Below, piece after piece: positions 1-64,000 of a stretch of 64,000 bases of DNA (positions within the stretch are counted from its first letter, which is position 1; every line of letters starts with the position of its first letter). Location of the stretch: positions 9,427,501 to 9,491,500 of the forward strand of contig NC_020126.1 in assembly GCF_000331735.1 (NCBI RefSeq), written 5' to 3'. The position numbers and the translations under genes were made by a program. The notes under the pieces were generated by a model. That model was not told the DNA's origin. It did no database searches and was given only the letters and a program-made list of their open reading frames with translations. The stretch is from Myxococcus stipitatus DSM 14675. Lineage in GTDB: Bacteria > Myxococcota > Myxococcia > Myxococcales > Myxococcaceae.

Positions 1-718
1 CGTCGACCAGGCTCCGGGGCACCTCGACACGCGCGCGACGCGACCATTCCCGCAGCGCCTCGCCCTGACGCTCGCGCTGCGCCTGGGCCTCCCGCTCGGC
101 GGCGAGCTCCCGACGGAGCTGCGCCATCACCTCATCGCGCGTGGAGCCGCGCGCGAGGACGGCAAAGAAGTCCGAGGACTGCTCATCGAGCGTGGCCACC
201 TCGCGCGCGGCCGTGAGCTTCACCACGAAGTGAGCCGCCACGCCCCGGAGCGCCTCCACCGGATGGTCCCCGGGAAGCGTGAGCTCCACCGCGTGCGTCT
301 TCCCCACGTTCAAGCCCACGAGGGACTCGAGGAGCCCTGGGAACCGCGGGTTCGCGGCGACCTCGGTCCACCACTCCGAGCGCGCGGAGAAGGCCATCAG
401 CCGTCCGTTCGCGAACCCGAGGACATCCAAGAGGACGTCATCCCCCGCCGCCACCCGCTCACCCGGCGCGCGATTCCTTCTCGGGGCAAGGGCTCGACAC
501 AACGTCCTGTAGCGCGCGAGCACGACCTCCTCCGTGAGGGCCACGGGGACCGGGGCCTCCGACACCTGAGGCTCCGCCCTCGAGGGTGCCACCGAGACAT
601 CCGGGGACCGGGACCGGAGACGAGCCAGTGTGCCCGCGGCCCTGGCCAGGAGCCCCATCCCCTGAAGCTCGCCCGTGGAGAGCGGCAAGCCCGCCCTGCT
701 GGAGTCGTGGGAGCGCAT
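1..718 (-). CDS. Trigger-factor-like chaperone/peptidyl-prolyl isomerase, 3' end cut by window edge
   Basis: About 239 codons are visible on the minus strand with no stop before the window edge, so the C-terminus is missing. I read the start as the ATG ending at 718. The middle part (residues ~95-170) has the flow of a trigger-factor FKBP-like domain: a permitted-leaving-group stretch, then 'FPGLLESLVGL', then 'HAVELTLP', ending in 'VKLTAAREV'. It is followed by a charged helix and 'VEVPRSLVD', which matches the start of the trigger-factor SurA-like C-terminal domain. The ribosome-binding N-terminal domain is short or diverged, so this looks like a paralogue rather than the housekeeping Tig. 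Trigger factors help newly made or exported proteins fold. Family assignment is by motif reading only and is moderately sure. Confidence 0.6.
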   Translation of the reverse strand, partial: MRSHDSSRAGLPLSTGELQGMGLLARAAGTLARLRSRSPDVSVAPSRAEPQVSEAPVPVALTEEVVLARYRTLCRALAPRRNRAPGERVAAGDDVLLDVLGFANGRLMAFSARSEWWTEVAANPRFPGLLESLVGLNVGKTHAVELTLPGDHPVEALRGVAAHFVVKLTAAREVATLDEQSSDFFAVLARGSTRDEVMAQLRRELAAEREAQAQRERQGEALREWSRRARVEVPRSLVD

Positions 719-759
719 GGAGTCCGGTACGCACACCTCCCCCTTCCGGTTACACGCGC

Positions 760-1341
760 TCAGTGCACCATGGCCGGCTGGACCCAGACCTCTTCTCGCA
801 GGAGCGGTGAGTCGACTCGCGGCGAGACACCCTGGGCCACCTGTCGCAGCAACGCCTCGCAGAAAGCCCAGACATCCCCCGGGTGGCGCGAGGTGATGAG
901 GTTGCCATCCTCCACCACCTCCCGGTCCACCCACCGCGCGCCCGCGTTGATGAGGTCTGTCTTCAGCGATGGCCACGACGTGAGGATTCGCCCCTCCGCG
1001 ATGTTCGCCTCCACCAGCAACCACGCCGCATGGCAGATGGCCGCCAGCGGCTTCTCCGCGCGGAAGAAGTCCCGCACCAACCCCACCATGTCGATGTCCA
1101 GGCGCAGCACATCCGGTGAGTAGCCTCCCGGAATCACCAGCGCGTCGAAGTCCCGCGAGCTCACGTTCCTCGCCGCCCGCTCCGACGTGACGACCTCGCG
1201 CCCCTGCCTCCCCCTGACGGCCTGCCCCGCCTCCAGCCCGATCACCACCGCCTCGTGGCCTGCCTGCCTCACCTGGTCATAGGGGACGCGGAACTCCTCG
1301 TCCTCGAAGTCGTCGGCCAGGATGAACGCGATGCGCGCCAT
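760..1341 (-). CDS. PfpI/DJ-1 family protein (class I glutamine amidotransferase-like)
   Basis: A 193-aa protein starting at MARIAFILAD. The frame stays open further upstream, but this start fits the family's N-terminal beta strand. The nucleophile elbow AICHA puts the reactive cysteine at about residue 103 with histidine at 104, and acidic residues near 13-16 match the conserved glutamate region. This is the PfpI/YhbO/DJ-1 fold, whose members act as stress proteins, proteases or deglycases; the substrate cannot be told from sequence. No membrane segment or signal peptide is seen, so it is cytoplasmic. It lies 41 bp upstream of the trigger-factor-like gene on the same strand, so the two may be cotranscribed. 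Confidence 0.88.
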   Translation of the reverse strand: MARIAFILADDFEDEEFRVPYDQVRQAGHEAVVIGLEAGQAVRGRQGREVVTSERAARNVSSRDFDALVIPGGYSPDVLRLDIDMVGLVRDFFRAEKPLAAICHAAWLLVEANIAEGRILTSWPSLKTDLINAGARWVDREVVEDGNLITSRHPGDVWAFCEALLRQVAQGVSPRVDSPLLREEVWVQPAMVH

Positions 1342-1532
1342 GAAACGTCTCCTTGTTCCTCGCGGGCGGGTTGTCCCGCTCGAGCAAGGTGCCCACGCGC
1401 CAGACGCCGACACAGCCTCGTCCGAGCAACCCGCCCGCCCGCCCCCTGGCCGACACGAGCCCACCCCTCTCACGTCCGCTCCCCTGCCCTCGGCGCTGGC
1501 GTGGGAGCGCACGCGCGGACATTAATCGCCCC

Positions 1533-2699
1533 ATGCGCGCCTCTCGCCTGCTCGCCTCCGCCACCCTGGTGCTCGCCGTCTCCACCGCCGCCTGCCGCAA
1601 GAGCCAGGCGCAGGGCACCGCCTCCCCGCGGGACTGCGTGCGTGTCGCGGATGACTGGGGCTCGGACGGCGCCGTGCCCTTCACCGTGGATGTCGTGGCC
1701 CAGGGCCTCGAAGTCCCCTGGGGCATCGCCTGGCTGCCCGGCGGCGACGCCCTCGTCACCGAGCGGCCCGGTCGCATCCGCCTGCTGAAGGCGGGCGTCC
1801 TCCAACCCAAGCCCGTGGCCACCGTGCGCATCACCGAGGCCGCGGAGGGAGGACTGCTCGGCATCGCCGCGCATCCGGACTTCGCCACGAACCGGCAGGT
1901 CTACGTCTACGTCACCACCGACGCGAGCGGCCGCGACGAGAACCGCGTGGAGCGCTGGACGCTCTCCGAGGACCACTCCACCGCGACGTTCGACCGGGTC
2001 ATCTTCGGAGGCATCCCCTCCGCGACCTACCACGACGGAGGACGCCTGCGCTTCGGCCCGGACGGCATGCTCTACGCGGGCACCGGCGACGCCCGGGACC
2101 CGGACCGCTCCCAGGACGTGAGTGACTCCGCGGGTAAGCTCCTGCGCCTCACGCCCGAGGGACAGGTGCCCCAGGACAATCCCTTTCCCGGCTCCCCCGC
2201 CTTCCTCACCGGCCTGCGGAACCTCCAGGGTTGGGACTGGAAGGATGCCACCACGCTGTACGTCACGGACCACGGCCCCAGCGGTGAGACGATGCGCCGA
2301 GGCCATGACGAAATCAGCCTCGCGCGCCCGGGGGCCAACCTGGGCTGGCCCGGCATCTACTCGTGCGAGCTTCACGAAGGGCAGGTCACTCCCTCGCTCA
2401 CCTTCGCGGACGCGATGCCGCCCGGGGGCGCGGCCCTCTACACGGGCACCTCCATCCCCGAGTGGAGCGGCTCGCTGCTCGTGGGCACGCTCGGCTCGCG
2501 ACACCTGCACCGCGTGGAGTTCGCCTCGGACAACCCGGCCCGGGTCGCTCGACACGAGGTGTACCTGCGCGACACGTATGGCCGCCTGCGCGAGGTGACG
2601 ATGGGTCCCGACGGCCACCTCTACGTCACCACGAGCAACTGCGACGGCCGCGGAGACTGCGGGCCCCGGAAGGACCTCATCCTCCGTTTGAGGCGCTAG
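1533..2699 (+). CDS. PQQ-dependent sugar dehydrogenase family lipoprotein
   Basis: A 388-aa protein starting at MRASRLLASA, where a lipoprotein signal begins; the lipobox STAAC gives a modified cysteine at residue 21. The mature part is a six-bladed propeller of the glucose/sorbosone dehydrogenase family. Family signatures include 'VPWGIAWLPGGDALVTER', 'GGLLGIAAHPDF', 'DGGRLRFGPDGMLYAGTGD', 'LQGWDW' and 'DHGPSGE'. Related soluble aldose dehydrogenases use PQQ to oxidise sugars in the periplasm. Whether this one holds PQQ or is a structural relative is not known. The open frame extends about 60 codons upstream, but that stretch has no domain character and would bury the signal peptide. It stands alone, divergent from the PfpI gene. 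Confidence 0.9.
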   Translation: MRASRLLASATLVLAVSTAACRKSQAQGTASPRDCVRVADDWGSDGAVPFTVDVVAQGLEVPWGIAWLPGGDALVTERPGRIRLLKAGVLQPKPVATVRITEAAEGGLLGIAAHPDFATNRQVYVYVTTDASGRDENRVERWTLSEDHSTATFDRVIFGGIPSATYHDGGRLRFGPDGMLYAGTGDARDPDRSQDVSDSAGKLLRLTPEGQVPQDNPFPGSPAFLTGLRNLQGWDWKDATTLYVTDHGPSGETMRRGHDEISLARPGANLGWPGIYSCELHEGQVTPSLTFADAMPPGGAALYTGTSIPEWSGSLLVGTLGSRHLHRVEFASDNPARVARHEVYLRDTYGRLREVTMGPDGHLYVTTSNCDGRGDCGPRKDLILRLRR

Positions 2700-2762
2700 G
2701 ACTCGAAAGCCTCTCGTGAAGGGGGAGTGACCGCGCGCACCCGTTCTGGAAGACTGCGCGCC

Positions 2763-4349
2763 GTGCACTTGGAGATGCCTCTCGTCATTGGATTGATGGT
2801 GGCCGCCATCGTCCTGGCCATCGCCGCCAAGCGGGCGAACATGCCCTACAACGTGGCGCTCGTCGTGGGAGGCCTGCTCATCTCGGTGGGCAACCTGCTG
2901 CCTGGCGTGCCGCCCCTCAACCCGGAGGTGGTGTTCCTCGTCTGCCTGCCGGCGCTGCTGTTCGAGGGCGGCATCATGGCGGACCTCAATGGCATCCGCG
3001 CCAATGCCTTGCCCATCCTCATCCTCTCCACGCTGGGCATGGTGCTAGCCATTGGCGCCACGGGCACCGCGCTGCACTTCCTGGTGGACCTGGCCATCTG
3101 GCCCGCACTGCTGCTCGGCGCGCTGCTGTCCGTGACGGACACCGTCTCCATCCTCTACGCCTTCCGTCGCGCCCCGGTGCCTCCGCGCCTGTCCGGCATC
3201 ATGCAGGGCGAGAGCCTCTTCAACGACGGCACGGCCCTGGTGGCGTACGCGGCCATCGCCAGCGTGGTGGCGGGAGCCGCGGCGCCCTCGCTCCCCATGC
3301 TGGCCGCGCGCGTGCTGCTCGCGTCGGCGGGCGGCGCGGTCGTGGGCCTGGCGGTGGGCATGCTGGGCGGCTTCGTCATCCGCCACACCGAGGACCCGCT
3401 CGCCGAAATCATGGTGACGACGGCCGTGGCGCTGGCGTCCTTCGTCGTGGCCGAGCAGCTCCACCTGTCCGGCGCCATCTCCGCGGTCGTCGCGGGCCTG
3501 GCCGTGGGCGTCGGCATGCGCAAGAACGTGTCGCCACAGAGCCAGGTGGCCATCCACTCCTTCTGGGAGTACGCCACGTTCGGGGTGAACACCTTCCTCT
3601 TCCTCGCGGTGGGGCTCACCACGAAGCCGGAGACATTGCGCGGCTACGTGCCGGAGACACTCATCGCGGTGGCGTGCGTGCTGGCCGGGCGCGCGGTGGC
3701 CATCTATGGGCCCTTCCTGCTCTTGCGCTTCATCCGTCCGGCGGAGGCGGTGCCGCCTCGCTGGCAGCACGTCTTCATCGTGGGCAACATCAAGGGCGCG
3801 CTCTCCATCGGCCTGGCGCTGGGACTCCCCGCGGCCACGCCGGGCCGGGAGAAGCTGGTGGCCATCGCCTTCGGCGTGACGCTGGTGTCCCTGGTCGGCC
3901 AGGGCTTGATGCTCACGCGCGCGCTCAAGTGGCTGGGCCTCTTCCGGCAGGACGAGGTGGCCCTGGCCATGTCCGAGCAGCGGGGCCGGCTCATCGCCAG
4001 CCGCGCGGCGCACCAGGAGCTGGCGGTGTTGCATGAACAGGGGCTGGTGCCTCGGGCGGCGTATGACCACCTGCGCAGTGAGTACCAGGTGAACATCGCC
4101 CGTGCGGAGCGCGAGCTGCGGCGGCTCAACGAGCACCACCTCACGCAGGGGGCGCGAGACCTCATCGCGATGCGGCGCCGGCTCATCGACGCGGAGCGCA
4201 CGGCGCTTCAAGGCGCGCGCCGCAGCGGACTCATCCCGGAGGCGACGGCGGAGCACATGCTGGCGCAGCTGGATGAGCGGACGCTGAATCTGGAGAAGGT
4301 GCTGCACGGCGAGGAGCAGACGGTGGAGCACGGGAGGAAGGCGTCGTGA
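2763..4349 (+). CDS. CPA1-family Na+(K+)/H+ antiporter (NhaP type)
   Basis: About 528 aa with a dozen hydrophobic segments, beginning 'MPLVIGLMVAAIVLAIAAKR'. It carries CPA1 landmarks such as 'PALLFEGGI', 'SVTDTVSILYAF' and 'GESLFNDGTALVAY'; the FND motif is the ion-binding aspartate region. Residues after ~395 form a cytoplasmic, charged helical tail of about 125 residues, likely coiled coil and regulatory. Start codon is uncertain: GTG at 2727, GTG at 2763 (chosen, with GGAAG 11 nt upstream) and ATG at 2775 are all in frame. Its stop overlaps the next gene's start by 4 bases (GTGA), so the RCK/cNMP protein is almost certainly its partner. Predicted role is monovalent-cation/proton exchange across the inner membrane. 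Confidence 0.92.
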   Translation: MHLEMPLVIGLMVAAIVLAIAAKRANMPYNVALVVGGLLISVGNLLPGVPPLNPEVVFLVCLPALLFEGGIMADLNGIRANALPILILSTLGMVLAIGATGTALHFLVDLAIWPALLLGALLSVTDTVSILYAFRRAPVPPRLSGIMQGESLFNDGTALVAYAAIASVVAGAAAPSLPMLAARVLLASAGGAVVGLAVGMLGGFVIRHTEDPLAEIMVTTAVALASFVVAEQLHLSGAISAVVAGLAVGVGMRKNVSPQSQVAIHSFWEYATFGVNTFLFLAVGLTTKPETLRGYVPETLIAVACVLAGRAVAIYGPFLLLRFIRPAEAVPPRWQHVFIVGNIKGALSIGLALGLPAATPGREKLVAIAFGVTLVSLVGQGLMLTRALKWLGLFRQDEVALAMSEQRGRLIASRAAHQELAVLHEQGLVPRAAYDHLRSEYQVNIARAERELRRLNEHHLTQGARDLIAMRRRLIDAERTALQGARRSGLIPEATAEHMLAQLDERTLNLEKVLHGEEQTVEHGRKAS

Positions 4350-5476
4350 AAATCGTCATCGCGGGAGGTGGACGGGTGGGCAGTGTGCTGGCCGCGCGTC
4401 TGGTGGCCGAACAGCACAGTGTGACGGTCATCGAGCGGGATGCCGCCACGTGCACGCGCCTCTTCGAGGAGGTGGGCGTGGTGACGGTGTGTGGCGACGC
4501 GACGAACCCGCAGATGCTCGAGGCCGCGGGCGTCACGTCCGCGGACGTGGTGGCGGGTGTGCTGGCGCGCGACTCGGAGAACCTGGCGTTCACGATGCTG
4601 GTGCGCAGCATGTCCCCGGCGCGCCTCATGGTGCGCATGTTGGACACGAGCTACCGCGAGGCGTATCGGCTCGCGGGTGTGAAGGACCTGGTCGCCGAGG
4701 CCGAGGTCGTGGTGGCGAAGATGACGACCGCCATCGACTTCCCGCAGGTGGCGGGCTCGCTGCCCTTGGGGGATGGCGACACGGTGCTCTTCGAGCTGGC
4801 GCTGCCCATGCGAGCGCAGGTCGCGGGGCAGACGGTGGCGCAGGTGCGCGGCATGGAGGGCTTCCCGCGCGAGTGTGTCTTCATCGGCGTGGTGGACCCG
4901 CAGGGCCGGGCGACGCTGCCGGATGGGAGCACGCTGCTGAAGGCGGGACACACCGTCATCTTGGTGGCCCGGCGCGCGCAGTTGGCGGAGGCGGTGACGT
5001 TCCTCACGCGGGAGCCGGTGGGCACCACGGGGGTGGCGATGCTGGCCTCCACGCTGCGCAAGGTGGACTTCCTGGCGCCGCTGAACACGGAGGAACTGGA
5101 GACGGTGGCGCGCGGCGCCGAGCACCTCCAGCGTCCCGCGGGCACGGAGCTCTTCCGACAGGGCGATGCGGGGGAGAACTTCTACGTCGTGCTGTCGGGC
5201 GAGGTGCAGCTCAAGGACACCGGTGGCCAGTCGGTGGCCATGGTGAAGCAAGGGGGCTTCTTCGGTGAGCTGGCGCTGCTCACGGGGGAGCCTCGGACGG
5301 CGACGGCGGTGACGAGCACGGCGTGTGAGCTGGCGGCGGTGGGGCGCGACGACTTCCGCAGCGTCGTCATGGCCAACCCGGGTGTGGCGCTGGAGATGAG
5401 CCGCATCCTCGGCGAGCGCCTGTCGCGCGTGCAGGGCATCAAGCCCTCCAAGCGCTGGGGCCTCTTCGGGCGGTAG
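4346..5476 (+). CDS. RCK (TrkA-N/TrkA-C) regulatory subunit with C-terminal cyclic nucleotide-binding domain
   Basis: A 376-aa cytoplasmic protein with a GTG start inside the antiporter's stop codon. Residues 1-115 are a TrkA-N Rossmann domain with the dinucleotide loop 'IAGGGRVGSVLAARL'. Residues ~130-220 look like TrkA-C. Residues ~235-360 are a cNMP-binding domain containing 'FFGELALLTGEPRTATA', which keeps both the Gly-Glu ribose contact and the Arg that contacts the cyclic phosphate, so real cAMP or cGMP binding is plausible. RCK domains gate K+ channels and CPA antiporters in response to NAD(H), ATP or c-di-AMP. Here the gate probably responds to a nucleotide cofactor and to a cyclic nucleotide. 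Gene order and overlap tie it to the antiporter. Confidence 0.9.
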   Translation: MKIVIAGGGRVGSVLAARLVAEQHSVTVIERDAATCTRLFEEVGVVTVCGDATNPQMLEAAGVTSADVVAGVLARDSENLAFTMLVRSMSPARLMVRMLDTSYREAYRLAGVKDLVAEAEVVVAKMTTAIDFPQVAGSLPLGDGDTVLFELALPMRAQVAGQTVAQVRGMEGFPRECVFIGVVDPQGRATLPDGSTLLKAGHTVILVARRAQLAEAVTFLTREPVGTTGVAMLASTLRKVDFLAPLNTEELETVARGAEHLQRPAGTELFRQGDAGENFYVVLSGEVQLKDTGGQSVAMVKQGGFFGELALLTGEPRTATAVTSTACELAAVGRDDFRSVVMANPGVALEMSRILGERLSRVQGIKPSKRWGLFGR

Positions 5477-5486
5477 TGCCGAGCAG

Positions 5487-5515
5487 GAGCGGGACTTCCT
5501 CGAGGAGTCCCGCTC
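5487..5515 (+). terminator. Hairpin after the RCK/cNMP gene
   Basis: A ten-base stem (GAGCGGGACT pairing with AGTCCCGCTC) with a 9-base loop starts 11 bases after the stop codon at 5476. There is no clear U-tract, so it is either an intrinsic terminator of the weak high-GC kind or a 3'-end stabilising hairpin. Confidence 0.6.
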
Positions 5516-5520
5516 ACACG

Positions 5521-5726
5521 CACGAGCGTCGGGCCGCCTCCACTTGCCCACTTACGGGCGAGGCCGAAGAGCGGGAATCCACGGGGAGCCCACTCACGCG
5601 CACGAGCGTCGGGCCGCCTCCACTTGCCCACTCACGGGCGAGGCCGAAGAGCGGGAATCCACGGGGAGCCCACTCACGCGCACGAGCGTCGGGCCGCCTC
5701 CACTTGCCCACTCACGGGCGAGGCCG
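5521..5726. repeat. 80-bp direct tandem repeat, about 2.6 copies
   Basis: Near-identical units begin at 5521, 5601 and 5681 (each opening CACGAGCGTCGGGCC), giving a period of exactly 80 bp; the third copy stops after about 46 bp. Copies 1 and 2 differ at only a couple of positions, so the duplication is recent or maintained. The array sits between two converging genes, just past the hairpin at 5487-5515. No credible protein is encoded across it, and the unit length and lack of spacers rule out a CRISPR array. Confidence 0.9.
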
Positions 5727-5761
5727 TCGACCCCGCCCGCTCGTTCCGCGGAGTGCTGACT

Positions 5762-6934
5762 TCAGGCCGCGCCCAGGGCCTTCAGGATGCGCTCGGCCTG
5801 GTCGCGAATCTCTCCCTGGCCCAGCGTCCTCGCCCGCTCCGCGTGGTGGAGCGACGCGGCGCGGTCCGTCATGAACGTGGCCACCGCCATGTTCAGGTTC
5901 GTCGTCGCGTCCGCGGGGTGCGCGGCCAGGGCCCGCTCCAGCAACGGCTTCGCGCGCGAGTGCTCATCGTCCTGCATCAGATGCATCGCCAGGTCATTCA
6001 CCGGCCCCAGCTCGGTGGGCACCAGCGCCACCGCCTCTTCCAGCCGCCGGCGCGCCTCCTCCCGCTCTCCCAGCGCGCCGTGCATCTGCGCCAGCGCCGT
6101 CAGCGTCTGCCAGCTCCCAGGCGCCATCCGCAGCGCCTCCTCGAAGAGGGCCTTCGCCTCCGCGAAGGAGCCGGCGCTCATCACCGCCAGCCCGTGCATG
6201 TAGACATAGTTGACGTGGGCCGGCTCCAGCTGCCGCAGCTCCAGCGCGGTGCGCTTCGCCCCCTCCGGGCTCCCCGCGGACAGGTACAGCTTGAAGAGGT
6301 CCTCCAACACCGCGCGGCGCAAGCTCCCCTGCGCCTTCTCCAACGCCTGCGTCCCCGCCTGGATGGCCAACCCCAGCGCACCCTCCGCCGAGTGCGCGCG
6401 CGCCAGCATCAACAACGGCATCGCCTCCTGCGGCGCCCGCTCCGCCGCCTTCTGGAAGTGCGTCACCGCCGCGCCCAGGATGCCCTGCTGGAGGTGGATG
6501 CGGCCCAGCTCGAAGTGGACATGCGCGCTGTCCGGCGCCACCTGCAGCGCGGACTCGTACGCGGCCCGGGCACCGTTCAGGTCTCCCCGGTCCAACAACA
6601 GCCCCCCCAGGTTGAAGCGCTCGAAGTAGCCCGACGTCGGCGCCGCGGCCAGCACCTTGAGCGCCTCCAGCGCCTCCGCGTTGCCCGCCTGCGCGCGCAG
6701 CATCGCCAGGTGCGCCTGCCCCTCGGCGTGGTCCGGCTTCACGCTCAGGAGCCGCAGCGCCGCGGTCTCCGCCTCGCGCGCGGCCCCCACGCTCAGGTAC
6801 GTCCGGACGAGCCCAATCAAACACTCCACATCGTCCGGGTCGATGGCGAGTCCCTTCTGGAAACTCTTCACCGCCTCCTGCGACTGCCCCACCTGCAGCA
6901 GCCGTCCGCCTTCCCGAGCATGCGTCGATGACAT
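5762..6934 (-). CDS. TPR-repeat protein
   Basis: A 390-aa soluble protein built from about ten tetratricopeptide-like repeats, seen as repeating helices with A-x-x-x-Y/F-x-x-A-L and P-x-x-x-x-x-x-x-x-L-A spacing. Examples are 'AVKSFQKGLAIDPDDVECLI' near residue 22, 'ARAAYESALQVAPDSAHVHF', 'AVTHFQKAAERAPQEAMPL' and 'AKALFEEALRMAPGSWQTL'. It has no signal peptide, membrane span or catalytic domain, so it is probably a cytoplasmic scaffold. The ATG at 6934 is chosen; no good Shine-Dalgarno sequence precedes it. It is the last gene on this strand before the tandem repeat, and its partner cannot be told from context. Confidence 0.85.
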   Translation of the reverse strand: MSSTHAREGGRLLQVGQSQEAVKSFQKGLAIDPDDVECLIGLVRTYLSVGAAREAETAALRLLSVKPDHAEGQAHLAMLRAQAGNAEALEALKVLAAAPTSGYFERFNLGGLLLDRGDLNGARAAYESALQVAPDSAHVHFELGRIHLQQGILGAAVTHFQKAAERAPQEAMPLLMLARAHSAEGALGLAIQAGTQALEKAQGSLRRAVLEDLFKLYLSAGSPEGAKRTALELRQLEPAHVNYVYMHGLAVMSAGSFAEAKALFEEALRMAPGSWQTLTALAQMHGALGEREEARRRLEEAVALVPTELGPVNDLAMHLMQDDEHSRAKPLLERALAAHPADATTNLNMAVATFMTDRAASLHHAERARTLGQGEIRDQAERILKALGAA

Positions 6935-7011
6935 GCGCCGGGTTTACCACGAGGGCCCCGGCCCCGGCAGTCCACGCCCCCGCCCCCCGCTGGGAGCGCG
7001 AGTCCCGACAC

Positions 7012-8730
7012 TCAGCGACGCAGGGCCGCCGCCGCCACGCCCGGCAGCTTGAGCCACGACGGCGCCCGCTCGAAGTCGACCAGCCGCGTCCCCAAGTCCC
7101 GCGCGCCCCGATGCCCCGGCACCCACGGCGGCGCCATCAGGTTCGTCAGCGGCGCGCGCAGCACCGACTTCTCCACCTGCTCCAGCATGAGCGTGTTGTG
7201 GACCCAGCCCAGCCCGCTCTGGATGTCCCGAGCCGTCGAGGACGGATGCCCGCCCCAAGGCAGGGAGACGAGCGCATACCCCGCCGCCGGCCAGGTGTTC
7301 ACCGCCACCGTGCCATAGCGCAGCTCCCGGATGGCCTTCTCCACCGCCGAGGCCACCGCCGGGTCCTTCAACGAGCTGGGGTGCACGATGAGCGTGGCGT
7401 TCAGCGTCCCCCACACCTTCTCGTTGAGGAACGCCACCGCGCCGGCCAGGAAGGACACCGGGTCATCCCCACCGGGCAGGCCCGTCTCCGACAACACGGT
7501 GCACCACGGCTCATGACGGAACACGCGGTCCTCCGCGTGCCCCGGGTCCACGTCCGAAATCAGCGCGTAGGGCAGCTCCCCCTCGTGCGCGTGGCCCAGC
7601 TTGCGCAAGTGGGCGCGGCCCTCGGTGAACTGGCGCCAGCGCTGCTCCGCGCCCGGGTAGAACGCGCGCCGCACGGCGGCCTTGCCCAGACTCGCCGCCA
7701 CCGCGTCCACCACCCGCGCGCGGGTCCCCCACCCCTTCGGCTGCACGAGCAGCTTGGCCGAGTTGCAGTTGAACGACGCGTTGTTGGCCACCATGCCCGC
7801 GATGTTGTCCGCCTGGAAGCGCAGCTCTCCGTCCGAGTACGGCCCGGGCACCACCACCACCGGGGAGATGTTCCCCAGCTCGCTGGTGAAGGGCTTGCGC
7901 AGCAGCGGCTCGTTGCGAGCGCGCCGCGCCTCCGACTCCGTCCCGGGAGGTCCCCACACCAGCGCGTCATGCGTCTTGTCGCTGCCGGTGATGTGCACCT
8001 CATCCACCGCGGGATGCGCCACCAGCGCGGCGCCCTCCTCCGCTCCGCCATACACCACGGCGAAGACGTCCATCCGCACCAGCGGGGCGAAGGCCTGCTC
8101 CAGGAAGGGCCCCAGGTAGGCATTCACCGGGTTCATCTTGAGCACGCAGGCGGTGCCCTCGACGAAGAGCTTGTAGAGACAATCCGCGGGCGGAATCGAG
8201 TTGACGTTGCCCGCGCCCAACACCGCGCACAGCCGGCCATCATGCGGCTTGCGGTAGAAGGACGCCTGGTGCTCGGGGAGGTTGTCCGCGGTGACGCCGG
8301 GCAGGAAGTGGACCTCGCCCTCGTTGCGCGGCAGCAGCATCCCCTCCAGCGTGTCCATGGGGTAGATGCGCGCCGCGAGCCGGCCGTCCTCCAGCGTGCG
8401 CAGCCGCGAGGCGGGGATGCGCGGGACACCGTGCTGCTGGATGTCCCGGAGCGAAGTGGCCAGCAGGCGCAGGTTGCGCACCACCACCATGGGGCCCGCC
8501 AGCCACTCCTCTCCCGCCATGGGACTGCTGGGGTCGACTCCCTTCGCCTCACAGGCCGCGAGCACGCTCTGCTCGGCGATGGCCGCGTAGCCCCGGCTGA
8601 GCTCCTCCAGGAGCGCGAGGCGCTGGGGCACTCCCAGCTTCACCCACGTCCGGGAGCCCGCCTTCACCCGCTGGATGACCGTGTCCAGCGTGCTGGAGGG
8701 AGTGTTGCGAGGACTGGCGGCGAGACTCAT
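7012..8730 (-). CDS. Aldehyde dehydrogenase superfamily protein
   Basis: A 572-aa protein. The ATG at 8730 is preferred over the longer open frame because GGAGG lies 10 nt upstream. It has the ALDH layout: a nucleotide-binding region with 'CAVLGAGNVNSIPPADCLYK' and 'HITGSDKTHDALVW', the element 'LGNISPVVVVPG' where the family carries its catalytic glutamate motif (E-L-G), and a cysteine in 'SFNCNSAKLLV' at the catalytic position. It is longer and more diverged than standard 480-500-aa ALDHs, with an N-terminal extension. ALDHs oxidise aldehydes with NAD(P); acyl-CoA reductase activity is also possible in such diverged members. Substrate unknown. It lies 86 bp after the M56 peptidase gene on the same strand. 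Confidence 0.85.
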   Translation of the reverse strand: MSLAASPRNTPSSTLDTVIQRVKAGSRTWVKLGVPQRLALLEELSRGYAAIAEQSVLAACEAKGVDPSSPMAGEEWLAGPMVVVRNLRLLATSLRDIQQHGVPRIPASRLRTLEDGRLAARIYPMDTLEGMLLPRNEGEVHFLPGVTADNLPEHQASFYRKPHDGRLCAVLGAGNVNSIPPADCLYKLFVEGTACVLKMNPVNAYLGPFLEQAFAPLVRMDVFAVVYGGAEEGAALVAHPAVDEVHITGSDKTHDALVWGPPGTESEARRARNEPLLRKPFTSELGNISPVVVVPGPYSDGELRFQADNIAGMVANNASFNCNSAKLLVQPKGWGTRARVVDAVAASLGKAAVRRAFYPGAEQRWRQFTEGRAHLRKLGHAHEGELPYALISDVDPGHAEDRVFRHEPWCTVLSETGLPGGDDPVSFLAGAVAFLNEKVWGTLNATLIVHPSSLKDPAVASAVEKAIRELRYGTVAVNTWPAAGYALVSLPWGGHPSSTARDIQSGLGWVHNTLMLEQVEKSVLRAPLTNLMAPPWVPGHRGARDLGTRLVDFERAPSWLKLPGVAAAALRR

Positions 8731-8816
8731 GGGGAGGAGACCTCCGGAAGAAGGGGGGCCGTCCCAAGTTAGGAGAGCCTCCACCCCCGCGCCATGAATC
8801 CCGAGCCCGAGCGTCC

Positions 8817-10961
8817 TCAGGTGGGCAGCGGCTTGCCCAGGCCCTTGCGGAGCGCCTCGTCGATGAGGGCGCGGATGGCCTTCTCGGCGTCGCGGACCTC
8901 GTCCTCGGTCTGCTCGCTGACCTTTGCCATCTCACGACCCAGGGCCGCCTGTTGCTCACCCAACTTCGCCTGCTCGCGGCCCAGGGCTTCCTGCTCCTGG
9001 TCGATGGCCTCGCGCTTGGTGTCCAGCGCATCCATCTCCTTGTCGAGCGCCTCCTCCTGCTTGTCCAGCTCCGCCTGGCGACGGTCTCGCTCCGCCTCGG
9101 GGAGTGAGTCGATGCGGTTGGATTCCAGGTGCAGCCCGGCGCGCTTGTGGGCGAGCTCCGCGTGCCGCAGCGCCAGCTCGCTCTGCTTCACGCCCAGGGC
9201 GCCCTGCTTCAGGCCCAGCTTGCCCTGCTCATGCCCCAGCGCGCCCATCTTCTCCCCCAAGGCGCCCTGCGACGCGCCCCGGGCCCGCATGGGCTCCAGC
9301 GCCGCTTGCAGCGCCTTGAGCGTGGCCTCGTCGCGAACGATGAACGCCTCACCCTTGCGACGGACGTAGAGCAGCTCACCGTCCTTCTTGCCCTGGAACA
9401 TCTTCGCGAGCTGCAGGTCCACCGTGCTGCCGCTCATCGTCGCGCTGTCGCCATCGAGCAGTACGTAGCCGAAGTCGTCTTCCGACGCGATGTAGCGAGG
9501 AGGCTTCGGCGGCGTCGGGGGCGTGGCGGGGACGGCACTCGCCACGGCCACCATGGGCGGCGGAGTCCGCGGGGTGGCGGGCGCCACGGGGGCACGCGGG
9601 GCCACGCGGACCTGCGCGGGTGCCGCCGCGACAGGCGCGGGCGCCACGACGGGAGGCGCGGGTGGGACAGGAGTCGCCGGGCTCGTCGCCATCACGGCCC
9701 CCACCATGCGAGTGCGCTCACGCGTCGTCGCGACCGGCGCGGCGGCGGCCGTGTCGGGCCGCGTCTCCGGCTTCGACTCCTGGCGCGCGACCACCTGGAA
9801 GGGCACCAGCGCCAGAAGCCCGAACAGGGAGAACGCCCACTTCCATCCACGACGAGAAAGAGAGGAATCCACTTCGACGTGCTCCAGCATGCTCAGCCTC
9901 CTGTACAGCGCATCAACGTGAGCCGACGCGCCCAGCGCGGCGGCGGTACCGTGGGAACGGGCGACTCCAAACGCGAGCAGCAGCTCCCCGTAGTCAGCGG
10001 GCTCCGCGCCCGTGAGACGCAGCGCCTCCGCGTCACAAGCCTCTTCACGAGCCAGCGCATACTCGCGGGCCGCGCGTCGAGCGAGCGGATGGAAGAACAG
10101 CAGCGCCTCCGCGAGCGCGGGCACCCAGCCCAGCCACAAGTCCCCGCGCTTCAAGTGCGCCACTTCATGCGCCAGCGCCATGCGCAGCCCTTCCACGGGC
10201 ATCAGGCGCACCGCCTTCGCGGGCAGCACCACCACCGGAGACAAGAGCCCCGTGGCCAGCGGGCTCGTCACCGCGTCCGACACGAGCAGCGCGGGCGCCT
10301 GCCTCAGTCCCGCGCTGACGGACAGCTCGCGGACCTCCTCCTCCAGCTCGGGGTGCACCAGCGGACGCGCGCTCCGGCGAACCTGACGCATCAAGGCCCA
10401 GCTCCGCACCTGATGACGCACCTGCCACAGCAAGCCCACGACCCAGGCGCCGAGCAACAGCAGGAGCAGCACCCGCTTCAGGCCCTTCAGGTCCTGGAAG
10501 AAGGCTCCCATCGAGCGCTCCGACTCACGCGCGCCCGCACCTTCCGCCGCCAGCGCGCCCGTGCTCCGGGCCGCGGGCGTGGCGACGGACGCGTCCATCA
10601 CCACCACCTCGGGCCCCCCCAACATCACCCTCAGCTCCCCCATCTTCGGAGAGGAGGAGGACGGAGCCACCTCCCGGGGCGCGTGCTCGGGCGCGGGTGA
10701 CTCCACCCGCGCCAGGAGCGTCCCCAGCGTCGCGGGCAGCAGTGGCACCGCGAGCGGACGCACCGCCACCAACGTCACCACGAACTTGAGCGCCACCAGC
10801 CACCACAGGCCCGCGCGCAGCGAAGCGGGCATCCGCGTCCACCCCCGCGTCACGGCCCACACCAGCGCGGCGCACAGCGCGCCCTGCCACGACGCGCGCC
10901 ACAGTCCCTCCGGCCAGGACGAGAGCCACGACCCCATCTGCGTCAGCCAATCGGTCCGCAT
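8817..10961 (-). CDS. BlaR1/MecR1-type M56 membrane peptidase with long helical C-terminal tail
   Basis: A 714-aa membrane protein. Transmembrane segments lie near residues 25-40, 50-80 and 162-180, and the zinc-protease motif HEVAH is at 265-269, followed by 'EEACDAEALR' (third ligand region). The fourth membrane segment is near 370. After a Pro/Ala-rich linker (~390-490), the tail from about 560 is a coiled coil of repeating 'ALGxKQ/LGxEQ' units instead of the penicillin-sensor domain of BlaR1. M56 proteins sense a signal outside the cell and cut a BlaI-type repressor. The gene begins 3 bp after the BlaI-like gene's stop, so they form one operon. The missing beta-lactam sensor suggests a different stimulus. 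Confidence 0.92.
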   Translation of the reverse strand: MRTDWLTQMGSWLSSWPEGLWRASWQGALCAALVWAVTRGWTRMPASLRAGLWWLVALKFVVTLVAVRPLAVPLLPATLGTLLARVESPAPEHAPREVAPSSSSPKMGELRVMLGGPEVVVMDASVATPAARSTGALAAEGAGARESERSMGAFFQDLKGLKRVLLLLLLGAWVVGLLWQVRHQVRSWALMRQVRRSARPLVHPELEEEVRELSVSAGLRQAPALLVSDAVTSPLATGLLSPVVVLPAKAVRLMPVEGLRMALAHEVAHLKRGDLWLGWVPALAEALLFFHPLARRAAREYALAREEACDAEALRLTGAEPADYGELLLAFGVARSHGTAAALGASAHVDALYRRLSMLEHVEVDSSLSRRGWKWAFSLFGLLALVPFQVVARQESKPETRPDTAAAAPVATTRERTRMVGAVMATSPATPVPPAPPVVAPAPVAAAPAQVRVAPRAPVAPATPRTPPPMVAVASAVPATPPTPPKPPRYIASEDDFGYVLLDGDSATMSGSTVDLQLAKMFQGKKDGELLYVRRKGEAFIVRDEATLKALQAALEPMRARGASQGALGEKMGALGHEQGKLGLKQGALGVKQSELALRHAELAHKRAGLHLESNRIDSLPEAERDRRQAELDKQEEALDKEMDALDTKREAIDQEQEALGREQAKLGEQQAALGREMAKVSEQTEDEVRDAEKAIRALIDEALRKGLGKPLPT

Positions 10962-10964
10962 GGG

Positions 10965-11348
10965 CTAGTCCTTCCGCTTCTTCGAGCGAAGCCGCGCCAC
11001 GACATCCTGGAGCTGCGCCAGCTCCGCGTCGGAGACGTCATCCGCGTCGGAGAGATACGCCGCGAAGGGCGACAGCGAACCCGCGAGCGTGCGCTGCACG
11101 AAGTCCCCCACCACGTCCCGCAGCAGCTCCCCCTCCGGCACCGGCGAGGCGTACTGGAACACGCCCTCCACCTTGCGCCGCGTGAGGTAGCCCTTCAGCC
11201 GCAGCCGCTCCATCACCGTGAGGATGGTGGAGCGCGCCAGGCCCTGCGGCTCGCCAAAGCGCTCCACCACCTCCCCCACCGTGGCGGGCCCGTGCTCGGC
11301 CACGTACCGCAGCACCGCCAGCTCCTGCTCTCCCACCGGCTTCTTCAT
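10965..11348 (-). CDS. BlaI/MecI/CopY family winged-helix repressor
   Basis: A 127-aa protein starting MKKPVGEQELAVLRYVAEHG. The N-terminal ~75 residues form the BlaI winged helix, with recognition helix region 'LARSTILTVMERLRLKGYLT' and wing 'RRKVEGVFQYASPV'; the rest is the dimerisation part. The family binds inverted repeats containing TACA/TGTA and is inactivated by cleavage by the cognate M56 protease, which is the next gene. Two palindromes at 11359-11376 and 11393-11410 lie over its own predicted promoter, so it very likely represses its own operon. The frame stays open upstream through the operators, which argues for the ATG at 11348. Confidence 0.92.
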   Translation of the reverse strand: MKKPVGEQELAVLRYVAEHGPATVGEVVERFGEPQGLARSTILTVMERLRLKGYLTRRKVEGVFQYASPVPEGELLRDVVGDFVQRTLAGSLSPFAAYLSDADDVSDAELAQLQDVVARLRSKKRKD

Positions 11349-11358
11349 GGCGACCCCG

Positions 11359-11411
11359 TGACGACAGCTGTAGTCACGGAGGAAGGTACGCGTGACTACA
11401 GCCGTAGTCAA
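11359..11411 (-). promoter_or_regulatory. blaI-like promoter with two operator palindromes
   Basis: Two 18-bp imperfect palindromes, TGACGACAGCTGTAGTCA (11359-11376) and TGACTACAGCCGTAGTCA (11393-11410), are centred 34 bp apart, about three helical turns. Both contain the ACTACA/TGTAGT half-sites expected for BlaI-family repressors. On the minus strand a -35-like TTGACT (11406-11411) and a weak -10-like TACCTT (11383-11388) are 17 bp apart; operator 2 covers the -35 and operator 1 lies just past the -10. The diverging kinase gene starts next to them and could be co-regulated. Confidence 0.7.
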
Positions 11412-11494
11412 GCCGACGCGTGCGACGACGTGGCGAGGGCGCGAGGAGAGGAGCAACCCTTTCGCGAGAGTGGGACGAGGTCCCATGTTCGGGA

Positions 11495-13825
11495 ATGCTC
11501 AGGCGATTGCGGCGAGGGCAGGCAGGGTGGGGCGCCTCTCCTCGGACGCGCCCTTCCCCCGCTCACGAGCGGCTGCTGCAGGTGGGCAGGAGCCTGCACG
11601 CCACGCTCATCGTCGAGGCGCAGGGGCAGGTCCTCTGGATGGAGCCGGAGCTGGTGCTCGCCGCGGGCGGTGTGCGCGACAGCGTGCGGGGCCAGGCGGT
11701 GGACGTGGTGCTCGCCCGCATGCCCTGGCTCACCCGCACGGTGCGCGACGCGCTGACGAGCGGACAAGGGCTGGGTGACGGCGTCGCGCATGGACAACCG
11801 CAGCGCGCCGTGGCGCTCGCCGTGTACGGAGACGACCACGTGCTCCTGGGCGCCTGCGTCCGGCTCCAGCGCATGGCGCCGCTGGAGTCCGCGCGCGGAG
11901 CCACTCGCACGGAGCTGTCTCGCATCCGGGAGCGCTACGAGGACTTCATCGGCAGCATCGACGGCATCGTCTGGGAGGCGAACGCGGAGTTCCACTTCAC
12001 CTATGTGAGCCGACAAGCCGAGCGGCTGTTGGGTGTCCCCGCCGAGCAGTGGGTGCGGCAGCCGGACTTCTGGGCCCGGCACGTCCACCCGGATGACTGG
12101 CCGGAGGTCCTCTCCGCGTGCCTGGGCGCGTGGCGGCAGTCGCGGCCGCAAGAGCTGGAGTACCGCATGCTCGCGGCGGACGGGCACATCGTCTGGATGC
12201 GCGCGCACGTCACGGCCATCTCGGAGGACGGCCACCCCATGCGGCTGCGCGGGCTGATGGTGGATGTCACCGAGCGGCGCCGCGCGAGGGAGAAGCTGGA
12301 GCACACCCACTCCGTGCTGCGCGCCACGTTCGACTCCATCGCGGAGGGCATCGTCGTGGTCGACGAGGACCAGCGCATCGTCGCCTTCAACAAGCGCTTC
12401 CAGGACATCTGGCGACTGAGCGACGAGGTGATGGAGTCGCGCGTCGCGGAGCGGGCCCTGGCGAGCGCGGCGCGCCTGACGAAGGAGCCGGCGCGATTCA
12501 TCGCCCGCGTCCAGGGCCAGTTCTTGCCGTCGGAGGACATCACCGTGGACACCCACGAGCTGACGGACGGACGCACCCTGGAGGACACCTCGCATCCCCA
12601 GCGCATGGGGGACACCGTCATCGGGCGCGTGTGGAGCTACCGCGACGTGACGGAGGAGCGCCGCGTGAGGGTGGAGCGCGAGCGCCTGCTGGTCGCGGAG
12701 CAGAACGCGCGCGAGCGGCTGGAGGAGTCCTTCGCGCTTTTGGACACGTTCCTCAACCACGCGCCCGTGGGCCTCGCCTTCGTCAACCGGGAGCTGCGCT
12801 ACCTGCGCATCAACGACGCGCTCGCGTCACTGCATGGACGCAAGCGCAACGAGGAGCTGGGGCGCACGGTGCGGGAGATGAACCCCCTCATGGCCTCTCG
12901 GCTCGAGCCGCTGATGCGGCAGGTGATGGAGACGGGCCAGCCCCTGAGCGACCTGGAGATGTCCGGCTACGTCCCCTCCACGCCCCACGAGCTGCGCCAC
13001 TGGCGCGTCAGCTACTACCCGGTGCGCACCCTCAGCGGAGGCATCGTGGGCCTGGGCGCCGTCGTCGTCGAGCTGACCCACGAGCACCGCGCCCAGGAGG
13101 AGCGCGAGCGGCTCCTCAAGGAAGCCCAGGAGGCCATCAGCGTCCGCGACGACTTCCTGTCCATCGCCGCCCACGAGCTGAAGACGCCCCTGACGCCCCT
13201 CAAGCTGCACCTCCAGATGATGAAGCAGCAGGCCGCCGAGGGCCACGCGCCCAAGCTCCACCACGTGGACAAAGCGCTGGCGCAGGTGACGCGGCTGTCC
13301 GTGCTCGTGAATGACCTGCTGGACGCCACGCGCATCGAGGCGGGACGGCTGGAGCTGCACCGCAAGCCCGTGGAGCTCCAGTCGCTCGCGCGCGAGGTGC
13401 TCGCGGAGGCGCGCCCGTTGGGCACGCAGCACACGCTCGAGTACGAGGAGACCGCGGAGCCGCTCATCGTCCTGGGGGACAGGGGGCGGCTGGCGCAGGT
13501 GCTGATGAACCTGCTGGAGAACGCCTTCAAGTACAGCCCCACCGGGGGCCTCGTCCGGCTGACGGTGGAGCGCGAAGGCGACGCGGCCCACGTGTCGGTG
13601 CGCGACACGGGCATCGGCATCCCCGAGGACCAGCGCGAGCACCTCTTCCAGCGCTTCTTCCGCGCGCGCAACGCCCCCATCTCCGGCTTCGGGGGGCTGG
13701 GGCTGGGGCTCTACATCTGCCGCGACATCGTCGAGCGCCACGGAGGCCACATCGGCGTGGACACGGAGGTGGGCCGTGGCTCCACCTTCCGCTTCACCCT
13801 GCCGCTGGAGCCTGCGCCGCCCTGA
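11495..13825 (+). CDS. Multi-PAS sensor histidine kinase
   Basis: About 776 aa from the ATG at 11495 (a GTG at 11420 is also in frame, but its extension is non-descript and runs into the operator region). No membrane span is seen, so it is a cytoplasmic sensor. Three PAS-like domains occur in order: one around 'YEDFIGSIDGIVWEANAEF' with PAC 'RLRGLMVDVTERRR', one around 'LRATFDSIAEGIVVVDEDQR', and one around 'LLDTFLNHAPVGLAFVNREL'. The HisKA box is 'FLSIAAHELKTPLTPLKLHL' (phospho-acceptor His) and the ATPase has N 'LLENAFKYSP', G1 'VRDTGIGIP' and G2 'GLGLGLYI' boxes. No receiver domain or response regulator gene is adjacent, so its partner is elsewhere. Confidence 0.9.
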   Translation: MLRRLRRGQAGWGASPRTRPSPAHERLLQVGRSLHATLIVEAQGQVLWMEPELVLAAGGVRDSVRGQAVDVVLARMPWLTRTVRDALTSGQGLGDGVAHGQPQRAVALAVYGDDHVLLGACVRLQRMAPLESARGATRTELSRIRERYEDFIGSIDGIVWEANAEFHFTYVSRQAERLLGVPAEQWVRQPDFWARHVHPDDWPEVLSACLGAWRQSRPQELEYRMLAADGHIVWMRAHVTAISEDGHPMRLRGLMVDVTERRRAREKLEHTHSVLRATFDSIAEGIVVVDEDQRIVAFNKRFQDIWRLSDEVMESRVAERALASAARLTKEPARFIARVQGQFLPSEDITVDTHELTDGRTLEDTSHPQRMGDTVIGRVWSYRDVTEERRVRVERERLLVAEQNARERLEESFALLDTFLNHAPVGLAFVNRELRYLRINDALASLHGRKRNEELGRTVREMNPLMASRLEPLMRQVMETGQPLSDLEMSGYVPSTPHELRHWRVSYYPVRTLSGGIVGLGAVVVELTHEHRAQEERERLLKEAQEAISVRDDFLSIAAHELKTPLTPLKLHLQMMKQQAAEGHAPKLHHVDKALAQVTRLSVLVNDLLDATRIEAGRLELHRKPVELQSLAREVLAEARPLGTQHTLEYEETAEPLIVLGDRGRLAQVLMNLLENAFKYSPTGGLVRLTVEREGDAAHVSVRDTGIGIPEDQREHLFQRFFRARNAPISGFGGLGLGLYICRDIVERHGGHIGVDTEVGRGSTFRFTLPLEPAPP

Positions 13826-13834
13826 GCGCCGGCG

Positions 13835-15229
13835 TCAGCGCTGGAAGTCCACGCCCACGCCCGCGCCCACCGTCACGCCGCGCACCAACTGGTTGTTGGC
13901 CTGGGGGAAGTGCACCGTGCCGCCGGAGCCCCACGCATACAGGTGGTTCATCAGCCGCTGGCGGACCTCCACGCCCAGCGAGTAGCGCGGCCGGTCGCCC
14001 AGCGCCGTCAGCACCGCGCGCGCCAGGGCGCGGGTGCGGCCACCGGGAAGCTCGAAGCCCGCGGACACATCCAGGTCCGTGCGGCCGAAGCCGTAGTACT
14101 GCGCGGCCAGGCTGCCCAACAGCAGCGTCGAGTCCGCGCCGCCCTTCGCGATGGACGCCTCCAGGTAGCCCGCGAAGCCCTTGGGCAGCTCCTCTTCGGA
14201 GATGGGCTGCTCGGCCAGGCCCGTGCCGGAGAAGCGGCCCAGCTCGTAATCGGGACCGAACATGCCGAAGCGGAAGCGCCCGCCCTGGTGGCGTCCCTGG
14301 AGCGTCACGCTGATCTGCGTGCCGCTCGACGTCTGGCCCTCCATCGCCACGCCGAGCAGGCCTCCCACCGCGGGGGTGTGCGACTGAGCAAAGCGCGCAC
14401 CACCGCCCAGCAGGGCCCACGCGCGCAGGCGCTCCCCCTTGTAAAGCGCCACGTCCCCGCCCAGCGACGCCAGCGTCAGGTTGGGCGTCTTGCCCCCCGC
14501 GCGGCCCGCGTCGTGCGCGGCGGACAGGCGCACCAGGTAGCGGTCGAACTTGTTCGCGTCGTCGCTGGCCGCGCGGCCCACGTCCAGCAGCAGCTCCCCC
14601 GCGAAGAGCCGCGCCGCGAGCACGTCGCTGGCCAGCACCTCCGCGCGCACCGGCCCCTTCACCACCGTCACCGAGCCCCCCGCCGGGTGGTAGTCCGGCG
14701 ACAGCACGTTGCTGTAGCGGCCCACCAGGTAGCCTCGGCCCAGGGACTCGTCGACCAGGGGCTCCACGCGCAGATAGAACGCCTCGCCTTCCCGGCCGAT
14801 GCGCAGCATGCGCACCACCTGGCCCGCGTCGCTCAGCTCATCCCAGTCCTCGCGGCGCAGGCGGGCGCCGTAGTCGCCCTCCGTCTGCTTGGGCTCCTCG
14901 TCCACCATGCGCATGCGCAGGTTGGCGCCCAGCCGGAGCACGAAGGAGTCCCCCTTCGTCAGCCCCAGCACCGGATACGCCCGGATGAACAAGTCCTGTC
15001 CTCCACCGGGAGTCCCGGAGGGCAGGCTCAACCCGCCGACTTCCAGCTGCGCGGTGAACCCGAAGCCCTCTCCTCCCGCGTTGCTTCCCGGAGGCGCGGG
15101 CTCATCCAGGCGGGCCTTGGACACGGGGGTGTCCTGGCGTCCGGTGGACTCGGGCCCTTCCTCGGAGATGGTGGAGCTCTGGTTGGAGACGAGGGCGAAG
15201 AGGACGAATAGGGGGGCGGCGCCGGTCAT
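13835..15229 (-). CDS. Predicted outer-membrane beta-barrel protein, unknown function
   Basis: A 464-aa protein with an N-terminal hydrophobic signal-like stretch (MTGAAPLFVLFALV). It continues as alternating polar/aromatic strands such as 'DSFVLRLGANLRMRMV', 'LRAWALLGGGARFAQ' and 'RYSLGVEVRQRLMNHLYAWG', and ends in 'VGAGVGVDFQR'. This pattern suits a large outer-membrane barrel of a kind common in myxobacteria. I do not recognise a named family and infer no substrate. Its 3' end is only 10 bp from the converging histidine kinase gene. A short inverted repeat (CCCACA-TCG-TGTGGG) lies about 45 bp upstream of the start. Confidence 0.7.
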   Translation of the reverse strand: MTGAAPLFVLFALVSNQSSTISEEGPESTGRQDTPVSKARLDEPAPPGSNAGGEGFGFTAQLEVGGLSLPSGTPGGGQDLFIRAYPVLGLTKGDSFVLRLGANLRMRMVDEEPKQTEGDYGARLRREDWDELSDAGQVVRMLRIGREGEAFYLRVEPLVDESLGRGYLVGRYSNVLSPDYHPAGGSVTVVKGPVRAEVLASDVLAARLFAGELLLDVGRAASDDANKFDRYLVRLSAAHDAGRAGGKTPNLTLASLGGDVALYKGERLRAWALLGGGARFAQSHTPAVGGLLGVAMEGQTSSGTQISVTLQGRHQGGRFRFGMFGPDYELGRFSGTGLAEQPISEEELPKGFAGYLEASIAKGGADSTLLLGSLAAQYYGFGRTDLDVSAGFELPGGRTRALARAVLTALGDRPRYSLGVEVRQRLMNHLYAWGSGGTVHFPQANNQLVRGVTVGAGVGVDFQR

Positions 15230-15352
15230 CGTCCCCCAATCCTACCCGGCCCCGCTGTCTCGCGAAGTCCTCGACCCACATCGTGTGGGTGGCACTGCCG
15301 AGCCTCGGCACACGCACGCGCCCGGTGAGACACGTTCGATACGGAAGGTCCC

Positions 15353-16966
15353 TCATCCTCCGTCGCGGTGGCCTCGCTCGTCGTCCGAGCCCGCCGGAAG
15401 AATCGCCCGGTGTGGGCGCTCCTCCGCCGTCCCCACCCACCAGCGCGACAGGAGCCGGATGCCGGAGGCGAAGAGGCCGTCCTCCCCGCCGCGCAGGGCC
15501 TCGAACAAGGACTCGTCCAGGACGGAGTCCTCCGGGTCGATGCTCAGCTCCTCCGGCTCCAGCGACTTGAGCAGGGGGCTCTGGTCGAACACCGTCTCCA
15601 GCGGATGCGGACGCAGCCGGTGCGCCTCTTCTCGCGCCACCGCGTCCAGCCGCTCCACCCACGCGGCGTCCACCCGCGCCAGGGAGCGCACCGGCCCCAC
15701 GCCCGACAGGCCCGCGAGCTCCGCCATCAGGGACACCCGCACGCGACGGATGGCCCGCGACACGGCGTCACCGTCCGCCTCCGCCTCCCAGCTCAGGTTC
15801 AGCTCCGAGTCCAGGCCCAGGCTGCGGTTGGTGGTGTTCGCCGAGCCCAGCATGAGGAAGGCGTCGTCCACCACCATCACCTTCGAGTGGATGTACGTGT
15901 AGACATCCTCGCCCGAGAGGCCGTCGCGCGCCGCCGAGCAGTACACCCGGAACGTGTGGCCCGTCTCCCGCGCCAGCCGCCCCAGCGCGCGCAGCAGCCG
16001 GACCTGAGCCACGCCCATGGCCAGTTGCTCGCGCAGGGCCTCCGGCTGCCGGGGCAACACCAGCACCACCTGGAGCGGTGGGCGCCCCACCGCGCGGAAG
16101 CGCCGCGCCAGCGCCTGATAGATGGCCCGCGACGAGAAGTACTGGTTCTCGATGTAGATGAACCGGTCCGCCGCGTCGATGGCGTCCAGGAACAGCGCGC
16201 GCACCTCCTGCACCGCCTCCTGCGGCGGCAGGAGCGTCTTGCCGAACGTGCGACTCAGCGCCACCGGCCCCGGCGGCGCGGGCACGCTGGAGGAGAAGCT
16301 CACGTCATCCCGAGCCACCTTCGGCAGCCGCAGCTCGCCCCCACCCGCGTGGGCCCACCTCGCCTCGAACAGCTCCGTCAGGCGCTCCACCACCGGCCCG
16401 GTGAGCACCGCCTGCACGTCGTGGTAGGGCCGATGCGGCTCCCGGCCGCTGTCGCATCTCAGCGCCGAGCGGGCGCGATGCTCGCGGTCGTCCCAGCGGC
16501 AATCACACACATCCATCCCGCCCGTAAAGGCTTGCACCCCGTCGATGACCACCAGCTTCTGGTGGTGCGCCCCATAGAGCGGACTGGAGGCATCGAAGCG
16601 GAAGCGCACCCGCTCGTTCGTCGTCCAGTTGAACAGCAGGTGCTGCATCCACTCGCGCTCCATCGCGAGCAGCAAGCTGAAGTCCCACGCCAGGATGTAG
16701 ACATGCAGCTCCGGGTTGGCCCGGCACAGCGCGTCCAGCATGGGCAGCAGCCGCACCTCGCCGCCCCGCGCCTCCTCCAGGTCCTCTCCCCTGAGGAGCG
16801 CCACGTCGCTGTCGAACTGCCAGCCCGTCATCACGACGTAGCGCCGCGCCTTCTTCGCGGCCCGGTACAGCTCCCGGTAGTACGCGCGCCCATCCACCAG
16901 CACGCCCGCGTCGCTCGTCTCCTCCACCGTCCAACAGTTGCGTCCGGGAATGATGATGCGCTTCAC
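15353..16966 (-). CDS. Phospholipase D/cardiolipin synthase-like protein
   Basis: A 537-aa protein with a GTG start at 16966 (MKRIIIPGRN). It has two HKD catalytic motifs: 'HHQKLVVIDGVQAFTGGMD' in the first half and 'HSKVMVVDDAFLMLGSANTT' in the second, which is the paired active site of the PLD superfamily. The extra 'NWTTNERVRFRFDASSPLYG' spacing resembles the eukaryotic-like or VTC/PLD group more than short bacterial cardiolipin synthases. No N-terminal membrane anchor is seen, so it may be peripheral. Such enzymes hydrolyse or transfer phosphatidyl groups; synthase versus hydrolase cannot be decided from sequence. It lies between two unknown genes on the same strand. Confidence 0.9.
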   Translation of the reverse strand: MKRIIIPGRNCWTVEETSDAGVLVDGRAYYRELYRAAKKARRYVVMTGWQFDSDVALLRGEDLEEARGGEVRLLPMLDALCRANPELHVYILAWDFSLLLAMEREWMQHLLFNWTTNERVRFRFDASSPLYGAHHQKLVVIDGVQAFTGGMDVCDCRWDDREHRARSALRCDSGREPHRPYHDVQAVLTGPVVERLTELFEARWAHAGGGELRLPKVARDDVSFSSSVPAPPGPVALSRTFGKTLLPPQEAVQEVRALFLDAIDAADRFIYIENQYFSSRAIYQALARRFRAVGRPPLQVVLVLPRQPEALREQLAMGVAQVRLLRALGRLARETGHTFRVYCSAARDGLSGEDVYTYIHSKVMVVDDAFLMLGSANTTNRSLGLDSELNLSWEAEADGDAVSRAIRRVRVSLMAELAGLSGVGPVRSLARVDAAWVERLDAVAREEAHRLRPHPLETVFDQSPLLKSLEPEELSIDPEDSVLDESLFEALRGGEDGLFASGIRLLSRWWVGTAEERPHRAILPAGSDDERGHRDGG

Positions 16967-17017
16967 CCGCCTGCTCCCCTCGCCGCCTCCCCTGACTCCC
17001 GGCCCGCGCGTGTGTCC

Positions 17018-17257
17018 TCAGCCCACGAAGACGATGTGCTTGCCCGTGGCCAACACCATGTCCTTCGACGACATCACCTGCTTCACCTTCTTCACCTCAC
17101 CCCCCACCGTGTCGAACGCCGCGGCGATGAGGTCCCCCAGCGTCACTTGCACCCGGCGTGCTTGTCTCCCCGCCCCCGACACCGCACGCGCCGTCGTCAC
17201 CTTCACCCGCCGAGCCTTCCGCCGGATGCCCTGCCCACTCCGCCGAGTCTTCGCCAT
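17018..17257 (-). CDS. Small basic protein, unknown
   Basis: A 79-aa protein from the ATG at 17257, preceded by GGAGAAG. The N-terminal 40 residues are rich in Arg and Lys (starting MAKTRRSGQGIRRKARRV). The C-terminal half contains a helix 'LGDLIAAAFDTVGGEVKK' and ends 'MVLATGKHIVFVG'. The length, basic head and ordered tail suggest a nucleic-acid-associated small protein, but no family is recognised. The open frame upstream of this start lacks coding character. It diverges from the 192-aa gene across a 413-bp gap. Confidence 0.65.
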   Translation of the reverse strand: MAKTRRSGQGIRRKARRVKVTTARAVSGAGRQARRVQVTLGDLIAAAFDTVGGEVKKVKQVMSSKDMVLATGKHIVFVG

Positions 17258-17610
17258 GGGTTCTTCTCCAAGGGTTGATGGATTCAGCACACCCAGACAC
17301 CCCGCCACCGCCGCCGCCCACCTGCCTCCTGTCCTTGAGCAACCCATGTGCCGAGCGCCAACCCCTTGTCCTCACTGGAGTCGCCGCCCCCTCGCCTCCT
17401 CCTCGCACCGGAAGGGCCGCCATTTTTTCAGTCCGCCCCCCGCGCCTGGGACTTCCCGTCCACACCCCACCGGAGGAGTCCTCCCACCTCGTCCCAGCCC
17501 TCCCTACGCAAGTGTTTGGAACCAGACATGAGACACCGACACATGGGTCCCACCCCACCCAATCGCAGACGGAGCCACGACAACGGAAAAGTTTAGACAA
17601 ATCAGGATGT
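17258..17610. other. Divergent intergenic region, no gene seen
   Basis: Between the small basic gene and the promoter at 17611 I see no credible coding frame. Base composition falls towards the right, with runs such as CATTTTTTCAG near 17420 and AAAAGTTTAGACAAATCAGG near 17590, unusual for this window. This is likely 5' regulatory sequence for the two diverging genes. Confidence 0.5.
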
Positions 17611-17639
17611 TTGAAATTACCGGAGAAACCCGCTTCAAT
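17611..17639 (+). promoter_or_regulatory. Sigma-70-type promoter for the 192-aa gene
   Basis: TTGAAA (17611-17616) matches the -35 consensus at 5 of 6 positions, and TTCAAT (17634-17639) matches the -10 at 4 of 6, with exactly 17 bp between them. Transcription would begin near 17646, which makes the ATG at 17638 unusable and supports the ATG at 17671. Confidence 0.5.
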
Positions 17640-17670
17640 GCATGACAGCGAATCGCGAGGACATACCGGT

Positions 17671-18249
17671 ATGACTTTGAAGACGCCGACGACGACCCCC
17701 ACCCCCGCCGCCCCTGCCTTCGCGTCCTTTCAAGGCGTTGAAGTCATTGGCCAATCCATCCTCTCCATCGTCAACGGGATGGAGCTGGCCCAGGCCCGGG
17801 CGCTGCGCATCCTCGCGGAGAACGGCATCTCTCCCCTGGAGGCGAAGTCCTGGTATCCGATGCCCGCGCTGCTGAAATCTTTCAGTCTCGTTTTCGAGAA
17901 GATTGGTCCCAGCACGGTGCGAACGATTGGCCGGAAGATTCCAGAAAACGCGCAATTTCCTCCGGACATCGACTCGCTGGAGAAAGTCTTGCGCGCGGTG
18001 GACCCGACGTACCGGATGAATCACCGGGGCAAGGGCCATATCGGCGGTTATCACTTCGAGTCCGTCGACAAGCGCAACGCGAAGATGCGCTGCGACAATC
18101 CCTATCCGTGTGACCTGGACTACGGACTGCTGGAAGCCATCACTGACAAGTTCCGCCCCAAGGATTCGCTTTGGGTGCGTATTGAACATGACCCCAAGAG
18201 TTGCCGACGCAGGGGGGATGTCGCCTGCGTGTACACCGTCAGCTGGTAG
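17671..18249 (+). CDS. Conserved-looking protein of unknown function, partner of the diiron protein
   Basis: A 192-aa soluble protein. The ATG at 17671 has GAGG about 10 nt upstream and lies just downstream of a predicted promoter. After a Thr/Pro/Ala-rich head, helices carry 'VIGQSILSIVNGM' and 'LAENGISPLEAKSWYPM', then 'NHRGKGHIGGY' and 'NPYPCDLDYGLLEAI'; the end is Cys-rich ('CRRRGDVACVYTVSW'). The closing G-x-x-C-x-Y pattern faintly recalls V4R or haem-NO-type domains, but I cannot assign a family. Codons are less GC-biased than those of its neighbours. It is followed 31 bp later by the haem-oxygenase-like gene, so the two probably act together. Confidence 0.7.
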   Translation: MTLKTPTTTPTPAAPAFASFQGVEVIGQSILSIVNGMELAQARALRILAENGISPLEAKSWYPMPALLKSFSLVFEKIGPSTVRTIGRKIPENAQFPPDIDSLEKVLRAVDPTYRMNHRGKGHIGGYHFESVDKRNAKMRCDNPYPCDLDYGLLEAITDKFRPKDSLWVRIEHDPKSCRRRGDVACVYTVSW

Positions 18250-18280
18250 CCCCCATCGCGGGTAGCAGGGAGGGACACCG

Positions 18281-19066
18281 ATGAAGGCCGTGCTCCAACA
18301 CATTGAAGCGCGTGAGAAGCGGTTCGCCGCACACCCGTTCTTCCTGGAGCTGAGGCAGGACCGTCCCTTGGACCAGGTGATGGCGTTCGCGCCTCGGCTC
18401 ACGTTCTGGGTGATGTCGTTCCAGGACGTGCTGCGGCTCAACGCGCACTTCATCCAGGACCCGCACCTCAAGGCGCTCGCCACGCGTCACCACGCGGAGG
18501 AGACCGGGCACGACCAGTGGTTCGAGGACGACATCGCCGCGCTCACGGGCGGCTCGCTGAGCATCGGCGCGCTCTACGGCAAGACGCACGCGAAGACGCG
18601 CGAGGCCGCGTACACCATCATCAGCGAGGTGTACCGCCCCGTGGATGACCGGGTGCGCATCGTCCTGCTCCTGGCGCTGGAGTCCACCAGCCACGTGTTC
18701 TTCGGCCGCACCGCCACGCTCTGCGCCTCCCAGGGCGCGGACGAGCGGCTCAAGTACTTCTCCGACCACCACATGAGGGCGGAGGCCCAGCACGCCGTCT
18801 TCGAGCAGCAGCTGGCCGCGGAGCTGGAGGCCATGGAGCTGGAGCCGCACATCCGCGAGGACGCGCTGGCCATGGTGGACCGGTGCTTCTGCGCCTTCGA
18901 GAGCCTGCTCACGGGGATGATTCTCCACCTGGAGCACGAGCGCGCCGAGGACGCCACCCCGCGCCAGGCGACCCTGGCACGGCCTTCTTCAGAGGAGCAC
19001 GAGGAGCACGAAGAGGCGGAGCCCGGCATGGCTCCCGCGCGGCTCTCCGTGGACCGGGCCGCCTGA
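18281..19066 (+). CDS. Haem-oxygenase-like diiron (iron-containing redox) enzyme
   Basis: A 261-aa helical protein. It keeps the metal-ligand pattern of the haem-oxygenase-like diiron oxidase (HDO) superfamily: 'HHAEETGHDQW' (Glu73/74, His77), 'LESTSHVFF' (Glu134, His138) and 'DHHMRAEAQH' (His163/164, Glu168, His171). Related enzymes use an Fe2/O2 cofactor to break C-C bonds, oxidise amines or desaturate small molecules. The last ~40 residues are acidic and low-complexity. The substrate is unknown. It forms a two-gene unit with the upstream 192-aa protein, in the lowest-GC part of the window, which hints at horizontal acquisition. Confidence 0.82.
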   Translation: MKAVLQHIEAREKRFAAHPFFLELRQDRPLDQVMAFAPRLTFWVMSFQDVLRLNAHFIQDPHLKALATRHHAEETGHDQWFEDDIAALTGGSLSIGALYGKTHAKTREAAYTIISEVYRPVDDRVRIVLLLALESTSHVFFGRTATLCASQGADERLKYFSDHHMRAEAQHAVFEQQLAAELEAMELEPHIREDALAMVDRCFCAFESLLTGMILHLEHERAEDATPRQATLARPSSEEHEEHEEAEPGMAPARLSVDRAA

Positions 19067-19072
19067 AACAAG

Positions 19073-19089
19073 GCGGCCGTGACAGCCGC
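19073..19089. terminator. Short hairpin between converging genes
   Basis: GCGGC (19073-19077) pairs with GCCGC (19085-19089) around a 7-base loop, flanked by AA/TT. It lies in the 27-bp gap between two converging genes and could end both transcripts. The stem is short, so the call is tentative. Confidence 0.35.
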
Positions 19090-19093
19090 TTCG

Positions 19094-19552
19094 CTAGTTC
19101 GAGGGCGGGGAGAGCACCAGGATGAGCTCTCCGCCCACGTGCTTCCCGGCCTTCTGGTAGACGACGCCGTGGCGGCCCAGCTCCACGTCCAGCGTGGGCT
19201 GGCGCGGAATGGCCACGCGCACGGTGGCGGTGCCGTCCTTCATGCCCAGCAGCGTCAGGGACGCGTTGCTTCCGTTGGGCAGCTTCACCTCGGTGGACTT
19301 CTTGGAGCCCACGTCCAGCTTGTCGTTGGACAGGCGCTTGAAGGAGGTGAAGTTGAAGTTCTGCTTCTGGAACTGCTCCTTCATCTTCGCCAACTCCGGA
19401 GGGTCCACCTCCGAGCCCTTGCGCGAGGCGAGCACCACCTCCACCTGGACGCTGACCTTCTGCTCGTCCTGCGCCAGGCCGGCGAGCGGCACCAGCACCC
19501 CCAGGCCCAGCACGGCCAGCATCATCCGGCCGGACGACACGTGTCTTCTCAC
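19094..19552 (-). CDS. Exported protein, third gene of the ECF sigma operon
   Basis: A 152-aa protein with a GTG start that shares four bases (GTGA) with the anti-sigma gene's stop. The hydrophobic stretch 'MMLAVLGLGVLVPLAGLAQ' is a signal peptide with cleavage expected after ...GLAQ/DE. The mature part (~120 residues) is beta-rich, with 'TVRVAIPRQPTLDVELGRHG' and a C-terminal 'GELILVLSPPSN'. No family is recognised. Coupling to the anti-sigma factor suggests a periplasmic role in sensing or in the response controlled by the sigma factor. The much longer frame open upstream is the anti-sigma gene's shadow. Confidence 0.75.
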   Translation of the reverse strand: MRRHVSSGRMMLAVLGLGVLVPLAGLAQDEQKVSVQVEVVLASRKGSEVDPPELAKMKEQFQKQNFNFTSFKRLSNDKLDVGSKKSTEVKLPNGSNASLTLLGMKDGTATVRVAIPRQPTLDVELGRHGVVYQKAGKHVGGELILVLSPPSN

Positions 19553-20205
19553 AGGCTTCCTCCTGACGGCCGCTCCGTGTCGAACTTCGGCTTGGCCAGG
19601 GGCCGGGGGCCCTTGGCGCCATCGCGAAGCCCGCCGCTCACATCCTCTTCCAGCTCCTCGTCCTCTTCGGGCGACTTGCCGTCCTCCGGCTCCTCGTCCA
19701 CCAGCCAGATGATGGTGCTCTTGTCCTCGGTCTCCAGCACCACCGGCGCGACGCGCGCGTCCTGGTAGGGCTGGATGGACTTCACCGTCATCCGGTCCGC
19801 ACCGTAGCCCACCGGCGCCCGGTCGCTCAGCAGCAGCGGCAGGCCCACCGCCACCAGCACGGCGGCCGTGGCCAGCGACGACACCATGGCGGTGCGCTGG
19901 TAGAGGAACATCTCGGACACGGCCAGCTTCAGCCGCTCGAAGAGGGGCGGCTTCTCCGGCGTCACCCGCGCCATCACCTTCTGCGCGAAGTCCTTGAAGT
20001 CGACATCGTCCACCGCCATGTCCAGGCCGACCCGGAGCAGGCCCGACTCGGCGCGCAGGTCCGCGGTGCGCCCGGTGCAGTCGCGGCACGCGGCGAGATG
20101 ACGCTCCACGTTCACCCGCTCCGCGGGAGTCACCTCCCCGTCGACGTACGGGGAGAGCATGGGGACGAAACGCTCACATGCGGGATTGCCGGCCATAACC
20201 TTCAC
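19549..20205 (-). CDS. Anti-sigma factor with zinc-finger (zf-HC2) domain
   Basis: A 218-aa protein. The N-terminus has the ZAS/zf-HC2 pattern 'MLSPYVDGE...HLAACRDC', with His-x3-Cys-x2-Cys (the Zn ligands that hold ECF sigma factors). One transmembrane helix lies near 105-125 ('AMVSSLATAAVLVAVGLPLLL'), followed by a periplasmic acidic region rich in Glu/Asp and Pro. The start is GTG at 20205 or ATG at 20196 (MAGNPACERF). The topology is cytoplasmic sigma-binding, one span, periplasmic sensing tail. It lies 63 bp downstream of the ECF sigma gene and overlaps the next gene by GTGA. Confidence 0.9.
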   Translation of the reverse strand: MKVMAGNPACERFVPMLSPYVDGEVTPAERVNVERHLAACRDCTGRTADLRAESGLLRVGLDMAVDDVDFKDFAQKVMARVTPEKPPLFERLKLAVSEMFLYQRTAMVSSLATAAVLVAVGLPLLLSDRAPVGYGADRMTVKSIQPYQDARVAPVVLETEDKSTIIWLVDEEPEDGKSPEEDEELEEDVSGGLRDGAKGPRPLAKPKFDTERPSGGSL

Positions 20206-20268
20206 CCTGCTGGTGGTGGGAGCTGCGAACCGTGTGACGCGGGGTTCCCTCAGATATTCGAGGGTCCC

Positions 20269-20883
20269 TCATTCGCCACCCACCCCACTCTTGGCTTCGT
20301 CCAACTCCAGGTACTCACTGAGGATTTTCTGGACCTTGGCCCGGGCATGGAAGAGGCGGCTCATCACCGTGCCCTTGGGAATATCGAGCGTGCGGGCCAG
20401 GTCCTCGTAGGACATGCCTTCGATCTCCCGGAGCAGGAGGATGGCGCGGTGCTTCTCCGGCACGGTGCCCAGGGCCTCCTGAATCTTCTCCGCCAACTCC
20501 CGCCGGAGCGCGCTCTTCTGGGGGTTGGTGCCCAGCCGGCTGCCCAGCGCGCCGATGCGCGCCTCGGACAGGTCCATGGCCTGGCTCTCGTCGAACTCGA
20601 CGACCTCACCGCCGCCGCCGCGCTTGCGCAGCACGTCGATGCAGACGTTCACCGTGATTCGGTAGAGCCAGGTGTAGAAGGACGAGTCGCCCTTGAAGTG
20701 GTCCAGGTACTTGTAGACCTTGACGAACGCCTCCTGGGAGACGTCCATCGCTTCTTCCTTGTCCTTGAGCATGCCGAGCGCGACCGCGTACACCTTGCGC
20801 TGGTAACGCTCGACGAGAAGCTTGAACGCGCGCTGGTCGCCGCTCCGGACGCGCTTGACGAGTGTAAGGTCGTCGGTGGCCAA
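20269..20883 (-). CDS. ECF sigma factor, RpoE1-like
   Basis: A 204-aa sigma-70 family protein. Region 2 runs from 'DDLTLVKRVRSGDQRAFKLL' through 'AMDVSQEAFVKVYKYL' (2.2) to 'FYTWLYRITVNVCIDVLRK' (2.4). Region 4 is 'VPEKHRAILLLREIEGMSYE' plus 'LDIPKGTVMSRLFHARAKVQ'. The sequence is close to what I recall of myxobacterial RpoE1, linked to motility in Myxococcus xanthus, but that is memory, not a search. No ATG or GTG is near the domain start; TTG at 20883 or TTG at 20895 must be used. It is first in an operon with its anti-sigma factor and an exported protein. Confidence 0.9.
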   Translation of the reverse strand: MATDDLTLVKRVRSGDQRAFKLLVERYQRKVYAVALGMLKDKEEAMDVSQEAFVKVYKYLDHFKGDSSFYTWLYRITVNVCIDVLRKRGGGGEVVEFDESQAMDLSEARIGALGSRLGTNPQKSALRRELAEKIQEALGTVPEKHRAILLLREIEGMSYEDLARTLDIPKGTVMSRLFHARAKVQKILSEYLELDEAKSGVGGE

Positions 20884-20960
20884 TGGGTGCGGCAACGTAC
20901 CACAAGCCGGCCCGGGCCAAGCACTTTCGCGCCACCGGGCCGTCCGCCTGCCCCGTCTCC

Positions 20961-21878
20961 CTAGAGGCTCACGAGCGCCACGACAATCAAGGCGATGGCC
21001 GCCAGGGCCAGCATGGCGCCGAACGCCACCCTGTCCCACTGCCCCTGCGCCACCGCCCCGTCCTCCGGGCCTTCCCGGAAGCCGTGCAGCACGTTCCACA
21101 GCATCATGGGCCCAAGCCGGCGGTTCGTCCGGCGGGAGCGGGCCCCGTCTGGAGAGGGCTCCTCGTCGACCTCGGTCGTCTGCCCGTCGACGACGCGCGC
21201 CTGGGGCACGGAAGGCCCTCCGCGGAGCGCCTCCATGCCGCGCTGCGAGGAGGCGGACGCCTGCTCGGTGGCTCCCTCCTTGCGAAGGGCGGCCTCCGAG
21301 TGGAGCACCTCCGGGGGCGGCTCCAGCCGGACGCTGGCCACGCGCTCGCGGGCCTCCTCCGGAGTCCGGGCGGAGAGCACCCACAGGCCCTGCGTCACCC
21401 CATCCTGCCCGGTGCGAGCGTCGCGCAGCTCGGCGAAGCCCTGGCCCTTGAGGGCGTCGCGGAAGGTGGCCTGGGTCTCCTTCTGCGGTGGCTGGGCCGC
21501 GGCGGCCTCGGCGTAGGCGGCGAAGAAGGTCCACAGCCGGGTGGCGCGCTCGGTGCTGGGAAGCTGCGACGGCTTCAGGTGCGCGGAGAGGAGCGCCGCG
21601 TCGGAGCCGAAGCGCTGGCCCAGCTCCACCTGCGTCGCCACCTTCTCCAGCCCCGGGGGAATCAGCTCCGCGACCCTCCGCACCGGCGCCCGCTCCTGTC
21701 CGCCCAGGGACGGGTGCTGCTGGGGCACGGAGGGCTGCGTGCGGAAGCCGTCGCGCGGCGGGGGGAGTCCTCCCTCGGAGGACTTGGGGCCCGTCGGGGG
21801 GAGCGAGCCCTTCCCCGAGTGGACAAGGAGCCGGGCCAGCTGGCCAAAGCCCGCGGCGATTCGCGAGGTCGTGGACAT
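20961..21878 (-). CDS. Tail-anchored protein of unknown function
   Basis: A 305-aa protein from the ATG at 21878, with GAGGG 9-10 nt upstream. The first ~75 residues are Pro/Gly-rich and probably disordered. A compact mid-region (~residues 75-215) includes 'LIPPGLEKVATQVELGQRFG' and 'ATRLWTFFAAYAEAAAAQ'. A single hydrophobic helix 'FGAMLALAAIALIVVALVSL' ends the chain, so it is a tail-anchored inner-membrane protein facing the cytoplasm. No known family is recognised. It lies just upstream of the ECF sigma gene on the same strand, 77 bp from its start, so the two could share control. Confidence 0.7.
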   Translation of the reverse strand: MSTTSRIAAGFGQLARLLVHSGKGSLPPTGPKSSEGGLPPPRDGFRTQPSVPQQHPSLGGQERAPVRRVAELIPPGLEKVATQVELGQRFGSDAALLSAHLKPSQLPSTERATRLWTFFAAYAEAAAAQPPQKETQATFRDALKGQGFAELRDARTGQDGVTQGLWVLSARTPEEARERVASVRLEPPPEVLHSEAALRKEGATEQASASSQRGMEALRGGPSVPQARVVDGQTTEVDEEPSPDGARSRRTNRRLGPMMLWNVLHGFREGPEDGAVAQGQWDRVAFGAMLALAAIALIVVALVSL

Positions 21879-22082
21879 GGGCGAACCCTCATCAAACCTG
21901 GAGAGAGACTGTTCGGGACGCGAGCCTAACCCGCCTCCCTTCAGGGAGCCGAGGTTTCGCACGCGCGACACCAGGTCCTCGCCCCGGCCCGCGGGACGAG
22001 GTGCATCGCGTTGCGCACGGATGTCGCCGACGTGCCCCATCTCCCGGATTCTCGCGCGGAGCGAGGGACGGGTTGCGGCGGC

Positions 22083-22565
22083 CTACTCCCCTTCGCGCTC
22101 CACCTCGATGGGTCCTGTCATGCCGTGAGCATCCAGCCGCACGCGATAGAGGGAGTTCAGCCCGTCGCCGTCGAAGTCGCCGCGCGCCAGGCACGACACC
22201 TCCGGCTCGCCCACGGGGCTCTCCTGCACCAGGACCTCGTACTGGAAGCGCACCTGCTCGCCGGGCTCGAAGCCCAGGCGGTGGAAGGCCTCGTCCTCGG
22301 GGAAGGGCACGGCCTGTCCCCCCTTGGGGACGTCCCGAGGCGTGGGTCCCGCCATCACATAGTGGCCGTGCTCGGCCCGGAACGACTGCACCGCGTCACA
22401 CAGCGCCAGCACGTTGAGGCGGGCCTCCGCGTCCGTGGGCCGCTCGGGCGCCGCGTGTGTTCGCCGGAAGACAGACACACTGGCCAGGCCCCCCAGGAGG
22501 ACCAGCGCCCCCACGAACAGGGGCCACTTCGCGCGGGGTCCGCCTCTCGTCTCGAGCGTGGCCAT
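22083..22565 (-). CDS. Pilin-like membrane-anchored protein
   Basis: A 160-aa protein from the ATG at 22565. One N-terminal hydrophobic helix (~16-32) is followed by 'LNVLALCDAVQSFRAEHGHY', the long amphipathic helix and early-beta pattern of pilins and type II pseudopilins, then an acidic calcium-like turn 'DFDGDGLNS' before the last strands. It lacks the canonical prepilin peptidase site (G|F-T-L-x-E), so it may be a minor or degenerate pilin. It lies 14 bp after hemF, apparently cotranscribed with no obvious functional link. Confidence 0.6.
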   Translation of the reverse strand: MATLETRGGPRAKWPLFVGALVLLGGLASVSVFRRTHAAPERPTDAEARLNVLALCDAVQSFRAEHGHYVMAGPTPRDVPKGGQAVPFPEDEAFHRLGFEPGEQVRFQYEVLVQESPVGEPEVSCLARGDFDGDGLNSLYRVRLDAHGMTGPIEVEREGE

Positions 22566-22579
22566 GGGCGGGGGGGACC

Positions 22580-23497
22580 TCAGCCTCGAGGAGGGCTCCA
22601 CGACGCCCAGTCGCGAGGCTGGCGCAGCACCTCCACCAGCCGGGCCTCCCAGCTTCCGGGCTCCGGGTGGTGGTCGTAGCGCCAGCGCGTCTGGGGCGGC
22701 AGCGACATGAGGATGGACTCGGTGCGCCCGCGCGTCTCCAGGCCGAAGACGGTGCCCCGGTCATGGACGAGGTTGAACTCCACGTAGCGCCCGCGCCGCA
22801 CCTCCTGCCAGAAGCGCTGGGCCTCCGTGAAGGGCGTGTCCTTGCGGCGCTCGGCGATGGGCAGGTACGCGTCCAGGAAGGCCTTGCCGCAGTCGCGCAC
22901 GAAGTCGAACTCGCGCTCCAATTCGCCCCCCATGTTCTCGAAGAAGATGCCGCCCACGCCGCGCGTCTCCTCGCGGTGGCGCACGTGGAAGTACTGGTCA
23001 CACGCCGCCTTGAAGCGCGGGTAGTACGCCGCGTCGTGCGCGTCACACGCGGCCTTGTGCACGCGGTGGAAGTGCGCCGCGTCCTCCTCGTAGAGGTAGT
23101 ACGGCGTCAGGTCCGCGCCGCCGCCGAACCACGCCTTCCCGCCCTGGTGGATGAAGCGGTAGTTGGCGTGGACGGTGGGCACGTGCGGGTTGCGCGGGTG
23201 CAGCACCAGGGAGATGCCGCCCGCCCAGAACGAGCGCCCCTCGCCCTGGAGCTTCTTGGCGAACTGCTCCTCCAGCTCACCGAACACCACCGACGTGTTG
23301 ACGCCGGCCCGCTCCAGCACGGCGCCATCCTCCAGCACCCGCGTGCGTCCGCCGCCGCCCCCCGGACGCTGCCAGGCGTCCTCGCGAAAGCGCGACGAGC
23401 CGTCCAGCCGCTCCAGTGCCTGGCAGATGTCGTCCTGCAGGGACTGGGTGAAAGCGGCCATCCGCTCCTTCATGCCCTCCACGTCCACCTTCGTCAT
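22580..23497 (-). CDS. hemF: Oxygen-dependent coproporphyrinogen III oxidase
   Basis: A 305-aa cytoplasmic enzyme of typical HemF length, with AGGAG before the ATG at 23497. Family signatures include 'GRSFWAGGISLVLHPRNPHV', 'TVHANYRFI', 'WFGGGADLTPYYLYEEDA', 'FHRVHKAACD' and 'GVGGIFFENM'. It oxidatively decarboxylates two propionates of coproporphyrinogen III to give protoporphyrinogen IX in haem synthesis and needs O2. No other hem gene is nearby. Confidence 0.97.
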   Translation of the reverse strand: MTKVDVEGMKERMAAFTQSLQDDICQALERLDGSSRFREDAWQRPGGGGGRTRVLEDGAVLERAGVNTSVVFGELEEQFAKKLQGEGRSFWAGGISLVLHPRNPHVPTVHANYRFIHQGGKAWFGGGADLTPYYLYEEDAAHFHRVHKAACDAHDAAYYPRFKAACDQYFHVRHREETRGVGGIFFENMGGELEREFDFVRDCGKAFLDAYLPIAERRKDTPFTEAQRFWQEVRRGRYVEFNLVHDRGTVFGLETRGRTESILMSLPPQTRWRYDHHPEPGSWEARLVEVLRQPRDWASWSPPRG

Positions 23498-23519
23498 GCG
23501 TGCTCCTGGCGAGTACCGC

Positions 23520-24272
23520 TCACGGAGCGGAGTAGTCGGCCGGCGCCTCGAAGTCCACAGGCGGAACCGCGGGCGCGTTGTGGCCCGCGGCGTCGAACGC
23601 CTCGATGCGGGCGCGGTAGCTGCGGCCGTCCTCCATGGCGAACGTGCCGCTGCACGCCTCGTGGCCGATGAAGGCCGTGTTGTTGACCACCGGCACCACG
23701 TACTGCTGCACGCTGGGGCCCGGGCGGCGCGGCTCCAGCTTCACCACGAGATACGCGGGGCTCTCCTCGCGCAGCGACAGGTTGAGGCGCACGAAGCGCG
23801 TGGTGCCCTGGGGCGTGCGGCGCAGGATGCCCTCGGAGACGGCGGGGCGCTTCTGCCACCGGGGCGCCTGGGTGTCCGCGCCCTTGCCCGTGTACCACTC
23901 GGGCAGCGCCGCGCCCTTGCCGTTGAGCAGGGCGACGTTGGGGAGCACCTCGTCGATGCGCAGCGAGTAGCGCTTGTCCGGCTCCAGCTTGCCGGAGACC
24001 TTGAGGACGATGGTGGCCCGGCCCAGGCTGCTCTCCCAGCCGCGCTGCGCCTTCACCTCCACCTCGTGGCTGTCGGACACCAGCCGCAGCTTCTTGCCCA
24101 CCAGCGACACCACGGACTCGCGAGCGGTGCCCACGCCTTCCAGCAGGAAGCGGCTGTTGATGGGGATGATGGCCCCGGGCGTGGGGAACAGCTGCACCCC
24201 GTCCCCCAGACATTGAGCGGAGGCGGCGCGGGCGAACAACAGCACGAACAGCGGCACGAGGAGTCGGAGCAC
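23520..24272 (-). CDS. Secreted protein of unknown function
   Basis: A 250-aa protein with a GTG start at 24272 and a clear Sec signal (MLRLLVPLFVLLFARAASAQ). The mature part is beta-rich and looks like two immunoglobulin-like units: one around 'GAIIPINSRFLLEGVGTARE' to 'YSLRIDEVLPN', and a second around 'PAYLVVKLEPRRPG' to 'SYRARIEAFDAAGHNAPAVP'. Cysteines at the start of the mature chain and near 'HEACSG' could form a disulphide. This resembles many myxobacterial exported proteins that present Ig-like folds. It lies 22 bp upstream of hemF, so it may lead that transcript. No function is assigned. Confidence 0.7.
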   Translation of the reverse strand: MLRLLVPLFVLLFARAASAQCLGDGVQLFPTPGAIIPINSRFLLEGVGTARESVVSLVGKKLRLVSDSHEVEVKAQRGWESSLGRATIVLKVSGKLEPDKRYSLRIDEVLPNVALLNGKGAALPEWYTGKGADTQAPRWQKRPAVSEGILRRTPQGTTRFVRLNLSLREESPAYLVVKLEPRRPGPSVQQYVVPVVNNTAFIGHEACSGTFAMEDGRSYRARIEAFDAAGHNAPAVPPVDFEAPADYSAP

Positions 24273-24332
24273 GATGCCCCGAGTCTGCGCCCCTGCGGGT
24301 TGGATTCCAACCCCGGGGTGTGACTCACCCGC

Positions 24333-24623
24333 TCAGTGCACCCCGCCGTCATCCTCGCGCACGGTGATGGGGCCGAACTTCGCCTCGTACCGTTGGAGGT
24401 TGTCCTGCATGGCCATCATCAGCCGCTTCATGTGCTTGGGGCTGGTGATGATGCGCGAGCGCACCTTGGCGCGCAGCTGCTGCGGCTGGACGTAGATGAA
24501 GTCCAGGGTGAATTCCGTGTCCGTGTGGTTCACGAGGGCCATGTTGGCGTACTGACCATTGGCGACGTCCTCGTCGATTTGAATCTGCAACTGCATGTCC
24601 GGGGGCTTCGGAGTGTCCGCCAT
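24333..24623 (-). CDS. DUF3467 family protein
   Basis: A 96-aa cytoplasmic protein from the ATG at 24623. Its core is the DUF3467 pattern: 'IQIDEDVANGQYANMALVNH', a 'FTLDFIYVQP' strand, 'AKVRSRIITSPKHMKRLMMA' and a C-terminal helix 'LQRYEAKFGPI'. The family is small and widely spread in bacteria, with no established biochemical role. The reading frame runs far upstream but without coding character. It diverges from the hydrolase gene with only 48 bp between starts, so their promoters overlap. Confidence 0.88.
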   Translation of the reverse strand: MADTPKPPDMQLQIQIDEDVANGQYANMALVNHTDTEFTLDFIYVQPQQLRAKVRSRIITSPKHMKRLMMAMQDNLQRYEAKFGPITVREDDGGVH

Positions 24624-24671
24624 GAGGCAGGGGGCATAGCGCCTGTGCCCTCGCGTGGCCAGCGTCACGTC

Positions 24672-25493
24672 ATGATGGACGCGCGCTTGGCCATGGATGA
24701 GGAGAAGACAGGGGCGTTCGAGCTGGGGCACGGTCCCGATGCGTGTCTGGTGCTGCACGGCTTCACCGGCAGTCCCTGGGATGTGCGGCCGTTGGCCGAG
24801 GCCCTGGCCGCGCGAGGAATGCGCGTCGTGGCCCCGCTCCTGCCCGGACATGGCGCCACGCCCCAGGCGCTGCTGGGGGTCACCTGGCGCGACTGGCGGG
24901 ACGAGGCCCGGCGCGCGCTCGACCTGCTGCGGGGCCACCGGCAGGTCTTCGTCGCGGGCCTGTCCATGGGCGCGCTGCTCGCGGTGGGCCTGGCCGCGGA
25001 TGCGCCCGCGAGGGTGCGCGGACTGGTGCTCGCCGCGCCGGCCCTGCGCTTTCGAGGAGCACGCATGCGCGTCATCCGTCAGCTGTCGCGCACGCCGCTG
25101 CTCGAGTGGGTGCACCCGTGGGTGGCGAAGTCGAGCACGGACATCTCGGACCCGGCGGTCCTGGCCATGGCGCCCATCCTCTCCGGGTTCCCCGTGGCGA
25201 GGCTCCGGGACGTCGTCACCTTGCAGGACGCCGCGGCCCGGAGCGCCGCGCGCGTGCGGTGCCCTGTCCTCATCGCCGTGGCGGAGCAGGACCATGTCGT
25301 GGACCCACGAGGAGGGCTGGAGCTGGCGCGGCGGCTCAAGGCGTCCCCGTGCGTGCGCGTCCTCTCGCTCCAGCGAGGATTCCACATCATCCCTCGCGAC
25401 ACGGACGGGCCGCGCCTCGCGAGGGAGGCCTGCGACTTTTTGACGCACGTCTGTAACTTTGGAGAATGGGAGCCACAATCCGCGGGCACCTGA
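24672..25493 (+). CDS. Alpha/beta hydrolase (monoacylglycerol lipase/carboxylesterase type)
   Basis: A 273-aa cytoplasmic hydrolase. The oxyanion region '[19 protein letters not shown]' is followed by the nucleophile elbow 'AGLSMG' (Ser98); the acid is in 'VAEQDHVVD' (Asp207) and the base in 'RGFHII' (His238), a complete catalytic triad. The lid between strands 6 and 7 (~130-180) is short and matches Est30/thermostable monoacylglycerol lipases. Two ATGs at 24672 and 24675 are possible. It probably acts on lipid or small carboxyl esters. Its end is 55 bp before the ABC gene, which it may precede in one transcript. Confidence 0.9.
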
Positions 25494-25548
25494 GGGTGTC
25501 CGAGGGGAGCGGCGTAGAACACGTTCTCCGTTTATCAAGGGCTCACAC

Positions 25549-26265
25549 ATGCCCTCGTCCGACACGCCCCCGCTCGTCGAGATTCGCGATGTCACCAAGT
25601 CCTACGCGGAGGGCGACACCTCGCGAGAGGTCCTCTCCGGGGTGAAGCTGGAGCTGCGCCGGGGTGAGTTCGTGGTGCTGCTGGGCCGCAGCGGCTCCGG
25701 CAAGTCCACGCTGCTCAACCTCATCAGCGGCATCGACCTGCCCACGCGCGGCGAGGTGCTCATCGACGGGAAGAGCCTGGGCACGATGAGCGAGCGCGAG
25801 CGCACGCTGCTGCGCCGCGAGCGCGTGGGGTTCATCTTCCAGGCCTTCAACCTGCTGCCCACGTTGACGGTGGAGGAGAACGTGCGGCTGCCGGTGGAGC
25901 TCAACGGCCACGCGGCCTCGGAGGCGGGAGCTCGCGCGCGGGAGTTGCTGGAGCGGGTGGGCCTGGCCGCTCGCGCGGGCAGCTTCCCGGACCGGCTGTC
26001 GGGCGGAGAGCAGCAGCGCGTGGCGGTGGCTCGGGCCCTGGCGCATGCGCCGCCCCTGCTGCTGGCGGATGAGCCCACGGGCAACCTGGACGAAGCCACG
26101 GGGCGGCAGGTGCTGGACCTGCTGGAGGGACTCACGCGGCAAGGCAATGCCTGCGCGCTCGTCGTCACCCACGAGCCGGGGTTGATGGCGCGCGCGGACC
26201 GGGTGCTGGAGATGACGAACGGGCGGCTGGTGGAGCGCGAGGCACCGAAGAGGACGCCGCGATGA
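25549..26265 (+). CDS. ABC transporter ATP-binding protein (LolD/MacB type)
   Basis: A 238-aa ATPase. Walker A 'GRSGSGKST' is at 46-53, then the Q-loop region '[17 protein letters not shown]', signature '[17 protein letters not shown]' and Walker B '[16 protein letters not shown]', ending with the H-loop 'VVTHEPGL'. The '[11 protein letters not shown]' and 'GNLD' features are typical of the LolCDE/MacB branch, which pairs with FtsX-type permeases. The next real gene is such a permease, linked through the small ORF at 26262-26357. The pair should extrude or extract a lipid or peptide across the periplasm rather than import a nutrient. Confidence 0.95.
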
Positions 26266-26357
26266 AGGCCGCTGGCGCGGTGAGCCTCACGTCCCCCATG
26301 TCGAACGTCCTGACCGCGCAGCCTCCGCACGCGGTGCTTCACGAGGAGCTCCGATGA
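26262..26357 (+). CDS. 31-codon ORF bridging the ATPase and permease genes
   Basis: The ATG at 26262 overlaps the ATPase stop as ATGA, and the frame ends in a TGA that overlaps the permease start as ATGA. The 31 codons read without interruption, and the sequence GAGGAG in the last codons is the permease's Shine-Dalgarno site. The peptide (starting [12 protein letters not shown]) has no recognisable domain. The double overlap suggests it exists to couple translation of the two genes and set their ratio, whether or not the peptide is useful. It could also be chance in a short gap. Confidence 0.45.
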
Positions 26358-28891
26358 AAGGCCTCCTGGTCCGCGCAAGCCTTCGCCACCTGGGTCGACA
26401 CCCGTGGCTGACGGCGCTGTCCCTCGTGGGGATTGCGCTGGGTGTGGCGGTGGTCGTGTCCATCGACCTGGCGAGCGGCAGCGCGATGCGCGCGTTCGAG
26501 CGCTCCACCGATGCGGTGGCGGGGCGCGCCACGCATCAACTGCTGGGGGGCACGTCGGGGCTGCCGGAGCGCGTGTATCGCGACCTGCGCGTGCGGCCCG
26601 ATGCGCCCGTGTCCGCGCCCGTGGTGGAGGGCTACGCGCAGGCGAGCGTGGGCGACCGGCGCACGCTCACGCTGCTGGGGATGGACCCCTTCGCGGAGGC
26701 GCCCTTCCGAGACTTCTCCAGCGGCGCCGCGGGGGACGTGAGCACGCTGCTCACCGAGCCGGGCACCGTGCTCCTCAGCGCACGCGCGGCCCGAGCGCTG
26801 GGCGTGGGAGTCGGCGACGTGTTGCCGGTGCGGGTCGCCGGACGCGACGCCCGGCTCCGCGTCATGTCCCTGATTGCCCCCGCGAACGAGGACACCGCGC
26901 GCGCGGTGGAGTCCCTCGCGCTGATGGACCTCTCCACCGCGCAGGAGCTGCTCGGCCAGGAAGGCCGGCTCACGCGCGTGGACCTGATTCTCCCCGGGGG
27001 CGAAGCGCAGGCGGAGCAACTCCGCGCGGCGCTGCCGCCCGGGACGGAGCTGGTCCGAGCCTCCGCGCGAACCGGAACCCTGGAGCAGATGACGCGGGCG
27101 TTCCGCACCAACCTCACCGCGCTCTCGCTGCTGGCGCTCGTGGTGGGGATGTTCCTCATCTACAACACGATGACGTTCTCGGTGGTGCAGCGGCGCGGCC
27201 TCCTCGGCCGGCTGCGCGCGGTGGGCATCACCCGTCGGGAGCTGTTCGCGCTCGTCCTGGGTGAGGCCCTGGTGCTGGGACTGGTGGGCACGGTGGCGGG
27301 GCTGCTGCTCGGCATCATCCTGGGGCGAGGGCTCGTCGGCCTCATCACCCAGACACTCAATGACCTCTACTTCGTGGTGAGCGTGCGCAGGCTGGCGCTG
27401 GAGCCCCTCACGCTGGCGAAGGGCCTGGGCCTGGGCCTGGGCGCCACGGTGCTCGCGGCGCTGGTGCCCGCGTGGGAGGCCGCGCGCTCGGCGCCGGTGA
27501 CGACGCTGCGCCGCTCAACGCTCGAGGACGTCTCCCGCACCCGCGCGCCCAAGCTCGCGCTGATGGGGCTGGCGCTGCTGGCCTCGGGCGTGGGGATGTT
27601 GAACTGGCCCACGCACGCGCTGCTCCCCGCCTACGTGGGACTCTTCGGAGTCCTGCTGGGCGCGGCGCTGCTGGTGCCCTGGCTGACGGAGCGGCTGTCG
27701 CTCATCGCCGCCGTGCCGCTGGGCCTCTCCTTCGGACTGCTGGGGCGCATGGCCGCGCGCGGTGTGCGGACCAGCCTGAGTCGCACGGCGGTGGCGCTGG
27801 CCGCGTTGATGGTCGCGGTCGCGACGACGGTGGGCGTGGGGCTGATGGTGTCCAGCTTCCGAGGCACCGTGATGTCCTGGCTGGAGGCCTCCCTCCTCGC
27901 GGACGTGTACATCTCCCCGGCCACGATGGTCGCCCGGCGCGAGTCCGCCTCGCTGACACCCGGGCTCGCCGAGCACCTGCGCGCCACGCCGGGCATCGCC
28001 GGCAGCAGCTCCCTGCGGCTGACGCAGGTCCAGGTGGATGGGCTGCGCACGGACCTGTCCGCGGTGGACTTGAGCCGCACGGCGGCGCGGCCCTATCGCT
28101 TCAAGCAAGGCGACGACGCATCCGTGTGGCGCGAGCTGGAGTCATCCACGGATGCGCTCATCGTCTCGGAGCCCCTGTCCTTCCATCGCGGCGTGAACGT
28201 CGGCGACACGGTGCAACTGGCCACGGACCGCGGGCTCCACGACTTCCGCGTCGTCGGCGTGTACTTCGACTACGGCTCCGACGTGGGCACCGTCCTGATG
28301 CCTCGCGCCACCTATGACCGGTGGTTCGACGACCGGGGCGTGAGCGGCGTCGCGCTGTACGCGGCCCCGGGGCAGGACCTGGACGCGCTCCTCGCCTCGG
28401 TGCGCGAGCGCGCGGGAGACTCGCAGGCCCTGCTCATCCGCTCCAATCGCTCCCTGCGGCAGATGTCGATGGAGGTGTTCGACCGCACCTTCACGATTAC
28501 GCAGGTGCTCCGGCTGCTCGCCATCTGCGTGGCCTTCGTCGGGGTGCTCAGCGCGCTGATGTCCCTGCAACTGGAGCGGGCCCGAGAGCTCGCGGTGCTG
28601 CGCGCCACGGGCCTGACGCCCGGACAGCTCTGGGGACTGGTGTCGCTCCAGACAGGACTCCTGGGGCTGCTCGCGGGGCTGTTCTCCCTGCCGCTGGGCG
28701 TGGGGCTCGCGTACATCCTGGTGCACGTCATCAACCAGCGCTCCTTCGGCTGGACCCTGCGGCTCGCCGTGTCGCCCGAGACACTGGGGCAGGCCCTGCT
28801 GCTCTCGTTGGTGGCCGCCGCGCTGGCGGGGCTCTACCCCGCGTGGAAGATGGCGCGCGCCAATCCCGCGCTCGCGTTGAGGGAGGAGTGA
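26354..28891 (+). CDS. FtsX-family ABC permease (two-module)
   Basis: An 845-aa membrane protein with an N-terminal span ('TALSLVGIALGVAVVVSIDL'), a large periplasmic MacB-PCD-like domain (~45-240), and three membrane helices around 'ALSLLALVVGMFLIYNTM' and 'VLGLVGTVAGLLLGIILGRG'. A second copy of the same layout follows: N-span 'LMVAVATTVGVGLMVSS', a second periplasmic domain, then the last three helices ending 'WKMARANPALALREE'. This doubled FtsX arrangement is seen in lipid- or toxin-exporting ABC systems. It is coupled by ATGA to the preceding small ORF and followed 4 bp later by the AttH gene. Confidence 0.93.
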   Translation: MKGLLVRASLRHLGRHPWLTALSLVGIALGVAVVVSIDLASGSAMRAFERSTDAVAGRATHQLLGGTSGLPERVYRDLRVRPDAPVSAPVVEGYAQASVGDRRTLTLLGMDPFAEAPFRDFSSGAAGDVSTLLTEPGTVLLSARAARALGVGVGDVLPVRVAGRDARLRVMSLIAPANEDTARAVESLALMDLSTAQELLGQEGRLTRVDLILPGGEAQAEQLRAALPPGTELVRASARTGTLEQMTRAFRTNLTALSLLALVVGMFLIYNTMTFSVVQRRGLLGRLRAVGITRRELFALVLGEALVLGLVGTVAGLLLGIILGRGLVGLITQTLNDLYFVVSVRRLALEPLTLAKGLGLGLGATVLAALVPAWEAARSAPVTTLRRSTLEDVSRTRAPKLALMGLALLASGVGMLNWPTHALLPAYVGLFGVLLGAALLVPWLTERLSLIAAVPLGLSFGLLGRMAARGVRTSLSRTAVALAALMVAVATTVGVGLMVSSFRGTVMSWLEASLLADVYISPATMVARRESASLTPGLAEHLRATPGIAGSSSLRLTQVQVDGLRTDLSAVDLSRTAARPYRFKQGDDASVWRELESSTDALIVSEPLSFHRGVNVGDTVQLATDRGLHDFRVVGVYFDYGSDVGTVLMPRATYDRWFDDRGVSGVALYAAPGQDLDALLASVRERAGDSQALLIRSNRSLRQMSMEVFDRTFTITQVLRLLAICVAFVGVLSALMSLQLERARELAVLRATGLTPGQLWGLVSLQTGLLGLLAGLFSLPLGVGLAYILVHVINQRSFGWTLRLAVSPETLGQALLLSLVAAALAGLYPAWKMARANPALALREE

Positions 28892-28895
28892 CGCC

Positions 28896-30167
28896 ATGAG
28901 CACCAGCAACGGCCGAGGACTCGTCATCGGAACCGGGGTCGCGCTGTCGGCGCTGGCCGTGGCGGCCTGGTTCGTCACGCGTGAGACCCAGCCCCCCGCG
29001 CTCAACCGGGGAGGCACCCTCACGGTGGCCCGGGCCATGGGCAGCGGCACCCAAGGCATGGAGGGCTACGCGCGCGCCTTCGAGCCCCGCGCCTTCCACT
29101 TCCCCGAGGACCACGGTCCCCATCCCGAGTTCCGCACCGAGTGGTGGTACTGGACCGGAAACCTCGAGACCACCGACGGGCGTGCGTTCGGATATCAGTT
29201 CACGCTGTTCCGCAACGCGCTGACCCCGGACGCCCCCGCGCGCGCCTCGGCCTGGGGAGCGCGGCAGGTGTATCTGGGTCACTTCACGGTGACGGATGTC
29301 TCGGCGGGGAAGTTCCACGCCTCGGAGCGCTACAGCCGGGAGGCCCTGGGGCTCGCGGGCGCCGCCGCTCAGCCGTTCAAGGTGTGGCTGGAGGACTGGG
29401 AGGCCACGAGCGTCGGTGAAGGCATGTGGCCCGTGCGGCTGCGCGCCCGGACGAAGGACGTCACCCTGGAGCTGCTGCTGGAGCCCGGCAAGGCCCCCGT
29501 GCTCGAAGGCGACCGGGGACTGAGCCAGAAGAGCGAGGAGCCGGGCAACGCGTCCTACTACTACTCGATGACCCGCATGCCCTCACAAGGCACGGTGCAA
29601 CTGGATGGACAGACGTACGCGGTGACGGGCGAGAGCTGGATGGACCGCGAGTGGAGCACCAGCGCGCTGGGCCAGGGGCAGGTGGGCTGGGATTGGTTCT
29701 CGCTCCAGCTCTCGGACGGAAGCGAGCTGATGTACTACCAGCTCCGTCACGAGGACGGGACGGTGGATGCGTTCAGCTCGGGCACCTGGGTGCCTCCCGC
29801 GAGCGCCGCGGACAGCGCGCCCCTGCACCTGAAGCGCGAGGACGTGGAGCTCACCGTGCTGGACACCTGGAAGAGTCCTCGCGGCGGCGAGTATCCCTCC
29901 CGCTGGAAGCTGCGCGTGGCGAAGCTGGGCCTGGAGCTCACCGCGACCCCCAAGGTCTCCGACCAGGAGCTGGTGGTGAGCGTGCGCTACTGGGAGGGCG
30001 CGGTGAGCCTGGACGGAACTCGTCAGGGCCAGCCGGTGAAGGGCCGAGGCTACGTGGAGCTGACGGGCTACGCGGACACGGGCGCCTCCGCGCGAGGACC
30101 GGGCACCCGCGCCCGAGGGACCCCGGAGAGCCAAGGCCGCCCCTCGCCCGAACCGTCGCGCCCGTGA
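28896..30167 (+). CDS. AttH/carotenoid-1,2-hydratase-like lipocalin-fold protein
   Basis: A 423-aa protein with an N-terminal hydrophobic anchor or uncleaved signal (~8-27: 'LVIGTGVALSALAVAAWFV'). The family signature 'HFPEDHGPHPEFRTEWWYW' plus 'TGNLE' marks the AttH/CrtC group, followed by 'FGYQFTLFRN', 'MDREWSTSALG' and 'GWDWFSLQLSDG'. The last 35 residues are Pro/Arg/Gly-rich. In many genomes AttH proteins follow an FtsX permease and its ATPase, exactly as here, which suggests that the protein handles a lipophilic cargo in the periplasm. It need not be a carotenoid enzyme. It ends 6 bp from the converging 366-aa gene. Confidence 0.9.
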   Translation: MSTSNGRGLVIGTGVALSALAVAAWFVTRETQPPALNRGGTLTVARAMGSGTQGMEGYARAFEPRAFHFPEDHGPHPEFRTEWWYWTGNLETTDGRAFGYQFTLFRNALTPDAPARASAWGARQVYLGHFTVTDVSAGKFHASERYSREALGLAGAAAQPFKVWLEDWEATSVGEGMWPVRLRARTKDVTLELLLEPGKAPVLEGDRGLSQKSEEPGNASYYYSMTRMPSQGTVQLDGQTYAVTGESWMDREWSTSALGQGQVGWDWFSLQLSDGSELMYYQLRHEDGTVDAFSSGTWVPPASAADSAPLHLKREDVELTVLDTWKSPRGGEYPSRWKLRVAKLGLELTATPKVSDQELVVSVRYWEGAVSLDGTRQGQPVKGRGYVELTGYADTGASARGPGTRARGTPESQGRPSPEPSRP

Positions 30168-30173
30168 GTCACC

Positions 30174-31274
30174 TCACGGCGCGTAGACGATGTCCGGCTT
30201 CGCGGGAGTGATGGCCTCCTTCCGCCACCAGCTCTGCACCTCGCGCCCTCCGGCGAACTTCGGCATCCGCATCCCGTAGGAGTCCACCTGGAAGCGGTAC
30301 TTCGCGGGTGCCAGGAAGACGGGCGTGCTGCGCTTCTCGCTGTAGGGACACAGGCCGTAGGTGGAGATGTTCCACAGCGTCGCCTGGTGCAGCGCGAAGT
30401 CCTTGCCGTGACGGCCCTTGAGCCCCAGCACACCCTTCACATACGTCCCGGGCCAGCCCTCGAGCTGGAAGAAGGTGTTGTAGTCGAGGTACTCGACGTC
30501 GCCGTCGATGATGCTCTTGCTCTTCCAGTCCGTCGTGTCGACGACGAGCGAGCAGATGAAGGGACAGTCCTTCGTCGGCGCCAGCTCCCCCGTGACATAG
30601 GGATAGGCATACGCCGTCCCCAGCGACGGGATGGGCCCCTTCGAGCCGTGATAGCGATAGTGGCTGTGGCCGATGGCCGTGTTCTGCGCGCCGCCCCACG
30701 GCGTCCAGGAGCCGAAGCTCTTGGCGAACGCACCGTAGAAGTCCTCGGTGACAATCTTCGTGTCGCCGTAGTTGTGGAGGACGACGAAGTGGGCGCCCGC
30801 CGCGAACAGCGTCAACAAGCGCCGCACGTTCTCCGTGTTCCAGGGCGTGTCCTTGTCCGGGCCCACCAGGCGGTGCTGCCGCCACGCGTCGATGCGGTAG
30901 CGAGGCGCATGGTACGTGACGCCCTTGGCCACGTTGACGAAGGTGCTCTTCTTGACGATGTGGGGCACCCACAGCGTCATGTCGTTGTCGCGCACGTAGT
31001 CCGCGAGGAACTTGAGGAACTTCCGGTCCGACGCCGGACAACTCCCGCGCGTGTCCTCCGGGCTCATCCACCCCGCGAGCAGCGTGCTCAGCATCAGGTC
31101 CAGGTCCACCGAGTCCATCATCCAGAGCGCGGCGACCTGCTGGGCGCACGCATCCGAGTCCGCCATCTTCGTCGCGGAGGAGATGTACTGCGTGGGCTCG
31201 CGGACCTGCGGGTCGAACATCCGGTCCACGAGCGTGTCGATGTTGGAGAACTGGTAGCGGAGGATGGCGGTCAT
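30174..31274 (-). CDS. Protein of unknown function, 366 aa
   Basis: A 366-aa protein with no signal peptide or membrane span, probably a single soluble fold. It is rich in aromatic residues and histidine: 'TLWVPHIVKKSTFVNVAKGV', 'AHFVVLHNYGDTKIVTEDF', 'GHSHYRYHGSKGPIPS' and 'WPGTYVKGVLGLKGRHGKDF'. I recognise no family. Codon choice is slightly less biased than its neighbours. It is the second gene of an operon, 15 bp after the phosphoribosyltransferase-like membrane protein; an isolated functional pair is implied because both flanking genes point the other way. Confidence 0.78.
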   Translation of the reverse strand: MTAILRYQFSNIDTLVDRMFDPQVREPTQYISSATKMADSDACAQQVAALWMMDSVDLDLMLSTLLAGWMSPEDTRGSCPASDRKFLKFLADYVRDNDMTLWVPHIVKKSTFVNVAKGVTYHAPRYRIDAWRQHRLVGPDKDTPWNTENVRRLLTLFAAGAHFVVLHNYGDTKIVTEDFYGAFAKSFGSWTPWGGAQNTAIGHSHYRYHGSKGPIPSLGTAYAYPYVTGELAPTKDCPFICSLVVDTTDWKSKSIIDGDVEYLDYNTFFQLEGWPGTYVKGVLGLKGRHGKDFALHQATLWNISTYGLCPYSEKRSTPVFLAPAKYRFQVDSYGMRMPKFAGGREVQSWWRKEAITPAKPDIVYAP

Positions 31275-31289
31275 GGATGAGGTGTCTCC

Positions 31290-32384
31290 TCAGAGCTCCC
31301 GGACGCGGTCGGAGGAGTCCACGACCGGCACCACCGAGAACAAGCCCTTGAACAGCATGAAGATGTACGCAATCGCCAGGATGGACAGGATGGCGCCGAT
31401 GGCTGCCTGGACGGGATGGTTGGCCACGTACGTCGAGGCCTGCCCGAAACGATAGGAGAGCGCCCCGTCGGGGATGCCGTACTCCTCGGAGGAGAGGCGG
31501 CTGTAGCGGTTGTTCAGGTGCTCCTTCTCCACATCGCTCCGACGCCTGTTCGGATTCGTCGGGATGAACGAGAAGGACTGGTTGAGCGTCCGGCCCGGGT
31601 TCCTCCGCTTCCGGAACCAGTTCTTGCTGTCCTCCTCCAGCGCGTACTTCGACTCCTTGAACGCGCTCTCGAGCTTCTCCAGCGCCCCCTCCTTGTCCTC
31701 CCCCATGTGCTCGATGGCCAGCTTCATGACCGCCCGGAGCCGGTTCTCGACCTCATCACTGGAGACGGGGAAGTTCCCCGCGCGGATGAAGGCCTCCGAC
31801 GTCCGGGGGAACCGCGCGAAGGGCTCCTTGTCGATGGTGGCCTTGAGCACCTTGAGCAGCCGGTGCGCGGCGCTGATGTCGGGGCTGAACTTCTTGAGGA
31901 CGGACTTCTCGTGCTGGAGGAACTGCTCCAGCTCCGTCAGCGGCGCGATGTAGACATGCTTGGCTTCATCGTGCAGCCCCACCGTCTTCAGGTGATGCTC
32001 CATCAAGGCCTGCGCGCTCATGAGCGAGTAGCCGGAGTCCACGTAGTCGACCAGGATGAGCCTGCGCCCCTCGAGCAGCTCCCTGGGGAGATACTTCTCG
32101 ATGTAGTTCGACATCGCCTTGTCGTAGGGGACGTCGCGCTTGCCCTGTTCGTACTCTTTCTTGGTGGTCTCGATGCTGAGCGGGAAGTCCACCGCCTTGA
32201 TGCCGAAGACCTGGCGGAGGAACTCCATCACCACCACGGGACTGCGCCCCAGGCCCACGTAGAGGAACTTGCCGCCCAGCGACTCGGCCTCTTCCAGGAG
32301 CAGCCTGGAGACGTAGTAGAAGCCAGCCAGGTCCTTGCGCTGGAACAGCCGGTTCTCCCCTTGCTCACCGACGTACTTGGGCAT
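31290..32384 (-). CDS. Phosphoribosyltransferase-like protein with C-terminal membrane anchor
   Basis: A 364-aa protein from the ATG at 32384, preceded by GGGGGAG. Residues ~20-150 look like an orphan phosphoribosyltransferase fold: 'GGKFLYVGLGRSPVVVMEFL' in the first beta strand region and 'RLILVDYVDSGYSLMSAQAL', which matches the PRPP-loop pattern (acid, hydrophobic, D-S-G-x-S) with Tyr in place of the second acidic residue. A charged helical middle is followed by one transmembrane helix near 322-342 ('IGAILSILAIAYIFMLFKG') and a short tail. It is first in a two-gene operon with the 366-aa unknown. Substrate and partner are unknown. Confidence 0.72.
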   Translation of the reverse strand: MPKYVGEQGENRLFQRKDLAGFYYVSRLLLEEAESLGGKFLYVGLGRSPVVVMEFLRQVFGIKAVDFPLSIETTKKEYEQGKRDVPYDKAMSNYIEKYLPRELLEGRRLILVDYVDSGYSLMSAQALMEHHLKTVGLHDEAKHVYIAPLTELEQFLQHEKSVLKKFSPDISAAHRLLKVLKATIDKEPFARFPRTSEAFIRAGNFPVSSDEVENRLRAVMKLAIEHMGEDKEGALEKLESAFKESKYALEEDSKNWFRKRRNPGRTLNQSFSFIPTNPNRRRSDVEKEHLNNRYSRLSSEEYGIPDGALSYRFGQASTYVANHPVQAAIGAILSILAIAYIFMLFKGLFSVVPVVDSSDRVREL

Positions 32385-32589
32385 GCGGGACTCCCCCTCT
32401 CGACCCGGCAAACCCTAGCGCAACATCCACTCCGGGTGTGAGGAGTGAAACACTTCCCAACCCCAGACGTCACCCAGACAAGCGTCCCGCCTGCCCTCAC
32501 AGGTCTCCCGCCCCTGGCACCTGGCTTGCCTATGAGTCCAGACAAACCCTGAGTGACGTTCGCCCATGGACGTCGGAGGCGGTGAGGCC

Positions 32590-34233
32590 ATGCGCGAGCA
32601 TCGACGCGGCGGGTGGTGGTTGGGATTGCTGGGCACCCTGCTTCTCATCGGCTGCAAGGAGAGCGCGAAGACACAGCCGCCTCTCCTCGCCGAGCAGGAG
32701 GAGGAGGTCCCCGACGCGGGGCTCCCCACCCCGGAAGATGCGGGGCCTGTCGACGCGGGCGTGCCTCCCGCCGAGGAGGCACCGGACGCGGGCGAACCCG
32801 ACGCGGGAGCACCCGACGCGGGCCCCGCCACCGGCCCCGCGCTGCCTCCAGACGCGAGCGGCTGGCGCTTCCTGGGCACCGCCGAGGGCGGACCTCGCGA
32901 GGTGCTGGGCGTCACCCAGGACGAGGGTGGAAACATCTGGGTCGCGGGCGGCGAGGACGGCCTGTGCCTGGTGCGCGCGGGTGCAAACAGCTTTCAGTGC
33001 TTCACCCTCGCGGACGGGTTGCACCCGTGGGGCGCGTGGAAGGGCAAGGACCCGCTGCCCGAGCAGCGCTACCTCAAGGTGACGGCGGTGACAGGCGGCC
33101 CTTCGGGCGTCGTCTTCGTCGGCTACGCGGGCAAGCCCGGCTGCGAGGGTGAGTTCTACAAGCCGCCTGGAGCGCCCAAGGACCCCTCCATCTTCAAGAG
33201 CGGCGACGCGGACCGCGTGGAGCTCAAGGCGGACGGAACGCTGGCCGTGGTCCACTACGACATCCACTCCCCCGCGCACTCGGTGCCTGGGTATGGACAC
33301 CGCGAGAAGCTCTGCACGGTGAACCGCATCGTCTGGGACAAGGCGACCGACGGCCTGTGGTTCGCGGCGAACCACGGGCTCGCCTGGGGGGAGGCGAGCT
33401 ACCAGGGCGGCGAGGAGTGCTCCCACCCCCAGGTCCGCGTGTCCAACGCGTGGAGCCACGTCACGCGCGATGCGCAGGGCAACGAGGTGAACAACGAGCC
33501 TCGGCAGCGCTGCAAGTTCGGCGTCATGGAGCACGTCCACCCGGCCATCCAGATGCAGGGCACGGAGGCGGAGGATGATGACAACAGCCGGCTCGCGGGC
33601 GCGGTGTGGGGCGTGGCGGTGCGCCCGGATGGAGACGTGTGGATGGGGACGGCCATCCGCAGCTCGGTTTTCCACATCATGACCAACGCCGTGGGCCATG
33701 TGGGCACGGGCGCGCCCTGGAACTTCGAGATGGCGCGCAAGCAGACGGAGGAGAAGAAGCACAAGGCCAACCGCATCGACATCTGGCCAGATGCCGTGGC
33801 CGAGCCCATTCCGCCCACACGGGAGCAGCGCAAGGACGACGTCGTGAGCGACCTGGCCTTGATGCCGGACGGCACCGTCTGGGTGTCCAGCTTCGCGTGG
33901 GGACTGGCGAAGCTGAGCGACACGGGGCAGGTGTTGGACCATGCGCTGACAGGGGACGCGGAGCGCTTCGTCTCCTCTCTGGAGAGGGACTCGCGAGACG
34001 GCAGCGTGTGGATTGGCCACCAGTGGGGCCGAGGACTGATGCGGCTGCACACGGACGGCGCCTTCGTCACCCACAACAAGGTGCTCAAGGGCCTGGCGAG
34101 CCAGCCCATCTGGGACATCCAGGTGGTGGGCTCGGGAGACTCGCGGGTGGTACTGGTGGGCTTCGGGGCCTCGCGGGATGGCTCGAACAACATCACGCGG
34201 CCGGGCGCCATCGGCATCTACACCGGACGGTGA
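32590..34233 (+). CDS. Propeller-like lipoprotein with PDAG linker
   Basis: A 547-aa lipoprotein. The ATG at 32590 is favoured over one at 32566 by GGAGG and GTGAGG just upstream. The signal ends in lipobox LLIGC (Cys22), and residues ~45-90 are a repeated Asp-Ala-Gly/Pro linker typical of myxobacterial surface lipoproteins. The rest has repeating 'GxVWxG/GxIWVAGG' blades ('GGNIWVAGGEDG', 'DGDVWMGTAIRS', 'DGTVWVSSFAWG', 'DGSVWIGHQWGR'), like the two-component-regulator propeller repeats. Likely outer-membrane attached, with a binding role. Its 3' end is 50 bp before glpK; the inverted repeat there may also end its transcript. Confidence 0.85.
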   Translation: MREHRRGGWWLGLLGTLLLIGCKESAKTQPPLLAEQEEEVPDAGLPTPEDAGPVDAGVPPAEEAPDAGEPDAGAPDAGPATGPALPPDASGWRFLGTAEGGPREVLGVTQDEGGNIWVAGGEDGLCLVRAGANSFQCFTLADGLHPWGAWKGKDPLPEQRYLKVTAVTGGPSGVVFVGYAGKPGCEGEFYKPPGAPKDPSIFKSGDADRVELKADGTLAVVHYDIHSPAHSVPGYGHREKLCTVNRIVWDKATDGLWFAANHGLAWGEASYQGGEECSHPQVRVSNAWSHVTRDAQGNEVNNEPRQRCKFGVMEHVHPAIQMQGTEAEDDDNSRLAGAVWGVAVRPDGDVWMGTAIRSSVFHIMTNAVGHVGTGAPWNFEMARKQTEEKKHKANRIDIWPDAVAEPIPPTREQRKDDVVSDLALMPDGTVWVSSFAWGLAKLSDTGQVLDHALTGDAERFVSSLERDSRDGSVWIGHQWGRGLMRLHTDGAFVTHNKVLKGLASQPIWDIQVVGSGDSRVVLVGFGASRDGSNNITRPGAIGIYTGR

Positions 34234-34242
34234 CGTGGAGTA

Positions 34243-34278
34243 GGGTCCTCCCAACGCGCGTCATCCTCGGGAGGACCC
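34243..34278 (+). promoter_or_regulatory. Perfect 10-bp inverted repeat covering the glpK ribosome-binding site
   Basis: GGGTCCTCCC (34243-34252) and GGGAGGACCC (34269-34278) are exact complements around a 16-base loop. The 3' arm contains the only Shine-Dalgarno sequence of glpK (GGGAGGA) and ends 5 bases before the ATG at 34284. As RNA it could hide the ribosome-binding site. It could instead be a terminator for the lipoprotein gene or a protein-binding palindrome. Confidence 0.6.
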
Positions 34279-34283
34279 ACCCC

Positions 34284-35774
34284 ATGCCGAAGGCGAAGTA
34301 CGTCCTGGCCCTGGACCAGGGCACCACTGGCACCCACGTCTCCATCCTCGACTCGAAGCTCAAGGTGGTGGGCCGCTCCTACAAGGAGTTCACCCAGCAC
34401 TTCCCCAAGCCGTCCTGGGTGGAGCACGACCTGGATGAAATCTGGAGCACGAGCGAGTGGTGTATCGCCCGCGCGCTGAAGGACGCCGGGCTGCACGGCC
34501 GGGACATCTCCGCGGTGGGCATCACCAACCAGCGCGAGACGACGGGCCTGTGGTCTCGGGACAGCGGCAAGCCCCTGCACCGCGCCATCGTCTGGCAGGA
34601 CCGCCGCACGTCGGAGATGTGCCGCCGGCTCAAGGAGCGCGGCGTGGAGCCTCGCGTGCGGGACATCACCGGGCTGGTGGTGGACCCATACTTCTCCGGC
34701 ACCAAGCTCACCTGGTTCTTCGAGCACCTGAAGGGTGCCCGCGCGCGCGCCGAGCGGGGGGACGTGTGCTTCGGAACCATCGACACGTGGCTCGTCTACA
34801 AGCTCACGGGTGGCACGGCGCACGTCACGGACGTGTCCAATGCCAGCCGCACGATGTTGATGGACTTGAAGACGCTCCAGTGGAGCGATGAGATGCGCTC
34901 GCTCCTGTCGGTACCGGGGGCGTGCCTGCCGCAGATTCGCGGCTCGGCGGAGGTGTACGGCACCACGCGAGGCATGCGCAGCCTGCCGGACGGTGTCCCC
35001 GTCGCGGGCATGGCGGGCGACCAGCAGGCGGCCCTCTTCGGTCAGGCGTGCTTCGAGCCCGGCGAGTCCAAGTGTACGTACGGCACGGGGGCGTTCCTGT
35101 TGATGAACACGGGCACGGCGCCGGTGCGTTCGTCGGCGGGCCTGCTGACCACGGTGGCGTGGCGGCTGGGCGGCACGGGCTCCACGACGTATGCGCTGGA
35201 GGGGAGCAGCTTCATCGCCGGGGCCGCGGTGCAGTGGCTGCGGGATGGGCTGAAGATCATCAAGCGCGCGCCGGATATCGAAGCGCTCGCTGCGAGCGTG
35301 AAGGACTCGGGTGACGTGGTGTTCGTGCCGGCGCTCGCGGGCCTGGGAGCGCCGCACTGGCGTCCCGAGGCGCGGGGCTTGTTCGCGGGCATGGACCGCT
35401 CCACCACGGTGGCGCACATGGCGCGCGCGGTGCTGGAGGGCATCGCGCTGCAGATTCACGACCTGGCGGAGGCGATGCGCCGCGACAGCGGACGAGACAT
35501 CCCCGTGTTCAAGGCGGACGGCGGCGCGGCGGCCAACAACTTGCTGATGCAGTACCAGGCGGACCTGCTGGGAGTCCCCGTGGTGCGCCCGCGCAACCTG
35601 GAGACGACCAGCCTGGGCGCGGCGTTCCTGGGGGGCCTGGGCGCGGGTGTCTGGGACAGCCCGGACGCCATCCGCCGCGCGTGGAAGGCGGACAAGGTCT
35701 TCAAGCCGAAGATGAAGGCCGATGCGCGCGAGCGACACCTGAGCAAATGGAAGCGCGCGGTGGAGCGGGCGTAG
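34284..35774 (+). CDS. glpK: Glycerol kinase
   Basis: A 496-aa enzyme of typical GlpK length. FGGY-family markers are all present: the phosphate-1 loop 'LALDQGTTGTHVSILD', 'VGITNQRETTGLW', 'AIVWQDRRTSEMC', 'FGTIDTWLVYKLTGG', 'GMAGDQQAALFGQ', 'TYGTGAFLLMNTG', 'FVPALAGLGAPHW' and the adenosine motif 'FKADGGAAANNLLMQYQADL'. It phosphorylates glycerol with ATP to sn-glycerol-3-phosphate in the cytoplasm. No glpF, glpD or glpR lies next to it. An inverted repeat over its ribosome-binding site suggests translational or transcriptional control. Confidence 0.97.
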   Translation: MPKAKYVLALDQGTTGTHVSILDSKLKVVGRSYKEFTQHFPKPSWVEHDLDEIWSTSEWCIARALKDAGLHGRDISAVGITNQRETTGLWSRDSGKPLHRAIVWQDRRTSEMCRRLKERGVEPRVRDITGLVVDPYFSGTKLTWFFEHLKGARARAERGDVCFGTIDTWLVYKLTGGTAHVTDVSNASRTMLMDLKTLQWSDEMRSLLSVPGACLPQIRGSAEVYGTTRGMRSLPDGVPVAGMAGDQQAALFGQACFEPGESKCTYGTGAFLLMNTGTAPVRSSAGLLTTVAWRLGGTGSTTYALEGSSFIAGAAVQWLRDGLKIIKRAPDIEALAASVKDSGDVVFVPALAGLGAPHWRPEARGLFAGMDRSTTVAHMARAVLEGIALQIHDLAEAMRRDSGRDIPVFKADGGAAANNLLMQYQADLLGVPVVRPRNLETTSLGAAFLGGLGAGVWDSPDAIRRAWKADKVFKPKMKADARERHLSKWKRAVERA

Positions 35775-36121
35775 GTCGACCGTGAGACCGGGGCGCGCCG
35801 GGTTCATGACGGCGCGCACGGGCGCATCGCGCGGGTCTGATGCGAGTACGCGAAGCCCTGCGTGTCTCACCCCGTCGCCCCCAAGCTCCTCCAGGTGAAT
35901 CATCACCGTCCGGCCGGAATCCTCCCGGTGCGGGCCCGCCGCCCCGAGTGGGACGGTGAGCACGAACCTCGCGGCTCGGATGGTGGCCCGCCGCCGCATC
36001 CACCGACGAGGTTCCGCGCGACTCGGAGCATTTCACTGGGACGGTGAAACATCGGGCGAGTGAGCACTCTGGAGGCAGACGATGACTTCCCTCGGCCGCG
36101 AGAGCGGGTAAGAAGGTGGTC
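35775..36121. other. Intergenic region, no gene seen
   Basis: About 350 bp between glpK and phhB without a credible coding frame on either strand. It contains a small inverted repeat, TTTCAC (36031-36036) and GTGAAA (36044-36049), about 75 bp before phhB, which could be an operator. No clear promoter or strong terminator is visible. Confidence 0.45.
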
Positions 36122-36433
36122 ATGGCCACCCAGCTCACCCAGCTGACTCCCGAGGCGCTTCAGTCCTTCCTCGCCCAGCATCCCGAGTGGAAGCATGAAG
36201 GCGGGATGATTCGCCGCACCTTCGAGGCCCCCTCCTTCCTCGCCGGCATCACCTTCGTCGAGCGCGTGGCCCACGCCGCCGAGCGCGCGGACCACCACCC
36301 GGACATCGACATCCGCTGGCGCAAGGTGACACTCGCCCTCGTCACCCATGACGCCGGAGGACTCACCTCGCGCGACACCTCACTGGCCGCGGAAGCCGAC
36401 CGCCTCTTCGACGAGGTCACCCCCCAGAAGTGA
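36122..36433 (+). CDS. phhB: Pterin-4a-carbinolamine dehydratase (PhhB/DCoH family)
   Basis: A 103-aa cytoplasmic protein of standard length; the ATG at 36122 has AAGAAGG upstream. It has the family's active-site histidines in 'ERADHHPDIDIRW' and the C-terminal motif 'VTLALVTHDAGGLTSRD'. It dehydrates 4a-hydroxytetrahydrobiopterin formed by aromatic amino-acid hydroxylases, recycling the pterin. No phenylalanine hydroxylase is in view. Its stop overlaps the start of the outer-membrane protein gene by GTGA, an odd pairing with no known link. Confidence 0.93.
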   Translation: MATQLTQLTPEALQSFLAQHPEWKHEGGMIRRTFEAPSFLAGITFVERVAHAAERADHHPDIDIRWRKVTLALVTHDAGGLTSRDTSLAAEADRLFDEVTPQK

Positions 36434-37719
36434 GTGCCTCCGACGCGGCCCCCGTCTCTCCGCTCCGCGATGTCCCGTGGCTTCGGCTGCTCACGGTGGG
36501 CATCGCGCTCGGACTCGCCTCCCCTGCCTGGGCGCAGGAAGGGGAGCCCATCCAGCCTCGCCCGGAGCGGCTGTACTTCAATCCCGGCGCGCTGCTGGGC
36601 TCGGCCCGCGTGGTGTCGCTGGGCGGCGCCTACGTCGGCATCGCCGAGGGCGCCGCGGGCTTCCCCAGCAACCTGGCCGCGCTCGCCCACCGAGGCCCCG
36701 CGCTGGACAAGGACTGGGACCTGGGCGTCACCCTGTCCTGGCTCGACCTGCCGTTCACCAGTGGACGCGCGCGCGACGTGGACAACGACGGACGCGCCGA
36801 TGAAGGCCAGGACCGGCGGCAGCTCCTCGGCGGGTTGATGCTGCAGTACAAGCGCTTCGGCATCGGCTTCGCGCTGCGCAACAGCGTCGTCGCGTACTGC
36901 GCGACCGCCACCTGCGCCGGAGACACCGAGCGCATCCGCGTGTCGCTGACCCAGTCCGTGCTCGCCGGAGCGGTGTCTTTCGGACAGGACGACTTCATCC
37001 TCGCGCTCGGCATCTACGCGGCGCAGGCGTCCTTCCGCCTGTCGTCCGGTGGAGACGACTGGCGCTACGGCGACACGGGCGTCGCCATCGACATGCTGTA
37101 CCGCCCCCACGGCCGCCCGTGGCGCCTGGGTGTCACCGTCCGGCCAGAGGTCATCGCGGACTGGAGGCGCGACGGGGAGCAGCCTCCCGTGCTCGCGGGG
37201 AGGACGCTGTTCGGCGCGGTGGTGTCTCCGGCCGTGCTCTCCCTGGGCGCGAGCTGGCGGCTGGGCGAAGGCGCGGAGCGCTACAACCGCCTGTCCCCCG
37301 CGAGCCGGCGCCAGCTCATCATCGACGGGGATGCGCTGCCCGTGCCCGAAGAGGAGCCTCGGGATGCTCCCGCGGGGCGCTGGCTCATCAGCGCGCAGGT
37401 GGACCTGCTCTCCAGCGTGGACAACGCCGTGCCGCTGCGCTCGTTCGCCTCCACGGCGGACGAGGAGTTCGTGGGACATACGACGACGTTCGCTCCTCGA
37501 CTCGGCGTGGAGCATGACACCGTGCCCGGGATGATTCGGCTGCGCGCGGGCGTGTACGCGGAGCCCTCGCCCTTCGACGGCCGTCCGCCGCGTCCACACA
37601 TCACCGGCGGCTTCGAGGTGTTCGTGCTGCGCTACTGGGAGGACTGGTCCATCAGCGCCTCCTTCGACCTGGCGAGCCGCTACAGCAACGTCGGCTTGTC
37701 CATCGGCTTCTGGCGCTGA
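36430..37719 (+). CDS. Outer-membrane beta-barrel protein
   Basis: A 429-aa protein with a GTG start inside the phhB stop. It has a signal peptide ending 'GLASPAWAQ/EGEP'. The mature N-terminus 'FNPGALLGSARVVSLGGAYV' plus 'AGFPSNLAALAHR' resembles the OmpP1/FadL or PorV-type barrels, where a plug helix precedes the strands. Strand-like segments continue to the C-terminus 'SNVGLSIGFWR', which ends in an aromatic-containing beta strand as barrel proteins do. Whether it transports hydrophobic compounds is unproven. Confidence 0.75.
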   Translation: MSASDAAPVSPLRDVPWLRLLTVGIALGLASPAWAQEGEPIQPRPERLYFNPGALLGSARVVSLGGAYVGIAEGAAGFPSNLAALAHRGPALDKDWDLGVTLSWLDLPFTSGRARDVDNDGRADEGQDRRQLLGGLMLQYKRFGIGFALRNSVVAYCATATCAGDTERIRVSLTQSVLAGAVSFGQDDFILALGIYAAQASFRLSSGGDDWRYGDTGVAIDMLYRPHGRPWRLGVTVRPEVIADWRRDGEQPPVLAGRTLFGAVVSPAVLSLGASWRLGEGAERYNRLSPASRRQLIIDGDALPVPEEEPRDAPAGRWLISAQVDLLSSVDNAVPLRSFASTADEEFVGHTTTFAPRLGVEHDTVPGMIRLRAGVYAEPSPFDGRPPRPHITGGFEVFVLRYWEDWSISASFDLASRYSNVGLSIGFWR

Positions 37720-37873
37720 CGCACCTGGAGCGTGGGAAGCGCGTTCCCCACGGTGGGGACGGCACCGGAGCAGGCAGGACGCGAGTGCCTCGGGGCGGAC
37801 GGGCGGGCGGACATCGCTCGCGGTGTTGCTGGCCCCTCCACGCATGGAGACCCTCCGTGAGCGGAGGCATGTC

Positions 37874-39454
37874 ATGCATTCAGGGCGGCGGTGGTTTCAG
37901 ACTGTCGCGTTCGCGACAGCACTGGGCTGGGCGGGATGGGTGACGGGATGCAGCGAGGCAGAGGACCGGGAGCCTCGCGACTGTCCCGATGCGATGCGGA
38001 GGGATTGTCCTTCCCAGGAGACTCCCTCCGAGGAGGACGCGGGGACACCACCGGAGGACGCGGGGACGACGACGCCCCCGCAGGTACCTCCGGATGCGGG
38101 CGGGCCTCCTCCGATGGAGCCACCCCCTCCACCGCCCCCCGCGACGACGGGGAGCACGCTGTGGCTCGGGCGCGAGGGGACGGCCCAGGACGACCTGGCG
38201 CTGGGCGCGGCCGTGGACAGCAACGGCGATGTCCTCACCGTCGCGCAGTACGAACTGGACGACCTCCAGGAGCGTCAGCCCACGGACAACTCCGTGAAGT
38301 TGGTGCTCACGCGCCGCGCGGCGATGGGCGAGCAGCGCTGGACGCGGAGCTACTCGGTGCGCGTGGCGGACACGCCCGTCTCCCTGCGCGCGGATGTGAA
38401 TGCGCGCGTCGCGCCGGGTCCCGAGGAGGGCTCCTTCGTCGCGGCGGACGCCCGAGGGCTCGTGGAGTTCGCTCCGCAGTCGGGCCTGGGCAACGGCGCG
38501 TTCGTCGTCCGGCTGGACCGGGAGGGCAACGTGGTCTGGTCGGCCTCGGTCCCCGGGCGGGATGTCACGGTCGCGGACATCGCGGTGGATGGACAGGGCC
38601 GGCCCCGGGTGGCGTTCAACACGTCGGGCTCCACGGACTTCGGTGGAGGCGTGAAGGGCTCGGGCGCGGTGGTGGTGACGTACTCCCTGGACGGCAAGGC
38701 GGAGCAGGCGCTGTCCGTGGGCCAGGGCGAAGGCGGCGACTCTCGCGTGACGCTGACCACCCTGGCGCTCACGCCGGAGGGGAGCGTCGTGGTGGGTGGG
38801 AGCTACGCCGGCCTGGTTCGCTTCGGTGAGCACCGCGTGGGGTCCGCGAAGGACGGCAGCCCGTTCCTGGCGCGGTATCAGCCCGACGGGAAGCTGGCCT
38901 GGGTGAAGCCGCTGTCGCAGGCGACCGGGATGGTGCGCGACGTGGGGGTGGATGGTCAGGGCACGGTGGTGGCGCTGGGCTCCTTCCTCGGGACGGTGTC
39001 GTGGGGGACGACGAAGCTCCAGGGCCACGTGTATCGGGCGAGCCCCTTCCTGGTGGCCGCGGACCCGACGGGAAAGCCGAAGTGGGCGCGCAACCTGGGG
39101 GATGGGCTCCAGGCCGGGGCGCTCGGAGTGGAGCCTTCGGGTGAGCTGGTGGTGGCGGGGTTCACGTACTCGCTCATCGTGGATGGCGCGTCCGGGCCGG
39201 ATGGGCTGGGTTCGGCGCAGCCGGTGGCGCTCCGCTATGGAGCGAATGGAGCGTCGCAGGGGCTGCGCCTGTACCTGTCCGACCCGCCGCGCGCGCGAGG
39301 TGAGCTGTACGGCGTGGAGGAGATTCGCTTCGTGGGGGTGCTGCCCGATGGAGACACCGTGTTGTTCGGCCACACGGACCGGGACACGGACTTCGGCACG
39401 GGCCGGCGAGCCCCCGCTCGGAGCGACCTGTTCCTCATCCGCATGAAGCATTGA
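37874..39454 (+). CDS. Repeat-containing (propeller-like) lipoprotein
   Basis: A 526-aa lipoprotein from the ATG at 37874, with GGAGG six bases upstream. The signal ends with 'WVTGC' (Cys26), followed by an acidic, Pro-rich linker with DAG repeats (~45-90). From ~100 on, units with 'GDVLTVAQYE', 'GQGRPRVAFNTSG', 'PEGSVVVGGSYAG', 'GQGTVVALGSFLG' and 'PSGELVVAGFTYS' repeat about every 50 residues. This matches the outer-membrane beta-propeller repeats common in myxobacteria. No enzyme motif is seen. A strong hairpin terminator follows. Confidence 0.82.
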   Translation: MHSGRRWFQTVAFATALGWAGWVTGCSEAEDREPRDCPDAMRRDCPSQETPSEEDAGTPPEDAGTTTPPQVPPDAGGPPPMEPPPPPPPATTGSTLWLGREGTAQDDLALGAAVDSNGDVLTVAQYELDDLQERQPTDNSVKLVLTRRAAMGEQRWTRSYSVRVADTPVSLRADVNARVAPGPEEGSFVAADARGLVEFAPQSGLGNGAFVVRLDREGNVVWSASVPGRDVTVADIAVDGQGRPRVAFNTSGSTDFGGGVKGSGAVVVTYSLDGKAEQALSVGQGEGGDSRVTLTTLALTPEGSVVVGGSYAGLVRFGEHRVGSAKDGSPFLARYQPDGKLAWVKPLSQATGMVRDVGVDGQGTVVALGSFLGTVSWGTTKLQGHVYRASPFLVAADPTGKPKWARNLGDGLQAGALGVEPSGELVVAGFTYSLIVDGASGPDGLGSAQPVALRYGANGASQGLRLYLSDPPRARGELYGVEEIRFVGVLPDGDTVLFGHTDRDTDFGTGRRAPARSDLFLIRMKH

Positions 39455-39466
39455 GGCATTGAAGCC

Positions 39467-39502
39467 AGCCGGGGGAGCGGAAGACACACCGCCCCCCCGG
39501 CT
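39467..39502 (+). terminator. Intrinsic terminator after the repeat lipoprotein gene
   Basis: A 9-bp outer stem, AGCCGGGGG with CCCCCGGCT, encloses an inner GCGG/CCGC pairing and an A-rich loop; the T-containing sequence GTGATTTCTAC follows. It begins 13 bases after the stop codon. Confidence 0.75.
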
Positions 39503-39672
39503 GTGATTTCTACAGGGGGTGTCGGTGCATTCGAGGCCCCGAGGACATGGCGATGCCCTCAGGGGCGACGACGCATTCGCGCCCAAGCATTCACAACCGT
39601 CGTGTGGTCATCACAGCGGGCCCTGGGCGCGGCGTCGTGCTCACGCGAAACAACGCCTGAGGCCGGTGCGGC

Positions 39673-40074
39673 TCAGCGGCGCGTCGTGCGGCGAGTGGTC
39701 TTCCGAGCCCCCTTGCGAGCGCCACCGCGCGCGGTGGTGCTCTTGCGAGCCGCGCCCTTGCGAGCGGTGCGGCCCGCGGCGGCGGCCCTGCGCGCGGTGG
39801 TCTTGCGAGCGCCACGCCGGGCGCCACCGGCGGCGACCTTCTTCCGGGACGCCTTGCGAGCCGTGGTCTTGCCGCGAGCCGAGGTCTTCCGCGTGGAGGA
39901 ACGGCGGGAGGACGTCTTCTTCGCGCGAGCACCGGTGCGGCGAGCGCCCTTCTTGGCGGCGCGGCGCTTCCGGGCAGGCGACTTGCGCGTCGAGGCTGAC
40001 ACGGCGGAGGCCAATCCCAGGTCCGAGGGGGCCATGACGTCAGTGACTTCCGAATTGATGGTCTCGTGAATCAT
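39673..40074 (-). CDS. Histone-H1-like Lys/Arg-rich DNA-binding protein
   Basis: A 133-aa protein from the ATG at 40074, preceded by a strong GGAGGAGATGG. A 30-residue N-terminus ('MIHETINSEVTDVMAPSDLG') is followed by about 100 residues of Arg, Lys, Ala, Thr and Ser in loose 'RKTTARK/ARKGARK' repeats. That composition matches histone H1 C-terminal tails and bacterial Hc1/AlgP-like proteins, which bind and compact DNA. The low-complexity tail is encoded by imperfect repeats, so its length probably varies between strains. A decayed-looking Cys-rich frame upstream overlaps its start by ATGA. Confidence 0.82.
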   Translation of the reverse strand: MIHETINSEVTDVMAPSDLGLASAVSASTRKSPARKRRAAKKGARRTGARAKKTSSRRSSTRKTSARGKTTARKASRKKVAAGGARRGARKTTARRAAAAGRTARKGAARKSTTARGGARKGARKTTRRTTRR

Positions 40075-40535
40075 TCCATCTCCTCCAGTGAGGGAGAACG
40101 ACAAGCGATGCACGTCACAGAGTACGCCTGCTCGCGCGAGATGAGAGCCGTCACGTCGGCAAGATGAACGACATCGGACGAATGACACGTCAGCGGTTGC
40201 GCATCAGGAAACGCTCGCGTGCTCGCGACACGCGCCTGTTCAGCAGGACAGACGCCACAGCGCAGCGTCCCGCCGCAGCCATCGGAGGTCTCACCACAGC
40301 GCTGGCCCAGGGCCGCACAGGTGGCGGACAACGCCACCTTCCGCGCCGCCCTCAAGGCCCCGCCCGGCAGCAGATGGGGCAGCGCGTCCGAGCCCGTCAG
40401 CCAGCGGGGAACCTCCGTGTCCGCCGCAGGAGCGTGCATCAAGAGAATGGCCCGGCGGTCCTCCAGGGGCTCCGACAGCGCCCATCCGACCGTATCCCCC
40501 CATCTCCAAGTCGCCCACGGCCCTGGCTGGTTTCA
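40071..40535 (-). pseudogene. Cys-rich protein remnant (unsure)
   Basis: An open minus-strand frame from about 40532 down to a TGA at 40071 contains 'CAALGQRCGETSDGCGGTLR' plus 'CGVC', a C-x5-C-G-x-x-x-D-G-C-G-G pattern that I know from exported myxobacterial proteins. The first possible ATG is at 40439. The surrounding sequence has no signal peptide and loses coding character downstream, so it looks like a decayed or truncated gene. Its stop nevertheless overlaps the histone-like gene's start by ATGA. The 260 bp further upstream, to 40699, hold nothing I can call. Confidence 0.35.
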
Positions 40536-40699
40536 CCTCGGAGCCGCGGGTGGATTCACGAGCGAGCCGCTTGAGCAGACATTCAGCGCGATGCCATGGA
40601 ATGGCATGCCATCGCGCTGCTGGGTTTTGACATCGATGCGAGGTGCTTTGCTCTCACGGGCTCGTAACGCGTCAGCCAGGAGCCAGCCCCGAGCCCGCG

Positions 40700-41785
40700 T
40701 CACCCCTTGAGGAACGCGGCCAGCTTCTCGTACGCCACGGCCAGCGGAGCGATGGGCGCGCTCTCGTTCGCCTGGTGCGCCTGCGCCGTCTCACCGGGGC
40801 CGTAGTTGATGGCGTCCACGCCCCACTCCCCGAAGCGCGCCACATCCGTCCACGCCTGCTTCGAGGCCGCGGGCAACCCCGTGATGGCCAGCAGCTTCTG
40901 GAACAGCGGGTTGCCGGAGACCACCGGCCCGCTGGGCGACGCGTCGGAGATCTCCACCTCCGCGCGGCCCGCCACCAGCGCGTGCACGTCCGCCTTCGCC
41001 TGCTCGATGCTCTTCCCCGGCGCGAAGCGATAGTTGAGGTTCAGCTCGAACGCCTCGGGAATCACGTTCCGCGCGCGCCCCCCCTTCGCCAGCGTCGCGT
41101 TGATGACCTCGTAGAAGCGGAAGCCGTCGACATCCACCTCCACCCGCTGCTTCGCCAACAACTCCGCCAGGAACGGGCCCGCCTTGTGGATGGCGTTCTC
41201 CCCCTGCCACGGCCGCGCCGAGTGCGCGCTGCGCCCCGTGAAGCGGACCGTCGCCTGCATCGAGCCCACGCACCCCACCTGGACTTCGCTGTCCGTGGGC
41301 TCCATCGCGATGCCGAACTTCACGCGGGCCAGGTCCGGTCGCTTCGCGAAGAGCGGAATCAAGCCGCTCTCCGCATACGCCCCCTCCTCCCGCTCGTAGA
41401 ACAAGAACGCCAGGTTCACCGGCAACGTGTCGCGGCGAAGGTCCTCCGCCAGCGCCATCATCACCGCCAGCCCGCCCTTCATGTCCGACGCACCCAACCC
41501 GAAGACGCGCTCACCCTCGATGCGAGGCACGCGCCCCTGGTCGCTCGGGTGCGCGGGCACCGTGTCCAGATGCCCGATGAGCGCCACCGTGGGCCGAGGG
41601 TCGTCCAGGTTCCCCAAGAGCAGCGTGTGCCCGACCCGGCAGACGTCCTTCGCTGGGAAGTGCTGGAGCGCCCACCGCTCGGTGAAGTCGGCGATGGGGC
41701 CTTCCTGGGTGATGGGGCTGGAGATACGGCACAGCTCGAGCGTCGTACGGGCGAGCCTCGTGGCGAGGTCTTGAGAGGAGGACAT
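40700..41785 (-). CDS. dapE: Succinyl-diaminopimelate desuccinylase (M20 peptidase family)
   Basis: A 361-aa enzyme from the ATG at 41785, preceded by GGGAGG. M20 markers: first zinc ligand and acid 'LIGHLDTVPAHP', bridging 'GASDMKGGLAVMMAL', and general-base 'FLFYEREEGAY'. The lid dimerisation domain spans ~175-285 with 'RSAHSARPWQGENAIHKAGP', and the final ligand region is 'NYGPGETAQAHQANE'. It hydrolyses N-succinyl-LL-diaminopimelate in lysine and peptidoglycan precursor synthesis. dapD lies 5.3 kb away on the same strand, which supports DapE over a generic dipeptidase. Confidence 0.9.
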   Translation of the reverse strand: MSSSQDLATRLARTTLELCRISSPITQEGPIADFTERWALQHFPAKDVCRVGHTLLLGNLDDPRPTVALIGHLDTVPAHPSDQGRVPRIEGERVFGLGASDMKGGLAVMMALAEDLRRDTLPVNLAFLFYEREEGAYAESGLIPLFAKRPDLARVKFGIAMEPTDSEVQVGCVGSMQATVRFTGRSAHSARPWQGENAIHKAGPFLAELLAKQRVEVDVDGFRFYEVINATLAKGGRARNVIPEAFELNLNYRFAPGKSIEQAKADVHALVAGRAEVEISDASPSGPVVSGNPLFQKLLAITGLPAASKQAWTDVARFGEWGVDAINYGPGETAQAHQANESAPIAPLAVAYEKLAAFLKG

Positions 41786-41961
41786 GCGCCTCCCACCATA
41801 ACCCCACCCCTCCCCGCCCGCCGAAGCCCCCCCACCACACGGCAAGCACCCAGGCCCCGCCCTGGACAGCCCAGGCCCTTGGATTCATCAGTTTATGAGC
41901 AGGTGCTTCTGAACGTGTGTTCACGGATACTCTCCGCTGACTCACATGCTTCGAGGATGAA

Positions 41962-43404
41962 ATGTCGGGGACGGCGGACGAGGCGACCAAGGGCCTGCTC
42001 GCGGTGTGCAAGGCCAGGCAGAACAAGAAGGTGGACGTCGGCGCGGAGGCCATGAGGCGCTGGGTCGCCGAGGGCGCGGACGTGAACGCGCGCGGCGAAT
42101 ACGGCGCGACGGTGCTCCAACTCGCCCTGCGGTGGCCCTACTCGACCGAGGGCACCCCGCCCGATGTCGCTGGCATCCGCGTGCTCATCGACGCGGGCGC
42201 GGACGTGAACGCGCGCGACTCGCATGGGCGGACGCCGCTCCTGGACGCCCTCCAGTCCTCGGCCTCGCCAGAGACCGAGACCCGGGTGTCGGAGGCCGTT
42301 CAAGTGCTGAAGGCGGCCGGAGCCCGCATCCCCTCGGACGTGAAGAACCAACACGGCGGGGCCTTCGCCTGGACCTCGGAGGTCCTCTACCGGGAGATTC
42401 TCGACGCGGGCGCCGCCATCGACGGACGGGACGAGGCAGACAGGACGCCCCTGCATCGCATGGCCGGCCGCGGCACCCCCAACATCGTGAAGCTGCTGCT
42501 CGAGCGCGGCGCCGAGGTGAACGCCATCGACGGCCAGGGGCTCACCCCGCTGGGCGTCGCGCTCCGGACGAAGGAGGAGGTCTGGGTCGCCCACAACAAG
42601 CGCACGCCCGGGTTCAACGCCATCATCGCCCTCCTGGAGGCCGCGGGCGGAAGACCCCACGTGCCCTTCACGCGAAGCGACGACGTGTTCGCGCCGTTCC
42701 CCGTGAACCCGGACGCGCTGACCCGAACGCTCGCGGGCGAGAAGCTCGACCTCACCCACCCCGCCGCCTCCGCGCAGGAGGTGGCCACGGACCTGTGTGG
42801 TTACGGAGAGCCCGAGAAGACGTTCGCCAAGTTGACCGCGCTGCGGGACGCGCTCGGCGTGGAGCCGAGGAAGGTCCGCCTCCAGGGGCCGCTCGACATG
42901 CGCCGCGTGTTCTTCCACCACGGCGACCTGGAGGTGGACGGCGACCTGTCCATCTACAAGCCGTTCGCGGTGACAGGGAACGTCACCGTGCACGGCGTGG
43001 TGACGGACTCGGCGAATGAGTCACTGGTCGCCATCCTGGGCCACCTGAAGTGCCACGGCCTCTACACCGACTGCGAGTTCAGCGTCCAAGGCGACATCGA
43101 GGCCCGCGACGTGGTGCTCGGCTACTACAACGACCACATCCTCGCCGCGAACACCATCAAGGCGAAGGTCGTCATCGAGGACGACCACGCCTTCATGGCC
43201 ACCGTCGAAGCGGAGCACCACTTCGACATGGACACCTACAGCCAGGGCTACGGCGAGGGCGTGGCGCAGACGCTTCAGTCCCTCTTCGTCGACGAGGTGT
43301 TCCAGCCTCGCGAGGACGGGGAGGACGAGGAGGAGCCCCGGCGCATCGACAGGGGCGAACTCTTCGACCGCATCAGCAAGGGGCTGCCCGTCTTCCGCGA
43401 GTGA
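41962..43404 (+). CDS. Ankyrin-repeat protein with C-terminal beta-rich domain
   Basis: A 480-aa soluble protein. Residues ~25-235 hold about five ankyrin repeats ('GADVNARGEYGATVLQLAL', 'GADVNARDSHGRTPLLDAL', 'GAAIDGRDEADRTPLHRMAG', 'GAEVNAIDGQGLTPLGVALR'). Residues ~300-435 switch to short beta turns such as 'GDLEVDGDLSIYKPFAVTGN' and 'CEFSVQGDIEARDVVLGYYN', which look like a beta-helix or polymer-forming (bactofilin-like) solenoid. The C-terminus is acidic. No signal peptide. It probably binds other proteins through both halves. It converges on the TROVE gene 18 bp away. Confidence 0.82.
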   Translation: MSGTADEATKGLLAVCKARQNKKVDVGAEAMRRWVAEGADVNARGEYGATVLQLALRWPYSTEGTPPDVAGIRVLIDAGADVNARDSHGRTPLLDALQSSASPETETRVSEAVQVLKAAGARIPSDVKNQHGGAFAWTSEVLYREILDAGAAIDGRDEADRTPLHRMAGRGTPNIVKLLLERGAEVNAIDGQGLTPLGVALRTKEEVWVAHNKRTPGFNAIIALLEAAGGRPHVPFTRSDDVFAPFPVNPDALTRTLAGEKLDLTHPAASAQEVATDLCGYGEPEKTFAKLTALRDALGVEPRKVRLQGPLDMRRVFFHHGDLEVDGDLSIYKPFAVTGNVTVHGVVTDSANESLVAILGHLKCHGLYTDCEFSVQGDIEARDVVLGYYNDHILAANTIKAKVVIEDDHAFMATVEAEHHFDMDTYSQGYGEGVAQTLQSLFVDEVFQPREDGEDEEEPRRIDRGELFDRISKGLPVFRE

Positions 43405-43422
43405 GCCCCCGGGGCGGCTCCG

Positions 43423-45198
43423 TCAGAAGGCCCGGATGAAGTCGAGCTCCACGCTGTTCTTCGCCGCCGCGTCGGAGGGCGTCAGCGCGGGGCTCGGCTT
43501 CTCCGACACCGCGGGACTGCCTTTCGACTGCCACTCAGACACGTGACGGAATGAGTTGGCGTCGAAGCCCGCCAGCAACAACACGTGCGGCAGGGAGGAC
43601 GGCAGCGGCGCGTTCTCATACGCCGCCAGGTTCCACATCACCACGTCCACGGGCCCCAGGAACTCGTGCCACGCCTGGATGGCGGCCAGGAGGGGTGGCA
43701 CCGACGTGTCGAACGCAATGGCTCGCTCCCGGAGCTTCTGCGCCCGCAGCGGCATCAGCGCCTGGGCTTGCGGCGGATGGAACTGCATGTCGGAGAAGAA
43801 GTAGAGCGTGCGCGGCCTCGGGCGCGAGGGCTGGTCCAGCAGGGTGAAGATGAGGTTCACCACCGAGTTGGCCACCTGCGTGCTGCCCCAGCCCTTCCCC
43901 TCACACAGCTTCTTCGCCAGGCCGAACACCCCCTGCTTCTCGCGCAGGTTCTCCAGGTAGCAGTCATCCGCGAACGTCGCCGCGTAGCCCAACTCCCGCG
44001 CCATCACCGCCGCCAGCGTCACCGCCACGTCCCCCACCTGCGCGGAGCTCTTCGTGCCGCCCAGGGGCGTGCTGAACATGGAGCCAGAGATGTCCGCCAG
44101 CCCCAGGCTGGGCCCCTTGGGCAGCAATCCCTTGCACACCTGCTCCAGGATGGCCTCGAACACAGGCGCGAGCGCCGGCTCGGGGTCCGCCATGAAGACA
44201 ATCTTGTCTCCCGAGTAGTTCGGGCGCGACTTGCCCTCCATCGCCGCGCGCCAGCCCATGTAGATTTGATGCGGCCACAGGCCCGCGAAGCGGCGCTTGC
44301 GGGCCTCGGCCAGCAGCGCGTCCACCGGGATGCCCGCCTGATACATGGCGCGCACGTAGCCCTTGAAGGCCAGGTCCGGCAAGAGGCCCGGCACGTCCAG
44401 CACGCGCCGCCACGTCTCCACCGTCGACCCCATGAAGGACAGCGCCTGCTCCGTGGACAGGCGCCCCTGCACGAAGTTCTCCACGCTCGCCTCGCCGCCG
44501 AAGTACGCGCGCCGCGCCTCCAGCAGCGACAGCCCCTCGGTCAGCCCCGCGCGCTCCCGCGTCGGCGCATGCAGGTAGCGGTAGAGCTTCAGCGTGCGCT
44601 CATCCAGGTGCGCCTTCGCCAATCCCATCGCATCCACCAGCCGCAGGCTCGCGCGCTGGCCGTTCTTCCGGCGCCGCGTCAGCGGGAACTGCCGCCGCGA
44701 ATACTTGAGCACCTGATACTCATCCATCTGCCCCAGCGCCCGCGCCATTCCCTTGCGCGCGGCCTCCGGGACTTCGCCCAGGCCCAGGTTCTCGAAGTGC
44801 GTGACGAACAGCGCGACGTCATCCGCGCGGTGGCGCAGACAGCGGAACGTGTACTCCTCCGTGAAGGGGCCGCCCGGGTCCGCCGCGGCGAGGATGGCCG
44901 GCGCGACACTCCCCTGGATGCGATTGCCCTTCCCCTTCACCGGGTCGCGCATGTACGCGGCGAACTTCCAGCCGAAGCCCCGCTCATGCCGCTCGGCGTC
45001 GAGCAGCGCCGTCGCGTAGTCGCGAATCTCGTCCCGCTGGGTCCGGTAGAAGGTCTCCTCGAGCAGCGCCGAGCCCTTCGTGAAGGTCAGGTGCGTCAGC
45101 GGGTCCGTGCCGGACAGGTCGAAGGCGGTGGCTCCCTCGTGTGTCCGTGCCCCGTCGTGCTCCAGGGACCCCACGACGTCATCCAGCACCCGAGGCAT
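43423..45198 (-). CDS. TROVE/Ro60-like RNA-binding protein
   Basis: About 591 aa from the ATG at 45198 (another ATG at 45264 is in frame but adds a non-descript head). The N-terminal ~350 residues are HEAT-like helices of the TROVE module ('FYRTQRDEIRDYATALLDAE', 'VALFVTHFENLGLGEVPEAA'). The C-terminal von Willebrand A domain has the metal site 'LADISGSMFSTPLGG' (D-x-S-G-S) and 'FADDCYLENLR'. Ro60 proteins bind misfolded RNAs and Y RNAs; bacterial forms help ribosomal RNA processing and RNA decay during stress. I could not identify a Y RNA beside it, and no RtcB gene is in view. Confidence 0.87.
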   Translation of the reverse strand: MPRVLDDVVGSLEHDGARTHEGATAFDLSGTDPLTHLTFTKGSALLEETFYRTQRDEIRDYATALLDAERHERGFGWKFAAYMRDPVKGKGNRIQGSVAPAILAAADPGGPFTEEYTFRCLRHRADDVALFVTHFENLGLGEVPEAARKGMARALGQMDEYQVLKYSRRQFPLTRRRKNGQRASLRLVDAMGLAKAHLDERTLKLYRYLHAPTRERAGLTEGLSLLEARRAYFGGEASVENFVQGRLSTEQALSFMGSTVETWRRVLDVPGLLPDLAFKGYVRAMYQAGIPVDALLAEARKRRFAGLWPHQIYMGWRAAMEGKSRPNYSGDKIVFMADPEPALAPVFEAILEQVCKGLLPKGPSLGLADISGSMFSTPLGGTKSSAQVGDVAVTLAAVMARELGYAATFADDCYLENLREKQGVFGLAKKLCEGKGWGSTQVANSVVNLIFTLLDQPSRPRPRTLYFFSDMQFHPPQAQALMPLRAQKLRERAIAFDTSVPPLLAAIQAWHEFLGPVDVVMWNLAAYENAPLPSSLPHVLLLAGFDANSFRHVSEWQSKGSPAVSEKPSPALTPSDAAAKNSVELDFIRAF

Positions 45199-45306
45199 GC
45201 CCCACTCCCGAGCCGAGAAGAAAAGTCGGCGCCCCGCCCCGCTGGCAAGCCAGCAAGGGCTCATGGACGAAGTAGGGGCGCCAGATGTCTCGAAGCCTAC
45301 GTCAAC

Positions 45307-45942
45307 TCACGACGGCGAAGCGAGGGCCTCCTCGAATTCCGTGGCGCCCTCCAGCAACACCGCGCAAAGACACGCGGGGCCCAGCAGCGCGGAGAACCCG
45401 TGGGCGCTGCCCACCGTCTTCTCCAGCGCCTCGCCCGGCCAGACCTCGTGACCGGAGTCCTCGCGCAGCCCGCCCTCCAGCACCAGGTTCAGCTCGCGTC
45501 CCAGGTGCGTGTGCTTGGGATAGCGCACGCCCGGGTGGAGCCGCAGCACCGCGGCCATCATCCCCTCGCGCGCGGGGCCCGGCTCCACGGGGAACAACTC
45601 CGAGCCCTCCACCGGCCCCGGCATCCACCGCGACGCATCCCCCAACGACTCCAACATCCGCAGCGAGTGCTCCCGCGACAGGTCGAAGAACGAGGCCACC
45701 GGCTCCGCGAAGCGCTCGAAGCGGCGAGGCCCCTCCATGCGCTCCATCAGCGCCCCCAGCACGGAGGCGGGGGGCTCGACGGGAGGTGTCAACACAGACA
45801 GGGCATCGCGCGCCATGGACAGACGGCGGACTTCGCCCTGGCACCGCGCGCAGTCCGCCAGATGGCGCTCGGCGGCCTCCCGAGCGGGGGGCTCCAGGGT
45901 CTCCAGGACCCACTCCGCCAGGATGTCGTCGAGGTGCGCCAT
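45307..45942 (-). CDS. ChrR-like anti-sigma factor (zinc-finger plus cupin)
   Basis: A 211-aa protein; the ATG at 45942 fits the GAGGGG spacing better than the ATG at 45945 or GTG at 45966. The N-terminal ~75 residues are a ZAS domain with 'AERHLADCARCQGEVRRL' (His-x3-Cys-x2-Cys). The C-terminal half is a cupin, 'LHPGVRYPKHTHLGRELNLV' then 'LEGGLREDSGHEVWPGEAL', with the metal-binding H-x-H...E pattern. ChrR proteins hold an ECF sigma factor and release it on singlet oxygen or peroxide. No sigma gene adjoins it here, so it is an orphan or works with a distant sigma factor. Confidence 0.85.
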   Translation of the reverse strand: MAHLDDILAEWVLETLEPPAREAAERHLADCARCQGEVRRLSMARDALSVLTPPVEPPASVLGALMERMEGPRRFERFAEPVASFFDLSREHSLRMLESLGDASRWMPGPVEGSELFPVEPGPAREGMMAAVLRLHPGVRYPKHTHLGRELNLVLEGGLREDSGHEVWPGEALEKTVGSAHGFSALLGPACLCAVLLEGATEFEEALASPS

Positions 45943-45990
45943 CATCCCCTCTACGGAAGCCTCCACCGCTCTGGATTTCTCCGCGGACGC

Positions 45991-46815
45991 CTACACGGGC
46001 ACGGCGAAGTCGCGCAGGGCCGAGTTGAGGCTCGTCTTCTTGTCAGTCGATTGTGTCCGCTGGCCGATGATGAGCGCGCAGGGGACCATGTACTTCCCAG
46101 CGGGGAATTGCTTCTCCCGCATCCCGGGAATCACCACGCTGCGAGCGGGGACGCGGCCCTTGTAGACGCGCTCCTCGGGGCCGGTGACGTCGATGATTTG
46201 GGTGGACGCGGTGAGCACCACGTTGGCGCCCAGCACCGCCTCCTCCTCCACCACCACGCCCTCCACGACGATGCAGCGGCTGCCCAGGAAGGCGCGGTCC
46301 TCGATGATGACGGGCGTCGCGGTGGGCGGCTCCAGCACGCCCCCCAGGCCCACGCCGCCGGACAGGTGGACGTCACTGCCCACCTGCGCGCAGCTGCCCA
46401 CCGTGGCCCACGTGTCCACCATGGTGCCCGCGCCCACGCGCGCGCCGATGTTCACATAGCCCGGCATCACCACCGCGCCGCGCTCCACGAAGGCGCCGTA
46501 GCGCACCGTGCCCGGCGGCACCACGCGCACGCCCGCCTTGTCCAGGCCCTTCTTCAGCGGGACCTTGTCGTGGAACTCGAAGGGCCCCACCTCCATCACC
46601 TTCATCTCCGACACGGCGAAGAACAGGAGGATGGCTTCCTTCACCCAGGCGTGGACCTTCCAGCCGTCCGGGCCTTTCTCCGCGACGCGCAGCTCTCCGG
46701 AGTCCAGGCGTGCCACGGTCTCACGCACGGCGGACACGAAGTCCGGGTCCTTGAGTTTCGTCCGGTCCGCGAACGCGGCGGAGACCTTCTGGGAAAGCTC
46801 GTCGATGGGCAGCAT
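45991..46815 (-). CDS. dapD: Tetrahydrodipicolinate N-succinyltransferase
   Basis: A 274-aa enzyme of typical DapD length; AAGGAGG precedes the ATG at 46815. The N-terminal helical part is followed by a left-handed beta-helix of hexapeptide repeats ('YGAFVERGAVVMPGYVNIGA', 'TWATVGSCAQVGSDVHLSGG', 'VIIEDRAFLGSRCIVVEGV', 'AVLGANVVLTAST'). The C-terminus 'GQRTQSTDKKTSLNSALR' matches the family. It succinylates tetrahydrodipicolinate on the way to lysine and meso-diaminopimelate, in the same pathway as the dapE product. Confidence 0.96.
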   Translation of the reverse strand: MLPIDELSQKVSAAFADRTKLKDPDFVSAVRETVARLDSGELRVAEKGPDGWKVHAWVKEAILLFFAVSEMKVMEVGPFEFHDKVPLKKGLDKAGVRVVPPGTVRYGAFVERGAVVMPGYVNIGARVGAGTMVDTWATVGSCAQVGSDVHLSGGVGLGGVLEPPTATPVIIEDRAFLGSRCIVVEGVVVEEEAVLGANVVLTASTQIIDVTGPEERVYKGRVPARSVVIPGMREKQFPAGKYMVPCALIIGQRTQSTDKKTSLNSALRDFAVPV

Positions 46816-46880
46816 GGCGCCTCCTTGAAGCACACTTCCGCGCGGCGCGCCGCACCAACCTGAAGCCCGCGCGGGCCCGC

Positions 46881-47186
46881 TCAACCGTGCGCGGCTTCGG
46901 GCTCCACCAGGGGAAACGTCTGCGTCGCGATTTCCCCGTGCAGGGAGCGGGGCGCCACGTCCACGGCGCCGTGACCTTCCAACTCCACCACTCCGGGCGT
47001 CACGTGCCGGATGCGGGACAGCGGCACCTGGCCCCAGTGCCGGCTGAGGAGCCAGCGGCGCAGGTAGAGGTGCTCTCCGCTCACGCGCGTCACGTACCCG
47101 AGGAAGGTCCCCGCGCCGTCCCGCACGCGCATGCCACTGACGATGGAGCGCCGCTCATAGGGCGACGCGGTTTCGGGCCAGGCCAT
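46881..47186 (-). CDS. PRC-barrel-like small protein
   Basis: A 101-aa protein from the ATG at 47186, preceded by AGGAGGTGG. The core 'SGMRVRDGAGTFLGYVTRVS' and 'EHLYLRRWLLSRHWGQVPLS', then 'RIRHVTPGVVELEG', reads as the short beta-barrel of PRC/RimM-like domains, often found in stress-related or membrane-adjacent proteins. No membrane span. The function is open. It sits between dapD and the selenoprotein on the same strand, 65 bp from dapD. Confidence 0.65.
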   Translation of the reverse strand: MAWPETASPYERRSIVSGMRVRDGAGTFLGYVTRVSGEHLYLRRWLLSRHWGQVPLSRIRHVTPGVVELEGHGAVDVAPRSLHGEIATQTFPLVEPEAAHG

Positions 47187-47370
47187 CCGTCCACCTCCTG
47201 CCGCAGAAGGTGCGCCCGCATCCGCCCACCTGGGAGCACCCCGTCCCGGGCGCTTCCTCGGCAGGAGGCTTCGCCGCGGCCTCGGGTGGGGAAGTGTCTC
47301 GGACAGGACACCCGGCGGCGAGGCCCTGGGGGCGACCCGGGGCTCTCCGGGCCGGCCGTGTATCGGGTGA

Positions 47371-47607
47371 CTAGCCGTCCAGGGCGCGCGCGACCGCGTC
47401 CACCACCTCCTGGTCCGTGGGGAAGGCGAGCGAGTCCTTGCGGACGACCACCTTCCCGTTCACGGCGACCTCGTAGCTCCCGGAGGGCCCCGTCTTCAGC
47501 TCCGCCACCACATCCAGCTCATCCTTCAGCGCGACCGCCGCACGGGCGGCCCGAGGCCTGTAGCCTCAAGAACCACAGTAGGTAATCGTCACCTTCGCAT
47601 CGGCCAT
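47371..47607 (-). CDS. Selenoprotein W-like (Rdx family) redox protein with in-frame UGA
   Basis: Read through the TGA at 47566-47568, the minus strand encodes 78 aa from the ATG at 47607 (GAGGA about 9 nt upstream) to TAG at 47371-47373. The start 'MADAKVTITYCGS' is followed by Sec14, then 'GYRPRAARAAVALKDEL' and 'GSYEVAVNGKVVVRKDSLAF' with a C-terminal helix. This is the thioredoxin-like Rdx (SelW/SelT) pattern, in which the redox motif is Cys-x-x-Sec/Cys, and the UGA falls exactly at the second redox position. Both sides of the UGA are coding in one frame and match one short family. Conventional ORF calling stops at residue 13. The exact role of bacterial SelW proteins is unsettled; a thiol redox function is inferred. 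Confidence 0.88.
47533..47568 (-). promoter_or_regulatory. Candidate bacterial SECIS stem-loop after the UGA
   Basis: Starting 14 nt after the UGA codon, minus-strand RNA can form a 7-bp stem (GGCCGCC with GGCGGUC, one G-U pair, 47533-47551) closed by the loop CGUGC, which contains the G-U that SelB needs in known bacterial SECIS elements. The spacing is close to the ~11 nt of E. coli fdhF. A second small hairpin, GAGGC/GCCUC, directly overlaps the UGA. This fits Sec decoding, but hairpins are common at this GC content. Confidence 0.5.
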
Positions 47608-47631
47608 GGTGCGTTTCCTCGAGTGTGCCGG

Positions 47632-47645
47632 GTGTCGCGCGACAC
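47632..47645. promoter_or_regulatory. Perfect 14-bp palindrome upstream of the selenoprotein
   Basis: GTGTCGCGCGACAC reads the same on both strands and lies 24 bp upstream of the selenoprotein ATG. It could be an operator. High GC content makes short palindromes frequent, so confidence is low. Confidence 0.3.
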
Positions 47646-47800
47646 GCGCGTCCCTCCTCGGGGAGATAATGCGTTTCATGCGCCGGGGCCAGCCTGTCCG
47701 CTGGGCGGGCAGGTGAGACATCCCACGAAGCAACCTCTCTCTCGGGTGTGCACGGACCCGAGGACGCGGGCGCGGAGCGAGGCTAGGTTGTCGCGCTACC

Positions 47801-49243
47801 ATGACCGACTTCCGTGAGCGCATCACCGCCGCCTATGACGCCGAGTCGTTCCGTCGCCAGGGACGCCAGCTGGTGGAGTCCCTGGCGGACTACCTGGCCC
47901 AGGCGCAGCGCGGTGACGGCCTGCCCGTGCTGCCGTGGGCGTCGCCCGCGGTGAACGTGGACCGCTTCGCCACGGCCTTCCCCGAGGAGCCCACGGGGAG
48001 CTTCCCGGAACTCGTGGCGAGAGTCCTCTCCGGCTCCAATCACTTGCATCACCCGCGCTACGTCGGCCACCAGGTGACCGCCCCCGTGCCCCTGGCCGCG
48101 CTGTGTGACGCCGTCTCATCCCTGCTCAACAACGGCATGGCTGTGTATGAGATGGGCCCCGTCTCCACCGCCATGGAGCGCCATGTGTTGCGTTGGATGG
48201 CCGCGCGCCTCGGCCTGCCGGAGACGGCGGATGGTGTGCTCACCTCGGGCGGCTCGCTGGGCAACCTCACCGCGCTGCTCGCCGCCCGTCAGGCCAAGGC
48301 CGGCTACGACGCGTGGAACGACGGCGCCCACGCGGGCCCGCCCCTCGCCGCGCTGGTCGCCTCCACCGCGCACTACAGCCTCTCGCGCGCCACGCGGGTC
48401 ATGGGCTGGGGCGCCCAGGGCCTCATCCCCGTCCCCGTGGATGAGCACTTCCGCCTGCGCCCGGAGGCCCTGGCCCCCGCGCTGGAGAAGGCCACCCTCG
48501 CGGGACGCAAGGTCATCGCCGTCGTCGCCAGCGCCGGCTCCACCGCGACGGGCGCGTTCGACCCGCTGGAGGCCGTGGCCGACTTCTGCGAGCAGCACGG
48601 CCTGTGGTTCCACGTGGACGCCGCCCACGGCGCCTCCGCGGTGCTCAGCGCCCCCCACCGCCACCAGGTGCGCGGCCTCGACCGCGCCGACTCCATCGTC
48701 TGGGACGCGCACAAGGGCCTGCTCATGCCCGCGCTCATCACCGCCGTCCTCTTCCGCGACGGCGCGCGCTCGTTCGAAGCCTTCGCCCAGGAGGCCAGCT
48801 ACCTCTTCGAGGGCACCGAGCGCCCCTGGAGCGACGTGGCCCAGCGGACGATGGAGTGCACCAAGGAGATGATGGCGCTCAAGCTCTACACGTGCCTGAG
48901 CGTGCTGGGCACGCGCCTGTTCGCCGACGCGGTGACGGAGTCCTACGCCCAGACGCGCCGCTTCGCCGAGCGCCTCTCCGCCACCAGCGACTTCCAGGTC
49001 CCCGTGTCGCCCGACTGCAACATCCTCTGCTTCCGCCACACCCCCGCGCACGTCCCCCCGGAGGAGTGGGACGGATTGCAAGCGCGGCTGCGCGAGCGGC
49101 TGGTGACGCGCGGCGACTTCTACCTGGTGCAGACGAAGCTGCCCGGAGGCGTGTACCTGCGCGTCACCCTCATCAATCCGCTCACCACCGACGCGGACCT
49201 GGACGCGCTCATGGAGGCCCTCAGGACGGCAGCTCGACGGTGA
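47801..49243 (+). CDS. PLP-dependent amino-acid decarboxylase (group II)
   Basis: A 480-aa enzyme of the group II decarboxylase fold. Hallmarks: substrate-side 'HPRYVGHQVTAPVPLAALCD', 'TSGGSLGNLTALLAARQAK' (phosphate binding), 'VASAGSTATGAFDPLEAVAD', 'WFHVDAAHGAS' (His stacking and Asp on the pyridine N), and the Schiff-base lysine in 'IVWDAHKGLLMP'. Related enzymes decarboxylate glutamate, aromatic amino acids, 2,4-diaminobutyrate or aspartate; I cannot choose among these. It is cytoplasmic. Its last 23 bases overlap the end of the converging hybrid kinase gene. Confidence 0.92.
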   Translation: MTDFRERITAAYDAESFRRQGRQLVESLADYLAQAQRGDGLPVLPWASPAVNVDRFATAFPEEPTGSFPELVARVLSGSNHLHHPRYVGHQVTAPVPLAALCDAVSSLLNNGMAVYEMGPVSTAMERHVLRWMAARLGLPETADGVLTSGGSLGNLTALLAARQAKAGYDAWNDGAHAGPPLAALVASTAHYSLSRATRVMGWGAQGLIPVPVDEHFRLRPEALAPALEKATLAGRKVIAVVASAGSTATGAFDPLEAVADFCEQHGLWFHVDAAHGASAVLSAPHRHQVRGLDRADSIVWDAHKGLLMPALITAVLFRDGARSFEAFAQEASYLFEGTERPWSDVAQRTMECTKEMMALKLYTCLSVLGTRLFADAVTESYAQTRRFAERLSATSDFQVPVSPDCNILCFRHTPAHVPPEEWDGLQARLRERLVTRGDFYLVQTKLPGGVYLRVTLINPLTTDADLDALMEALRTAARR

Positions 49244-51725
49244 ACTCGCTGCCCACGCCGGGCTGCGACGTCACCGTCACGACGCCGCCCAGCACCGCCA
49301 CCATCTCCCGCACCAGCGTCAGCCCCAGCCCCACACCCGGCTTGGACTTGTTCTCCAGCCGCTCCATGTGCTCGAAGGGCTCGAAGACGCGCGACTGCGC
49401 GTCGGGAGGAATCCCCGGGCCCGTGTCGCGCACCCGGAAGCGCCACCCCCGAGGCCACCCCTCCACCTCCACCGACACCCGGCCCTTCTCGGTGTACTTC
49501 ACCGCGTTCATCATCAGGTTGTGCAGCACCAGGTGGACGATGCGCGGGTCCGTGCGCGCGAGCAGCTTCCCCTCGGGCCGCGCCAGCTCCAGCCCCAGCC
49601 CCTTGCGGGTCGCCTCCACGCGCACCTCCGCCACCACGTCGTCCACCACGCCGCCCAGGTCCACCGCCTCGCGCCGCACCACCAGCCGCCCCTCCTCCAG
49701 CTGGTTGTACTGAAGCACCATCTCCACCATGTCCCGCAGGCGCAGCGTGGAGCGGTGCATCCGCTCGAACATGTCCAGCGCCCGAGGCGGCAGGCCCACC
49801 AGCTCCCGCTGGAGCGCATGCAAGGTGAGCTGCAGCACCGACAGCGGCGTGCGCAGCTCATGGGACACCAGCCGGAGCAGCGTGCTGCGCGAAGAGCTCG
49901 CGCGCTCGGTGGTCTCCAGCGCCACCTCCAGCTGCCGCTTGCGCATGCCCAGCTCCCGCGCCATCGCCTCCAGGTCCACCGAGCGCGCCGCGAGCAGGCC
50001 CTGGAGCACCTCGCGCGTGCGCTTCATCGTCGCCAGGTTCGACACCCGCGCCACCAGCTCCTCGGACACGAAGGGCTTCACCACGTAGTCCTGCGCCCCC
50101 GCGCGGAGCAGGTCCACGCGCAGCGCCTCGTCCGCGCGCGCGGTGAGCAGCAACACCGGCGTGGACTCCAGCCCCGGGCGCGTGTGCACCTCGCGCACCA
50201 GCCGGTCTCCGCCCATGCGCGGCATCATCACGTCGCTGACGATGACGTCCGGCTGCATCCGCTCCGCCTGCGCGAGCCCGTCCACCCCATCCACGGCCGT
50301 GGCCACCTGGAAGTGCTTGGACAAGGTCTCCACCACGAAGCGGCGCATCTCCCGCGTGTCCTCCACCACCAGCACGCGGGGACGGCTCGAGTCCTCCACG
50401 CGCACGGGCGCGGGCTCCACCTCCTCCGGCCGGAGCAGGTCCACCTCCGCGCGAGTCGCCCCCGCGCTCACGCCCTGCGGCTCCATCTCCAGCCGCTCCG
50501 CCAGCTTCACGCCCGTGGGCGCCATCAACGGCAGCTCCACCACGAAGCGGGCCCCACCACCCGGCCGCTCCTCCACCCAGACGCGCCCCTCATGCAGCGT
50601 CACGAAGTCGCGGGTGATGGCCAGGCCCAGGCCCGTGCCCCCCACCTCGCGCGCCAGGTCCGAGTCCCCCTGACGGAACCGCTCGAAGATGGCCTCGCGC
50701 AGCTCCGTGGGGACCCCCGGCCCGTTGTCCTCCACCACCAGCCGTCCCCAGCCCGCCTCCGCGCTCAGCGCGACGCGGATGTGGCCCCCCTCCGAGGTGA
50801 ACTTGAACGCGTTGGACAGGAGGTTGAGCACCACCCGCTCCAGCTTCTCCGGGTCCACCTGCGCCGGCAGGCTCGCGGGCAGCTCCAGCACCAGCGCCAG
50901 CCGCCGCTCCGCCGTGAGCGCCTCGAAGTTCTCCGCGCTCCAGCGCACCAGCCGCGCCAGGTCCACCTCCGAGTACCGCACGCGCATCTTCCCCGCGTCC
51001 AGCTTGGCCACGTCCAGGAGCGCGTTCACGTGCCGCAGCAACATGCGCGCGTTGCGGCGCACGACGTCCAGGTCCTTGTGCAGCGCCTCGCTCAGGTCCC
51101 CGTGCTGGAGCAGCCGCTCCACGGGGCCCAGGATGAGCGTCAGCGGCGTGCGCAGCTCATGGCTGACGTTGGCGAAGAAGCGGGTGCGCTGCTCCTCGGA
51201 CGCCTTGAGCTTGGCGTACAGCGCCTCCAGCTCCTGCGAGCTCTTCTCCAGCCCCACCCGGCGCTCCTCCGACAGGCGCGCCGCCTGGGTGAACTCCACC
51301 ACCTTCCCGCGCAGCGGCACCAGGTACAGGCCCGTCGCCACCGACGCCACCGCCGTCACCAGCTTGATGCCGCCCGCCAGGTAGTAGGCGGAGTTCCACA
51401 CGTTCCATATCTCCATGAAGTGCGTCAGCCCACACGCGGCGATGAAGACGCCGAACGACAGCACCATCCCCCCGAATGGCATCCGCGTGCGCCGCACCAT
51501 CGCGTACAGCGACAGCGAGATGAGGAAGTAGGCCGCGCCGATGAAGGCGTCCGACACCACGTGCATCACCATCAGGTCCTGCTTCCACAGGTAGCAGTGG
51601 CCGTGGGGCATGTTCCACGCGCCGAAGAAGAACTCCCCCAGGTTCCCCTGGGGACCACCCTCCCCGAAGAGCCCTCTCACCAGGGAAACCGCGCCTCGCA
51701 CCGCAGGACCGAGCTGGCCGTTCAT
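49221..51725 (-). CDS. Hybrid histidine kinase with ethylene-receptor-like N-terminus and HK-REC-HK order
   Basis: An 834-aa membrane kinase from the ATG at 51725. Three membrane helices (~51-135) resemble the ethylene-binding domain: 'HVVSDAFIGAAYFLIS' keeps Asp59 and Tyr66, and 'FIAACGLTHFMEIWN' keeps Cys98 and His102, which bind copper in ETR1. A HisKA box 'FFANVSHELRTPLTLILG' (His189) and ATPase 'LLSNAFKFTSEGG', 'EDNGPGVP', 'GGTGLGLAI' follow. Then comes a receiver domain (~449-565) with 'VIVSDVMMPRMGG' (Asp498). A second HisKA 'LRLVSHELRTPLSVLQL' (His622) and a second ATPase ending 'GVGLGLTLVREM' complete it. A phosphorelay within one chain is likely. Confidence 0.93.
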   Translation of the reverse strand: MNGQLGPAVRGAVSLVRGLFGEGGPQGNLGEFFFGAWNMPHGHCYLWKQDLMVMHVVSDAFIGAAYFLISLSLYAMVRRTRMPFGGMVLSFGVFIAACGLTHFMEIWNVWNSAYYLAGGIKLVTAVASVATGLYLVPLRGKVVEFTQAARLSEERRVGLEKSSQELEALYAKLKASEEQRTRFFANVSHELRTPLTLILGPVERLLQHGDLSEALHKDLDVVRRNARMLLRHVNALLDVAKLDAGKMRVRYSEVDLARLVRWSAENFEALTAERRLALVLELPASLPAQVDPEKLERVVLNLLSNAFKFTSEGGHIRVALSAEAGWGRLVVEDNGPGVPTELREAIFERFRQGDSDLAREVGGTGLGLAITRDFVTLHEGRVWVEERPGGGARFVVELPLMAPTGVKLAERLEMEPQGVSAGATRAEVDLLRPEEVEPAPVRVEDSSRPRVLVVEDTREMRRFVVETLSKHFQVATAVDGVDGLAQAERMQPDVIVSDVMMPRMGGDRLVREVHTRPGLESTPVLLLTARADEALRVDLLRAGAQDYVVKPFVSEELVARVSNLATMKRTREVLQGLLAARSVDLEAMARELGMRKRQLEVALETTERASSSRSTLLRLVSHELRTPLSVLQLTLHALQRELVGLPPRALDMFERMHRSTLRLRDMVEMVLQYNQLEEGRLVVRREAVDLGGVVDDVVAEVRVEATRKGLGLELARPEGKLLARTDPRIVHLVLHNLMMNAVKYTEKGRVSVEVEGWPRGWRFRVRDTGPGIPPDAQSRVFEPFEHMERLENKSKPGVGLGLTLVREMVAVLGGVVTVTSQPGVGSEFTVELPS

Positions 51726-51929
51726 GGCGTTCCCTTCCGCAGTCACACGTCGGCAGGGAGCCCCCCACGGCCCCTGCCCCCACCGGAGCATTCCGCGCGA
51801 TACACGTGAAGCGTGTTGCTACACCCCCATCTCACACCGCCTGGACGGGAAAGGGCAGCCACCCCCTCGACAGCGCCGGGTGCTGGACATTCGCCCCCCG
51901 GGTCGAAATGAGGTAGAGCGCGGAGCGTC

Positions 51930-52649
51930 ATGCTCGTCTCCCTGGTCATCCCCGTCTACAACGAGATTCCCACACTCGCGGAGCTGCTGCGCCGTTGCAT
52001 CGCTGTCGACTTTCCGAAGGAAATCGTCTTGGTGGACGATTGCTCTCGGGACGGAAGCCGCGAGCTGCTCGAGAAACTGGCCACGCAGGGCGTGGAGATA
52101 CTGGGGGGGACGCCCCAGAACCGGAATGAAATCCGGGTGTTGTTCCAGGAGAAGAACCAGGGCAAGGGCGCCGCGCTGCGCCGTGGTTTCGCCGAGGCCA
52201 CCGGAGACATCATCCTGGTGCAGGACGCGGACCTGGAATACGACCCGCGGGACATCCCCAAGGTGATTCAGCCCATCCTGGACGGGGAAGCGGACGTGGT
52301 GTTCGGCAGCCGCTTCACGGGCACGCCGCGCCGGGTGCTGTATTTCTGGCACACCGTGCTCAACAACCTGCTCACCACGCTCTCCAACATGACGAGCGGG
52401 TTGAACCTCACCGACATGGAGACTTGCTACAAGGCGTTCCGCGCCGAAGTGGTGCGCTCCTTCGAGGTGGAGGAGAACCGCTTCGGCTTCGAGCCCGAAG
52501 TGACGGCCAAGGTGGCGCGCGGCAACTGGCGCATCTACGAGGTGCCCATCAGCTACCACGGGCGCACGTACGAAGAGGGCAAGAAGATTGGCTGGAAGGA
52601 CGGCGTGCGCGCCCTCTACGTCATCGGCAAGTACGCGCTGAAGCGGTAG
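51930..52649 (+). CDS. Family 2 glycosyltransferase (dolichyl/polyprenyl-phosphate type)
   Basis: A 239-aa GT-A enzyme. The N-terminal 'VSLVIPVYNEIPTLAELLRR' and the nucleotide-sugar motif 'ILVQDADLEYDPRDIPKVI' (D-x-D) are typical of GT2. The acceptor region 'DMETCYKAFRAEVVRSFEVE' with 'NRFGFEPEVTAKVARG' is characteristic of the dolichol-phosphate mannose/glucose synthase (DPM1/ALG5-like) branch. It probably moves a sugar to polyprenyl phosphate at the inner membrane. No C-terminal membrane helices are present, so it is a peripheral enzyme. It diverges from the hybrid kinase. Confidence 0.93.
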   Translation: MLVSLVIPVYNEIPTLAELLRRCIAVDFPKEIVLVDDCSRDGSRELLEKLATQGVEILGGTPQNRNEIRVLFQEKNQGKGAALRRGFAEATGDIILVQDADLEYDPRDIPKVIQPILDGEADVVFGSRFTGTPRRVLYFWHTVLNNLLTTLSNMTSGLNLTDMETCYKAFRAEVVRSFEVEENRFGFEPEVTAKVARGNWRIYEVPISYHGRTYEEGKKIGWKDGVRALYVIGKYALKR

Positions 52650-52664
52650 CGGCCAGGCAGGAGC

Positions 52665-52687
52665 GGCGGCCCGTTCCGCGGACCGCC
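52665..52687. terminator. Hairpin between converging genes
   Basis: GGCGG (52665-52669) pairs with CCGCC (52683-52687) and extends by three more pairs past one mismatch. It lies in the 55-bp gap between the converging glycosyltransferase and antiporter genes and may end transcripts from both sides. No T-tract. Confidence 0.45.
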
Positions 52688-52704
52688 ACTCCCCCCTCGG
52701 GCCC

Positions 52705-54828
52705 TCAGCCGTGGGCCTGGGTCGTCTCGGCCGGCGGCGGCTCCACCGGGGGCGGCGCGGACGGCACGACGCCGGTGAGCAGCGACTTGGCGGCCTCCAC
52801 CGCCTCGCTGGTCCCCATCAGCGCGAGCACGTCCCCCACGCGCAGCACCTCCTGCGCGGTGGGCACCGACAGGCTCTCCTCGCCGCGCTGGATGGCGAGC
52901 ACCGTCGCGCCGGTGAGGCCGCGCAGGTTCACCTCCGCCAGCGACTTGCCCGCGACAGGGCTCGGCTCCTCCAGCCGCACGGAGGCGGGCGCGCCCAGGC
53001 CCGGGAGCAGCCCCTGGACGTGGTCCAGCGCGTGCTCGTCCTGCGCGGCCCCGGGCTCCTTCGAGTGCGACTGCGCCGCCAGCGCCGCCACGATGACCTG
53101 CGCTCCGGCGCGCACGTGGCCGTGCAGGTTGGTGGCGCCTCGCCAGAACGTGACGCCCATGACGCCCACCAGCGTCAGCACGATGAGGGGGCCCGCCGCG
53201 TTCTTGAGGAACGGCTGCGTCACCATCACCACCGGGATGCTCACCAGCAGCATGATGCCCACCTGGAGCGTGACGGTCAGCACGCGCCGGGGCGCCACCG
53301 CCAGGTCCAGCTTGCCGTCCGTGCGCGCGGGCAGCGCGGCCTCCGCCAGCATCACCCCCAGCCGCCGCGCGATGCCGATGACCCCCAGGATGAAGGGCAC
53401 CGCGAGCAGCACCGCGCCGCCCAGGATGAGGTTGCGGGACAGGTCCTCGTCCACGCCCGTGCGGGCCTCGACGAAGCTGGCCATGCGGTCCGCCGACAGC
53501 GACGTGCCAATCACCAGCGCCACCAGCAGCACGGCGTCCAGCACCAGCAGGCGAATCTGCCGGCGCACCCCCGCGCCCAGCGTCTCCCGCCGAGGCGCCT
53601 CGCGCAGCTTCTCCACCCAGGTGCCATACAGGGTGACGAACGTCTGGAGCGGCTTGGGCAGCTTGCGGTCCACCCACGTCGCCACCGGGCCCGACACCTT
53701 GATGAGCAGCGGCGTCGTCAGCGTGGTGATGGCGGACACCGCCACCGCCACCGGATAGATGAACGTGCCGGTGGCCTTCAGCGACAGGCCCAGGCCCGCG
53801 ATGATGAAGGAGAACTCGCCAATCTGCGCCAGGCTCAACCCCGCCTGCACCGACGTGCGCGTGCCGTTGCCGGTGAGGAACGCGCCCAGCGTCACGCCGA
53901 AGAGCTTGCCCAGGATGACCACCAGCGTGAGCACGAGGATGGCCGCCCAGTGCTCCGCGATGAGCGCCGGGTTGATGAGCATGCCCACCGACACGAAGAA
54001 GATGGCCGCGAACATGTCGCGCACCGGCTGCACCAGGTGCTCCACCAGCTTCTCCTCACCCGACTCCGCCACCAGCGAGCCCGCGAGGAACGCGCCCAGC
54101 GCCACCGAGTAGCCGAAGGACTGCGCCAGCAGCGCCACCGCGAAGCAGATGCCCACGCTCGTCACGAGCGTCGTCTCCGGCCGGTTCAGCTTGATGACCG
54201 CCCGCATGGCGCGCGGGATGATGAACAGGCCCACCGCCACCAGGCCCACCAGGAACGCCACCAGCTTGCCCGTGGTGAAGGTCAGGTCCTTCACGTTCAG
54301 GCCCGCGCCCGTGGAGATGGCCGTGAGCGTGGCCATCATCAGCACCGCGATGAGGTCCTCGACGATGAGCACGCCCACCACCAGCTCGCGCATCCGTCCC
54401 CGGACGCCCTGCTCGTCGAACGCCTTGGCGATGATGGTGGTGCTGGAGACGGCGATGAGCGCGCCGACGAAGAGGCCCTCCAGCGTCGTCCACCCGAAGG
54501 CCTTCCCCACCACGATGCCCAGCCACACCATGATGCTGCACTGGATGACGGCGGTGACGCCGGCGGTGAAGCCCACGGAGAACAGCTTGCGGAGGCTGAA
54601 CTCCAGCCCCAGCGAGAACATCAGCAGGATGACGCCCAGCTCCGACAGCGTCGTGACGACGTCGGGGTTGGCCACCAGGGGGATGGGGACGTAGGGGCCC
54701 ACCACCAGGCCCGCGAGGATGTAGCCCAGCACCACGGGCTGGCGCAGCTTCTGGAAGAGCACCGTCGTCACCGCGGCGACGCACAGGACGATGGCAATGG
54801 CCTGGAGGACCTCGTGGGCTCCGTGCAT
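52705..54828 (-). CDS. CPA2 (Kef-type) cation:proton antiporter with TrkA-C domain
   Basis: A 707-aa membrane protein from the ATG at 54828 (GAGGTGAG upstream). Residues ~5-395 are the Na+/H+-exchanger fold with about 12 helices ('VVLGYILAGLVVGPYVPIP', 'LFVGALIAVSSTTIIAKAFD', 'VLIVEDLIAVLMMAT', 'YSVALGAFLAGSLVAESGE'). A second membrane group of about four helices follows (~450-590), and residues ~610-690 form a TrkA-C (RCK-C) regulatory domain ('GKSLAEVNLRGLTGATVLAI'). Such proteins exchange K+ or Na+ for H+ and are gated by their soluble domain. The C-terminus is Pro-rich. Confidence 0.93.
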   Translation of the reverse strand: MHGAHEVLQAIAIVLCVAAVTTVLFQKLRQPVVLGYILAGLVVGPYVPIPLVANPDVVTTLSELGVILLMFSLGLEFSLRKLFSVGFTAGVTAVIQCSIMVWLGIVVGKAFGWTTLEGLFVGALIAVSSTTIIAKAFDEQGVRGRMRELVVGVLIVEDLIAVLMMATLTAISTGAGLNVKDLTFTTGKLVAFLVGLVAVGLFIIPRAMRAVIKLNRPETTLVTSVGICFAVALLAQSFGYSVALGAFLAGSLVAESGEEKLVEHLVQPVRDMFAAIFFVSVGMLINPALIAEHWAAILVLTLVVILGKLFGVTLGAFLTGNGTRTSVQAGLSLAQIGEFSFIIAGLGLSLKATGTFIYPVAVAVSAITTLTTPLLIKVSGPVATWVDRKLPKPLQTFVTLYGTWVEKLREAPRRETLGAGVRRQIRLLVLDAVLLVALVIGTSLSADRMASFVEARTGVDEDLSRNLILGGAVLLAVPFILGVIGIARRLGVMLAEAALPARTDGKLDLAVAPRRVLTVTLQVGIMLLVSIPVVMVTQPFLKNAAGPLIVLTLVGVMGVTFWRGATNLHGHVRAGAQVIVAALAAQSHSKEPGAAQDEHALDHVQGLLPGLGAPASVRLEEPSPVAGKSLAEVNLRGLTGATVLAIQRGEESLSVPTAQEVLRVGDVLALMGTSEAVEAAKSLLTGVVPSAPPPVEPPPAETTQAHG

Positions 54829-54973
54829 CAACTCACCTCGACAAAAAAAGAAATGGGATGGAAATGGGGACACAAGCGTCGTTGCGCGCGGACGCAAGCG
54901 ACGACGCGAAGACGTCACGGTGGAGGCCCGGAGGGCCCCCCGCGAGCGCCTGACTCAGCTGGACAGACGCCCT

Positions 54974-55483
54974 TCAGCCCACCGAGGGTGGGCCACGCAG
55001 GGGACACGTCACGATGGAAGGACGGTCCGCGATATCCCCGCTCGACGTAGGCGCCGCCGGGGCCCGGCGTTTGAGCAGCGTGGCGCGCGTGACGGCATGA
55101 CGGCGCTCACGCCCCCAGCGATGGAGGGCCTGGAGGTCCGGCGCGAAGGTGGACTCGCGCCCTCGCGTGATGGACGGCGCGCTGAACGCGAGCCCCGCCC
55201 CGGCCTGGAGCGCCGAGTCCCAGCCCCCCAGGTCGGTGACGTTGAGCTGCGCGCCCCACCGCCGCGAGCCGCCCTTCTTCGACGACTTCACGCCCTGGCG
55301 GACCGACGTCGCGCCCGGGTCCAGGTGGAGGCCGCGCTCCTGGGTGCCGTGGGAGACGTCCACCGCGGCATCCGCGGGGAGCACCGTCGCCACGACGAGC
55401 GCCATCCCCAGGGCGAGCAGCACCGTCCGGAGCCTCTCGCTCCCGGTACCGGGCCGTCGTGATGTCGTGCCGGGAGAGCGCAT
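54974..55483 (-). CDS. Small secreted protein of unknown function (tentative)
   Basis: About 169 aa from the ATG at 55483; no Shine-Dalgarno sequence is evident. A signal peptide-like stretch 'TVLLALGMALVVATVLPADA' starts near residue 20, with cleavage likely after ADA. The mature part contains 'SRRWGAQLNVTDLGGWDSAL' and 'TFAPDLQALHRWGRERRHAV', with no known domain. The region is compositionally biased, so the coding status is less certain than that of its neighbours. Confidence 0.5.
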   Translation of the reverse strand: MRSPGTTSRRPGTGSERLRTVLLALGMALVVATVLPADAAVDVSHGTQERGLHLDPGATSVRQGVKSSKKGGSRRWGAQLNVTDLGGWDSALQAGAGLAFSAPSITRGRESTFAPDLQALHRWGRERRHAVTRATLLKRRAPAAPTSSGDIADRPSIVTCPLRGPPSVG

Positions 55484-55763
55484 CAATCGTTCAGGTACTA
55501 CGCCGCCCCCAGCCACGTAAAGCGCCGGTTTCCCAAGCCCGCCAGTCCGCTGTCCCCGCCTCTTCGCCCTGTCCTTCACCTGACGCGCGACGACGGCGCC
55601 GTGCTCCAGGCCGGTGCGTCACGCGTGGGCTGTAGGCCCATGTCCCCCCTCGCGCGAAAGCCCAGCCCCCCTCGCGGATGAGGTGGGCGTCGCGGCACAC
55701 ACAGCGGGCGGCGAGCGTGGCGGAGGGCCTGCGGGTTCCGGGAGGCGGCCCTAGCTTGAGGGC

Positions 55764-56306
55764 GTGCTCTCGCGATTCTTTCTGTACGGCTGCACGGGGT
55801 GGGTGCTGGAGGTGCTGTTCACCGGGGCGGGCGCGGCCTTGAAGAGGGACCGGAGCGCCACCGCGACCACCTACTTGTGGATGCACCCCATCTACGGGGG
55901 CACGGCCCTGGCGCTGGAGCACGTCTCCGCGCGGCTCCAGTCCTATCCCCGCCCCGTGAGGGCGCTGGCCTACACGGCCCTCATCTTCGGCGCCGAGTAC
56001 GCCACCGGCTGGTTGCTGCGGCGGCTGCTGGGGCGCTGCCCCTGGGACTACTCGCCGCACCGGTGGAGCGTGCACGGCCTCATCCGCCTGGACTACGCGC
56101 CGGCCTGGTATCTCACCGCGCTCCTGTTCGAGCCGGTCCGGGATGGGCTGCGCTCCGCCACCGCCCTCCCCGCGACGCGGCACGAGCCCGCCGAGGTGGT
56201 GTTCGTGGGTGGAGGGCAGGCGGGGAAGGAACCGGACGCGGACGGCTTGCCGGTGGGAGTGCTGGCCTCGGGCTTCGAGCAGGCCCCCGTGGACGTCTCC
56301 CCCTGA
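55764..56306 (+). CDS. Small membrane protein, ABC_trans_CmpB-like
   Basis: A 180-aa protein with a GTG start at 55764. Its start 'LSRFFLYGCTGWVLEVLFTG' is the N-terminal motif of the CmpB-like putative membrane family, and a few hydrophobic segments follow ('TTYLWMHPIYGGTALALEHV', 'ALAYTALIFGAEYATGWLL'). A conserved-looking 'PWDYSPHRWSVHGLIRLDYA' follows in a loop. The C-terminal 45 residues are acidic and probably disordered. It may be a permease part or a membrane assembly factor; the family has no proven function. Confidence 0.7.
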   Translation: MLSRFFLYGCTGWVLEVLFTGAGAALKRDRSATATTYLWMHPIYGGTALALEHVSARLQSYPRPVRALAYTALIFGAEYATGWLLRRLLGRCPWDYSPHRWSVHGLIRLDYAPAWYLTALLFEPVRDGLRSATALPATRHEPAEVVFVGGGQAGKEPDADGLPVGVLASGFEQAPVDVSP

Positions 56307-56385
56307 CCGCGTCCGCTGGTCGACTGCCCTCCAGGCGGATATGGAGGAACCACCGGCTTTTCTTCCTCCGTGCCGCGTCGCGTAG

Positions 56386-57492
<1,107 letters not shown>

Positions 57493-57514
57493 CCCAAGGC
57501 CGCTGACACGCGCC

Positions 57515-57547
57515 ACGGCGCCGTGCCTTTCACGAGGCCGGCGCCGT
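57515..57547 (+). terminator. Intrinsic terminator after mreB
   Basis: ACGGCGCCG (57515-57523) pairs with CGGCGCCGT (57539-57547), a 9-bp stem with a 15-base loop, followed by TCGTGTTT. It lies 23 bases past the mreB stop and explains why no mreCD operon follows directly. Confidence 0.65.
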
Positions 57548-57602
57548 TCGTGTTTCAAGCGGGGTTTGACACGCGCGAGCGCGGTGGATTGTGTTGCGTC
57601 AC

Positions 57603-58385
57603 ATGAACCCTTTCTCACTCCGCCGCGCGCTGCCGAAGGTCGTCGCCGCCTCGCTGTTGGTCTCCATGCCCGCCCTCGCGGATTGGGTGGGAGAGCTGCG
57701 CGTGAAGAGCGCGCCGGTGCCCGGACAGAAGGCGCCCTCGGAGACGAAGGGCAAGATGTACGGCCGCACGGGCATGCTGCGCATGGACCTGTCCCCCGCG
57801 GAGGTTCCGGGCGGCATGTCCATCATCTTCGACTGGCAGAAGCGCACGGGCACCACGCTCTTCCACCAGCGCAAGGCGGCCACGGTGCGCAGCCTGGACG
57901 AGCTCCCCGTGAAGATTCCCGGCGAGTGCTCGGGCACGGGTCAGGACTTCGACGCGTGTTTCACCGCGCAGGGCTACAAGAAGACGGGCTCCGCGAAGGT
58001 GAACGGCCACCCGACGGACATCTACGAGGGCGTCCCTCCCGGCGCCGAGGGCAGCATCCAGCGCCAGAAGGTGTGGCGGCCCACGGACCTCCCCGAGGTG
58101 GCCTACGTGCGCAGCTACACCTACGACATGGCCGGCAAGCTCCAGTCGGAGATTGACGTCCTGAACATCCAGACGGGCGCCCAGCCGGCCTCGGTCTTCA
58201 CCGTGCCCGCGGACTACGACGAGCTGGACGCGGCGGCGGGCGCGGGCAACGCACTCCAGTCCTTCAAGCCCGAGGACTTCAAGGGCAAGACGCCTCAGCA
58301 GATCCAGGAGATGATTCGTCAGCGCATGTCCCAGCAGCAGGGCAAGCCGCCCTCGGCTGCGCCCGCGCCCGCGCCGAAGAAGTAG
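57603..58385 (+). CDS. Exported DUF4412-like protein
   Basis: A 260-aa protein from the ATG at 57603. The signal peptide is 'VVAASLLVSMPALA' with cleavage before DWVG. The mature part carries the beta strand pattern of DUF4412/LolA-like periplasmic proteins: 'MYGRTGMLRMDLSP', 'GGMSIIFDWQKRTGTTLFHQ' and 'AKVNGHPTDIYEGVPPG', ending in a Gln/Pro/Ala-rich tail. Possibly a periplasmic lipid- or cofactor-binding protein; no catalytic residues are seen. A TTGACA box lies at 57566-57571, but no good -10 follows it. Confidence 0.75.
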   Translation: MNPFSLRRALPKVVAASLLVSMPALADWVGELRVKSAPVPGQKAPSETKGKMYGRTGMLRMDLSPAEVPGGMSIIFDWQKRTGTTLFHQRKAATVRSLDELPVKIPGECSGTGQDFDACFTAQGYKKTGSAKVNGHPTDIYEGVPPGAEGSIQRQKVWRPTDLPEVAYVRSYTYDMAGKLQSEIDVLNIQTGAQPASVFTVPADYDELDAAAGAGNALQSFKPEDFKGKTPQQIQEMIRQRMSQQQGKPPSAAPAPAPKK

Positions 58386-58397
58386 GCCCGGGCGTCG

Positions 58398-59186
58398 TCA
58401 CGCGGCGGACGCGCTGTTCGTGCCCGAGGGAAGGGCACGCGGCGGCGGGCGGCGGTGCTTCTCGTAGAGCGCCGCTCGCCACTCGAGCAGGTCGGGGAAG
58501 GCGGCGGCCAGGGGCTCGTGGTGCCAGACCTCGCGCGTGGCGGGGGCCAGGGGCCACCAGGCTTCATCCATGGGCCGTGCGAACTGGAGCATGGTGCACG
58601 CGGTGACGTCCGCGTAGGTGAAGCCCTCGTCCATCAAGTAGGGGCGGCCGCGGAGCTCGGTGCGCAGGCGCTCCAGCGTGGGGATGACGGTGTCGCGGAT
58701 GGCGGCCTCCGGGTCCGCGACGGCGCTGTGCTTGCGCGCGAGGAAGCTCACGCCCATCCGCGCCGTGGGCCTGGAGACCGCATGCAGGAAGCGCGGGATG
58801 AAGGACGGCAGGCTCTCGTCCAGGGCGCGCGGGTTGTCGAGCATGCGGCGCAGCACACTGGCGCGGGCGATGCGCAGCACGTGGTCACCCACCTCTTCCC
58901 AGCGCTGGATGGTGGGCAGCGCGGAGGCGGGGAACAGGGGCGGTGCGCCCGTGCTCAGTTCCTCCGCGCGCCGCGCGATGTTGAACGAGCCCATCGTCAC
59001 ACGGGTGTCCTCGAGGAGCAGGGGCACGGTGGTGGGTCGCGGTCCGTTCGGCGTGCGCCAGCGCAGCGCCAGCTCCCCGATGAGGGGCGTGTGCTCTCGG
59101 TAGCGGTACTCGATGCCGTGATGAGACAGCGCCCAGCGAGCCTTCTCCGTCCAACCCGAAACACCAAGCCCATAGAGGGTGTGCAT
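58398..59186 (-). CDS. Glutathione S-transferase family protein
   Basis: A 262-aa protein from the ATG at 59186 (AAGG upstream). The N-terminal thioredoxin-like domain starts 'MHTLYGLGVSGWTEKARWAL', in which the serine near residue 11 could activate glutathione, and the cis-proline region is 'RPTTVPLLLEDTRVTMGSFN'. The all-helical C-terminal domain contains 'RPYLMDEGFTYADVTACTML', the conserved GST-C aspartate motif. Substrates are unknown: detoxification or a structural GST-like role. It diverges from the macro-domain gene with only 46 bp between starts. Confidence 0.87.
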   Translation of the reverse strand: MHTLYGLGVSGWTEKARWALSHHGIEYRYREHTPLIGELALRWRTPNGPRPTTVPLLLEDTRVTMGSFNIARRAEELSTGAPPLFPASALPTIQRWEEVGDHVLRIARASVLRRMLDNPRALDESLPSFIPRFLHAVSRPTARMGVSFLARKHSAVADPEAAIRDTVIPTLERLRTELRGRPYLMDEGFTYADVTACTMLQFARPMDEAWWPLAPATREVWHHEPLAAAFPDLLEWRAALYEKHRRPPPRALPSGTNSASAA

Positions 59187-59232
59187 GACGTGAAACCTTA
59201 GGCTGGCGCGCGCCTGGATGCATACTGACGCC

Positions 59233-59877
59233 ATGCCCAGGCCGCCCCTCCAGCTCCACCTCCGCGACTTGAGTCACGCCCTCGTGGAGGCCTGGCGCGA
59301 GGAGTTCGACGGCCTCCCCCACGTCACCATCTCCCGAGGCGACATCTTCTCCGAGCGCGATGGCGCGGTCTCCGACAGCGACCCCATCGACATCCGCGCG
59401 GACGCCATCATCAGCCCCGCCAACAGCTTCGGCTTCATGGATGGCGGCATCGACGCGGTGTACACGTACCAGCTCGGCCCCCAGCTCCAGGAGAACCTGC
59501 GCGAGCGGCTCGCGCAGGAGCACGGAGGCGAGCTGCCCGTGGGACAGGCCGTGCTCGTGCCCACGGGGCGGCCGGAGATTCCGTGGTGTATCAGCGCGCC
59601 CACCATGCGCGTCCCCAGGGATGTCAGCGACACGGTGAACGCCTTCCTCGCCTTCAGGGCGGCGCTGCGGTGCGTGCTGGCCCACAACGAGACCGCCGCG
59701 CGCAAGCCCATCCGCTCGCTGCTCACCCCGGGCCTGGGAACCGCGGTGGGCCACATGCCGCCCGCGCGGTGTGCCCGGCAGATGAAGGAGGCCTGGCTGC
59801 GCACCATCGTCGGTCCGCCCTTCATCCCCAGGTCGCTGCGTGAGGCCGCCAACGACGAGCTCCGACTGAGGGAGTAG
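59233..59877 (+). CDS. Macro-domain (ADP-ribose-binding) protein
   Basis: A 214-aa soluble protein from the ATG at 59233. The signature 'IRADAIISPANSFGFMDGGI' is the macro-domain loop around Asn and Gly that holds ADP-ribose, and 'LTPGLGTAVGHMPPARCARQ' is the second loop (G-x-G). The region before it (~10-55) has the expected first strands. Macro domains bind or hydrolyse ADP-ribose-linked products, for example removing ADP-ribose from proteins or clearing O-acetyl-ADP-ribose. It shares a divergent promoter region with a GST gene, and the YdeI-like gene follows 49 bp later. Confidence 0.87.
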   Translation: MPRPPLQLHLRDLSHALVEAWREEFDGLPHVTISRGDIFSERDGAVSDSDPIDIRADAIISPANSFGFMDGGIDAVYTYQLGPQLQENLRERLAQEHGGELPVGQAVLVPTGRPEIPWCISAPTMRVPRDVSDTVNAFLAFRAALRCVLAHNETAARKPIRSLLTPGLGTAVGHMPPARCARQMKEAWLRTIVGPPFIPRSLREAANDELRLRE

Positions 59878-59926
59878 CTCCGCGTCGGACCGCTCCCACC
59901 GGGGCCCGTGTTACAAGCCGGACCCG

Positions 59927-60637
59927 ATGAGCCCCGCCAAGAAGACGCCCCCCGCGAAGAAGAGCGCACCCGCGAAGAAGAGCGCACCCGCGAAGAAGAA
60001 GGCTCCGGCCGAGAAGGCGGCTCCCGCCGCGAAGAAGGTCTCCGCGCCGCCGGGCGCGACGCCTACCGGGGATTTGCCCATCGTCTTCTTCGCCGATGCA
60101 GGCGCCTTCGACACGTGGCTCGCGAAGCACCACGCCACCTCGAGCGGCGCGTGGCTCAAGCTCTCCAAGAAGGGCGCCACCGTCACCTCGCTCACCTACA
60201 ACGAGGCCGTGGAGCGCGCGCTCATCTGGGGCTGGATTGACAGCCAGAAGGGCCGCTTCGACGAGGCGGCGTACATCCTGAAGTTCACCCCGCGCGGCCC
60301 TCGCAGCATCTGGTCGAAAATCAACCGCGACAAGGCCGCGGCCCTCATCGCCGAGGGCCGCGTGAAGCCCTCGGGCCTCGCTGAAATCGAGCGCGCGAAG
60401 AAGGATGGCCGCTGGGATGCGGCCTATGACTCGCAGAGCAAGGCCACCATCCCCGAGGACCTCGCCCAGGCGCTCGCGGCCAACCCTCGCGCGGAGGCGT
60501 TCTTCGCCACCCTCAACTCCGTGAACCGCTACGCCATCCTCTTCCGCATCCACAACGTGAAGAAGGCGGAGACGCGCGCTCGGAAGATTGTCCAGTACGT
60601 GGACATGCTCGCGCGCCACGAGAAGATCCACGACTGA
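59927..60637 (+). CDS. YdeI/OmdA-family protein with histone-like Lys/Ala tail
   Basis: A 236-aa protein. The first ~45 residues repeat 'PAKKSAPAKK' units (Lys/Ala/Pro), as in histone H1 tails and AlgP. The rest is the YdeI/OmdA fold: 'FDTWLAKHHATSSGAWLKLS', 'SLTYNEAVERALIWGWIDSQ', 'YILKFTPRGPRSIWSKINRD' and a C-terminal helix with 'RAEAFFATLNSVNRYAILFR'. In other bacteria this family is linked to tolerance of stress and antimicrobial peptides, with no known enzyme activity. The basic tail probably binds nucleic acid. It is followed 14 bp later by the ABC ATPase gene, so all three may be cotranscribed. Confidence 0.85.
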   Translation: MSPAKKTPPAKKSAPAKKSAPAKKKAPAEKAAPAAKKVSAPPGATPTGDLPIVFFADAGAFDTWLAKHHATSSGAWLKLSKKGATVTSLTYNEAVERALIWGWIDSQKGRFDEAAYILKFTPRGPRSIWSKINRDKAAALIAEGRVKPSGLAEIERAKKDGRWDAAYDSQSKATIPEDLAQALAANPRAEAFFATLNSVNRYAILFRIHNVKKAETRARKIVQYVDMLARHEKIHD

Positions 60638-60651
60638 GGAGCGCCCACCCC

Positions 60652-61407
60652 ATGGCCACCGCCTCCAGCACCGTGCTCTCCGTCCGGGAGCTCTCCAAGT
60701 CGTACGCGGGCAACAGCGCCGTGGACCACATCTCCTTCGAGGTCGGTCCCAACGAAATCGTCGGACTGCTCGGCCCCAACGGCGCGGGGAAGACCACGAC
60801 CATCAACATGGTGCTCGGTGTGTTGGAGCCCACCTCTGGCGCCATCCACATCCAGGGGGTGGACCTCGCGAGGGAGCGCTCACGGGCCCTGGAGCAGACC
60901 AACTTCGCCGCCGTCTACGCGCCGCTCCCGGGCAACCTCACCGTCGTCCAGAACCTGCGCTACTTCGGCCTCATCTACGGCGTGAAGAACATCTCCGAGC
61001 GCATCGAGTCCCTGCTCCAGGAGTTCGACCTCCAGCGCTTCCGGGACACCAAGAGCGGCGTGCTCTCTTCTGGAGAGCAGACCCGCGTCGCGCTCGCCAA
61101 GGCGATGCTCAACCAGCCTCGGCTGTTGCTCCTCGACGAGCCCACCGCCTCGCTGGACCCGGCGACGGCCAAGGACATCCGCGCGCGCATCCGAGACTTC
61201 GCCGCGAAGGGCTCGGGCGGCGTGCTCTGGACGTCTCACAACATGTACGAGGTGGAGGAGGTCTGCCACCGCGTGCTCTTCATGTCGCACGGCAAGGTGC
61301 TGCTCCAGGGGGACCCGCGCAAGCTGCCTCAGGAGCACGGCAAGGCCACGCTCGAGGAGCTGTTCATCACCGTGGCCCGCGAGCCGCTCACGCTGGAGAC
61401 TCCCTAG
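60652..61407 (+). CDS. ABC transporter ATP-binding protein (DrrA/NatA type)
   Basis: A 251-aa ATPase. Walker A 'GPNGAGKTT' is at 41-49, with the signature 'LSSGEQTRVALAKAMLNQPR' (variant LSSGEQ) and Walker B 'LLLLDEPTASLDPATA', and the H-loop in 'LWTSHNMYEVEEV'. The form fits the NatA/DrrA exporter group. It ends 2 bp before the permease gene, so the two form one exporter. The cargo may be an ion, lipid, drug or polysaccharide; the sequence does not tell. Confidence 0.94.
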   Translation: MATASSTVLSVRELSKSYAGNSAVDHISFEVGPNEIVGLLGPNGAGKTTTINMVLGVLEPTSGAIHIQGVDLARERSRALEQTNFAAVYAPLPGNLTVVQNLRYFGLIYGVKNISERIESLLQEFDLQRFRDTKSGVLSSGEQTRVALAKAMLNQPRLLLLDEPTASLDPATAKDIRARIRDFAAKGSGGVLWTSHNMYEVEEVCHRVLFMSHGKVLLQGDPRKLPQEHGKATLEELFITVAREPLTLETP

Positions 61408-61409
61408 TC

Positions 61410-62216
61410 ATGCGCTTGTCCCGCGCCTCCGCCGTCGTCCTGCGGCAGTACTACCTGCTCAAGGGGAGCCCCTCGCGCATCTTCCCCCTCTTCGCGTGGG
61501 TGGCCGTCGATATCGTGCTGTGGGGTTTCATCACCCGCTACCTGGGCTCCATCACCGCCACGCCTGGCATGAGCCTGTTGCCCTCGCTCCTGGGCGCGGT
61601 GCTGCTGTGGAACTTCCTCACCCGCGTCATGCACGGCGTGACGATGGCCTTCTTCGAGGACGTCTGGTCGCGCAACTTCCTCAACGTCTTCGCCACGCCG
61701 CTGTCCATCAGCGAGTACGTGCTGGGGCTGGTGCTCTCCAGCATCGCGACGAGCTCTGTGGGCCTCGTCGTGATGCTCGTCGTCGCCGGAGCGGTGTTCG
61801 GCCTGTCGATGTTCATCTACGGCGCCATGCTGGTGCCATTCATCCTGGTGCTGTTCCTGTTCGGAATCGCGCTGGGAATCATCGGCATCGCGGTGGTGCT
61901 GCGACTGGGGCCGTCCGCGGAGTGGTTCATCTGGCCCATCCCGGCGCTGCTGTCGCCCTTCGTCGGCGTGTTCTATCCGTTGTCTACGTTGCCCTCGTGG
62001 ATGCAGGGACTCTCGCGCCTGCTGCCACCGTCGTATGTCTTTGAAGGTATGCGAGCCATCGTCAACGGGGGCTCGGTCTCCTGGACGTCCCTGCTCGCGG
62101 GGGGCGGGCTCGCGGTGTTCTACATCCTGCTGGCCGCCTTCTTCTTCACCCGCGTCTTCCGGCACGCCGTGCGCACCGGCCTCATCGCCCGCTACAGCGC
62201 GGAGAGCGTGAGCTGA
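61410..62216 (+). CDS. ABC-2 type transporter permease
   Basis: A 268-aa membrane protein with six hydrophobic segments, for example 'FPLFAWVAVDIVLWGFITR', 'LVVMLVVAGAVFGLSMFIYG' and 'LFLFGIALGIIGIAVVLRLG'. It has the ABC-2 motif 'ALLSPFVGVFYPLSTLPSWM' in the conserved periplasmic re-entrant region. It starts two bases after the ATPase stop. Together they make an export system whose substrate is not clear. Confidence 0.92.
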   Translation: MRLSRASAVVLRQYYLLKGSPSRIFPLFAWVAVDIVLWGFITRYLGSITATPGMSLLPSLLGAVLLWNFLTRVMHGVTMAFFEDVWSRNFLNVFATPLSISEYVLGLVLSSIATSSVGLVVMLVVAGAVFGLSMFIYGAMLVPFILVLFLFGIALGIIGIAVVLRLGPSAEWFIWPIPALLSPFVGVFYPLSTLPSWMQGLSRLLPPSYVFEGMRAIVNGGSVSWTSLLAGGGLAVFYILLAAFFFTRVFRHAVRTGLIARYSAESVS

Positions 62217-62313
62217 GGCCTCGGGTGCAGGCGGGGGCTGGGCCCGCTCCAACTTCGCCAGAAGTGAAGCGTCATGCCATGATGTGGGCCTCGCAACCGG
62301 GGGGTCGCGTCGA

Positions 62314-64000
62314 ATGCTCTCGCTTCGCCAGGGGTTGTCCATCGCCGGCCGATACCGGCTCCTCAACATCCTTGGCAAAGGAGGCATGGGGGAGATCTGG
62401 GCCGCCTACGACGAGGCCGACAAGCGCGGCGTGGCCATCAAGTTCATGCAGGCCGGCCCCTGGCTGGAGCGTGATGAGCACTCCCGCCGGTTCGAACGCG
62501 AGGCCCGGCTGCTGGCCGACATCGACCACCCCCACATCGTCCGCTTCCTCGACTTCGGCTCGATGGAGGATGTCCCCTACCTCGTGATGGAGCTGCTCGT
62601 GGGCGAGGACCTCGCCTCCCGGCTCAGCGAAGCGCGACGGCTGGCGGCTCCGGAAATCGTGACGCTGGTCAAGGACGTCACGGCCGCGCTCGAAAAACTC
62701 CACGACGCGGGGGTCATCCACCGCGACATCAAGCCCGCGAACATCTTCTTCGCGACCGACGGCACCCGCGAGACCGTCAAGGTGATCGACTTCGGCGTGG
62801 CGAAGCTCGTCGAGAGCACCCCGTCCTCCTCTCCCCCCAAGACCATCAGTCAGACGATTCTCGGGACGCCGCTGTACATGAGCCCCGAGCGGCTTCGAGG
62901 TCACGAGGGAGACGCTCGCAGCGACCTCTGGTCGTTCGCCGTCGTCCTCTTCGAGGCGAGCCTGGGGCGGACACCCTTCGGGGACACGGAGAGCTACCTG
63001 AAGGAGCTCTACGATGCCTCGAGGGCCGCGGGGCTCATCGGCATCACCCTTCCGCTGGAGGTCTTCCAGTTCTTCCAACGCGCGCTCGCCTTCGAGCCCG
63101 ATGCACGCTTCCAGAGCGCCCGCGCGATGTGGGACGCATTCCTTCCGCTCGCGGAATCCCTCTCGATGCTCTCGCTGCCGCCAGCGGCCCAGGCTCTATC
63201 GAGCCAGCCCCGGAGCAGCGAGCGGACGGGCCTCGTCGAACTCCAGGCGACGGATACGAAGGGGGTCTCGCCGGGCCCGTGGCTCGAGCTGGCGAAGGGC
63301 CTTCCACCCAAACTGGAGGGGCACGCGGCCCCCATCGCCTTGTTCTTCGACAAGCTGTTCATGGGCTTCCAGTGGATGTCCCCCAACGTCATCCAGCTCG
63401 AGGGGGCGCGGTTCCCCCAGCTCGACGCCCAACCCTTCTTCGCGGTCTTCGCCACCGGAGAGGATGACCACCTCGCCACCCAGGCCTTCAAGGGCTACGT
63501 GGACCCACTGGAGCAACACCTCGCGGTGCTCCAGTCCATCGCGCGCAAGGTCGTCATCGCCATCGTGGACGCGACCGGGTTGGGGGGAGGCGTGCGAGGT
63601 CGCATCTTCGAGTTCCAGGAGAAGTTCGGAGCCACCGTCCTGCCCGTCCACGTCGGGGAGCTGGGCGATGCCCTCCGGGGCGGCACGCCCTACGACTTCC
63701 TGCTGGACCGACTGTCGGACTTCCACACGCCGCCGGACGTCTTCTCCCGGACCGAGCGCACCGTCGACCGCACGCGGATGTTCGGCATGAGCGCCCAGGT
63801 GAACGAGCTGACGCGCCTGCTGCGGCAAGGCAGCCCCTTCGTGCTCCTCACGGGGCTGCCGGGCTCCGGGAAGACCTCGCTCCTGGAGATGGTCCGCGAC
63901 GGGCTGGGCAAAACCCGGTTCGTCCGGGTGCGCTGCATCGAGCTGGTGGACAGGAAGATGGAGACCGTGGCCGATGCCGTGATGAAGGCGTTGACCGACA
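62314..64000 (+). CDS. Ser/Thr protein kinase fused to P-loop ATPase, 3' end cut by window edge
   Basis: 562 residues visible, no stop before the edge. Residues 12-280 are an active-looking Hanks-type kinase: glycine loop 'LGKGGMGEIW', Lys43 in 'VAIKF', catalytic loop 'IHRDIKPANIFF' (Asp138), DFG 'VIDFGVAK' and 'TPLYMSPERL'. Residues ~320-470 are an unassigned alpha/beta domain ('KVVIAIVDATGLGGGVRGRI'). Residues ~488 on begin a STAND/AAA-like ATPase with Walker A 'TGLPGSGKTSLL' (514-521). No membrane span is seen in the visible part. Kinase plus NTPase fusions act as signalling switches and sometimes as defence proteins. Confidence 0.93.
   Translation, partial: MLSLRQGLSIAGRYRLLNILGKGGMGEIWAAYDEADKRGVAIKFMQAGPWLERDEHSRRFEREARLLADIDHPHIVRFLDFGSMEDVPYLVMELLVGEDLASRLSEARRLAAPEIVTLVKDVTAALEKLHDAGVIHRDIKPANIFFATDGTRETVKVIDFGVAKLVESTPSSSPPKTISQTILGTPLYMSPERLRGHEGDARSDLWSFAVVLFEASLGRTPFGDTESYLKELYDASRAAGLIGITLPLEVFQFFQRALAFEPDARFQSARAMWDAFLPLAESLSMLSLPPAAQALSSQPRSSERTGLVELQATDTKGVSPGPWLELAKGLPPKLEGHAAPIALFFDKLFMGFQWMSPNVIQLEGARFPQLDAQPFFAVFATGEDDHLATQAFKGYVDPLEQHLAVLQSIARKVVIAIVDATGLGGGVRGRIFEFQEKFGATVLPVHVGELGDALRGGTPYDFLLDRLSDFHTPPDVFSRTERTVDRTRMFGMSAQVNELTRLLRQGSPFVLLTGLPGSGKTSLLEMVRDGLGKTRFVRVRCIELVDRKMETVADAVMKALTD

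Follow-up and report, generated by a model that had tools for sequence, protein, structure and literature searches.

A SelW-like gene of Myxococcus stipitatus with an in-frame UGA that is very probably read as selenocysteine

A small gene of Myxococcus stipitatus almost certainly encodes a 78-residue SelW/Rdx-type protein, into which selenocysteine (Sec) would be inserted at UGA codon 14 by way of a SelB-bound hairpin. To judge from its sequence, the UGA very probably specifies selenocysteine in what would be a SelW-like redox protein. Its reading frame, family, machinery genes, conservation, hairpin, predicted fold and selection were all computed. The gene lies in a 64-kb window (the whole stretch of DNA that was analysed), whose positions are used below.

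47371..47607, minus strand: selW-like putative selenoprotein gene, 78 aa, with Sec predicted at residue 14 and a TAG stop (translation, Rdx/TIGR02174 matches, relatives, predicted fold).
47566..47568, minus strand: in-frame TGA, very probably read as selenocysteine (C-G-S-U); TGA at this codon in 74/74 Sec-type family sequences.
47615..47620, minus strand: Shine-Dalgarno-like GAGGAA, 7 nt before the ATG, read from the sequence.
47533..47551, minus strand: candidate bSECIS hairpin with a 7-bp stem GGCCGCC/GGCGGUC, a 5-nt loop CGUGC (47540-47544) and 21 nt from UGA to loop (folding, family comparison).

The gene starts with an ATG at 47607-47605 and passes an in-frame TGA at 47568-47566 (codon 14), which is followed by 64 codons and a terminal TAG at 47373-47371, all on the minus strand. 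The translation reads MADAKVTITYCGS-[TGA]-GYRPRAAR..., 78 codons and then TAG, with the redox motif C11-G-S-[TGA14] in the context Y-C-G-S-[TGA]-G-Y. The plus strand of 47371-47607 does not encode the SelW-like protein. A first-pass annotation had placed the gene at exactly these coordinates and left the strand unstated, which is now settled as minus; it had also described a Shine-Dalgarno sequence before the ATG, a stop 64 codons past the Sec and a single frame on both sides of the TGA, and these descriptions hold, with GAGGAA upstream, TAG at the end and a read-through product that matches Rdx and TIGR02174 across the TGA. Under table 11 the locus yields a 13-codon stub from the ATG, or an 86-aa frame (47566-47826) that begins upstream and ends at the TGA. 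This is hence a conserved gene hidden under the standard code, which would report the stub. It is single-copy in the M. stipitatus genome, where the second-best match has an E value of 0.7.

Membership of the SelW/Rdx group, which had been proposed at first pass together with a search of the 78-aa product, is borne out by that search. With Cys substituted for Sec, the read-through product scores 45.3 bits against Pfam Rdx (PF10262; cut-off 22.6; residues 5-73) and 47.8 bits against TIGR02174 (CXXU_selWTH; cut-off 34.2), and both matches span the TGA. It falls below the cut-off of the NCBIfam equivalog NF041051 (SelTWH_Campy; 60.3 vs 88 bits), as do two relatives, L102 (69.7 bits) and L087 (65.8 bits). 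The solved chain that it matches best in sequence is that of human C17orf37/MIEN1 (2ljk, E 5.2e-8), followed by mouse SelW (2npb, E 0.0028). An AlphaFold2 model, built from a nine-row alignment with Cys at position 14, has a pLDDT of 84.2 and a pTM of 0.71, and comprises a strand (6-11), a helix (17-31), three strands (35-40, 45-49, 52-56) and a helix (65-77); in this predicted thioredoxin-like fold the CxxU residues C11 and U14 sit just after strand 1. Foldseek returned 23 rows for the model at E <= 0.001 (TMq 0.66-0.85), all of them chains of eight entries: mouse SelW 2npb, human MIEN1 2ljk and the bacterial 3dex, 2obk, 2oka, 2ojl, 2fa8 and 2p0g. These share the thioredoxin-like fold of the model, but at low identity (22-32%) to the M. 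stipitatus protein. Thioredoxins and ERp57 rank below the SelW-type structures in the list. The titles of five of the eight entries name SelW, SelW-related, Se-binding or MIEN1 proteins (2fa8 and 2p0g SelW-related, 2obk a putative Se binding protein), while 3dex, 2oka and 2ojl are presumably Cys-type Rdx proteins. On its sequence matches and predicted model, the product is classed as a SelW/Rdx-type thioredoxin-fold protein.

The first-pass annotation had further predicted a working Sec system and suggested a check for selA, selB, selC and selD. All four genes are present above cut-off in the M. stipitatus genome (one contig of 10,350,586 bases), at separate chromosomal places. SelA scores 558.8 bits, SelB 292.7 bits (316 when joined; cut-off 242) with its wing domains present, and SelD 385.8 bits with no internal stop. 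The tRNA-Sec scores 66.3 bits in the genome search (cut-off 47) and has the anticodon tca (UCA) according to ARAGORN; the claim for it rests on that score and anticodon, because the E threshold of the search was reached by a match in 14 of 14 control genomes, five of which also had one above the cut-off. Scans of the entire 64-kb window with Rfam and for tRNAs gave no matches, so the machinery genes are located in other parts of the chromosome.

Downstream of the UGA lies a hairpin of the bacterial SECIS type. Counting the U of the UGA as 0, bases 17-23 pair with bases 29-35 around the loop CGUGC, and the stem begins 14 nt behind the UGA. The criteria given for bSECIS elements include a loop of 3-9 nt, a stem of 4-16 bp, a G in the first two loop positions, a distance of 16-37 nt from the UGA and an MFE <= -7.5 kcal/mol (PMC13188914). 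The M. stipitatus hairpin lies within those bounds, with its loop of 5 nt, stem of 7 bp, spacing of 21 nt and G at loop position 2, and the MFE of the hairpin segment is -13.7.

Across relatives the stem shows compensatory changes. In the 74 family sequences all seven stem pairs form in 61, six in 10 and five in 3. Pair 20-32 is C-G in 58, U-A in 10 and U-G in 6, and pair 17-35 is G-C in 63, A-U in 6, G-U in 2 and A-C in 3. Overall 96.9% of cells are paired, a share that drops to 25.1-71.4% once the partners are slid by 1-3. Double-sided changes affect 16 cells, spread over two pairs, whereas the slid controls show no more than 2 such cells, in one pair. RNAalifold gives a 6-pair consensus at -8.9 kcal/mol for the family. 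In 22 distant sequences, taken in the same register, seven pairs form in 14, six in 5 and only two or three in 3; here 22 cells are double-changed in the true register vs 17 at a slide of -3. A G occurs within the first two positions of bases 24-28 in 96/96 sequences, bases 25-26 being GU in 83 and GG in 13, and a G at the loop start agrees with the published bSECIS model (PMC13188914). The loop codon is CGT in 64/74 family sequences, although this codon is otherwise rare: in ten genes of the window, 17 of the 337 Arg codons are CGT.

Synonymous resampling, based on window codon usage, showed that the hairpin folds better than expected in 65/74 family sequences (mean z -1.26), with z at 0 or more in the other nine; since the sequences are related, these z-scores are not independent. 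Twelve other windows treated in the same way had mean z values of -0.32 to +0.81. Taken alone, the M. stipitatus hairpin gives a moderate signal under synonymous resampling (z -1.47, 5%) and does not stand out from dinucleotide shuffles, 34 of the 200 folding equally well (z -0.90).

By analogy with the family, from which Sec insertion in the cell, the redox chemistry, the partner and the location are taken, decoding would run as follows. A ribosome would reach the UGA at codon 14, where the hairpin behind it would be bound by SelB carrying Sec-tRNA-Sec, which SelA would have produced using the selenophosphate supplied by SelD. Sec would then be inserted at the UGA and translation would continue to the TAG. 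The CxxU product would most likely be a cytosolic thiol/selenol redox protein, in which a selenenylsulfide may form and then be reduced by a low-molecular thiol or thioredoxin.

Conservation of the TGA was assessed in a family set of 96 genomes and a phylum set of 195. A selW match (E <= 0.001) was found in 74/96 family genomes, at 47-99% identity; 74 of the 75 matches hold exactly one TGA, and the exception is a tandem Cys paralogue in genome G046, with no TGA. In each of the 74 Sec-type sequences (M. stipitatus included) there is one stop in the match and it is a TGA at the same codon, invariant across these distinct sequences while the neighbouring codons vary, with C at -3, G at +1 and Y at +2 in 74/74. 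Across the phylum 97/195 genomes have a match, and of the 98 matches 96 have one TGA, one has none (the G046 paralogue) and one, in G151, has a TAA. In G151 the gene has Cys at the site (YCAPCGY), and its TAA is the terminal stop. The 22 further, distant matches from other families are all CxxU, with scores down to 32 bits. Cys homologues at the Sec site are thus the G046 paralogue (CVTC) and the G151 gene (CAPC). In G046 both forms stand side by side, a Sec-type SelW and the Cys-type paralogue (YCVTCNY) lying about 150 nt apart in tandem (L087, G046:C44:127673-128265).

The Sec form of SelW goes together with SelA across genomes. A selA gene was found in 93 of the 96 genomes carrying Sec-form selW, the three others being G009, G083 and G106 (80, 87 and 92% complete). 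Put the other way, the phylum set has Sec-SelW in 93/150 genomes with selA above cut-off vs 3/45 of the remainder. G151, the sole genome in which the Cys form stands alone, is 98% complete and gave no match to selA. In the family set, tRNA-Sec reaches at least 61 bits in 72 of the 74 genomes with Sec-SelW and is absent at that score in G049 (90% complete) and G083 (87%).

Many bacteria show some UGA read-through, and near-cognate suppression could in principle place Trp or Cys at the codon, with no selenium involved; Cys at the site would indeed make an ordinary CxxC Rdx protein. We regard this as very improbable in a genome that encodes tRNA-Sec(UCA), SelA, SelB and SelD, for a codon followed by a hairpin of the published bSECIS form (PMC13188914), and given that the Sec form co-occurs with SelA while the SelA-less G151 has a Cys codon.

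Purifying selection acts on the sequence past the TGA. Over codons +13 to +39, M. stipitatus compared with eight relatives gives uncorrected pN/pS values of 0.11-0.48. The pooled uncorrected value past the hairpin is 0.19 for all pairs of 28 sequences (27 from the genus itself, plus L053, which belongs to a neighbouring one), so this stretch is translated. The pooled value contradicts the reading in which the TGA is an ordinary stop, giving a 13-residue peptide followed by the decaying relic of a Cys-type Rdx gene, even though table 11 yields only the stub from the selW ATG. That reading is extremely improbable, because relics do not keep one stop without gaining others, and the sequence past the TGA persists in 74/96 family genomes with one TGA each. 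UGA is still used as a stop, as 46 of the 74 family selW genes end in TGA, 26 in TAG and 2 in TAA. As for a sequencing error or strain-specific mutation of TGC/TGT, one base away from TGA, its probability is negligible when 96 matches from 96/195 genomes carry the in-frame TGA, in 96/96 at the CxxU site.

The surroundings of the gene and other possible uses of the Sec system were also considered. The selW neighbourhood gave no functional lead among the 104 loci compared. A divergent PLP decarboxylase occurs near selW in 46/104 loci, which vary in length, several being too short to reach the decarboxylase and some sharing a genome. Two neighbouring genes in the M. stipitatus window are listed here.

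45307-45966, minus strand: ChrR-like anti-sigma factor with a cupin domain, beside dapD (Cupin_7 28 bits, cut-off 27; TIGR02451 42 bits, below cut-off).
46881-47186, minus strand: 101-aa protein between dapD and selW (no Pfam/NCBIfam match at E 0.001; present in 20/104 loci).

Two genes separate the ChrR-like anti-sigma factor from selW.

That SelW might be the only selenoprotein was rejected, as 16 family genomes without SelW retain selA above cut-off. Seven of these have a TGA-containing formate dehydrogenase and nine have neither (G014, G015, G024, G037-G039, G044, G050 and G088). Family-wide, 41/96 genomes have a formate dehydrogenase alpha match that contains an in-frame TGA; the M. stipitatus genome has no FdhA above cut-off. 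A search with AhpC-TSA covered five genomes, and in M. stipitatus 1 of 18 matches contains a TGA.

L170:2535-3032 = G000:C1:1995034-1995531, minus strand: ResA/TlpA-like thioredoxin-fold, lipoprotein-like gene with Sec predicted at codon 63, U-H-A-C (AhpC-TSA search, hairpin).

Its motif is WAPG-U-HAC (UxxC), and a perfect 7-bp stem with the loop AGUUG lies 16 nt behind the UGA. Read in frame, it matches AhpC-TSA (40.8 bits, cut-off 26) and Redoxin (38.2, cut-off 26.6); its best match, ResA, is below cut-off (58 of 170 bits), and it is far below that of the NCBIfam ResA-like WAxxUGC family NF041054 (26 of 300 bits). Relatives with the same TGA occur in G024 and G044. This UxxC gene is probably a second selenoprotein of M. 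stipitatus. TGA-containing thioredoxin-like genes may explain the retention of selA in G024 and G044, while the AhpC-TSA matches of G014 and G038 have no TGA. In the SelW-less G044 an in-frame TGA occurs in four AhpC-TSA-type matches (C15:31690-32094, C22:88975-89301, C26:3878-4168 and C69:16146-16430), one a peroxiredoxin (TPV-U) and three with UxxC, and hairpins were folded for them.

These myxobacteria seem to depend on selenium for redox proteins. It is conceivable, though rather doubtful, that SelW in Myxococcota is locked into its selenium form, with the costly Sec system kept partly for a 78-residue protein and the gene lost rather than converted to a Cys form; if so, the task of the protein would call for selenium chemistry itself and not merely for a faster thiol. 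The genus Myxococcus is amenable to genetic manipulation, and the scarcity of Cys forms (2 of 98 matches) makes Myxococcus SelW suited to asking what selenium does for SelW. The picture of selenocysteine encoding is unchanged by M. stipitatus SelW.

The gene adds to a SelW-like family long known from bacteria, and also from animals. SelW-like proteins were the most abundant selenoprotein family in a Sargasso Sea set, with 48 members (PMC1088965), and a 2006 census counted 10 (PMC1794560). Their function was called unclear, with the CXXU motif suggesting a redox role and an interaction with glutathione found (PMC1088965). SelW genes have been missed by annotation in Epsilonproteobacteria (PMC4607533), and Campylobacter jejuni SelW (CJnc60) is backed by Ribo-seq data, by a peak of termination where the full-length frame stops and by proteomic evidence from past the Sec site (PMC11955535). 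The first-pass annotation overrated the novelty of the gene, CXXU SelW-like proteins being a long-known bacterial selenoprotein family (PMC1088965, PMC1794560). As for myxobacteria, no paper on their SelW was found by title or abstract start in the open-licence PMC literature, which is weak evidence of absence; the text of PMC1794560 has no word starting with 'Myxo', and no word starting with 'myxo' or 'selw' occurs in the main texts of PMC5029168, PMC13188914, PMC12013277 and PMC9312934.

Among known systems, C. jejuni SelW, which had gone unannotated, resembles the M. stipitatus gene in its length of about 80 aa and its single UGA for Sec (PMC11955535). It differs in being epsilonproteobacterial, and its equivalog NF041051 is matched only below cut-off by the M. 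stipitatus protein (60.3/88 bits). The bacterial SelW-like family as described in PMC1088965 and PMC1794560 likewise consists of small CXXU proteins with an in-frame UGA, a SECIS with a G in the apical loop, and both Sec and Cys forms, as here. The host lineage is different, PMC1794560 listing Desulfotalea psychrophila and Geobacter sulfurreducens among SelW-like losses. In the Myxococcota genomes searched, 96 of the 98 matches are Sec forms.
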